From Mycobacterium sp. (GTDB lineage Bacteria > Actinomycetota > Actinomycetes > Mycobacteriales > Mycobacteriaceae): a stretch of 36,345 bases of DNA. The translations under genes and the position numbers were made by a program. This document shows, in pieces, positions 1-36,345 of the stretch (positions are counted from its first letter, which is position 1; every line of letters starts with the position of its first letter). The stretch spans positions 1 to 36,345 of the forward strand of contig JARLGR010000021.1 of NCBI GenBank assembly GCA_031292665.1, in the 5' to 3' direction. Under the pieces are notes generated by a model. That model ran no database searches. It was not told where the DNA came from and was given only the letters and a program-made list of their open reading frames with translations.

Positions 1-1687
1 CCACCGGCTGAGTCAGTTGAGCGTAGACACCGGTTTGGCCGAGTCCTTGAGCGAGGTAGTTCGTCTCCGTCGGCCACACGAGTTCAGGCCCCGCAACTGC
101 ATCAGTGGTGTGCACGGAATGGTCGGGCTGCAGCGAACTCAGCGCGTCGATCGCCGGGATCCGTGCATTCACGCCAGCTACCCTGGGGAAGGCGCCTAAA
201 TGCCCGGCCGCCACGAGGCCAGGCAGATAGCCGTCCGCCGGAGGAACCGCACCCAGATAGATCGCGGTCACGTCGACCATCGTGTCGCTTGGCGCGTCAC
301 TGGCTAGACCGATGCGGCCTGTTGCGGTACTGGGCTGAATGCTCACCTCGGCGTCGTAGTGGTCGATTGCGGCCTTCAGCACCCCTGCTGTTGCATTTAA
401 GGCTTCTCGTTCCCCGACGAAGTAAGCCGGCGCGGTGAATTCGATTGTGTTGCCGCCGTAGTCCTCGGCGATGAGGTGAAACTGGTAGCGGTCATCGCTG
501 CCGGGCTCGTTGATGTAGTCGACGTTGGGGTCCACGTCCGCAGGGAGCGGAGGCGCCGAAACCGTTGCCATCCGTTCATGGACGCGCACGGTTCGGAACG
601 GGAACTGACGGCCCGCGTACGGCAGCCCGGGCAGAGCCGGGTAGGTCACCATCTGGTCGAGCAGGACCACTGTGTCGGTCTTACTGAGGATGGCTGCACC
701 GAAAACTGCGTCGTCGACGAATTCGCAGATTCGGGTCGTAACCGTTTGGAGCTGCGCGGGGAAACCGAAGGGCAGCAGATACCCGCGCTGTTCTGTGAAG
801 ACGTGCTCGTCTCGACCGAGGACGGCCCGGTGTTTATACCCTGTGAGACTGCCCGCTTGCGGGGGGTCCCAGTGGCCGGTGAGATCGATCGTTGCGCCCA
901 GCGCGCTAAGAGTGACCTCGCGCGCCGACAACGGCGCAACGAGACTGGAGTCGGCGATGTCTCGGCGCAATCCGCTGGCCTGGGCACCCGCCTGCCCGAC
1001 TGGCACCGGGGGGCTGCCATTTTCATCCGGGTCGCCGATTTCATTCAACGAGGTGAGGTAGTTATCCAGCTGTTGTTCATTAGTTGGGTTGGCTGTCAAC
1101 GGTATTGGATCAGCTCTGCTGAAATCCGGCGCCCCGTTGCCGTCGCCCCACATCAAACTGGTGTGCCACAGCGCGGTCACCCCGCTGTCGGATACATCGG
1201 GTTGCCGGTTGTGTAGCCACGCTACCTGTGACGTCGCCGGCGGGGGCCCCGCGGGCCGAAAAGCCAAGCCCCACACGCACTCCAGGGCCGTCTGTGGCGC
1301 ATTGGGCGTCTGTGCCGTATCGGTGCCTAGGCCTGCCCACGCCAGCAGCCCTGCGGCCGTGAATTGCATCGGAAGCCCGTTGGTCGGAAGATCTAGGACG
1401 AGCGTGCTCTCGTTCGCGAATTGCGCCGAAGACGACTGTGACGGACCGGGCATGTTGAACACTTGGCCGGGGTGGTTCGGATCCGGCGTGTAGGCCTGCT
1501 CCAACACCGCTTGCGGCGGGAACACGATTGTGAGCTGCGCCGGCGCACCAGTGTGGGTGGGCATCAGCCGGGTTGATCCGGACGAGTCGTCGACAAGGCT
1601 GATGTTTGAGAACGTCAACTTCAGGACGGTCATGTCGTCGCGGCGCTTCAGCCACCACGTGGTGCCATCAAGGACTTGTGTGGTCAT
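1..1687 (-). CDS. Large protein of unknown function, 3' end outside window
   Basis: An uninterrupted frame of 562 codons starts at ATG 1687-1685 and runs off the left edge without a stop. I checked every codon of the frame. A GGAG lies 7 bases before the ATG, which supports this start. The protein begins MTTQVLDGTTWW and has no signal peptide or obvious membrane segment. Its composition is ordinary for a soluble, beta-rich protein with many Pro, Thr, Ala and Asp residues. The segment around residues 270-300 has a pattern GHWDPP, then a tyrosine/histidine/arginine stretch (GYKHRAVLGRDEHV), then GYLLPFG. I associate this loosely with very large uncharacterised proteins of actinomycetes and myxobacteria, but I cannot name a family. 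The region is visibly less GC-rich than the core genes and lies in the suspected integrated element. The frame is secure; the function is unknown. Confidence 0.8.
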   Translation of the reverse strand, partial: MTTQVLDGTTWWLKRRDDMTVLKLTFSNISLVDDSSGSTRLMPTHTGAPAQLTIVFPPQAVLEQAYTPDPNHPGQVFNMPGPSQSSSAQFANESTLVLDLPTNGLPMQFTAAGLLAWAGLGTDTAQTPNAPQTALECVWGLAFRPAGPPPATSQVAWLHNRQPDVSDSGVTALWHTSLMWGDGNGAPDFSRADPIPLTANPTNEQQLDNYLTSLNEIGDPDENGSPPVPVGQAGAQASGLRRDIADSSLVAPLSAREVTLSALGATIDLTGHWDPPQAGSLTGYKHRAVLGRDEHVFTEQRGYLLPFGFPAQLQTVTTRICEFVDDAVFGAAILSKTDTVVLLDQMVTYPALPGLPYAGRQFPFRTVRVHERMATVSAPPLPADVDPNVDYINEPGSDDRYQFHLIAEDYGGNTIEFTAPAYFVGEREALNATAGVLKAAIDHYDAEVSIQPSTATGRIGLASDAPSDTMVDVTAIYLGAVPPADGYLPGLVAAGHLGAFPRVAGVNARIPAIDALSSLQPDHSVHTTDAVAGPELVWPTETNYLAQGLGQTGVYAQLTQPV

Positions 1688-1861
1688 GCCCGTGCTCCGT
1701 TCAGGAGTCGACGCCTCGTTGCCACGCGGGCACCTCACGCGTCGGTTCCAAGGGCCCTGTTACGGCATAGCTAGCCTATTGACGGCGCGGGCAGCGGACA
1801 ACAAGGGTTTACCTACACTTTCAAGCCCGATCCGCGATCCGCCACAAAGCCTGCGCTCGAG

Positions 1862-2137
1862 TCAGGTGAACGGCCGTAGGTGCATTCGTGTCTGGTGTTC
1901 CGGCGTGGCCGAACCGTCGGGTAATGAACCGCGAAAATAGTCCTTCTGCCATCCGGCCTGTGCCGCAGGTGACCCGGCACGCTTGAGATCTTCGTTGAAG
2001 TCACTGCGATGCTCGCGCCATGCGTAGTAGTCCGCCAGTAGTTCAGCAGGAGCCTGACTAATTGGAAGTACTCGTGGGATGAACTGTTCAAATTCGCCAC
2101 GGCGCTGCGGCACCAGAAAGCACAGTGGCTCTCCTAA
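1862..2137 (-). pseudogene. C-terminal remnant of a DUF6065-like protein
   Basis: The open frame begins just after an in-frame TGA (2140-2138) and ends with TGA at 1864-1862, about 91 codons. A GTG at 2113 could start an 83-residue product, but the homology-like signal begins before it (PLCFLVPQRRGEFEQF), so a 5' part has been lost. The tail has WQKDYFRG, then a PEHQTRMHLRPF ending. I associate both with the C-terminus of DUF6065 proteins, which are usually well over 200 residues and have no established function. The upstream sequence toward 2308 shows no matching N-terminal part. This fits decay or a deletion junction next to the broken integrase. The family call is from memory and moderately sure; the truncation is clear if the family is right. 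Confidence 0.5.
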
Positions 2138-2186
2138 TCATTTAGTGGAAATGGGTTAGCGGTCGTAAGACCGCGCTTGTTCTTAT

Positions 2187-2267
2187 GTGGTCTGCCGCCG
2201 GGTGATGCCTGGTTTCTCCCGGCGCTTGACGCCTTAAGAAAGAGCGGCGCGCCTGGCGGCAGACCAC
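2187..2267. repeat. Perfect 13-bp inverted repeats bounding an 81-bp segment
   Basis: GTGGTCTGCCGCC at 2187-2199 is exactly complementary to GGCGGCAGACCAC at 2255-2267. The 55 bp between carry no gene. The pair sits between the DUF6065 remnant and the point where the integrase loses similarity. It could be the ends of a tiny non-autonomous element, a recombination-directionality site, or a stem of a long hairpin. No clear target-site duplication is visible on the flanks. Confidence 0.6.
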
Positions 2268-2821
2268 GTGCTGTGGTGGTGGGATGCCGTTGCCCGAGTC
2301 CACCGCAGGAAGGTCATCTCACGGGCGACAGTGCGGGGCAGTCTGACCCCAGTCGCGGGGTTGGCAGGCATCAATCCCTGCCTGACAGCGGTGTTGAGGC
2401 AGCCCGACAGGAAGCCGATCTTGTTCTGGATTGTCTTGCCCGAGGCCCCAGCCTCCCGCATTTTGTTCACCCACCGGGAGATGTCGGTCCGGCTTAGAGT
2501 CCGCAGGGGGATGTGGCCAAGGATTGGCTCGATGTCGCGAGTCAGATAGCGCCGGTACTCGGCGACGGTCTTGCGTTCAACGCCCGACAGCGCGTCGATA
2601 TGCTCCTCGATGAAAGACTTGACCGTTTGGCCGTCACTGGGTGTGGCCGCTTTCCAGATCCGCAGGGCCTCGGCCGGGCCGAGTCGGTTCACGACATCCT
2701 GAAAGCGCAGCGCCTCAGCATGGTCGTTGAAACTGCTGCTCGTCTGCTCGCCCTGATGGACGTAGAGCACCGAGGTATACGCGGTGCCGTCCTTGCGGGT
2801 GCGGGTCCGGACGCTGGCCAT
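2234..2821 (-). pseudogene. Truncated phage-type tyrosine integrase
   Basis: The product starts MASVRTRTRKDG at ATG 2821. It has an N-terminal arm-binding-like part (about residues 1-60) with YTSVLYVHQGEQTSSSF, then a core-binding SAM-like domain (about 65-155) with TVAEYRRYLTRDIEPILG, ISRWVNKM and KTIQNKIGFLSGCLNTAV. Similarity ends after TVAREMTFL (about residue 172, near 2306). The remaining 23 residues look out of register. The catalytic domain with the R-H-x-x-R and Tyr residues is absent, so the protein should be inactive. Intact relatives are about 350-400 residues. The gene lies 90 bp from the 3' end of tmRNA and points away from it. This is the usual arrangement for elements that integrate at tmRNA, including some mycobacteriophages. 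Confidence 0.8.
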
Positions 2822-2845
2822 GGATCCGCAGGATACACCCGAAAT

Positions 2846-2864
2846 CTTGACGCAGGCCTTGACG
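2846..2864. repeat. Paired CTTGACG direct repeats between integrase and tmRNA
   Basis: CTTGACG occurs at 2846-2852 and again at 2858-2864, twelve bases apart (about one helical turn). A third copy is at 2225-2231. Direct repeats beside an integrase and an attachment site could be arm-type binding sites, but this is inference and the motif is short. Confidence 0.3.
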
Positions 2865-2910
2865 TGGCCGCTGTAATCGGCGCTTTTTAGGCCTATGACC
2901 TGCTAGTACT

Positions 2911-2945
2911 CGGTGGAGCTGCCGGGAATCGAACCCGGGTCCTAC
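2911..2945. other. Putative attachment site at the 3' end of tmRNA
   Basis: The T-arm and acceptor end of tmRNA (about 2911-2945) is a common target for tyrosine integrases, and a broken integrase starts 90 bp away. The other half-site would be expected to duplicate part of this sequence to the left, but I found no copy in 1-2900. It is either outside the window or lost. The boundaries given are approximate. Confidence 0.35.
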
Positions 2946-3278
2946 GGCATTCCCTCAAGGCTTCTCCGTGCGCAGTCCGTTATGCCTCTACTCGGATCTC
3001 CTGGTCACGCGGACTAGCCAGGATGACGATCCCAGTCGCTGTGCATGTCCCGATGAGTCCCGCGACCGGACTCACCGGTGGATCCCTCTAGCTGACGCCA
3101 GGGTCCGGGCCGAGGGCTTTCCCGGTCTGACGGACTAGCTGTCGCTTAGGCAGCGAGAGCGTAGTCGCGCTGATGTGAATCGGCGCTTATATGGTTGCAA
3201 CGACGCTTACGGTGGTCTCTTGCCTGCACCGGCACGCTTCCCTTGATTCGATGCGCGAAGTCGAAACCGTTCAGCCCC
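2911..3278 (-). ncRNA. ssrA: Transfer-messenger RNA (tmRNA)
   Basis: tmRNA rescues stalled ribosomes together with SmpB, whose gene lies about 1.2 kb upstream on the same strand. The RNA starts GGGGCTGAACGG at 3278 and ends with the T-arm GGTTCGATTCCCGG and acceptor CAGCTCCACC. The 5' GGGGCTG pairs with 3' CAGCTCC, with one G-U pair. The length of 368 nt is normal for mycobacteria. The tag frame (3184-3146) reads ADSHQRDYALAA then TAA, the standard mycobacterial tag. The last three encoded bases read CCG rather than CCA, so the mature 3' end would need trimming and CCA addition, or the base has changed through integration of the neighbouring element. Confidence 0.97.
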
Positions 3279-3417
3279 TCGCACCCCCGCCGATTTACGG
3301 CAGGACAATTTGATGGTACGCCGCAATTAACCAGCGGCAACGGATTTTTGTTCCCTACCCGGCCGCACAGCCGAGTGTCCCTGATCTGGTGACCAGGGGC
3401 ACTCGGTCGGCGAACTG

Positions 3418-3594
3418 CTAGTTGATGCCCACCAACTCTTGAGCGATGGCGGCAACGCGAGTCTGAGCGGCCAGGACGATTCGCTGGCGATTCTTGTGCG
3501 CCTCCTCGTAGGCGCTGATGACCCGGACGTCGTTGGGCGCGGTGAGTTCCTTGATCGCGGCACCTCCTAGGTTGACGGCTTGCTTCGGCGCCAT
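3418..3594 (-). CDS. Small conserved-looking hypothetical protein
   Basis: The frame gives 58 residues from ATG 3594-3592 (MAPKQAVNLGGA) to TAG. The frame is open further up to 3636, but those residues look like random coding. No strong ribosome site precedes the ATG. An AGGAGGTG lies inside the frame at 3564-3571, about five bases before an in-frame ATC codon, so a shorter product from a rare start is conceivable. The body (from about residue 20) looks like a helix with a heptad-like spread of Ala, Val and Ile. It sits between tmRNA and a group of decayed genes on the same strand. I do not recognise the family. Confidence 0.4.
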   Translation of the reverse strand: MAPKQAVNLGGAAIKELTAPNDVRVISAYEEAHKNRQRIVLAAQTRVAAIAQELVGIN

Positions 3595-3702
3595 TGCGCC
3601 ATGGGGTTCGGCTACCCATCCCGGTCGCCGCCTCAATCTCGCCCGGCGCGGTGTGTGAGATATGTCGCTATTCGGGGTCGCGTAACTACCCGACCGCCGG
3701 AG

Positions 3703-3825
3703 TCAGATGACGAAGTTCAGGTGCTCGGCGATGCGGGCCGCGACGTCTTGGTCACCGTCGAGTTCGATGTGCTGGGCGTGGGCGGCGCTCATGGGCCGCC
3801 CACCGGAGAGCAGACGGCGTTTCAC
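3703..3825 (-). CDS. Small ORF or gene remnant, 40 residues
   Basis: A GTG at 3825-3823 opens a 40-residue frame ending FVI then TGA, just after the stop of the broken EamA transporter. The second half, with HIELDGDQDVAARIAEHL, looks like real protein and resembles the tail of a longer protein. It may be a remnant. No function can be given. Confidence 0.25.
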   Translation of the reverse strand: MKRRLLSGGRPMSAAHAQHIELDGDQDVAARIAEHLNFVI

Positions 3826-3831
3826 AGCCCT

Positions 3832-4495
3832 CTAGCTTGCGGCGATCATTGCCACTGAGCCCATCGCCATCACCATGCCGACGCCTTGGCAGCGGCTCAC
3901 CCGTTCGCGCAGGATCACCATCGCCAGCACGACGGTTGCCACCGGATAGAGCGAGATCAAGATGCTGGCCAACGAGAGCAGCCACGTGTGCAACGCCACC
4001 AGCATCGCCACGTTGGCACAGATGCCCAGCAGCGCTAGGCCCAGTGCCAGCTTCAGCGGCTTCCCGCGCGGCAGCCGTAGGGTTCTTGCTCGCCCCGGAC
4101 ATAAGCAGCACCACCAGGGTGGCCGACATGCGGGCGAATACCAAGGGCGACAGTTTGCATGCGTGCGGCGCCTGCTCCCCCAGCGCCACCGGCACCGCCG
4201 CGTTCAGTACGGCCGCCAAGGGTGAGACCACCGAGATCGGCCCCGCACCCAGCGCCGCGAAAAACGCCCACATCCCGAATGCCATGCCGATGCCGTAAAG
4301 ACCACCCCACAAGACCGCACCGGACTGGATGGGGCCGCCCACGACGATGGCCAGCGCACCGAGCAAGACCGTTTCGAGCGGGTAGGCCACCAGCATCACG
4401 CGCAACGCGGCTACCCGCCGGGCGGCTACACCGCCGACGAAATCGCTGACGCCATAGGTAACGGCCGACAGCTCTGCGTAAGCGCCCCGATCAGT
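3832..4495 (-). pseudogene. EamA/DMT-family transporter, frameshifted and without a start
   Basis: Two frames together encode a drug/metabolite-transporter-type membrane protein. The first (4495 to about 4100) reads AYAELSAVTYGVSDFVGG, then hydrophobic segments including LWGGLYGIGMAFGMWAFFAA. The second continues with GKPLKLALGLALLG, then SILISLYPVATVVLAMVILRE, and ends IAAS then TAG at 3834-3832. VVLAMVILRE is the typical end of an EamA domain. The change of frame lies near 4100. In addition, no good start codon exists in the first frame: it opens inside the smpB stop region, and the first candidate starts (TTG 4405, GTG 4399) would drop the first membrane helix. A sequencing error could explain the frameshift but not the missing start. 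Confidence 0.7.
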
Positions 4496-5000
4496 TCATG
4501 CCCTTGGCTTGGCGGCCCAGTGCACGGACCACTTCGCGTTGGGCATCGCGGCGGGCCATATCCTGCCGTTTGTCGTACGCCCGCTTGCCGCGCGCCAAAG
4601 CGAGCTCGACCTTTACTTTGCCGTCAGAGAAATACACAGACATGGGCACCAACGCGAGGTTACCATCGCGGATCTTGCCGACCAGCCTGTCGATTTGTTG
4701 CCTATGTAACAACAACTTTCGCTTGCGGCGGGGGTCATGGTTGGTCCAGCTACCCTGCACATACTCGGGAATGTGCATGTTGTGCAGCCAAACTTCGCCG
4801 TCGTCTACGGTTGCGAAAGCGTCGGCCAAAGATGCCTGTCCCAGGCGCAGGCTCTTCACCTCGGTGCCCTGTAAAGCGACGCCTGCCTCGAATATTTCGA
4901 TAATCGAATAGTCATGCCGCACTTTGCGATTGGTGGCAACGATTTGTTTGTTGCCACGCTTGCCGCCCGCCGCCTGGGCCCGGCCGGAGTTGTCGGCCAC
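4491..5000 (-). CDS. smpB: tmRNA-binding protein SmpB
   Basis: The 169-residue protein binds the tRNA-like part of tmRNA and brings it to stalled ribosomes. The start is GTG 5000-4998, two bases after the ftsX stop. A basic, low-complexity N-terminus (about residues 1-20) leads to the conserved beta-barrel: IVATNRKVRHDYSI, then EAGVALQGTEVKSLR, then GEVWLHNMHIPEY. The C-terminal tail, with KRAYDKRQDMARRDAQREV, is the basic helix that enters the mRNA channel. The length is close to the M. tuberculosis protein. It is the last gene of the prfB-mscS-ftsEX run and is near its RNA partner. Confidence 0.97.
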   Translation of the reverse strand: MADNSGRAQAAGGKRGNKQIVATNRKVRHDYSIIEIFEAGVALQGTEVKSLRLGQASLADAFATVDDGEVWLHNMHIPEYVQGSWTNHDPRRKRKLLLHRQQIDRLVGKIRDGNLALVPMSVYFSDGKVKVELALARGKRAYDKRQDMARRDAQREVVRALGRQAKGMN

Positions 5001-5002
5001 AG

Positions 5003-5896
5003 TTACCGCCGGATGTAGAGGCGCAACGTCGCGTACGCGGTCAGGGCGGCCATCGACACGCCGAGCAGAAAAAGGATCGGGGAGATGAAGAGGATGTCGG
5101 CATAGTCCACCCGCGCGATCAAATTGGCTTGGTAGAACTGGTTTAACGCGTTTTCCAGGAACAACGCCCGCACCAGCACCAAGCCGACGATCGCGATGGC
5201 CACACCGACAGTCGCGGCCAATATTGCCTCCACCAGGAACGGCAGCTGCGTATACCAGCGGCTGGCCCCGACCAGTCGCATGATGCCGATTTCCTCGCGC
5301 CGCGTGTAGGCGGCGATCTGGACCATGTTGGCGATCAGCAAGATCGCGCCGATGGCCTGCACCAGCGCGACGGCGAACGCGGCGTTGCTCAAGCCGTCCA
5401 GGATCGCGAACAACCGGTCGATCAGCTCCTTTTGGTTGAGCACCGAAAGCACCCCGGGCTGGCCCTGCATCGCGGAGTCAAACTCCTTGTGCTGCTCGGG
5501 ATTGTCCAGTTTGACGACGAACGACGCAGGGAAGGAATCCTTCCCGGCGACGTCTTTGTACTGCGGGAACTTCCGGATGGCGTCCTCGTAAGCGTCCTGA
5601 CGGTTGAGGAACCGCACCGATTTAACGTCCTGTCGTGCCTCGATCTTTTCCCGCAGCGCCTTACACGGGTTGGCACCGCAGGCCGGGTCGTTGGCCGAGA
5701 CGTCCTCGGTGAGGAAGACCTGCGTCTCCACGCGGTCGAGATAGATGGCGCGGGAGTGTTCGGCCAAGCGGACTACCAACAGTCCGCCGCCGAATAGGCC
5801 GATGGAGATCGCGGTCGTCAGGATCATCGCCGCCGTCATGGTGACGTTGCGACGAAGTCCGGTCAGGACCTCGTTGAGCAGGAAGCCGAAGCGCAC
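5003..5896 (-). CDS. ftsX: Cell division protein FtsX
   Basis: The 297-residue membrane protein partners FtsE and passes the state of the ATPase through the membrane to activate peptidoglycan hydrolases at the septum. Its start GTG (5896-5894) follows the ftsE TAA with no gap. Membrane helices are visible at about 20-42, 170-195, 220-245 and 270-290. A large extracellular domain lies between the first and second and contains the segment [19 protein letters not shown] with two cysteines, typical of mycobacterial Fts[15 protein letters not shown] is the conserved cytoplasmic motif before the third helix. Length and order match M. tuberculosis. Confidence 0.97.
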
Positions 5897-6586
5897 TTAG
5901 CGGTCCATCCCGTAAACGCCGCGCTGTTCATCGCGAACGAGCCTGCCCAGGGACAGTTCGATGACCCGTTGCCGCATCGAGTCGACGATGTGGTGGTCGT
6001 GGGTGGCCATCACCACCGTCGTGCCGGTGCGGTTGATGCGCTCCAACAAGTCCATGATGTCCTTACTGGTATCCGGGTCGAGGTTGCCAGTGGGCTCGTC
6101 GGCCAGCAGAACCAGGGGCCGGTTGACGAACGCGCGGGCGATCGCCACCCGTTGCTGCTCGCCACCAGACAGCTCGCTGGGGAGCCGGTTGGCTTTGCCG
6201 GACAACCCGACGGTCTCGAGCACCTCGGGCACCACCCTGTTGATCGCGTCGGAGCGCTTGCCGATGACCTCCAACGCGAACGCGACGTTTTCGTACACCG
6301 TCTTTTGTTGCAGCAGCCGAAAGTCCTGGAACACGCAGCCGATCACCTGGCGCAGCTTCGGTACGTGCCGGCCGGGCAGCTTGTTGACGTGGAATTTCGA
6401 GACCCGCACCTCACCGCCGTTTGGCGTCTCTTCGCCGAGCAGCAGCCGCATGAAAGTCGACTTTCCCGAGCCTGACGGGCCGATCAGGAAGACGAACTCA
6501 CCCTTGTCGATCTTGACGTTGACGTCGTCCAACGCCGGGCGCGCCGACGCCTTGTACTTCTTGCTGACGTGGTCCAGGGTGATCAT
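5897..6586 (-). CDS. ftsE: Cell division ATP-binding protein FtsE
   Basis: The 229-residue ABC ATPase of the FtsEX complex acts on the cytoplasmic face at the septum. The start MITLDHV at ATG 6586-6584 is chosen because the ABC fold begins there and the length equals the M. tuberculosis protein; the frame further upstream is arginine-rich shadow. Walker A is GPSGSGKST (36-44), the Q-loop is around [10 protein letters not shown] (85-94), the signature is LSGGEQQR (139-146) and Walker B ends [11 protein letters not shown] (160-170). The H-loop ATHDHHIVD follows. It is directly followed by ftsX. Confidence 0.98.
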
Positions 6587-6629
6587 CACGGCACGCCAGT
6601 GTAGCCGTGAATTTCGCTGGCGAGCGAAG

Positions 6630-7109
6630 TCAACTGGCCGGTGGCGGCGAAGTCGGCGCCGGACCGGGCCCCGGCTGCGGTAGCTGCGGCGCTGACGGCG
6701 AGGGGCTGGTGCTGGGCGGACAGAAGGGCGGCGGCAGCAGGCACGGCAGCGTGGGTACACCGAACGGCGGGGGCGGTGCGGTCGTGGTCGGGACCGGCAA
6801 CGTGGTGGTCGGCGTCGGCGGCGCGGTAGTCGTCGGAGTCGGCGTGACCGTGACCGTGGGGGGCTGCTGCACCCGGCTGCGCGGCACCCAGGTGTAGTTC
6901 GGGTCCGGGACGAAACCCGGCGGCACCACCTGGGGTGCCGGCGGCTTGGCGGGCGGTTCCGGGCGGTAGGTGTCGTAGACCCACCACACCGCCAGGAACG
7001 CGACGATGAGCACGAAGGTTGACGTGCGGACCCGCCCGCCGAACAGGTGGCTCCAGCGTCTGCCCGTATCGTCGCTGCGTCTCTCGAGGACGTTCAAGGT
7101 GAACTTCAC
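6630..7109 (-). CDS. Proline-rich membrane protein (Rv3103c-like)
   Basis: The 159-residue product has a short basic cytoplasmic N-terminus, one membrane helix (about 30-45, [14 protein letters not shown]) and a long Pro/Thr/Ser-rich extracytoplasmic tail with repeated TPTTT and PPP runs. GTG 7109-7107 overlaps the stop of the mscS-like gene (GTGA), so the two are probably translationally coupled. The position between mscS-like and ftsE matches the proline-rich Rv3103c of M. tuberculosis. The location next to ftsEX suggests a cell-envelope role, but no function is known. Confidence 0.85.
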
Positions 7110-8092
7110 CGCTGCCGCACCGCACCCTCGGCTTCGCTGCGGGCTTTCTCCTCGGCGGCCTTGGCGGCCGGCACGGCGGGGTCTTCGACCAGCCCCACCG
7201 TCGCGTCGGCCGCGGTCACGATGCCGGCGCGGGCGAACGCCGCGAGGACGAGCACCCGCAATTGTCGGCCCGCCTCGAACTGCTTGCCCGGCAGCGTGCG
7301 GGCCACCAAGCGCAGGGTGACGGTGTCGACGGCGATGCTTTCCACCCCCATCACGGTGGGCGCGTCCAACAGCAACTCCCCCAGCACCTTGTCGTCGCGG
7401 GCGTGCTCACATTCCTGGTGCAAGACCTCGTTGACGAGGTTGAGATCGGCGCTGGTCGAGACCGGGATGTCCACAACCGCCCGCGCCCAGTCTTTGGAGA
7501 GGTTGGCGGCCTTGACGATCTGGCCGTTGGGAATGGTGAACACCTCGCCGTCGCTGGAGCGCAACTTGGTCACCCGCAGCGTGACGTCCTCGACCGTGCC
7601 GCGTGCCTCTGCGGCAACCCCCGTGACAGTCAACGCGACCAGATCACCGAACCCGTACTGCTTCTCGACGATGATGAAGAACCCGCCGAGCAGGTCCTGG
7701 ACCACCCGCTGAGCACCGAAGCCCAGCGCGGCGCCCAGCACAGCGGCCGGCGCGACCAGAGAACCGACTGACAAATTCATGATGCCGGTGATCTGGACAA
7801 TAACGACGACGCAGATGATCGCGATCGAGACCCAGGAGATCACCGACGCCACCGCCTGGCGGTGCTTGGTTGCCTCCGAGCGCACCAACGCGTCACTTTC
7901 GGCGAAGCCGACGTCCAGCCGTCGAGTCACCCGTTGTGCGACCCAGTTCACGAAGCGGGCCGCCAGCACCGCCGCGATCAGCACCATGACGATCCGCAGA
8001 CCCCGGGTGATGATCCACTGACCGAATTCGCCGCGCCAGAAGTCGTGCCAGCCCAGCATCATCGTCGAAGCAAGAACAGTGTTAGTCGTCAT
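7106..8092 (-). CDS. Small-conductance mechanosensitive channel (MscS family)
   Basis: The 328-residue protein would release ions when membrane tension rises. The start ATG 8092 ([10 protein letters not shown]) overlaps the end of prfB by 11 bases; the frame before it is prfB shadow. Membrane helices lie at about 31-49 and 82-104. The pore helix, about 112-140, contains the MscS hallmark [19 protein letters not shown] with its alternating Gly/Ala packing. The beta domain follows with the segment [18 protein letters not shown] and the motif IPNGQI. The C-terminus is charged. The place and type correspond to Rv3104c. Confidence 0.93.
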
Positions 8093-9203
8093 CTTTTCGG
8101 TTGCGCCACCGGATGCCCGCTTCCAGGAATCCGTCGATGTCTCCGTCCAGAACGGCCGCCGGATTGCCCACCTCGTAGTCGGTTCGCAGATCCTTGACCA
8201 TCTGGTACGGGTGCAGTACGTAGGAACGCATCTGGTTGCCCCAGGAACTGCCGCCCTCACCCTTCAGCGCGTCCAGTTCAGCGCGTTCCTCTAAACGCTT
8301 GCGCTCCAACAACTTTGCCTGAAGAACCCGCATCGCCGAAACCTTGTTCTGCAGTTGCGATTTCTCGTTCTGGCAAGTCACAACGATACCCGTTGGGATG
8401 TGCGTTAAGCGAACCGCCGAGTCGGTGGTGTTCACCGACTGGCCGCCGGGCCCGCTGGAACGGTAGACGTCAACGCGCACATCGCCTTCCGGGATGTCGA
8501 TGTGATCGGTGGTCTCCACCACCGGAAGCACCTCGACTTCGGCGAACGACGTCTGGCGCCGGTTCTGGTTGTCGAAGGGGCTGATCCGGACCAGCCGATG
8601 GGTGCCCTGTTCGACGGACAGCGTGCCGTAGGCGAACGGCGTATGCACGGCGAAGGTCGCGCTTTTGATGCCGGCCTCTTCGGCATAGGAGGTGTCGAAC
8701 ACCTCCACCGGATACTTATGTTTTTCGGCCCACCGGATGTACATCCGCATCAGCATCTCGGCCCAGTCGGCGGCATCCACCCCACCGGCGCCGGAACGGA
8801 TGGTGAGCAGCGCCTCGCGTTCGTCGTACTCGCCCGAAAGCAGCGTGCGCACCTCGGTGGCCTCGATCTCCGCACGCAGGGCCTTGAGCTCGGCGTCCGC
8901 CTCGGCGAGCGCTTCGACGCCGCTGGCCGCGCCGTCGCCTTCCTCGGCCGCCAGTTCGTAGAGCACCGGCAGGTCGTCGAGGCGCTGCCGCAGCTCCTGT
9001 ATCCGGCGCAACTCCCCTTGCGTGTGGGATAGCTCACTCGTAACCCGCTGCGCACGGGCCTGGTCGTCCCACAGTTTGGGGTCGGACGCCTCGTGTTCGA
9101 GCTTCTCGATGCGGCTGTGCAGACCGTCCACATCGAGCACCCGCTCCACCGTGGTCAGGGTGGAGTCGAGGGCGGCGATGTCGGCTTGACGGTCGGGTTC
9201 CAC
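8082..9203 (-). CDS. prfB: Peptide chain release factor 2
   Basis: The 373-residue RF2 ends translation at UGA and UAA. The coiled N-terminal domain (1-110) is followed by the stop-recognition motif SPF (208-210) and the catalytic GGQ (253-255, in [12 protein letters not shown]). The start is GTG 9203 ([14 protein letters not shown]). The frame is continuous from start to end: the in-frame UGA and +1 frameshift that control prfB in E. coli and many other bacteria are absent. The gene opens the minus-strand run that continues into mscS-like and ftsE. It diverges from fprA across a 153-bp gap. Confidence 0.97.
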
Positions 9204-9356
9204 AGCCGACCACGTTACCGCCGCCCCGGCGCGCGCCGAATGCTCAGGTCACGGTCCGGGCCGCAGCGTTTAGCATCAAGTGACCACCACGTGCAGTCCG
9301 GGCCGCGACCACTCAGCTGCCTCGCCGCGGCCCGGCACGAACAAAAAGGCTCGCCT

Positions 9357-10718
9357 ATGCGCACATACCACGTCGCGATCGTCGGCTCCGGGCCGTCGGG
9401 GTTCTTCGCCGCGGCATCGTTGCTGAAGGCGGCCGATTCGTCGGACGACATCGATGTGGCCGTCGACATGCTGGAGATGCTGCCCACGCCATGGGGGCTG
9501 GTGCGCTCCGGCGTCGCCCCCGACCACCCCAAGATCAAGTCGATCAGCAGGCAGTTCGAGAAAACCGCCGAAGAACCCCGTTTCCGCTTCTTCGGCAACG
9601 TCGAGGTCGGGCAGCACGTCCAGCCCGGCGAACTCTCCGAGCGCTACCACGCCGTGATCTACGCCGTCGGGGCGCAGTCCGATCGCGCGCTGAACATCCC
9701 CGGTGAGAATTTGCCGGGAAGCATTTCCGCCGTGGACTTCGTGGGCTGGTACAACGCGCATCCGAGCTTCGAGAGCGCGACGCCGGACCTGTCGGGCACC
9801 CGGGCTGTCGTCGTCGGCAACGGCAACGTGGCACTCGACGTCGCGCGCATTCTGGTCACCGATCCGGACGTGCTGGGGCTCACCGACATCGCCGACCACG
9901 CCCTGCAGTCGCTGCGCCCATGCGGCGTCGACGAAGTGGTGATCATCGGTCGGCGCGGTCCGCTGCAGACCGCCTTCACCACGCTGGAGCTGCGCGAGCT
10001 GGGGGACCTCGAGAACGTCGACGTCATCGTCGATCCGGCGCAGCTGGACGGCATCACCGATGAGGACGCGGCCGAGGCGGGCAAGACCGCCAAGCAGAAC
10101 ATCAAGGTGCTGCGCGACTATGCGCAGCGCGCGCCGCGACCCGGTCATCGCCGAATCGTCTTCCGGTTCTTGACCTCCCCGATCGAGATCACCGGCGACG
10201 GCAAGGTGGAGCGCATGGTGCTGGGCCGCAACGAACTCGTCGTCGACGAGAGCGGGCGGGTGGCGGCCAAGGACACCGGCGAGCGCGAGGAGCTGCCGGC
10301 CCAGTTGGTGGTGCGGTCGGTCGGTTACCGCGGCGTGCAAACCGCGGGGCTGCCGTTCGACGACAGGACGGCGACGATTCCCAACGCCGGCGGGCGGGTC
10401 GAGGGCAGGCGCAACGAATACGTCGTCGGATGGATCAAGCGCGGGCCGACCGGTGTGATCGGTACCAATAAGAAGGACTCCCAGGACACGGTCGACACCC
10501 TGCTGAACGACCTGGCGGCCGGCGACGCACTCGCGGACTTCCCGGAAGACCACGCCGACAAGCTGGCCGGCTGGCTGGCCTCGCGCCAGCCGAAGCTGGT
10601 CACGTCCGCGCATTGGGAGATCATCGACCGCCACGAACGTACGGCCGGCGAGCCGCACGGGCGTCCGCGCGTCAAGCTGCCGAACCTGGCCGAGCTGCTG
10701 CGCATCAGCCACGGCTGA
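9357..10718 (+). CDS. fprA: NADPH-ferredoxin reductase FprA
   Basis: The 453-residue flavoprotein passes electrons from NADPH to ferredoxins and is related to adrenodoxin reductase. The start ATG 9357 (MRTYHVAIVGSGPSGFF) places the FAD motif GSGPSG at 10-15; AAAAAGG lies 8 bases before it. The frame upstream is only a shadow of prfB. The conserved segment TPWGLVRSGVAPDHPKIK follows, then the NADP-binding motif VVVGNGNVALDVAR (about 155-168). The segment GWIKRGPTGVIGTNKKD near the C-terminus is typical of the family. The length agrees with M. tuberculosis FprA (Rv3106). Confidence 0.97.
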   Translation: MRTYHVAIVGSGPSGFFAAASLLKAADSSDDIDVAVDMLEMLPTPWGLVRSGVAPDHPKIKSISRQFEKTAEEPRFRFFGNVEVGQHVQPGELSERYHAVIYAVGAQSDRALNIPGENLPGSISAVDFVGWYNAHPSFESATPDLSGTRAVVVGNGNVALDVARILVTDPDVLGLTDIADHALQSLRPCGVDEVVIIGRRGPLQTAFTTLELRELGDLENVDVIVDPAQLDGITDEDAAEAGKTAKQNIKVLRDYAQRAPRPGHRRIVFRFLTSPIEITGDGKVERMVLGRNELVVDESGRVAAKDTGEREELPAQLVVRSVGYRGVQTAGLPFDDRTATIPNAGGRVEGRRNEYVVGWIKRGPTGVIGTNKKDSQDTVDTLLNDLAAGDALADFPEDHADKLAGWLASRQPKLVTSAHWEIIDRHERTAGEPHGRPRVKLPNLAELLRISHG

Positions 10719-10729
10719 GCGAGCAGCGC

Positions 10730-12469
<1,740 letters not shown>

Positions 12470-12624
12470 TTACTGTGCGCCGCAGATCTCACGAATGCGT
12501 GGGAATCAATCATCACGGTCTCCTGCGCGGGTCATTAAAGACAGCCAGTGCGTACCTTATGGACGAAAACGACGGCGACCCAGGGGCATTGGTCTACACC
12601 TGGATGCCATTGGTCCCTCTGCAT

Positions 12625-12638
12625 GGGACCCAAGTCCT
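12625..12638 (-). promoter_or_regulatory. Probable DevR (DosR) binding box
   Basis: Read on the minus strand the site is AGGACTTGGGTCCC, which matches the known DosR core GGGACTTNNGNCCC at every fixed position except the first. It lies in the 228-bp gap upstream of the DevS/DosT-like kinase, 168-181 bp before its start codon. A further GGGACC half-site is at 12612-12617 (minus strand). This suggests that the sensor is itself under DevR control. I see nothing else in the gap 12458-12685. Confidence 0.6.
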
Positions 12639-12685
12639 CTTGCCGCCCCGCGGGACACGGCTCAACGCCGCGGGTCATGCGCCTT

Positions 12686-13015
12686 CTAGGCGGCCGGCGG
12701 TTCGCCGGGCGCCACCGTCCAGTTGTCCGGATTCTTCGCCGAATACAGCACCGGCAGCAGTTGCCCCATGGTCGGCCACTGGTCGACGTTGACGGCCAGG
12801 CGTGCGTACACCTCGTGCTCGCTCACCGTGGGTCCGTTGATGACGCCGGCGATGGTGACGAACTGCTCACCGGTCGCGTCCGGCCGCGGGCTGACCCCGG
12901 TCACCAGCAGCGTTCCGCTCAGTGACTCGCCGCGGGGACCGCGAGGGAGGAATCGCTGAGCGAGGGCCACGGCCAAGACCGCTAGGAGGATGATGAGCAC
13001 GCCGAATTGCCACAT
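12686..13015 (-). CDS. Small membrane-anchored hypothetical protein
   Basis: The 109-residue product starts at ATG 13015-13013 ([19 protein letters not shown]), where a membrane anchor begins; the frame upstream lacks coding character and would overlap hisN. The anchor covers about residues 3-21. It is followed by a basic stop (RFLPRGPRG) and an extracytoplasmic domain with [20 protein letters not shown], then [10 protein letters not shown]. The latter part could be a small beta domain. It is divergent from hisN with 23 bp between the starts. I cannot assign a family. Confidence 0.75.
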
Positions 13016-13038
13016 CCGGCCATGGTAGGACTGCTCAC

Positions 13039-13827
13039 ATGAGTCAGGACGATCTGACGCTCGCAATGGCGCTGGCGGACCGCGCAGACGCCATCACCTC
13101 CGCCCGGTTCGGCGCGCTCGACCTGCGCGTCGACACCAAACCGGACCTGACGCCGGTGACCGACGCCGATCGCGCGGTCGAAACCGGCGTCCGGGGGGCG
13201 CTGTCCCGGGAGCGGCCCGCCGACGGCGTCGTCGGTGAGGAGTTCGGCGGAACCGCTGCGTTCTCCGGACGGCAGTGGGTCGTCGACCCGATCGACGGCA
13301 CCAAGAACTTCGTGCGCGGAGTCCCGGTGTGGGCCAGCCTGATTGCGCTGCTCGAAGCCGGCGTTCCGTCGGTCGGCGTGGTGAGCGCCCCGGCGCTGCA
13401 GCGTCGCTGGTGGGCGGCGCAGGGGCGGGGCGCGTTCGTCGCGGTGGACGGCGGACCGCCGCGCCGGTTGTCGGTGTCCTCGGTCTCCGAACTGAGTTCG
13501 GCCAGCCTGTCGTTTTCCAGCCTCTCCGGATGGGCGCAGCGCGGGTTGCGGGAACGCTTCATCGAGCTGACCGACGCCGTGTGGCGGGTGCGCGCCTTCG
13601 GCGACTTCCTCTCCTATTGCCTCGTCGCCGAAGGGGCGGTCGACATCGCCGCCGAACCGGAGGTGTCGGTGTGGGACCTTGCCCCGCTCGACATCCTCGT
13701 TCGCGAAGCGGGCGGGACGCTGACGGGTTTGGACGGCGAGGCGGGACCGCACCGCGGCAGCGCCGTGGCGACCAACGGACTGCTGCAACGCCGGGTGCTC
13801 GACAGCCTCGGCGCAGGCGCGCTGTGA
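13039..13827 (+). CDS. hisN: Histidinol-phosphate phosphatase HisN (inositol monophosphatase fold)
   Basis: The 262-residue enzyme belongs to the Mg-dependent inositol monophosphatase fold. Its M. tuberculosis counterpart Rv3137 dephosphorylates histidinol phosphate, the eighth step of histidine synthesis. Metal-binding residues are seen in GEEF (Glu67), DPIDGT (Asp83, Asp86) and WDLAPLDI (Asp213). The start ATG 13039 is preceded by AGGA at 8 bases. The length equals the family norm. Orthology to Rv3137 rests on sequence character and on the fadE24 neighbour; a general inositol phosphatase remains possible. Confidence 0.88.
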
Positions 13828-13849
13828 CCGAGCTAACACCACGCCTTCG

Positions 13850-13871
13850 TATCTTACTTGGGAGTAAGATA
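13850..13871. promoter_or_regulatory. TetR-type operator upstream of fadE24
   Basis: TATCTTACT (13850-13858) and AGTAAGATA (13863-13871) are perfect 9-bp inverted arms around TGGG. The site ends 39 bases before the fadE24 start codon, in the short gap after hisN. Size and form suit a TetR-family repressor, many of which control acyl-CoA dehydrogenase genes through such TTACT/AGTAA motifs. The regulator cannot be named from the window. Confidence 0.7.
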
Positions 13872-13910
13872 GACTCATTCGCATCGCCCCAACGATCGAG
13901 GCTGCAGAAA

Positions 13911-15332
13911 ATGACCGAAACTCTTCCCGGTTCCAAGAAGAAATCGAAATCCCTCCGCCCCCGCGTCAAGCGGCGTGGCAGCCAGAACGGTGTGGGGCTG
14001 CAGCCGCACAAAAGGACGGGCATCGACATCGCCATAGCGGTGCTCACCCCGCTGGTCGGACAGGAGTTCCTGGACAAATACCACCTGCGTGACCCGCTGA
14101 ACCGGGGTCTGCGCTACGGCACGAAGACGGTCTTCTCCACCACCGCCGCCACGACCCGTCAGTTCAAGCGGGTGCAGAGCCTGCGCGGTGGACCGACCCG
14201 GCTGAAGTCGAGCGGCAAGGATTTCTTCGACCTGACGCCCGACGACGACCAGAAGATGATCGTCGAGACCATCGACGAATTCGCCGCGGAGATATTGCGG
14301 CCGGCGGCTCCCGACGCCGACGAGGCGGCGACCTGTCCCCGCGGCCTGATCGCGAAGGCCGCCGAACTGGGCATCACCGCGGTCAACATTCCTGAGGACT
14401 TCGACGGCATCGCCGAACACCGCTCCAGCGTGACCAACGTGCTCGTCGCCGAGGCGCTGGCCTACGGCGACATGGGTCTGGCGCTGCCGATCCTGGCTCC
14501 CGGCGGCGTGGCGTCCGCGTTGACCCATTGGGGCGGCGCCGACCAGCAGGCCACCTACCTCCCCGAGTTCGCAGGCGAGAACGTCCCGCAGGCCTGCGTC
14601 GCCATCGCCGAACCGCAACCGCTGTTCGACCCCACCCGACTGAAGACGACCGCCATGCGCACCCCGAGCGGATACCGGCTGGACGGCGTCAAGTCGCTGG
14701 TGCCCGCCGCCGCGGACGCCGAGCTGTTCATCGTCGGCGCGCAGCTGAACGGCAAGCCGGCGCTGTTCATCGTCGAGTCGTCGACCAAAGGCCTTACGGT
14801 CAAGGCGGATCCGAGCATGGGGATTCGGGCCGCGGCCCTGGGTCACGTCGAGCTGCGCGGGGTCTCGGTGCCGCTGGGCGCCCGGCTGGGCGAACCGGAT
14901 GCGGCCGACGCCCAATACGACGAGGCCTATTCGGAGGCGGTCGCGCTGTCCCGGCTGGGCTGGGCGGCGCTGGCGGTCGGCACATCCCACGCGGTGCTCG
15001 ACTACGTCGTGCCGTACGTGAAGGAACGCGAGGCCTTCGGCGAGCCGATCGCCCATCGCCAAGCGGTGGCCTTCATGTGCGCCAACATCGCCATCGAATT
15101 GGACGGGCTGCGGCTGATCACCTGGCGCGGCGCGGCACGCGCCGAGCAGGGACTGCCGTTTATCCGCGAGGCGGCGCTGGCCAAGCGGCTTGGCGCCGAC
15201 AAGGGCATGCAGATCGGCCTGGACGGCGTGCAGCTGCTCGGCGGCCACGGCTTCACCAAGGAGCACCCGGTCGAGCGGTGGTACCGCGACCTGCGGGCCA
15301 TCGGTGTCGCCGAGGGCGTCGTCGTTATTTGA
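13911..15332 (+). CDS. fadE24: Acyl-CoA dehydrogenase FadE24
   Basis: The 473-residue flavoprotein oxidises an acyl-CoA at the alpha-beta bond. The start ATG 13911 (MTETLPGSKKKSKS) is chosen because it follows the operator and gives the length of M. tuberculosis FadE24 (Rv3139). A basic N-terminal extension of about 95 residues precedes the dehydrogenase fold. Fold segments seen include ACVAIAEPQPLFDP, then YVVPYVKEREAFGEPIAHRQAVAF and GVQLLGGHGFTKEHPVERWYRD, which is the FAD-binding C-terminal motif. It is followed by fadE23 after 20 bases. FadE24 and FadE23 probably form a hetero-complex, as do other paired mycobacterial FadE proteins. Confidence 0.95.
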   Translation: MTETLPGSKKKSKSLRPRVKRRGSQNGVGLQPHKRTGIDIAIAVLTPLVGQEFLDKYHLRDPLNRGLRYGTKTVFSTTAATTRQFKRVQSLRGGPTRLKSSGKDFFDLTPDDDQKMIVETIDEFAAEILRPAAPDADEAATCPRGLIAKAAELGITAVNIPEDFDGIAEHRSSVTNVLVAEALAYGDMGLALPILAPGGVASALTHWGGADQQATYLPEFAGENVPQACVAIAEPQPLFDPTRLKTTAMRTPSGYRLDGVKSLVPAAADAELFIVGAQLNGKPALFIVESSTKGLTVKADPSMGIRAAALGHVELRGVSVPLGARLGEPDAADAQYDEAYSEAVALSRLGWAALAVGTSHAVLDYVVPYVKEREAFGEPIAHRQAVAFMCANIAIELDGLRLITWRGAARAEQGLPFIREAALAKRLGADKGMQIGLDGVQLLGGHGFTKEHPVERWYRDLRAIGVAEGVVVI

Positions 15333-15352
15333 TACGAGCTGAAAGTTCAATC

Positions 15353-16558
15353 ATGGCAATTAATTTGGAGCTACCCCGCAAGCTGCAAGCGGTGATGGTC
15401 AAGACCCATCAGGGCGCCGCGGAGTTGATGAGGCCGATCGCGCGAAAGTACGACCTGAACGAACACGCCTATCCCGTCGAGCTCGACACGTTGCTCAACC
15501 TGTTCGAAGGCGCCTCGGAGTCAGTCGAATTCGCCGGAGCCGACGCGCTGCGCGGCGAGGACGACGGCAGCGGCAAGAACCGCAACGGCGCCAACATGGC
15601 CGCGCTGCTGCAGACATTGGAGGCCTGCTGGGGCGACGTCGCGATGATGCTGTCCGTGCCCTACCAGGGGCTGGGCAACGCCGCTATCTCCGCGGTCGCC
15701 ACCGACGAACAACTCAAACGCCTGGGCAAGGTGTGGGCGGCGATGGCCATCACCGAGCCGGGTTTCGGCTCGGACTCCGCCGCGGTGTCCACCACCGCCA
15801 AACTCGACGGCGACGAGTACGTGATCAACGGCGAGAAGATCTATGTCACCGCCGGTTCGCGCGCCACCCACATCGTGGTGTGGGCCACGCTGGACAAGTC
15901 GCAGGGCCGCGCCGCGATCAAGTCGTTCATCGTTCCGCGCGAGCACCCGGGCGTCACGGTCGAGCGGCTCGAGCGCAAGCTCGGCATCAAGGGTTCCGAT
16001 ACGGCCGCAATCCGGTTCGACAATGTGCGCATCCCGAAGGAGAACCTGCTCGGCAGATCGGAAATCGAAGTCGGCAAGGGCTTCGCCGGGGTGATGGAAA
16101 CCTTCGACAACACCCGGCCGATCGTCGCCGCCATGGCCGTCGGGCTCGGCCGCGCCGCGCTCGAGGAGATCCGCAGGATCCTCACCGAGGCCGGCGTCGA
16201 GATCTCCTACGACAAGCCGTCGCACGCCCAGAGCGCCGCGGCGGCCGAGTTCCTGCGGATGGAGGCCGACTGGGAGGCCGCCTACCTGCTGTCGCTGCGC
16301 GCGGCCTGGCAGGCCGACAACAAGATCCCCAACTCCAAAGAGGCGTCGATGAGCAAGGCCAAGGCCGGCCGGATGGCCAGCGACGTCACCCTCAAGACCG
16401 TCGAATTAGCAGGGACCGCAGGCTATTCCGAGCAGTCACTGCTGGAGAAGTGGGCCCGCGACTCCAAGATCCTCGACATCTTCGAGGGCACCCAGCAGAT
16501 CCAGCAACTGGTCGTCGCGCGTCGGCTGCTGGGTCTGTCCTCGGCTGAACTCAAGTAG
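15353..16558 (+). CDS. fadE23: Acyl-CoA dehydrogenase FadE23
   Basis: The 401-residue dehydrogenase starts at ATG 15353 (MAINLELPRKLQAV), 20 bases after fadE24, and should share its transcript. The fold has AAMAITEPGFGSDSAAVSTTA (FAD/substrate signature) and GEKIYVTAGSRA in the middle domain. The C-terminal part contains LAGTAGYSEQSLLEKWARD and IFEGTQQIQQLVVAR; the latter is the usual site of the family motif with Glu next to Gly-Thr. The length matches Rv3140. The substrate is unknown. In M. tuberculosis fadB4 follows directly, but here three other genes intervene. Confidence 0.95.
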   Translation: MAINLELPRKLQAVMVKTHQGAAELMRPIARKYDLNEHAYPVELDTLLNLFEGASESVEFAGADALRGEDDGSGKNRNGANMAALLQTLEACWGDVAMMLSVPYQGLGNAAISAVATDEQLKRLGKVWAAMAITEPGFGSDSAAVSTTAKLDGDEYVINGEKIYVTAGSRATHIVVWATLDKSQGRAAIKSFIVPREHPGVTVERLERKLGIKGSDTAAIRFDNVRIPKENLLGRSEIEVGKGFAGVMETFDNTRPIVAAMAVGLGRAALEEIRRILTEAGVEISYDKPSHAQSAAAAEFLRMEADWEAAYLLSLRAAWQADNKIPNSKEASMSKAKAGRMASDVTLKTVELAGTAGYSEQSLLEKWARDSKILDIFEGTQQIQQLVVARRLLGLSSAELK

Positions 16559-16593
16559 CGGGCCACGGGTTCCGGTCGGGAGCGTTGGCGCGG

Positions 16594-17148
16594 CTAAGCG
16601 GGATCGGGTTCTTGCCACGGGACGGTGGCCGACACCCAGTGAGTGATGCGCTCTTCCTGGTCATTGCGGTGCAGGTGCCGCGGCGGCTGAGCGAAGGTCG
16701 CGTAGGGGCGGCAGCGCACCACCACCCGATCCTCCTCGACGGCCATCGCCTCGACGAACGGGCGGGCTTCCTCACCCAGCGGTTGACCGGACATCCGACC
16801 GGCGACGGCCATCATCACGTCGACGACGATGTCGCGGTCACGCTCCACGGTGGCTTCGGCATACACCTGCAGATACGCGAAGGGCCAACGCTCATCGAGC
16901 ACACACAAACTCACCTTGCCGTCGCGCGCGACAGCACGAGCCTTCCCCCGTCCGGCCATGGTCGATACCAGCAATTCGTCGTCGTCGGTCGGGACGTAGT
17001 ACACGATCGACATGGCGGGCCCGTCGTGCAAGCGGCGGTAGCCGTACACGCAGGTGCGATGGGTGCGCACGAAGGTGCGCCGCTCCGACGGAAGCATGTC
17101 GCGGTCGGTGGGAACCGTGAACGGTTCGGTTGCAAGCGGTAACAGCAT
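16594..17148 (-). CDS. PPOX-fold (pyridoxamine 5'-phosphate oxidase-like) protein
   Basis: The 184-residue protein starts at ATG 17148, with GGAGG 7 bases before it. It has the split-barrel flavin/F420-binding fold: RTHRTCVYGYRRLHDGPAMSI near the N-terminus, then YYVPTDDDELLVSTMAGRGKARAVARDGKVSLCVLD and a FAYLQVYAEATVE strand. The set HDGPAMSIVYY with GRGKARAV is the usual pattern of mycobacterial FMN- or F420-dependent reductases of the PPOX superfamily. The gene is divergent from a TetR regulator with a palindromic operator between them, so it is probably that regulator's target. The substrate is unknown. Confidence 0.85.
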   Translation of the reverse strand: MLLPLATEPFTVPTDRDMLPSERRTFVRTHRTCVYGYRRLHDGPAMSIVYYVPTDDDELLVSTMAGRGKARAVARDGKVSLCVLDERWPFAYLQVYAEATVERDRDIVVDVMMAVAGRMSGQPLGEEARPFVEAMAVEEDRVVVRCRPYATFAQPPRHLHRNDQEERITHWVSATVPWQEPDPA

Positions 17149-17194
17149 GAGCCGCCCTCCATCGCCTGAGGTCGAGTGCTCGATCAGAAAATAT

Positions 17195-17211
17195 CGGTTA
17201 CACCGTAACCG
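17195..17211. promoter_or_regulatory. Palindromic operator between PPOX and TetR genes
   Basis: CGGTTAC (17195-17201) and GTAACCG (17205-17211) are perfect arms around ACC. The site lies in the divergent gap, 47 bases from the PPOX start and 127 from the preferred TetR start. This is the classical place for a TetR-family protein to repress both its own gene and its neighbour. Confidence 0.7.
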
Positions 17212-17338
17212 TTATCTGGGCGGCGGGCAAGGGCCGCGAGTAATGGTCACGATGTTCCCGATATTGCCGGGGTGATCAGTGGTCGCCATACTGGCCTGCG
17301 TGACTACCGGGCGTCGCGGCGTGGCGGAGGAGCGAGAG

Positions 17339-18001
17339 GTGATTCGGCGCCCTGCCGGGCGGCCGCGGCTTCCTCTGGATCGGATCGTCACGACAGCGTT
17401 GCAGATCGTCGATGACGAAGGCGCCGCGGCGCTGTCGATGCGCGCGCTTGCCCAGCGGCTGGACTCCGGGACGGCGACGCTGTATCGGCACTTCGCGAGC
17501 CGGGCTGAGGTGATCGCTCAGGTCGTCGACCGGGTATTCGGTGCGGTCGAGTTCGACGATGCCGAGCTCGGCGCGATGACCTGGCAGCAGGCATGTAAAG
17601 CAGCCGCCTGCACGATGTTTGATGCGTTGCGCCGTCACCGGAACGTCGCGCCGCTGCTGGCTGAAGATGTGCCGATCGGACCGCACGCGATGGCCGTCCG
17701 CGAACGGATGATCGCAGTCTTGCTCGACAACGGATTCCCGCCCCCGCTCGCCGCGCGGTCCTATGCGACGCTGGCTCGCTACGTACTGGGTTTTGCGATT
17801 CAACTCAGCACCGCCGGGGATCTCGACGACGCCAGGCTCTCAGGGGTCTTCCACGCCTTGGACTCGCAGCTCTTCCCCGCCACCGTCGCCGTCGCGGGCA
17901 GTCTCCCGGTGCCCTTGGACGAAGAATTCGCGTTCGGACTCGATCTGATCGTCGAGGGATTGACTCAGCTACTCCGCCGCGAACTCAATGAGAAGCACTG
18001 A
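17339..18001 (+). CDS. TetR-family transcriptional regulator
   Basis: The preferred start is GTG 17339 (220 residues, MIRRPAGRPRLPLDRIV), which has GGAGG 8 bases before it. A longer frame from GTG 17279 exists but lacks a ribosome site and would add 20 unlikely residues. The HTH covers about residues 12-55: DRIVTTALQIVDDEGAAAL, then SMRALAQRLDSGTATLYRHF. The C-terminal ligand domain resembles the TetR_C type with VAPLLAEDVPIGPHA. It probably controls the divergent PPOX gene through the palindrome 17195-17211. The ligand is unknown. Confidence 0.9.
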   Translation: MIRRPAGRPRLPLDRIVTTALQIVDDEGAAALSMRALAQRLDSGTATLYRHFASRAEVIAQVVDRVFGAVEFDDAELGAMTWQQACKAAACTMFDALRRHRNVAPLLAEDVPIGPHAMAVRERMIAVLLDNGFPPPLAARSYATLARYVLGFAIQLSTAGDLDDARLSGVFHALDSQLFPATVAVAGSLPVPLDEEFAFGLDLIVEGLTQLLRRELNEKH

Positions 18002-18005
18002 GCGA

Positions 18006-18863
18006 TCAACCCGTGACGGCATTCAACTGCTCGCGGGCGTCCTCGTCCAGCACGATGGAGGCGACGTCCATGTTCTCCTCCAGGTGGAGCACCGACGAGG
18101 TGCCCGGGATCAGCAGGACGTTGGGCGCCACGCTCAGCGTCCACGCCAGTGCGATCTGTGCCGGCGTGCGACCGAGTCGCTGAGCGGTCTCCAGGACCAC
18201 GTCGTTTCCGAGCACTTGATCCGGCGGCGCGAACGGCGATCTCAGGCTGAAGAACGGTACAAACGCGATGCCCCGCTTCGTGCACTCTTCGAGCACGGGC
18301 GTCGATGACCGGTTGACGAGGCTGAAAACATTTTGCACACAAACGATCTCGGTGCGATCCAAGGCATGCAGTAAGTGCTCGGGGCTGATGTTGCTGAGCC
18401 CGATGCCGCCGATCAGTCCCTCGTCACGCGCAGCGATCATGACCGACAGCAACTCCTCGAAGTGTTCGTCGTGGCGGTCGTTGTCCATGAGTCTCAAATT
18501 CACCGCCGCCAGCTGATCGACACCCAGCGATCGCAGGTTGGCCTCGATATCCGAGCGGAAGTCGGCGGGGTCGAGAAGGGGCACCCACCCGCCGGCATCG
18601 TCGCGGCGGGCACCGACCTTGCTGACCAACGCCAGATTCTCTGAATACGGGTACAGGGCCTCGCGGATCAACTCGTTGGAGACGTTGGGACCGTAGAACT
18701 GGGCGGTGTCGATGTGATTGACACCAAGCTCAACGGCGCGTCGAAGCACCGCGAGCGCCTCGTCACGGTCCCGCGGCGGCCCGAACGCTCCGCGGCCGGG
18801 AAGCTGGATGGCGCCGAAGCCGATGCGGGCGACCGAAAAGCGACCGAGCGGAAACGAAGCCAT
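18006..18863 (-). CDS. Aldo/keto reductase
   Basis: The 285-residue protein has the (beta/alpha)8 barrel of NADPH-dependent aldo/keto reductases. The catalytic set is visible in HIDTAQFYGP (Asp and Tyr) and LVSKVG (Lys). The position usually held by His reads VNLRLMD, with Asn in place of His, as in some AKR subgroups. The coenzyme end is seen in ALAWTLSVAPNVLLIPGTSS, the typical IPGT motif. The start ATG 18863 (MASFPLGRFSV) fits. It is convergent with the TetR gene, with four bases between the stops. It lies between fadE23 and fadB4, which are adjacent in M. tuberculosis. Confidence 0.93.
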   Translation of the reverse strand: MASFPLGRFSVARIGFGAIQLPGRGAFGPPRDRDEALAVLRRAVELGVNHIDTAQFYGPNVSNELIREALYPYSENLALVSKVGARRDDAGGWVPLLDPADFRSDIEANLRSLGVDQLAAVNLRLMDNDRHDEHFEELLSVMIAARDEGLIGGIGLSNISPEHLLHALDRTEIVCVQNVFSLVNRSSTPVLEECTKRGIAFVPFFSLRSPFAPPDQVLGNDVVLETAQRLGRTPAQIALAWTLSVAPNVLLIPGTSSVLHLEENMDVASIVLDEDAREQLNAVTG

Positions 18864-18908
18864 ACGGTGAGGTTAGCTTCCAGGCGTGGTGCGCAGCGCC
18901 GGCGATGA

Positions 18909-19025
18909 CGGCACCCGGCCGCCACCGGCAAGGTCGACGTCAAAGATGTCGTCGGCGTGCTCGACCAGCTGCGTGGGGGCGCATTCACCGGCCGGGCCGT
19001 GGAGCGGGTCGCCGGCGGGTTCTGA
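18909..19025 (+). pseudogene. Possible C-terminal remnant of a dehydrogenase
   Basis: In the 226-bp gap before fadB4 one frame, open from a TGA at 18906-18908 to TGA 19023-19025, reads GKVDVKDVVGVLDQLRGGA then FTGRAVERV. This has the look of a medium-chain alcohol dehydrogenase tail. No start codon and no N-terminal part are present. It may be a deletion scar or chance. Confidence 0.25.
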
Positions 19026-19089
19026 GCCGGCAGTACGCTGAACGAGCGCTTCGGGGCGCTTTTCGGGCGGCACTGACGACGGAGGTGGC

Positions 19090-20061
19090 ATGCGCGCGGC
19101 ACGGGTGACTCGGCTCGAGGGTCCGGACGCGGTCGAGTTGGCCGACGTCGACGAGCCCGCGGGCGACGGCGTGGTCGTCGAGGTGCACGCGGCCGGCGTG
19201 GCGTTCCCGGACGCTCTGCTCACCCGCGGCCTGTATCAGTACCGTCCGGATCCGCCGTTCGTGCTCGGAGCGGAGATCGCGGGCGTGGTCCGGTCGGCGC
19301 CGGAGGGCACCCACGTGCGTCCGGGCGACCGCGTCCTGGGCCTGACCATGCTCACCGGCGGCATGGCCGAGGTCGCGGTGCTCTCCCCCGACCGCGTGTT
19401 CTCGCTGCCCGACAACGTGAGCTTCGAGGCGGGCGCCGGCCTGCTCTTCAACGACCTGACCATGTACTTCGCGCTGTCGGTGCGTGGCCGGCTGCAGGAC
19501 GGCGAGACGGTGCTGGTGCACGGGGCGGCCGGCGGGATCGGCACGTCGACGCTGCGCCTGGCATCGGTGCTCGGGGCCTCTCGTGTCATTGCGGTGGTCG
19601 GCGCGTCGGAGAAGGCCGACATCGCCACGGCGGCCGGCGCCACGGACGTGGTGCTGGCCGACGGGTTCAAGGACGCGGTGAAGGAGTTGACCAACGGCCG
19701 CGGCGTCGACATCGTCGTCGACCCGGTCGGCGGTGACCGGTTCACCGATTCGCTGCGCTCACTTGCCCCGGGAGGACGGCTGCTGGTCATCGGGTTCACC
19801 GGCGGCGAGATTCCCACCGTGAAGGTGAACAGGTTGCTGCTCAACAACATTGACGTGGTCGGTGTCGGCTGGGGCGCGTGGACAGCGACGCACCCGGGCG
19901 CGCTGGCCGAGCAGTGGGCCGGACTGGAGCGGTTGCTCAGCTCCGGTCAGCTTCCCCCGCCCGAGCCGATGGTCTTTCCGCTGGAGGAGGCCGCCAGCGC
20001 GGTCGCATCCCTCGAGAACCGCACCGCAAGAGGGAAAGTCGTGCTGCGCATACGCGACTGA
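19090..20061 (+). CDS. fadB4: NADPH quinone oxidoreductase FadB4
   Basis: The 323-residue zinc-independent medium-chain reductase has the GroES-like N-terminal half and a Rossmann half with VLVHGAAGGIGTSTLRLA (about 141-158). There are no zinc-binding cysteines, as expected for quinone or enoyl reductases. The start ATG 19090 has GGAGG 5 bases before it. Length and sequence agree with M. tuberculosis FadB4 (Rv3141), which follows fadE23 there. Here it has its own upstream gap. Confidence 0.92.
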   Translation: MRAARVTRLEGPDAVELADVDEPAGDGVVVEVHAAGVAFPDALLTRGLYQYRPDPPFVLGAEIAGVVRSAPEGTHVRPGDRVLGLTMLTGGMAEVAVLSPDRVFSLPDNVSFEAGAGLLFNDLTMYFALSVRGRLQDGETVLVHGAAGGIGTSTLRLASVLGASRVIAVVGASEKADIATAAGATDVVLADGFKDAVKELTNGRGVDIVVDPVGGDRFTDSLRSLAPGGRLLVIGFTGGEIPTVKVNRLLLNNIDVVGVGWGAWTATHPGALAEQWAGLERLLSSGQLPPPEPMVFPLEEAASAVASLENRTARGKVVLRIRD

Positions 20062-20373
20062 TGGATGCCGCCGGTTCGCTATCGCCCCCGGCCCCTGCTG
20101 TCACACACGCCTCAACTCCGAAGGACTCGACCTTTTGCCCGCCTTCCAGCGACAACCGGGCGTGCCGAGATTGCGTCTGCCGAACGTGTCGCTAGGAGGC
20201 GGGAACCTAGTGTGCCCTTCCCGGGGAGACACGTGTGATTGTTGTGACAGAACTACGAAACTGATTCCGCGAGGTGGCGACTGTAAGACGCTCTTGTGCA
20301 CCACTAGAAGCAAAAGTAATGTCACTTTCAGTTCCGCCCAGGCCACGACCCGCACAGAGCTCGGGAGTCACCC
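20062..20373. other. Non-coding gap before the catabolic operon
   Basis: This 312-bp gap between fadB4 and the dioxygenase-like gene shows no credible gene on either strand. It holds an 8-bp palindrome ACACGTGT (20228-20235). A GTGACA at 20245-20250 is matched by TGTCAC at 20318-20323, about 70 bp further on. The start of the next gene is preceded by GGGAG. The operon promoter must lie here, but I cannot place its -10 and -35 elements. Confidence 0.4.
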
Positions 20374-21465
20374 ATGGAATCCTTCATTCACCTGCGAAAA
20401 GGCAGGACACCGCGCCGCCTGCACGCGGACCTCGACGGCCTCAAAGACGACGAACTGGGGCGGGGCGGATTCACGGGCCGGACCGCCAATATGTACCGCC
20501 GCCACGACCCCACCGCCTACCGGGCGGTCGGCCCGCTGCGGCCGATCGACGTGCTGTCCAGCGAGCTGAAGCCCAGCGACGCCACCGACGCCTATGGCGG
20601 GCCGCTGCTGCTGTTCAGCAACGACGACTGCCGCATCTCGCTGAGCCGCCGGACCGAGCCGATGCCATTTTTCACCCGCCACGTCGACGGGGACCTGCTG
20701 TGCTTCGTGCACCGGGGCAGCGGTCTGGCCGAAACCGAGTTCGGGCCGCTGCGCTACCGCGAGGGCGACTGGCTCTACATCCCGAAGGCGTGCACCTGGC
20801 GCCAGGTGCCGGATAGCGAGACGACCCTGTTGATGGTCGAGACCACCGACGAACTTCGCGTCCCGCCCGCCGGAGCGTTGGGCCGGCATTTCCCGTTCGA
20901 CCCGTCGCAGGCCACCATTCCCGAACCCCAGCCAAGCGACGACGATGGGCGCGAGGAATACGAGGTTCGGCTCATCCACGAGGGCGGCCCCACAACGCTG
21001 TTCTACCAACACCATCCGCTCGACGTCGAGGGCTGGCGCGGCGACAACTTCCCCTTCGCCTACAACATCGCCGACTACAACGTGATCACCTCCGACAGCG
21101 TCCACCTGCCGCCGACGGTGCATCTGTTCATGCAGGCCACCGGTGTCTACGTGATGAACTTCCTGCCCCGGCCGGCCGAAACCGTTTCCGGCACCGAGCG
21201 CACACCCTGGTATCACCGCAACGTCGACCTGGACGAGATCGCCTTCTTCCACGGCGGCTCGCTGTACGGCATCCCGATGCCGCCGGGCCTGATCTCGCAC
21301 GCGCCGCAAGGGGTGCACCACGGCGCCCCGGAGAAGGCGCGCGAACGGGCACGCCGCAAGTTCGACGACTACTCCCGGGTCGACTGGCAGGTGATCGCCG
21401 TCGACACCCGCCGAAGGCTGACACCGTCGGCCGAGGTGCTGGCCCACGACCTCGGGCAGCACTGA
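20374..21465 (+). CDS. Homogentisate 1,2-dioxygenase-like cupin
   Basis: The 363-residue protein resembles homogentisate dioxygenase, an Fe(II) enzyme that opens the ring of homogentisate in tyrosine breakdown. The C-terminal cupin half has candidate iron ligands in WYHRNVDLDE (His281, Glu288) and in the HAPQGVHHGAPE segment (His309, His315/316). The N-terminal half is FVHRGSGLAETEFG, then YREGDWLYIPKACTWR, a second cupin barrel. The family is usually 380-440 residues, so this is a short, divergent member. The substrate may not be homogentisate. It is first in a run of nine close genes and lacks the usual maleylacetoacetate isomerase and fumarylacetoacetase neighbours. Confidence 0.8.
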   Translation: MESFIHLRKGRTPRRLHADLDGLKDDELGRGGFTGRTANMYRRHDPTAYRAVGPLRPIDVLSSELKPSDATDAYGGPLLLFSNDDCRISLSRRTEPMPFFTRHVDGDLLCFVHRGSGLAETEFGPLRYREGDWLYIPKACTWRQVPDSETTLLMVETTDELRVPPAGALGRHFPFDPSQATIPEPQPSDDDGREEYEVRLIHEGGPTTLFYQHHPLDVEGWRGDNFPFAYNIADYNVITSDSVHLPPTVHLFMQATGVYVMNFLPRPAETVSGTERTPWYHRNVDLDEIAFFHGGSLYGIPMPPGLISHAPQGVHHGAPEKARERARRKFDDYSRVDWQVIAVDTRRRLTPSAEVLAHDLGQH

Positions 21466-21467
21466 CC

Positions 21468-22655
21468 ATGGCCGCCCGCCGCGAGTACGAACGCATCCCC
21501 TATCTCGTTGCCTTCCAGAATAATTCCGGTGTCCGCGACGTCTACGGCGGCCTAGCCGAAATCACCGTCTTGGAGAGCTACCTGCTCAAGCCGAAGGACA
21601 AGCCGTCGGACACCGTGCTGGTGGTCATGCACCCGATCGGCGGCGGCGCGTACCTGCCGATGATCAACGCCCTGGCCCGCGCCGGCCACCACGTCATCTA
21701 CTGCAACAGCAGGTTCCGCGGGACGGATTCGGCGCTGCTGATGGAGAAGGTGATCGAGGACCTCGGCGAGTGCATCAAGGACGCCAAGAAACGACTGGGC
21801 TACACCAAGGTGGTGCTGGCCGGATGGAGCGGCGGGGGCTCGCTGTCGGTGTTCTACCAGCAACAGGCGCAGCACCCGACCATCACGTCGAGCCCGTGCG
21901 GCGACGGCCCCGACCTGACCGCGCTGGACCTCATCCCCGCGGACGGCATCATGCTCCTGGCCGCGCACATCAGCCGCCACGGCACGCTGACCGAATGGCT
22001 GGACGCGTCGATCCTCGACGAGTCCGACCCCACCAAACGGGATCCCGAGCTGGACCTGTACAACCCCGACAACCCCAACCAGCCGCCCTACACCGAGCAG
22101 TTCCTGGCCACCTACCGGCAGGCCCAGATCGACCGCAACCGCCGGATCACCTCCTGGGTCAAGGACAAACTCGCCGTGTTGAAGGCCTCGGGCGGTCCGG
22201 ACTCAGACGTTGCGGAGTTCTGCTTCGTCGTACACGGCACCATGGCCGACCCCCGGTGGCTGGATCCGACCGTCGATCCGAACGAACGCACCCCGGGATC
22301 CTGCTATCTGGGCGATCCGCAAGTGGTGAACATGAGCCCGGTCGGATTGGCGCGATACTGCACGCTGCGCAGCTGGCTCTCGCAGTGGAGCTACGACGAC
22401 GCCCGCGGCGACGGCGTGGCCTGCGGGCGCGACGTCGCGGTCCCGGCGCTGGTGATCGGTAATCTGGCCGACGACGCCTGCACGCCCAGCCACACGAGAC
22501 GGCTCTTCGGGGCGATCGGGCACCCGGACAAGGAGATGCACGAAATTCCAGGCGCCACACACTATTACGCGGGGCCCGACCAGCGCGACAAGCTACGGCA
22601 GGCCGTCGACCTCGCCACCGACTGGCTGGTCCGGCACGACTTCGCGGCGCCCTGA
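21468..22655 (+). CDS. Alpha/beta hydrolase
   Basis: The 395-residue hydrolase starts two bases after the dioxygenase-like gene. The oxyanion region is MHPIGGG (54-60), the nucleophile elbow GWSGGG (Ser121), the acid probably Asp in NLADDACTPSH, and the base His in GATHYY. A long cap lies between the elbow and the acid. No signal peptide is seen, so it acts in the cytoplasm. Placed next to a ring-cleaving type enzyme, it could hydrolyse a ring-fission product, a lactone or a thioester. The exact reaction is unknown. Confidence 0.88.
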   Translation: MAARREYERIPYLVAFQNNSGVRDVYGGLAEITVLESYLLKPKDKPSDTVLVVMHPIGGGAYLPMINALARAGHHVIYCNSRFRGTDSALLMEKVIEDLGECIKDAKKRLGYTKVVLAGWSGGGSLSVFYQQQAQHPTITSSPCGDGPDLTALDLIPADGIMLLAAHISRHGTLTEWLDASILDESDPTKRDPELDLYNPDNPNQPPYTEQFLATYRQAQIDRNRRITSWVKDKLAVLKASGGPDSDVAEFCFVVHGTMADPRWLDPTVDPNERTPGSCYLGDPQVVNMSPVGLARYCTLRSWLSQWSYDDARGDGVACGRDVAVPALVIGNLADDACTPSHTRRLFGAIGHPDKEMHEIPGATHYYAGPDQRDKLRQAVDLATDWLVRHDFAAP

Positions 22656-22702
22656 TACCCGCCAGCGACGATGCAGAGCGAAGCGATGAGGAGGAGCGGC
22701 GC

Positions 22703-23911
22703 ATGGCAGTTGCCACCGGACCGTTGGACGGGATCCGGGTGCTCGAGCTGGGCACCCTGATCGCCGGGCCCTTCGCCGGCCGGCTGCTCGCCGACATGGG
22801 CGCCGACGTCATCAAGGTGGAACCCCCCGGCGCGCCGGACCCGTTGCGGACCTGGGGCCAAGCCGAACTCGACGGGCACCATGTCTTCTGGACGGTGCAC
22901 GCACGCAACAAGAGGGCCGTCACGCTAGACCTGCGCCGCCCACGTGGCCGTGAACTCTTCCTCGACCTCGTCGAGAAATCCGACATCGTGGTCGAGAACT
23001 TCCGCCCGGGCACCCTGGAGAAATGGGACCTGGGCTACGACGTCCTCAGCGAACGCAACCCGGGCATCATCCTGGTGCGGGTATCCGGTTACGGTCAGAC
23101 CGGGCCCGAGGCGCACAAGGCGGGGTACGCGTCGGTGGCGGAGGCCGCCAGCGGACTGCGGCACCTCAACGGCTTCCCCGGCGCTCCGCCGCCCCGGCTC
23201 GCGCTCTCCCTCGGCGACAGCCTGGCCGGCATGTTCGGCGCCCAGGGCGCGCTGGCCGCGCTGTACCGCCGCGGCGTCACCGGGCGCGGGCAGGTGGTCG
23301 ACGTCGCGCTGACCGAATCCTGTTTGGCCATTCAGGAATCCACCATCCCCGACTACGACGTCGGCGGCGTCGTGCGTGGGCCGTCGGGCACCCGGCTGGA
23401 GGGCATCGCGCCGTCGAACATCTATCGCAGCGCCGACGGCTCCTGGGTGGTGATCGCCGCCAACCAGGACACCGTGTTCTCCCGGCTGTGCAAGGCGATG
23501 GGCCGCCCGGAACTGGCCACCGACGACCGGTTCGCCACGCACGTCGCCCGCGGCCGTAACCAGGACGAACTCGACAAGATCATCGGCGCGTGGGCCGCGC
23601 AGCGCCAACCCGGCGACATCATCGAAACCCTCAGCGCCGCAGGGGTGATCGCGGGGCCGATCAACACGGTCGCCGAGGTGGTCGAGGATCCACAGCTGCG
23701 GGCCCGCGGCATGCTGGTCGAGCACTACGACGAGCGGCTCGAGCGGACCGTGCTCGGGCCGGGAATCGTTCCGGTGCTGTCGGAATCGCCGGGGAGTGTC
23801 CGCACCGCCGGCCCCGCCCGGCCGGGGCAACACAACGACGAGGTCTACATCGGGCTGCTCGGCAAGACCGCCGAGGAGCTCCAGGAGTTGCGCGCCGAGG
23901 AGGTGCTATGA
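22703..23911 (+). CDS. CaiB/BaiF (class III) CoA-transferase
   Basis: The 402-residue enzyme moves CoA between carboxylates or acyl-CoAs. The N-terminal hallmark is GIRVLELGTLIAGPFAGRLLADMGADVIKVE (start about residue 10). The catalytic aspartate is Asp172 in LGDSLAG, which aligns with the Asp that forms the aspartyl-CoA thioester in formyl-CoA transferase. The ATG has GAGGAG about 6-8 bases upstream. The stop overlaps the next ATG (ATGA). In this operon it probably charges the substrate acid with CoA. Confidence 0.93.
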   Translation: MAVATGPLDGIRVLELGTLIAGPFAGRLLADMGADVIKVEPPGAPDPLRTWGQAELDGHHVFWTVHARNKRAVTLDLRRPRGRELFLDLVEKSDIVVENFRPGTLEKWDLGYDVLSERNPGIILVRVSGYGQTGPEAHKAGYASVAEAASGLRHLNGFPGAPPPRLALSLGDSLAGMFGAQGALAALYRRGVTGRGQVVDVALTESCLAIQESTIPDYDVGGVVRGPSGTRLEGIAPSNIYRSADGSWVVIAANQDTVFSRLCKAMGRPELATDDRFATHVARGRNQDELDKIIGAWAAQRQPGDIIETLSAAGVIAGPINTVAEVVEDPQLRARGMLVEHYDERLERTVLGPGIVPVLSESPGSVRTAGPARPGQHNDEVYIGLLGKTAEELQELRAEEVL

Positions 23912-24804
23912 CGCCCCACGTCGACATTCGCGAAGTGGCGCTGCGTGACGGCCTGCAGATCGAGAAGCCAATCCCGTTGTCGGCCAAGCTGGAACTGTTG
24001 GCCGCGGTGGCCGCCACCGGGGTCCGCGAAGTGGAGGCCACGGCCTTCGTCTCCCCCACCAAGGTGCCGTCGATGGCCGACGCCGCCGAACTCGCCGCCG
24101 AGTTGCACAATTACCCCGACATCGAGTTCTCCGCCCTGGTCGCCAGTCCGAACGGCGCCAAGCGGGCCGTCGCAGCCGGGCTGCGCTCGATTGAGTACGT
24201 GGTGGCCGCCAGCAACGCGTTCAGCATGGCCAACGCCGGGCGGCCCAGCGCCGTGGCCACCGAACAGATCGGCGACATCATCGCCATTGCGCACGACGCG
24301 GACATCACCGTGGAGGTCATCGTGGCCACCGCGTGGGACTGTCCGTTCGACGGGCCCACCCCACCGCAGCGGGTGCTCGACATCGCCGCGGCGGCACGTG
24401 ACCGGGGCGTCGACCGCTTCTCCATCGCCGACACCATCGGCACCGTCACCCCGGGACGGGTGACATCGCTGGTCGCGCAACTGCGCCCAGTGATCGGCGA
24501 CCTGCCCTTGGGCGGGCACTTCCACAACACCCGCGGCGCCGGACTGGCCAGCGCCTACGCCGCGGTCAGCGCCGGGGTCACCCGCCTGGACGCCTCGGTC
24601 GGCGGGCTCGGGGGCTGCCCCTTCGCGCCGGGCGCGACCGGCAACATCGCCACCGAGGACCTGGTGTACCTGCTGCGCGACAGCGGCGTCGACGTCGATG
24701 TCGACCTGGCAACCGCCATCGACGCGGCTCAGGTCGCGAAATCCGTTGTCGGGCATGACCTGCCGGGTGCGCTGTTGCGCGCCGGCGACCGGATCCGTGG
24801 CTGA
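23908..24804 (+). CDS. HMG-CoA lyase-like carbon-carbon lyase
   Basis: The 298-residue protein has the TIM-barrel fold of hydroxymethylglutaryl-CoA lyase. It starts at ATG 23908, inside the stop of the CoA-transferase gene. Catalytic residues are visible: Arg13-Asp14 in ALRDGLQ, the metal ligands His204 and His206 in GGHFHN, and Cys237 in GLGGCPFAPGATGN. HMG-CoA lyase splits 3-hydroxy-3-methylglutaryl-CoA into acetyl-CoA and acetoacetate. Members in catabolic operons often use other 3-hydroxyacyl-CoAs. The usual aspartate after the HxH ligand pair is Asn207 here. It shares an ATGA-type junction with the TetR gene. Confidence 0.9.
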   Translation: MTPHVDIREVALRDGLQIEKPIPLSAKLELLAAVAATGVREVEATAFVSPTKVPSMADAAELAAELHNYPDIEFSALVASPNGAKRAVAAGLRSIEYVVAASNAFSMANAGRPSAVATEQIGDIIAIAHDADITVEVIVATAWDCPFDGPTPPQRVLDIAAAARDRGVDRFSIADTIGTVTPGRVTSLVAQLRPVIGDLPLGGHFHNTRGAGLASAYAAVSAGVTRLDASVGGLGGCPFAPGATGNIATEDLVYLLRDSGVDVDVDLATAIDAAQVAKSVVGHDLPGALLRAGDRIRG

Positions 24805-25427
24805 TGCCGGCCGACAGCCTGACCGCCAAGGGCCGCCAGACCAGGGCGGCCATCGAGCAGGCGGCACGGAAGCTGTTCGCCGAACGAGGCTTTCACGGAA
24901 CCACGCTGGCCGACATCACGACGGCCGCCGGTAAGTCGCCGGCGGCGTTCTACCGCTACTTCGCCGACAAAGAGGACCTGCTGGCCGCGCTCGCGGAGTC
25001 CTTCCTCCACGACGTCGTGGAGCCGTCCGGGCTCAGCCTGCAGCTGCCGAACTCGCCGGATGACGACGCATTCTTCACCTCCGTGGTCAGCGGATACTGG
25101 AACATGTTCAAGCAGAACATCGGCATCATGATCGCCGTCGCGCAGCTCGCCGCCACCCAGCAACGCTTCGCGGCCGTGCAGAACGAATTTCGCCGGTTCG
25201 GCATGGACATCGTGGCCGCGTCGGTGCGCCGCGCCCAGGAGCAGGGCTACGGAACCGAGCTCGACGCCCGACACGTCGCGGCGGCCATCGCGCTGCTGTT
25301 CGAGAATTTCACCACCGTCTTCGTCGGGACCTCAGGTCTCGGTGTGGAGATCGGGGACGATGAAGCCGTTGCGACGTTGTCGACGATCTGGAAGAAGACC
25401 CTGTACGGCGACCTAACGAAATCTTAG
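24804..25427 (+). CDS. TetR-family transcriptional regulator
   Basis: The 207-residue regulator starts at ATG 24804, which overlaps the stop of the lyase gene (TGATG). The HTH is at about residues 10-56: TRAAIEQAARKLFAERGF, then TLADITTAAGKSPAAFYRYF. The C-terminal ligand domain is of the common mycobacterial type with IALLFENFTTVFVGTSG. As it lies inside the operon it is probably its local regulator and responds to a pathway intermediate, perhaps a CoA ester. This is inference. Confidence 0.9.
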   Translation: MPADSLTAKGRQTRAAIEQAARKLFAERGFHGTTLADITTAAGKSPAAFYRYFADKEDLLAALAESFLHDVVEPSGLSLQLPNSPDDDAFFTSVVSGYWNMFKQNIGIMIAVAQLAATQQRFAAVQNEFRRFGMDIVAASVRRAQEQGYGTELDARHVAAAIALLFENFTTVFVGTSGLGVEIGDDEAVATLSTIWKKTLYGDLTKS

Positions 25428-25437
25428 GGAGATAAAC

Positions 25438-26676
25438 GTGGATTTCACACTACCAGAGCACCTTCCGGGCCTGCTCGCCGAGATGGACGCGTTCATCGAG
25501 GCCGAAATCAAGCCACTGGAACGCGAACACATGCAGTATTTCGACAAGCGTCGCGAGCACGCCCGCACCGACTGGGACAACGACGGCATCCCGACGCGCG
25601 AATGGGAGGAGCTGCTCGCCGAGATGCGCCGGCGAGCCGACACGGCGGGCTGGCTGCGCTACGGATTGCCGTCATCCCTGGGCGGCCGCGACGGCACCAA
25701 CGTCGACATGGCCGTCATCCGGGAGCATTTGGCGCACAAGGGTCTTGGCCTGCACAACGACCTGCAGAACGAGTCGTCGATCGTCGGCAACTTCCCGCAG
25801 GTGATCATGACGGAGCGGTTCGGCACCGACCAACAACGGCGGGATTGGTCGGAGGCGCTGATCACCGGGGAACGGTCCATGGCGTTCGGCCTGACCGAAC
25901 CACTGCACGGCTCCGACGCGACCTGGCTGGAAACGCGTGCCGAACCCGACGGTGACGGCTGGGTGATCAACGGCTCCAAGCGGTTCAACACCGGCGTGCA
26001 CCAAGCGACCCATGACCTGATCTTCGCCCGCACCTCCGGTGAGCCGGGGCAGGCCCGGGGCATCACCGCGTTTCTGGTCTCGACCGATGCGCCCGGCTTC
26101 GCCATCCCGTACTACTGGTGGTCGTTCAACATGCCCACCGACCACGCCGAAGTCCAGTTGACCGATGTGCGGGTGCCCGCCGACGCGGTACTCGGCGAGG
26201 TGGACCGAGGCCTGGAGGTCGCGCAGACGTTCCTGCACGAGAACCGGATTCGGCAGGCGGCCAGCAGCCTGGGCGCCGCGCAATACTGTATTGACCGGGC
26301 CGCCGAGTACGCCGGCCGGCGAGTGGTGTTCGGCAAGCCGCTGTCGGTCAACCAGGCCGTGCAATGGCCGCTGGCCGAGCTGCAGACCGAGGCCCAGATG
26401 GTACGGCTGCTGGTGCATTACGCTTCCTGGCATCTGGACCGCAACCACCACATGGAGGTCTCGGACAAGGTGTCGATGGCGAACTACCGGGCCAACCGGC
26501 TGGTCTGCGACGCCGCGGACCGCGCGATGCAGGTCTTCGGCGGCGTCGGTTACAGCCGGCACGAGCCCTTCGAGCACATCTACCGGCACCACCGCCGCTA
26601 CCGGATCACCGAAGGCGCCGAGGAGATCCAGATCCGCCGAGTGGCGCAGCGGCTCTTCAAATTCGGCAAGCAGTGA
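25438..26676 (+). CDS. Acyl-CoA dehydrogenase-family protein, ACAD10/11- or LvaC-like role
   Basis: The 412-residue flavoprotein starts at GTG 25438 (MDFTLPEHLPGLLAEMDAF), with GGGAG 6 bases before. The active domain has MAFGLTEPLHGSDATWLET in the middle part. The C-terminal part reads QVFGGVGYSRHEPFEHIYRHHRRYRITEG, the FAD-binding motif. Its kinase and DUF6285 neighbours overlap it by ATGA/GTGA junctions. Dehydrogenases in such trios, as LvaC in Pseudomonas and the ACAD domain of human ACAD10/11, remove a phosphate from a 4-phosphoacyl-CoA rather than, or besides, oxidising it. A normal dehydrogenase role is the alternative. Confidence 0.88.
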   Translation: MDFTLPEHLPGLLAEMDAFIEAEIKPLEREHMQYFDKRREHARTDWDNDGIPTREWEELLAEMRRRADTAGWLRYGLPSSLGGRDGTNVDMAVIREHLAHKGLGLHNDLQNESSIVGNFPQVIMTERFGTDQQRRDWSEALITGERSMAFGLTEPLHGSDATWLETRAEPDGDGWVINGSKRFNTGVHQATHDLIFARTSGEPGQARGITAFLVSTDAPGFAIPYYWWSFNMPTDHAEVQLTDVRVPADAVLGEVDRGLEVAQTFLHENRIRQAASSLGAAQYCIDRAAEYAGRRVVFGKPLSVNQAVQWPLAELQTEAQMVRLLVHYASWHLDRNHHMEVSDKVSMANYRANRLVCDAADRAMQVFGGVGYSRHEPFEHIYRHHRRYRITEGAEEIQIRRVAQRLFKFGKQ

Positions 26677-27686
26677 CGGTGCAGACAGACTCGGCGCAGT
26701 CGCAGGCAGAACTGGCCCCGAAACTGTCCGCAGTGCTCGGGTCCGCCCTGGGCGCCGACCGCGTGGGCGTCGACAACCTCCGCGTACTCACCGGTGGCGC
26801 CAGCAGGACCACATGGGCGTTCGACGCCGTCACGGGCGAGCAACGCCGATCGCTGATCCTGCGCATCGGCCCACCCGACGACGTGCACGCCGGAATGGAA
26901 CTCGAGGCGCGCTCCCAGGGCGCCGCCGCCGCGGCCGGGGCGCCGGTCCCCCACGTCCTGGTCGCCACCGATTCACCTGGCGCACTGGGCAATCCGTTCC
27001 TCATCTGCGACGAGATCAAGGGCGAGACGATCGTCCGGCGCATCCAGCGTCAGCTCGACGCCGCCGGCGGGCAACGGGCCCGCGCGAGCCTGCTGCGGCA
27101 GTGCGCGGGGGCACTGGCGGCCATCCACCGGGCTGACGCGGGCGACCCCGCCCTGACGAACGAGGACCCACTCGCGCAGTGGCGCGAGCGGCTCGACGCC
27201 ATGAATGACACCACCGCAACCTTCGAATGGGCGTTTCGCTGGCTGGCAGCCCATCGGCCGCATCCGGCAGCGACCGTTCTGGTGCACGGCGACTTCCGGA
27301 TGGGCAACCTCATCGTCGACGGATCCGACCTCGCCGCCGTCCTCGACTGGGAGCTGGTGCACGTCGGCGACCCTCACGAGGACCTCGCCTGGTTCTGCAT
27401 CCGGGCCTGGCGGTTCGGCGCCCCGTCAAGCCTGGGCGCGGGCGGCCTCGGCAGCATCGAAAACTTCCTCCACGCCTACGAGGAAGCCGGCGCGACTAAC
27501 GTCGACCGCGTGGCGTTTCACTGGTGGCTGGTCCTGGCCACGCTGCGCTGGGGTGTCATCTGCCGGTATCAGGCCGAGCGGCATCTGAGCGGCCAGTTCC
27601 GCTCGGTCGAGTTGGCGGCGATCGGCCGGCGGGTCTGCGAGAACGAATGGGACCTGCTCGGCCTGCTCGAGGCGGTCCGCCCGTGA
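26673..27686 (+). CDS. APH-family phosphotransferase, LvaA-like role
   Basis: The 337-residue product starts at GTG 26673, which overlaps the stop of the dehydrogenase. Another GTG lies two codons later. It has the aminoglycoside-phosphotransferase/choline-kinase fold: the nucleotide loop GGASRTTW (41-48), the catalytic loop HGDFRMGNL (205-213, Asp207) and the metal-binding DWE (Asp225). Members next to acyl-CoA dehydrogenases are known to phosphorylate the hydroxyl group of 4-hydroxyacyl-CoAs (LvaA in levulinate breakdown, N-terminal domain of human ACAD10/11). The context here supports that role over antibiotic resistance. Confidence 0.85.
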   Translation: MTVQTDSAQSQAELAPKLSAVLGSALGADRVGVDNLRVLTGGASRTTWAFDAVTGEQRRSLILRIGPPDDVHAGMELEARSQGAAAAAGAPVPHVLVATDSPGALGNPFLICDEIKGETIVRRIQRQLDAAGGQRARASLLRQCAGALAAIHRADAGDPALTNEDPLAQWRERLDAMNDTTATFEWAFRWLAAHRPHPAATVLVHGDFRMGNLIVDGSDLAAVLDWELVHVGDPHEDLAWFCIRAWRFGAPSSLGAGGLGSIENFLHAYEEAGATNVDRVAFHWWLVLATLRWGVICRYQAERHLSGQFRSVELAAIGRRVCENEWDLLGLLEAVRP

Positions 27687-28021
27687 TCGGCGCCTACGGC
27701 CGTCCGCTGGCGGCCGAACTGGTGGGCGCGGTGGCGGAGTTCCTGGAAACCGATGTCCGGCAGGCGACGAGCGGGCACGTTAACTTCCACGCGAGGGTGG
27801 CCGCCAACGCGCTGCGCATCGTCGAGCGCGAACTGCTCGACGAGAGCGAAGCGCAAACCGGGGCCGCACTGGCCGGCCTCGGCTTCGCCGACGAGGAGGA
27901 GCTGGTCGCCGCGATCCGCGCCGGCGAGCTAGACGGGCGCGACGACGAGGTCACCGCCTGCCTGCGCACACTGGTGCGACACCGGCTGGCCGTTGCCCAT
28001 CCCGGATACGACAGCGATTAG
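27683..28021 (+). CDS. DUF6285 small protein, probable partner of the kinase
   Basis: The 112-residue product starts at GTG 27683 within the stop of the kinase gene (GTGA) and ends at TAG 28021. It is mainly helical with conserved-looking GHVNFHARVAANALRIVERE and ending VAHPGYDSD. Proteins of this type regularly follow APH-type kinases in operons with acyl-CoA dehydrogenases. In Pseudomonas levulinate breakdown a small protein of this size, LvaB, is needed for LvaA activity; that LvaB is the same domain is my recollection and not verified. No catalytic residues are evident. Confidence 0.8.
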   Translation: MIGAYGRPLAAELVGAVAEFLETDVRQATSGHVNFHARVAANALRIVERELLDESEAQTGAALAGLGFADEEELVAAIRAGELDGRDDEVTACLRTLVRHRLAVAHPGYDSD

Positions 28022-28032
28022 GAGCAAGTGCG

Positions 28033-28434
28033 ATGCCCGCTGCCAGTGCGGAAACGATTGCCGACGTGGCCGACCGCCTGTTCGCCGCGATCGAGAAGGG
28101 CGATTTCGCGGCGGTCGACCGGATATGGAGTGGCGACATCGCCGTCTGGCGCACCGGCGCGCGCCGCGATGACGACAAGGCACGCGCGCTGCGGGTCATC
28201 GGCTGGTTCCTCACCGCGACCACCGCGCGTCGCTACGAGGTTCTCGACCGCCAACTCTTCGGTGACGCCCACGCGAGCGGCTTTGTCCAGCAGCACATCC
28301 TGAATGCCGCCGGCCATGCCGGCCAATCGATCTCGATGCGGGTCTGCATCGTGATCAGGGTGGCTGCCGACGGCATGATCACCCGGATCGATGAGTACTT
28401 CGATCCCGCCGACATCGCGCCATTGCTCGACTGA
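28033..28434 (+). CDS. SnoaL/NTF2-like protein
   Basis: The 133-residue product has the cone-shaped alpha+beta fold of SnoaL-like proteins: helical start ADVADRLFAAIEKGDFAAVDRIW, then strands with RYEVLDRQLFGDAHASGFV, and the ending ITRIDEYFDPADI, a very common SnoaL signature. The ATG 28033 is preceded by GGAG. Such proteins are isomerases, dehydratases or carriers of small hydrophobic ligands. It is the last gene of the catabolic operon. No specific activity can be given. Confidence 0.85.
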   Translation: MPAASAETIADVADRLFAAIEKGDFAAVDRIWSGDIAVWRTGARRDDDKARALRVIGWFLTATTARRYEVLDRQLFGDAHASGFVQQHILNAAGHAGQSISMRVCIVIRVAADGMITRIDEYFDPADIAPLLD

Positions 28435-28480
28435 CAGCGCCGTTGCTCAATTGACATGTCATGAATCGGATAGGGGGACG

Positions 28481-29017
28481 ATGACCGCTCTGGAAACCCT
28501 GCTGAGCGACCCCGACATGGCGGGCGTGTGGAACCTGGTCCCCGACCGCTCGGCCATCACTTTCAAGGTCAGGAACATGTGGGGCCTGCTCAACGTCAAG
28601 GGACGCTTCACCGAGTTCAGCGGCGACGGGCAGCTGACCGGCAAAGGCGCGGTTTCCGGCCGTGTCGACATTCGCGCCGCCTCACTGAACACCGGCATCG
28701 GCCGCCGGGACAAGCATCTGCGGTCGGCCGACTTCTTCGACGTCGAGCGCTTCGGCGAGATCAGCGTCGTCGTCACCGGGGTGCGGCCCACCCAGGGCAA
28801 GGTCGCCGACCTGCGGGCCACCTTCACCATCAAAGGCGTCACCGCACCGCTACCGCTGCCCGTGACCATCACCGAACTCGACGACGGGTCGATCCTGATC
28901 TCCGGCCAGACCGAGGTGGACCGGGCGCAGTTCGACCTGGGCTGGAACAGGCTCGGCATGGTCGCCGCGACCGCGACGGCGGCCGCCGAAGCCGTCTTCG
29001 TGCGATCGCGCGAATAA
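28481..29017 (+). CDS. YceI-family lipid-binding protein
   Basis: The 178-residue product has the YceI lipocalin-like fold, a beta-barrel that binds a polyisoprenoid or other lipid. The start ATG 28481 follows AGGGGG. Motifs are AGVWNLVPDRSAITFKV, then HLRSADFFDVERF, the family signature, and the ending FDLGWNRLGM. No signal peptide is present, so it should be cytoplasmic, unlike E. coli YceI. Its stop codon lies in the first copy of a 12-bp tandem repeat. It follows the catabolic operon by 46 bases and may share its transcript. Confidence 0.9.
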   Translation: MTALETLLSDPDMAGVWNLVPDRSAITFKVRNMWGLLNVKGRFTEFSGDGQLTGKGAVSGRVDIRAASLNTGIGRRDKHLRSADFFDVERFGEISVVVTGVRPTQGKVADLRATFTIKGVTAPLPLPVTITELDDGSILISGQTEVDRAQFDLGWNRLGMVAATATAAAEAVFVRSRE

Positions 29018-29044
29018 GACCGCGAATAAGACCGCGAATAAGAC
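29009..29044. repeat. Three perfect 12-bp tandem repeats at the yceI stop
   Basis: CGCGAATAAGAC occurs three times in a row (29009-29020, 29021-29032, 29033-29044). The unit length is a multiple of three, so the TAA is repeated in frame and gives three consecutive stops spaced four codons apart. A slippage-type expansion is the simplest origin. Confidence 0.9.
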
Positions 29045-29095
29045 TTTGTGCGGTCGCCCCGGTAAGGCGGGTGCGGCCCCAGTACGATTTGCACC

Positions 29096-29497
29096 GTGTC
29101 CGACTCGACCAGCGCCCTGCGGATCCTTGTCTACAGCGACAATGCCCAGACCCGCGAGCAGGTAAAGAGGGCATTGGGCACGCACTTGCACCCCGATCTC
29201 CCCGAGCTGACCTACGTCGAGGTGGCGACCGGCCCGATGGTGGTCCGCACGATGGACGAGGGCGGCATCGACTTGGCGATCCTCGACGGGGAGGCCACGC
29301 CGACCGGCGGCATGGGAATCGCCAAACAGCTGAAAGACGAGCTCGCCACCTGCCCGCCGATCCTCGTCCTCACCGGCCGCCCGGACGACGCCTGGCTGGC
29401 CAATTGGTCACGCGCCGAGGCCGCGGTGCCGCATCCTCTCGACCCCATCGTGCTCGGCCGCACAGTGCTGGGGCTGCTCCGCACTCCCACCCGGTAG
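29096..29497 (+). CDS. Single-domain response regulator (Rv3143-like)
   Basis: The 133-residue receiver domain starts at GTG 29096. The phosphoacceptor is probably Asp64 in DLAILDGEA. The N-terminal acidic pair is reduced to one residue (YSDN, Asp15). The Thr switch is in LVLTGRP. The usual Lys-Pro near the end is replaced by VPHPLDP, with His113 instead of Lys. This makes it an atypical receiver, perhaps controlled without phosphorylation. No DNA-binding domain is present. The place before nuoA and the length match Rv3143 of M. tuberculosis. Confidence 0.88.
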   Translation: MSDSTSALRILVYSDNAQTREQVKRALGTHLHPDLPELTYVEVATGPMVVRTMDEGGIDLAILDGEATPTGGMGIAKQLKDELATCPPILVLTGRPDDAWLANWSRAEAAVPHPLDPIVLGRTVLGLLRTPTR

Positions 29498-29560
29498 GCT
29501 CCCGCCACCCCGAAAATCCGCCTCCCACCTGGGGTAATCCGTATCCGCTAGGCACCTTTG

Positions 29561-29578
29561 CACGCACGTGCGTGCAGT
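29561..29578. promoter_or_regulatory. 18-bp perfect palindrome upstream of nuoA
   Basis: TGCACGCACGTGCGTGCA is its own reverse complement. It lies 193 bases before the nuoA start in the 273-bp gap after the response regulator, which otherwise shows no gene. It could be an operator for complex I expression. A regulator cannot be named. Confidence 0.5.
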
Positions 29579-29726
29579 GCCGCCGTCGGCGCCGCGATTG
29601 CCCAGACGCAAAACACGACACAAAAACTCCCACCCCGACAACGCACGCCGGCCACCGCGACGCTATGTTTAAGGTCACTGCGACGAGCCACGGACCCGGT
29701 TCGTCACAGCAGCCCGGTCACCGCCC

Positions 29727-29747
29727 GGCCGCCTTTCAAAGGCGGCC
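29727..29747. promoter_or_regulatory. 21-bp inverted repeat just before nuoA
   Basis: GGCCGCCTTT (29727-29736) and AAAGGCGGCC (29738-29747) are perfect arms around one C. The site ends 23 bases before the nuoA start codon. In RNA it would form a GC-rich stem with a TTTCAAA loop in the leader; in DNA it could be an operator. Confidence 0.55.
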
Positions 29748-29770
29748 CGTACGACGGATCATGGAGCGAG

Positions 29771-30148
29771 TTGAACGTCTACATACCCATCCTGGTTTTG
29801 GGAGCGATAGGTGCGGCCTTCGCCGTGGGCTCGGTTGTGATCGCGAGCCTGGTCGGCCCGTCGCGTTACAACAAGTCAAAGCTCGCGGCCTACGAGTGTG
29901 GAATCGAGCCCACCGAGACTCCGGTCAGCGGCCCGCAGTCCACGCCCGGCCAGCGGTTCCCGGTGAAGTATTACCTGACCGCAATGTTGTTTATCGTCTT
30001 CGACATCGAAATCGTGTTCTTGTATCCCTGGGCGGTCAGCTACGACGCCCTCGGAACGTTCGCTTTGGTCGAGATGGTGGTGTTCATGCTGACGGTTCTC
30101 GTGGCCTACGCCTACGTGTGGCGCCGCGGCGGCCTGACGTGGGATTGA
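29771..30148 (+). CDS. nuoA: NADH-quinone oxidoreductase subunit A
   Basis: The 125-residue membrane subunit of complex I starts at TTG 29771 (coded [11 protein letters not shown]), with GGAG 4 bases before it. An ATG at 29761 is out of frame, and earlier in-frame sequence is not nuoA-like. Three membrane helices are at about 5-28, 62-84 and 92-112. The conserved loop has [17 protein letters not shown], and the second helix reads [20 protein letters not shown]. The length is close to M. tuberculosis NuoA. It heads the nuo operon. Confidence 0.95.
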
Positions 30149-30156
30149 GGTAAGAC

Positions 30157-30711
30157 GTGGGGCTCGAAGAACAGCTGCCCGGTGGGATCCTGCTGTCAAC
30201 GGTCGAGAAGGTGGCTGGGTACGTCCGCAAAAACTCGCTCTGGCCCGCGACGTTCGGGTTGGCCTGCTGCGCGATCGAGATGATGGCAACCGCCGGGCCA
30301 CGATTCGACATCGCGCGGTTCGGGATGGAGCGGTTCTCGGCGACGCCGCGGCAGGCCGATCTGATGATCGTGGCCGGGCGGGTCAGCCAGAAGATGGCGC
30401 CGGTGCTGCGTCAGATCTACGACCAGATGGGCGAGCCGAAGTGGGTGCTGGCCATGGGCGTGTGCGCGTCGACCGGCGGCATGTTCAACAACTACGCGAT
30501 CGTGCAGGGCGTGGACCACGTGGTTCCGGTGGACATCTACCTGCCGGGCTGCCCGCCGCGGCCGGAGATGTTGCTGCACGCAATCCTCAAGCTGCACGAG
30601 AAGATTCAGGAGATGCCACTGGGCGTCAACCGGGAAGAGGCCATCGCCGAGGCCGAGCAGGCGGCGCTGGCGGCCCGGCCCACGATCGAGCTGCGCGGAC
30701 TGCTGCGATGA
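30157..30711 (+). CDS. nuoB: NADH-quinone oxidoreductase subunit B
   Basis: The 184-residue subunit carries the terminal 4Fe-4S cluster N2 that passes electrons to quinone. Its cysteines are seen: the tandem pair Cys37-Cys38 in [10 protein letters not shown], Cys103 in GVCASTGG and Cys132 in LPGCPPRPE. The start is GTG 30157 with GAGG 6 bases before it. It lies 8 bases after nuoA. Confidence 0.98.
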
Positions 30712-31436
30712 GCTCACCGGACCACGACCCCAAGCTCGCGGCCAGCGAGGTGGGAGGGACACCACCTGCCGCGGATGAAGAAGTGATCGACGTCCGCCGC
30801 GGCATGTTCGGGAACAACGGCACCGGCGACACCACCGGGTACGGGCGGCTGGTGCGGGAGATCACCCTCCCGGGCAGCAGTCCCCGCCCCTACGGCAGCT
30901 ACTTCGACGACGTGGTCGACCACCTGGCCGAGGCATTGAAAAGCGGCGGTGTCGAATTCGAGGACGCGATCGAGAAGGTCGTGGTGTTCCGCGACGAACT
31001 GACCCTGTACGTCCGCCGCGACCAGTTGCCGCAGGTCGCCCAGCGCCTGCGCGACGAACCGGACCTGCGCTTCGAGATGTGCCTGGGCGTCAGCGGGGTG
31101 CACTACCCGCACGAGACCGGCCGCGAACTGCACGCCGTCTACCCGCTGCAGTCGATCACCCACACCCGCCGGCTCCGACTGGAAGTGTCTGCGCCGGACA
31201 GTGATCCGCACATCCCGTCGCTGTATTCGGTGTATCCGACCAACGACTGGCACGAGCGCGAGACCTACGACTTCTTCGGGATCATCTTCGACGGACACCC
31301 GTCCCTGACCCGCATCGAGATGCCCGACGACTGGCACGGACATCCGCAGCGCAAGGACTATCCCCTCGGCGGCATCCCCGTCGAATACAAAGGGGCGCAA
31401 ATACCCCCGCCCGATGAGCGGAGATCGTACAACTGA
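30708..31436 (+). CDS. nuoC: NADH-quinone oxidoreductase subunit C
   Basis: The 242-residue peripheral-arm subunit starts at ATG 30708, in the stop of nuoB (ATGA). About 45 non-conserved residues ([15 protein letters not shown] and following) precede the 30-kDa domain. Family motifs are [19 protein letters not shown], then [19 protein letters not shown] and the ending [21 protein letters not shown]. NuoC is separate from NuoD here, as in most bacteria other than E. coli. Confidence 0.97.
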
Positions 31437-32758
31437 TGAGCACAATCGCCGACTCCGATGGTGGCGCAGCCGAGACGGTCTTGGTCGCGGGCGGCCAGGA
31501 CTGGGATCAGATCGTCGATGCGGCCCGCAGAGCGGACCCCGGCGAGCGGATCGTCGTCAACATGGGCCCCCAGCACCCGTCGACACACGGGGTGTTGCGA
31601 CTGATCCTCGAGATCGAGGGCGAGACGGTCACCGAGGTCCGCTGCGGAATCGGCTACCTACACACCGGGATCGAGAAGAACCTCGAATACCGCTACTGGA
31701 CCCAGGGCGTCACCTTCGTGACCCGAATGGATTACCTGTCGCCGTTTTTCAACGAGACCGCCTACTGCCTGGGCGTGGAGAAGCTGCTCGGCATCACCGA
31801 CCAGATACCGGAGCGGGTCAACGTCATCCGGGTCATGATGATGGAGCTCAACCGGATCTCGTCGCATCTGGTCGCGCTGGCGACCGGCGGCATGGAACTG
31901 GGCGCCATGACTCCGATGTTCGTCGGTTTCCGGGGGCGCGAGATCGTTTTGACCCTGTTCGAAAAGATCACCGGATTGCGGATGAACAGCGCCTACATCC
32001 GGCCCGGGGGCGTAGCGCTGGACCTGCCACCCAACGCGGAAACCGATATCGCCGAGGCCCTCGAGCAGTTGCGGCAGCCGCTGCGCGAAATGGGCGATCT
32101 GCTCAACGAAAACGCGATCTGGAAAGCCCGCACCCAGGACGTCGGCTACCTGGACCTGACCGGTTGCATGGCGCTGGGCATCACCGGGCCGATCCTGCGC
32201 TCCACCGGCCTGCCGCACGACCTGCGCAAGAGCGAACCCTACTGCGGATACGAAGAATACGACTTCGACGTGATCACCGCCGACAAATGTGATGCCTACG
32301 GGCGCTACATGATTCGCGTCAACGAGATGTGGGAGTCGGTCAAGATCGTCGAGCAGTGTCTGGACAAGCTGCAGCCGGGCCCGACCATGGTTGAGGATCG
32401 CAAGATCGCCTGGCCGGCCGACCTGAAGGTGGGCCCCGACGGGATGGGCAACTCACCGGAGCACATCGCCAAGATCATGGGCAGCTCGATGGAGGCGTTG
32501 ATCCACCACTTCAAGCTGGTCACCGAGGGCATCAGGGTGCCCGCGGGCCAGGTCTACACGGCGGTGGAATCGCCCCGCGGGGAACTGGGCGTGCACATGG
32601 TCAGCGACGGCGGCACCCGCCCCTACCGGGTGCACTACCGGGACCCCTCGTTCACCAACCTGCAGGCGGTCGCCGCGATGTCCGAGGGCGGCATGGTCGC
32701 CGACCTCGTCACCGCCGTCGCCAGCATCGACCCGGTCATGGGCGGGGTGGACCGATGA
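31436..32758 (+). CDS. nuoD: NADH-quinone oxidoreductase subunit D
   Basis: The 440-residue subunit forms the quinone site with NuoB. The start ATG 31436 overlaps the nuoC stop by one base (TGATG). Motifs are [14 protein letters not shown], with the quinone-site histidine, then [32 protein letters not shown] and the end of the family with [16 protein letters not shown]. It overlaps nuoE by four bases. Confidence 0.98.
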
Positions 32759-33525
32759 CCGCCCCGCAGGGCCAGCCGGTCTTCCTCCGGCTGGGTCCTC
32801 CGCCCGACGAGCCCAACGCGTTCGTCGTCGAGGGCGCCCCGCAGTCGTACCCACCCGAGGTGCGGGCGCGGCTGGAGGTCGACGCCAAAGAGATCATGGG
32901 CCGCTACCCCAACAAGCGCTCGGCCCTGTTGCCGTTGCTGCACCTGGTGCAGGCCGAGGACTCCTACCTGACACCGGCGGGCCTCGAATTCTGCAGCGAG
33001 CAGCTGGGTTTGACCGGGGCCGAGGTGTCGGCGGTGGCGAGCTTCTACACGATGTACCGCCGCGGACCCACCGGCGACTACCTGGTCGGGGTCTGCACCA
33101 ACACACTGTGCGCCGTCATGGGTGGCGACGCCATCTTCGACACCCTCAAAGAACATCTCGGGATCGGCAACGACGAGACGACCGCCGACGGTTCGGTCAC
33201 CCTGCAACACATCGAATGCAACGCCGCCTGCGACTACGCACCCGTGGTGATGGTCAACTGGGAATTCTTCGACAACCAGACGCCGGAGTCGGCGCGCGAA
33301 CTCGTCGACTCCCTGCGCTCCGGAAAGTCCAGGTCGCCCACTCGCGGCGCCCCGCTGTGCGCCTTCCGGGAGACGTCGCGGATCCTGGCCGGCCTGCCCG
33401 ACGAGCGCCCCGACCAGGGACAGGGGGGCGCCGGTGCGGCCACCCTTGCCGGGCTGCAGGTCGCAAAGGAACACGGCATGCGGGCGCCCACCCCTTCTGA
33501 GGCGCCACCGGAGGCCCAGTCATGA
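32755..33525 (+). CDS. nuoE: NADH-quinone oxidoreductase subunit E
   Basis: The 256-residue 24-kDa-type subunit binds the 2Fe-2S cluster N1a with Cys114 and Cys119 (CTNTLC) and Cys155 and Cys159 (CNAAC). The start ATG 32755 overlaps the nuoD stop (ATGA). The C-terminal 60 or so residues, after the thioredoxin-like domain, are rich in Ala, Gly and Pro and are an extension typical of mycobacteria. It overlaps nuoF by four bases. Confidence 0.97.
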
Positions 33526-34850
33526 CGACGTCGCAGGCGACACCGCTGACCCCGGTGATCAGCCGCTACTGGGATGACCCCGAGTCGTGGACGCTGGAGA
33601 CCTACCACCGCAACGACGGCTACAAGGCGATGAAGAAGGCCTTTTCCATGGAGCCCGACGCGGTGATCGGGCTGGTCAAGGACTCCGGGCTGCGCGGGCG
33701 GGGCGGCGCGGGGTTCGGGACCGGGACCAAGTGGTCGTTCATCCCGCAGGGCGACACCGGTGCGGCGGCCAAGCCGCACTACCTGGTGGTCAACGCCGAC
33801 GAGTCGGAACCCGGTACGTGCAAAGACATTCCGCTGATGCTGGCGACGCCGCACGTCCTCGTCGAGGGCGTCATCATCGCCGCGTGCGCGATCCGGGCCA
33901 GCCACGCGTTCATCTACGTGCGCGGGGAGGTGCTGCCGGTGCTGCGCCGCCTGCAAAACGCGGTGGCCGAGGCCTACGCCGCCGGTTACCTGGGCCGCGA
34001 CATCAACGGCTCGGGCTTCGGCCTGGAGTTGGTGGTACACGCCGGCGCCGGCGCCTACATCTGCGGTGAGGAGACCGCGCTGCTCGATTCGCTCGAAGGC
34101 CGCCGCGGCCAGCCGCGACTGCGGCCGCCGTTCCCCGCCGTAGCCGGCCTGTACGGGTGCCCCACGGTGATCAACAACGTCGAGACGATCGCCAGCGTGC
34201 CCTCGATCGTCCTCAACGGCGTCGACTGGTTCCGGTCGATGGGCAGCGAGAAATCGCCTGGCTTCACGCTGTATTCGCTGTCCGGGCACGTCACCCGCCC
34301 CGGTCAGTACGAGGCCCCGCTGGGGATCACGCTGCGGGAGTTGCTCGCCTACGCCGGCGGGGTGCGCGCCGGGCACCGGCTGAAGTTCTGGACGCCCGGT
34401 GGGTCCTCCACCCCGCTGCTCACCGACGAGCACCTCGACGTGCCGCTGGACTACGAGGGCGTGGGCGGGGTCGGCTCGATGCTGGGCACCAAGGCGTTGG
34501 AGATCTTCGACGAAACCACCTGCGTGGTGCGCGCGGTGCGGCGCTGGACGTACTTCTACAAGCACGAATCGTGCGGGAAGTGCACGCCGTGCCGGGAGGG
34601 CACCTTCTGGCTGGACCAGATCTACGAGCGGCTGGAAACCGGCAAGGGCACCGGCGAGGACATCGACAAGCTGTTGGACATCTCCGACACCATCTTGGGA
34701 AAGTCGTTCTGCGCGTTGGGAGATGGTGCCGCCAGCCCGGTGATGTCGTCGATCAACTACTTCCGCGACGAATACGTCGCACACGTCGAGCAGGGCGGTT
34801 GCCCCTTCGACCCCCGCGACTCCATGCTCACGCCGAACGGAAAGGCTTGA
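33522..34850 (+). CDS. nuoF: NADH-quinone oxidoreductase subunit F
   Basis: The 442-residue flavoprotein takes electrons from NADH. The FMN/NADH glycine-rich region is [16 protein letters not shown] (56-71), followed by [13 protein letters not shown]. The N3 4Fe-4S cluster is bound by Cys351, Cys354 and Cys357 in SCGKCTPC and a later Cys in SFCALGD. The start ATG 33522 lies within the stop of nuoE. Confidence 0.98.
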
Positions 34851-34858
34851 GGGCCCGA

Positions 34859-36345
34859 ATGACTTCTGTTTCTGGTGCGGCCAAACCTGAAACCGGCGAC
34901 GAGGTGCGTCCGCCGGACATGGTCACGCTGACCATCGACGGTAACGAAATCAGCGTTCCCAAGGGCACATTGGTGATCCGCGCGGCGGAGCTGATAGGCA
35001 TCGAGATCCCGCGGTTCTGCGACCACCCCCTGCTGGAGCCGGTAGGCGCGTGCAGGCAGTGCCTGGTCGAGGTCGAGGGACAGCCCAAGCCGATGGCGTC
35101 GTGCACCACCGTCGCCACCGACGACATGGCGGTGCGCACGCAGCTCACCTCGGAAGCGGCGGACAAAGCCCAGCACGGTGTGATGGAACTGCTGCTGATC
35201 AACCATCCGCTGGACTGCCCGATGTGCGACAAGGGCGGCGAGTGCCCACTGCAGAACCAGGCCATGTCCAACGGCCGCGCGGACTCCCGCTTCACCGACG
35301 TCAAGCGCACCTTCGCCAAGCCGATCAACATCTCCTCGCAGGTGCTGCTGGACCGGGAGCGCTGCATCCTGTGCGCGCGTTGCACCCGGTTCTCCGACCA
35401 GATCGCCGGCGACCCGTTCATCGACATGCAGGAACGGGGAGCCTTGCAGCAAGTCGGCATCTACGCCAACGAGCCGTTCGAATCGTACTTTTCGGGCAAC
35501 GCGGTGCAGATCTGCCCGGTGGGCGCGCTGACCGGCAGCGCGTACCGCTTCCGGGCCCGCCCGTTCGATCTGGTCTCCAGCCCGAGCGTGTGCGAGCACT
35601 GCGCCTCGGGATGCGCCCAGCGCACCGACCACCGCCGCGGCAAGGTGCTGCGCCGCCTGGCCGGCGACGACCCGGAAGTCAACGAGGAGTGGAACTGCGA
35701 CAAGGGCCGGTGGGCGTTCACGTACGCGACGCAACCGGACGTCATCACCACTCCCCTGATCCGGGACGGCGGGGACCCCGGTGGGTCACTGGTGCCCGCG
35801 TCGTGGTCGCACGCATTGGCGACGGCGGCCATGGGACTCGAGGCGGCCCGCGGGCGCACCGGTGTGCTGGTGGGTGGCCGCGTGACGTGGGAAGACGCCT
35901 ACGCCTACAGCAAGTTCGCGCGAATCACGCTGGAATCCAACGACATCGACTTCCGTGCCCGCCCGCACGCGGCGGAGGAGGCGGAGTTCCTGGCATCCCG
36001 AATCGCGGGTCGACCGGTAACCGTCAGCTACGCCGACCTGGAATCGGCACCGGTGGTGGTGCTGGTCGGGTTCGAACCGGAGGACGAATCGCCCATAGTC
36101 TTCCTGCGGCTGCGCAAGGCCGCTCACAAACACGGAGTGCCGGTGTACGCGGTCGCGCCGTTCGCCACCCGCGGGCTGACGAAGATGTCGGGCCGGCTGC
36201 TGAAAACCGTTCCCGGCGCAGAAGCTTCGACGCTGGACGGGCTCGCGACCGGTGAGATTGGTGCTCTGCTGGCACGTCCCGGCGCGGTGATCATGGTCGG
36301 GGAGCGCTTGGCCACGGCGCCGGGCGCACTGTCGGCCGCGGGCCG
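34859..36345 (+). CDS. nuoG: NADH-quinone oxidoreductase subunit G, 3' end outside window
   Basis: The frame is open from ATG 34859 (GAGGG 5 bases before it) to the right edge, 495 codons. Cluster ligands are all visible: 2Fe-2S N1b with Cys54, Cys65, Cys68 and Cys82; N4/N5 with His116, Cys120, Cys123 and Cys129, and Cys169, Cys172, Cys175 and Cys219. An extra set, Cys245-x2-Cys-x3-Cys252 and Cys280, marks the N7 cluster, which some complexes lack. The molybdopterin-type domain then begins. It follows nuoF by eight bases. Only the N-terminal part of the usual 780-800 residues is in view. Confidence 0.98.

Follow-up and report, generated by a model that had tools for sequence, protein, structure and literature searches.

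The window, a stretch of 36,345 nucleotides from a Mycobacterium sp., carries three consecutive genes on the forward strand: an acyl-CoA dehydrogenase (ACAD), a kinase of the APH fold and a small protein of the Pfam family DUF6285. The ACAD reading frame (25438..26676) encodes 412 amino acids and starts at a GTG with the sequence AGGGAG six bases upstream. It is followed by the kinase (26673..27686), 337 amino acids long with a GTG start at 26673 and a TGA stop ending at 27686, and by the DUF6285 protein (27683..28021), which has 112 amino acids between a GTG at 27683 and a TAG ending at 28021 and is predicted to be all-helical. At both junctions the start overlaps the preceding stop as GTGA, as a sequence-only reading of this DNA had described. 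Each product matches its Pfam models above the curated cut-offs (Acyl-CoA_dh_1, M and N; APH; DUF6285).

Directly upstream of the trio, on the same strand, is a TetR-family regulator (24804..25427) whose position is conserved. It is preceded by a module that begins with a homogentisate-1,2-dioxygenase-like protein, a weak and partial match (20374..21465), and continues with an alpha/beta hydrolase (21468..22655), a class III CoA-transferase (22703..23911) and an HMG-CoA-lyase-like enzyme that scores above the NCBIfam PRK05692 cut-off (23908..24804). A SnoaL-like protein (28033..28434, also on the forward strand) comes after the trio, as it does in most Mycobacterium loci read. Neither an LvaD-type SDR nor an LvaE-type synthetase was found among the seven neighbouring proteins scanned alongside the trio.

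Of the 148 Mycobacterium genomes sampled, 137 have a DUF6285 gene. Sixty other loci, a subset of those 137 genomes, were examined, and all three genes are together in 58 of them, with ACADs 82–93% identical to that of the window; the trio is thus not a product of chance. The upstream reading frame ends in ATGA or GTGA at 49 of 59 ACAD–kinase junctions and at 55 of 59 kinase–DUF6285 junctions, counts that take in one broken locus (L136). In 11 Mycobacterium genomes DUF6285 gave no match, and these are all-or-none for the trio: four carry it with a diverged DUF6285, and in the other seven the ACAD and the kinase are both missing. Trio and upstream module are fused in 55 of the 60 loci, and the setting with a CoA-transferase and an HMG-CoA-lyase-like enzyme, pointed out in the sequence-only reading, is real and conserved. 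A pathway shared with this dioxygenase/CoA-transferase/lyase module was nevertheless not adopted as the mechanism, since the modules are separable: one locus (L082) has the trio and no upstream module, and in the genome G196 the module's first gene, at 78% identity, is on another contig.

Levulinate breakdown by way of a phosphorylated acyl-CoA is established in Pseudomonas (PMC6692424, PMC11342911, PMC12440821), and the breakdown of 4-hydroxy acids by such a route has been described in mammals since 2024–2025 (PMC11342911, PMC12440821). By its sequence, the kinase of the window belongs to the family of LvaA, the 4-hydroxyacyl-CoA kinase of this route. It matches the APH profile (PF01636) with an E-value of 1.2e-33, and it carries the HxD...N and D-W-E motifs, with Asn212 beside the previously noticed Asp207 (HGD) and Asp225 (DWE), both of which check out at their positions. 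Among the proteins of its genome it matches LvaA best, at 159 bits, with the runner-up at 68. In a tree, 23 kinases including LvaA and the window kinase form one clade (support 100/99), set apart from five further APH proteins encoded by the window's genome; the 23 were drawn from DUF6285-type loci, with L004 included irrespective of its small partner gene and L006 having its DUF6285 gene about 6 kb away. Residue R86 of the ACAD11 kinase was tried as a diagnostic and rejected, as in the alignment it is absent from the window kinase and LvaA alike.

The DUF6285 protein matches its Pfam profile with 92.1 bits (3.6e-26), and the annotated LvaB of an lva operon (L002) matches the same profile with 85.3 bits (4.8e-24), both against a cut-off of 28.1; the profile matches place the window protein in the LvaB family. 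Natural fusions of the kinase with DUF6285 number 14 among the 120 kinase homologues listed. The structure model of one of them (P0130; pTM 0.88, with a low-confidence linker) suggests a defined position for its DUF6285 domain on the kinase, and DUF6285 is predicted to dock on the kinase. No PDB fold matched DUF6285 at E 0.001 or better, and a second look gave middling matches, which do not amount to proof of a new fold.

Among the closest folds of the fusion model, at ranks 2–4, is the solved 25-hydroxysteroid kinase (PDB 9fsg), which is not known to have a DUF6285 partner. It has an APH-like fold and serves an ATP-dependent dehydration through a phosphoester; its substrates, by contrast, are steroids, and its phosphate lyase is given as unknown in the 2021 paper (PMC8449060). 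The likeness lends some plausibility to an otherwise improbable alternative, in which a different alcohol, such as a tertiary or ring-derived hydroxyl from the upstream module, is phosphorylated in the same manner and the ACAD acts on the product. The joining of the two modules in most Mycobacterium loci agrees with this, but their separability in L082 and G196 does not, and the kinase groups by sequence with LvaA, apart from the other APH proteins sampled.

The first gene of the trio is a different matter. Its product has the marks of the ACAD superfamily, with N-terminal, middle and C-terminal domains and a catalytic Glu; a search with the N-terminal part alone found no PDB relatives. The catalytic residue is Glu392, whereas LvaC and ACAD10/11 have an Asp (D753 in mouse ACAD11, D368 in the LvaC of L002). 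An ACAD match was obtained in 59 Mycobacterium loci; 58 have Glu at this position and the remaining one a stop codon. According to PMC12440821, phosphate elimination by mouse ACAD11 suffered most when R626, H634 or R637 was replaced by Ala or Leu, and the change R637K impaired it only in part. The equivalents of these three residues of the HCMR-motif site are Phe265, Gln273 and Ser276 in the window ACAD, which reads FLHENRIRQAAS where LvaC has RLAPARLTHCMR, lacking both HCMR and the upstream Arg. With Phe, Gln and Ser at these positions, poor binding of a 4-phosphate is to be expected in that pose. Residue comparison found the Arg/His/Arg phosphate site in 11 of 11 LvaC-type ACADs and Phe, Gln and Ser in all nine of the window type, and the window enzyme has none of the four catalytic or phosphate-binding LvaC residues tested. 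A single LvaC-specific residue is shared, His236, which is fixed in all nine window-type and all 11 LvaC-type ACADs and missing from all 47 others; its counterpart is the FAD-proximal H597 of ACAD11, equated by spacing with H214 of LvaC.

In a tree of 67 rows, window-type and LvaC-type ACADs form two separate clades, each with 100/100 support. An earlier tree of 41 ACADs (49 rows less eight that were truncated, fused-frame or duplicate) placed the window type as sister of the LvaC clade with 99/96 support, which disappeared when 26 further ACAD reading frames of the same genome were added, short fragments among its 49 matches being left out. A sister relation to LvaC is therefore not claimed. 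The sequence-only reading had proposed an LvaC–LvaA–LvaB-like trio, which fits the kinase and the DUF6285 protein; LvaC identity for the dehydrogenase was rejected on the residues and the tree. As to what that reading had named as evidence against itself, the dehydrogenase indeed proved not to be of the LvaC type, and DUF6285 proved to be of the LvaB type. Full LvaABC orthology, with the ACAD eliminating phosphate exactly like LvaC, has the gene neighbourhood, an identity of 33–34% to LvaC and the common His236 to recommend it. It is very unlikely all the same, being already contradicted at the residue level and by the separate clade, and against LvaC the window enzyme is outscored by eight further ACADs from its genome.

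Compared with the Pseudomonas lva operon, the window has the same overlap of an LvaA-family kinase with a small LvaB-family gene and an adjoining ACAD-fold gene, but that ACAD has Glu and no LvaC-type site, and the neighbours are TetR, CoA-transferase and HMG-CoA-lyase-like genes instead of LvaD- or LvaE-like ones. Mammalian ACAD10 and ACAD11 likewise combine an APH-type kinase with an ACAD fold and, by spacing, share the His236 equivalent; in the window, however, the genes are separate and a DUF6285 partner is present, and the kinase matches ACAD11 only weakly (32 bits), with R626, H634, R637 and the catalytic Asp all missing from the ACAD. The plasmid pTT27 of Thermus thermophilus HB8 (L003) has the identical order ACAD–kinase–DUF6285 and a kinase 40% identical to that of the window, but its ACAD bears the LvaC signature (THCMR plus Asp). 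The Thermus cluster includes SDR, MaoC, AMP-binding, ACAD, kinase, DUF6285 and histidine phosphatase genes.

The ACAD and the kinase pair occur together in actinobacteria, among which the sequence-only reading had suggested surveying the trio. At a threshold of E 1e-110 or better, 13 of the 296 actinobacterial genomes have a window-type ACAD, and every one of these is among the 26 that are DUF6285-positive (Fisher p 6e-16, or 1.8e-10 outside Mycobacterium, relatedness ignored); the other 13 positives lack it at that threshold. Scoring covered the best 16 (DUF6285), 6 (window-type) and 6 (LvaC-type) candidates from a first look at each genome, which makes an absence less certain than a presence. 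In one genus, the window-type ACAD and DUF6285 are both present in G196 and both missing from G378; in another, the same is true of G236 and G331. Three gene orders are found: ACAD–kinase–DUF6285 as in the window, ACAD–DUF6285–kinase (L177) and DUF6285–kinase–ACAD (L183, L245–L248), of which L183 gives a partial DUF6285 match, its scanned stretches containing a stop codon. In six of the eight non-Mycobacterium genomes with a window-type ACAD, the gene is away from the kinase pair, and most of the 20 non-Mycobacterium kinase–DUF6285 loci read have no ACAD adjoining the pair. Where the slot next to the pair was read, it holds an LvaC-type ACAD (L002, L003, L005, L173 and L181; in L006 it adjoins the kinase), a window-type ACAD or neither, never both.

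A serious rival explanation, though on the unlikely side, is a division of labour. The kinase pair would make a 4-phosphoacyl-CoA, an LvaC-type ACAD encoded elsewhere (such as L009) would eliminate the phosphate, and the window ACAD, which keeps the ordinary catalytic Glu, would carry out an ordinary FAD/ETF-linked step of the same pathway, before or after. Suitable enzymes exist: among the ACADs of the same genome, L009 carries the complete LvaC/ACAD11 signature (RLGPGRIHHCMR and Asp), and L010 and L011 have HAMR and Asp. An LvaC-type ACAD is found in 25 of the 26 DUF6285-positive genomes, including all 13 with a window-type ACAD. In G395 and G236 one lies about 5–6 kb from the window-type ACAD. 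However, L009 is on another contig, which holds none of the six kinase matches to LvaA, and LvaC-signature ACADs also occur in 92 of 270 DUF6285-negative genomes and in five of the seven trio-less Mycobacterium genomes. LvaC-type enzymes are thus independent of the kinase pair, unlike the window-type ACAD, which tracks it.

The explanation favoured here, at slightly less than even confidence, is that an LvaAB-like kinase pair phosphorylates a gamma-hydroxyacyl-CoA and that the window ACAD substitutes for LvaC by means of another active site. The APH-fold kinase and its DUF6285 partner would phosphorylate the 4-hydroxyl of an acyl-CoA, probably a 4-hydroxyacyl-CoA, and the ACAD would take the phosphoacyl-CoA. 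Its chemistry would rely on Glu392 and FAD, together with polar and basic surroundings particular to the clade: Arg272, Gln273, Ser276 and His384-His385-Arg387. The last three sit immediately ahead of Glu392. The step itself may be an expulsion of phosphate that is redox-neutral overall, as with LvaC, or may start with oxidation of the phosphoacyl-CoA. More tentatively, window-type ACADs may be a second family of flavoenzymes for phosphoacyl-CoAs, built separately, that uses Glu as its base and recognises the phosphate through a new surface, presumably formed by Arg272 and the His-His-Arg-Arg stretch before Glu392. The kinase-plus-flavoenzyme logic for 4-hydroxy acids would then have arisen, or been rebuilt, twice, the second form being near-core in mycobacteria.

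Judged by the titles of the best matches in literature searches, neither a publication on the trio nor a description of the route in mycobacteria was found, and no publication on DUF6285 by name turned up in the literature searched. A term search of two ACAD10/11 papers (PMC12440821, PMC11342911) found no mention of mycobacteria. In nearly all Mycobacterium loci read, DUF6285 goes together with an LvaA-type kinase and with a dehydrogenase that does not have the known set of phosphate-expelling residues. Pfam lists DUF6285 under "unknown function"; it can be called the family of LvaB, the partner of the kinase. From gene neighbourhood alone the third enzyme would be mis-assigned, and the mycobacterial trio makes it possible to test stringently how much of LvaC's active site is needed for the chemistry. 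Because the probable acyl-CoA hydroxyl kinase and its small partner are joined to an ACAD that lacks the phosphate-removing residues, these bacteria would dispose of hydroxylated molecules resembling fatty acids along what is probably a novel version of an established route.

The trio consists of an acyl-CoA dehydrogenase (ACAD, 25438–26676), an APH-fold kinase (26673–27686) and a DUF6285 protein (27683–28021), each above the Pfam cut-off for its class. A sequence-only reading had likened it to LvaC-LvaA-LvaB, which would phosphorylate a 4-hydroxyacyl-CoA and then eliminate the phosphate. The ORF positions, GTGA stop-start overlaps (26673–26676 and 27683–27686) and kinase residues given there are correct, and the class III CoA-transferase and HMG-CoA-lyase-like enzyme named as its setting do lie upstream, together with TetR, an alpha/beta hydrolase and a homogentisate-dioxygenase-like protein. 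Downstream are a SnoaL-like gene, a YceI gene, a response regulator of the Rv3143 family and nuo genes, the last recognised by eye among the ORFs. A tmRNA gene is found at 2912–3278 on the minus strand (ARAGORN). In a 618-residue homologue (P0001), a TetR domain is fused to the ACAD, as expected from the adjacency of the two genes; it could also represent a missed frame.

The kinase is LvaA-like, as proposed. It has 33% identity to LvaA from the plasmid carrying the lva operon (L002) and 40% to the Thermus kinase, and is the top match to LvaA in its own genome (159 bits, the next being 68). A tree places 23 kinases from DUF6285-type loci in one clade (100/99) against five other APH proteins of the same genome; the clade includes L004, presumed to be such a locus, and L006, where DUF6285 is about 6 kb away. 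Elsewhere in this genome (L076:5401–10341, contig C87), two APH-type kinase matches lie beside an SDR-like ORF, identified by eye, and an ACAD (L010, HHAMR plus Asp), possibly a second kinase–dehydrogenase set that lacks DUF6285.

The small protein is likewise related to LvaB. The second gene of the lva operon, annotated “LvaB, 4-hydroxypentanoyl-CoA kinase subunit”, far exceeds the DUF6285 cut-off, as do its Stutzerimonas (L005) and Thermus (L003) counterparts and the window protein. According to PMC6692424, Rand et al. pulled down LvaB (12 kDa) with LvaA and saw no growth on levulinate without lvaA, lvaB or lvaC. For the P. citronellolis cluster, which likewise contains a histidine phosphatase, that paper reports no lvaB; the gene may have gone unnoticed, since in a Stutzerimonas lva cluster a DUF6285 gene (L005:7020–7379) separates LvaA from the histidine phosphatase. 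Modelled alone, DUF6285 is predicted to be all-helical (pLDDT 83, pTM 0.59). Natural kinase–DUF6285 fusions number 14 among the 120 kinase homologues listed of 7,187 found. The model of one fusion, P0130, has a mean pLDDT of 88 and a pTM of 0.88, which is not an interface score; reached despite two domains and a floppy, low-confidence linker (332–363), it argues for a defined position of DUF6285 on the kinase, where the protein is predicted to dock.

The dehydrogenase does not fit the proposed likeness to LvaC. PMC12440821 distinguishes LvaC and ACAD10/11 by a catalytic Asp (D753) and by R626, H634 and R637, where Ala or Leu hurt the ACAD step most and R637K is only partial; H597, close to the FAD, is of lesser importance. 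In an alignment of 67 ACADs (11 LvaC-type, 9 window-type, 47 others), the polar residues H214, R243, H251, R254, D368 and H374 (L002 numbering) are fixed in all LvaC-type sequences and rare in the others. The nine window-type sequences have H236, F265, Q273, S276, E392 and Q398 instead, so that only the first His is shared; it occurs in none of the 47 others and, 29 residues before R626/R243, would by spacing be equivalent to H597. Arg272 and His384, His385 and Arg387, directly before the catalytic Glu, are fixed in the window clade alone. Each type forms a clean clade in the 67-ACAD tree (100/100 each); their sister relation, recovered with 41 ACADs (99/96), has no support there.

Eight other ACADs of the same genome are closer to LvaC than the window ACAD is. 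L010 and L011 have HAMR plus Asp, and L009 (L074:8891–10123; G000:C90:29896–31119) has the full HCMR-plus-Asp signature of LvaC/ACAD11, with RLGPGRIHHCMR and the catalytic Asp. By eye, its neighbours are transhydrogenase-like and PE/PPE-like genes, and the LvaA search of this genome found no kinase match on its contig. By synteny, this is probably the FadE2 locus; the names FadE2, Rv0154c and FadE36 follow the M. tuberculosis gene order. L009 may be served by another kinase, since a relative is kept in 5/7 Mycobacterium genomes lacking the trio.

Within Mycobacterium, DUF6285 is present in 137 of 148 genomes sampled, two of them with a second match. Among 60 loci read from 60 genomes, ACAD (82–93% identity), kinase and DUF6285 occur together in 58; the exceptions are L130, a second copy with kinase and DUF6285 only, and L136, with genes broken into frames. 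In 55, the stretch read takes in the complete set of eight genes that starts with the dioxygenase-like gene and ends with DUF6285. FLHENRIRQAASS is identical in 58 of the 59 loci with an ACAD match, the alignment stopping short of it in the other, and the catalytic codon is Glu in 58/59. One copy (among L077–L136) has a stop codon exactly there, either sequencing error or decay, and in L136, from a small genome (G089), the CoA-transferase-to-SnoaL block lies in several frames, through gene decay or poor sequence. Of the 11 genomes without a DUF6285 match, four have a diverged DUF6285 followed by a kinase and then a window-type ACAD (63–64%). A tblastn search with the L177 protein picked up the diverged protein in each of these four (E 6e-6 to 1e-7); the two run against Pfam scored just below the cut-off (3e-5 and 5.6e-6). 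Neither ACAD nor kinase was found in the other seven at the thresholds used. An LvaC-type ACAD is present in 9/11, including five trio-less genomes; all candidates were scored in these scans for ACAD, kinase and LvaC-type genes.

The actinomycete survey suggested earlier covered 296 evenly sampled actinobacterial genomes, scoring the best 16 (DUF6285), 6 (window-type) and 6 (LvaC-type) first-look candidates per genome. DUF6285 is found in 26 genomes (25 over the cut-off). Window-type ACADs (E 1e-110 or better) occur in 13, all DUF6285-positive, but thus in only 13 of the 26. A Fisher test gives p = 6e-16, and 1.8e-10 when Mycobacterium is left out; since both values ignore relatedness, more weight falls on contrasts within genera, where G196 has both genes and G378 neither and, in another genus, G236 has both and G331 neither. 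Outside Mycobacterium, the window-type ACAD adjoins the pair in two of eight genomes (L177, L183) and is unlinked in six. Kinase and DUF6285 are both present in 17 of 20 such loci read (L164–L183), beside a window-type ACAD in two, an LvaC-type in two and neither in the rest.

The phosphate step might instead belong to a separate LvaC-type enzyme. The window ACAD lacks the Arg/His/Arg site, and an LvaC-type gene is constantly present in genomes with a window-type ACAD, 5–6 kb away in G395 and G236. However, LvaC-type ACADs, defined by a match to L009 at E 1e-80 or better, are present in 117/296 genomes, in 25/26 with DUF6285 and also in 92/270 without, and so do not depend on the kinase pair, whereas the window-type ACAD does. 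This dependence makes direct action the preferred reading: the pair would phosphorylate a 4-hydroxyacyl-CoA, and the window ACAD would act directly on the resulting 4-phosphoacyl-CoA. It is put forward tentatively, at slightly under even confidence, because of the missing site and the constant LvaC-type gene.

Neighbouring genes offer substrate hints, none decisive. The upstream module (20374–24804: homogentisate-dioxygenase-like, alpha/beta hydrolase, CoA-transferase, HMG-CoA-lyase-like) accompanies the trio in 55/60 Mycobacterium loci. There its CoA-transferase/HMG-CoA-lyase part is joined to the trio, yet separable (G196, L082); its first gene is on a separate contig in G196 and has relatives in 56/296 actinobacterial genomes. 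At L249:7937–12357, in the order DUF6285–kinase–ACAD, the ACAD is followed, in the same orientation, by a GntP-family permease gene (Pfam), a hint that a small hydroxy acid is taken up; L250:8035–12521 has an ORF of similar start at the same place. L177 has two AMP-binding, acyl-CoA-synthetase-like genes beside the trio.

Compared with LvaABC, the trio has a kinase and small partner of the LvaAB kind, but a dehydrogenase without the LvaC active site. Judged by sequence, the kinase pair is best placed as an actinobacterial branch of LvaAB, its dehydrogenase slot occupied by a clade that lacks that site.
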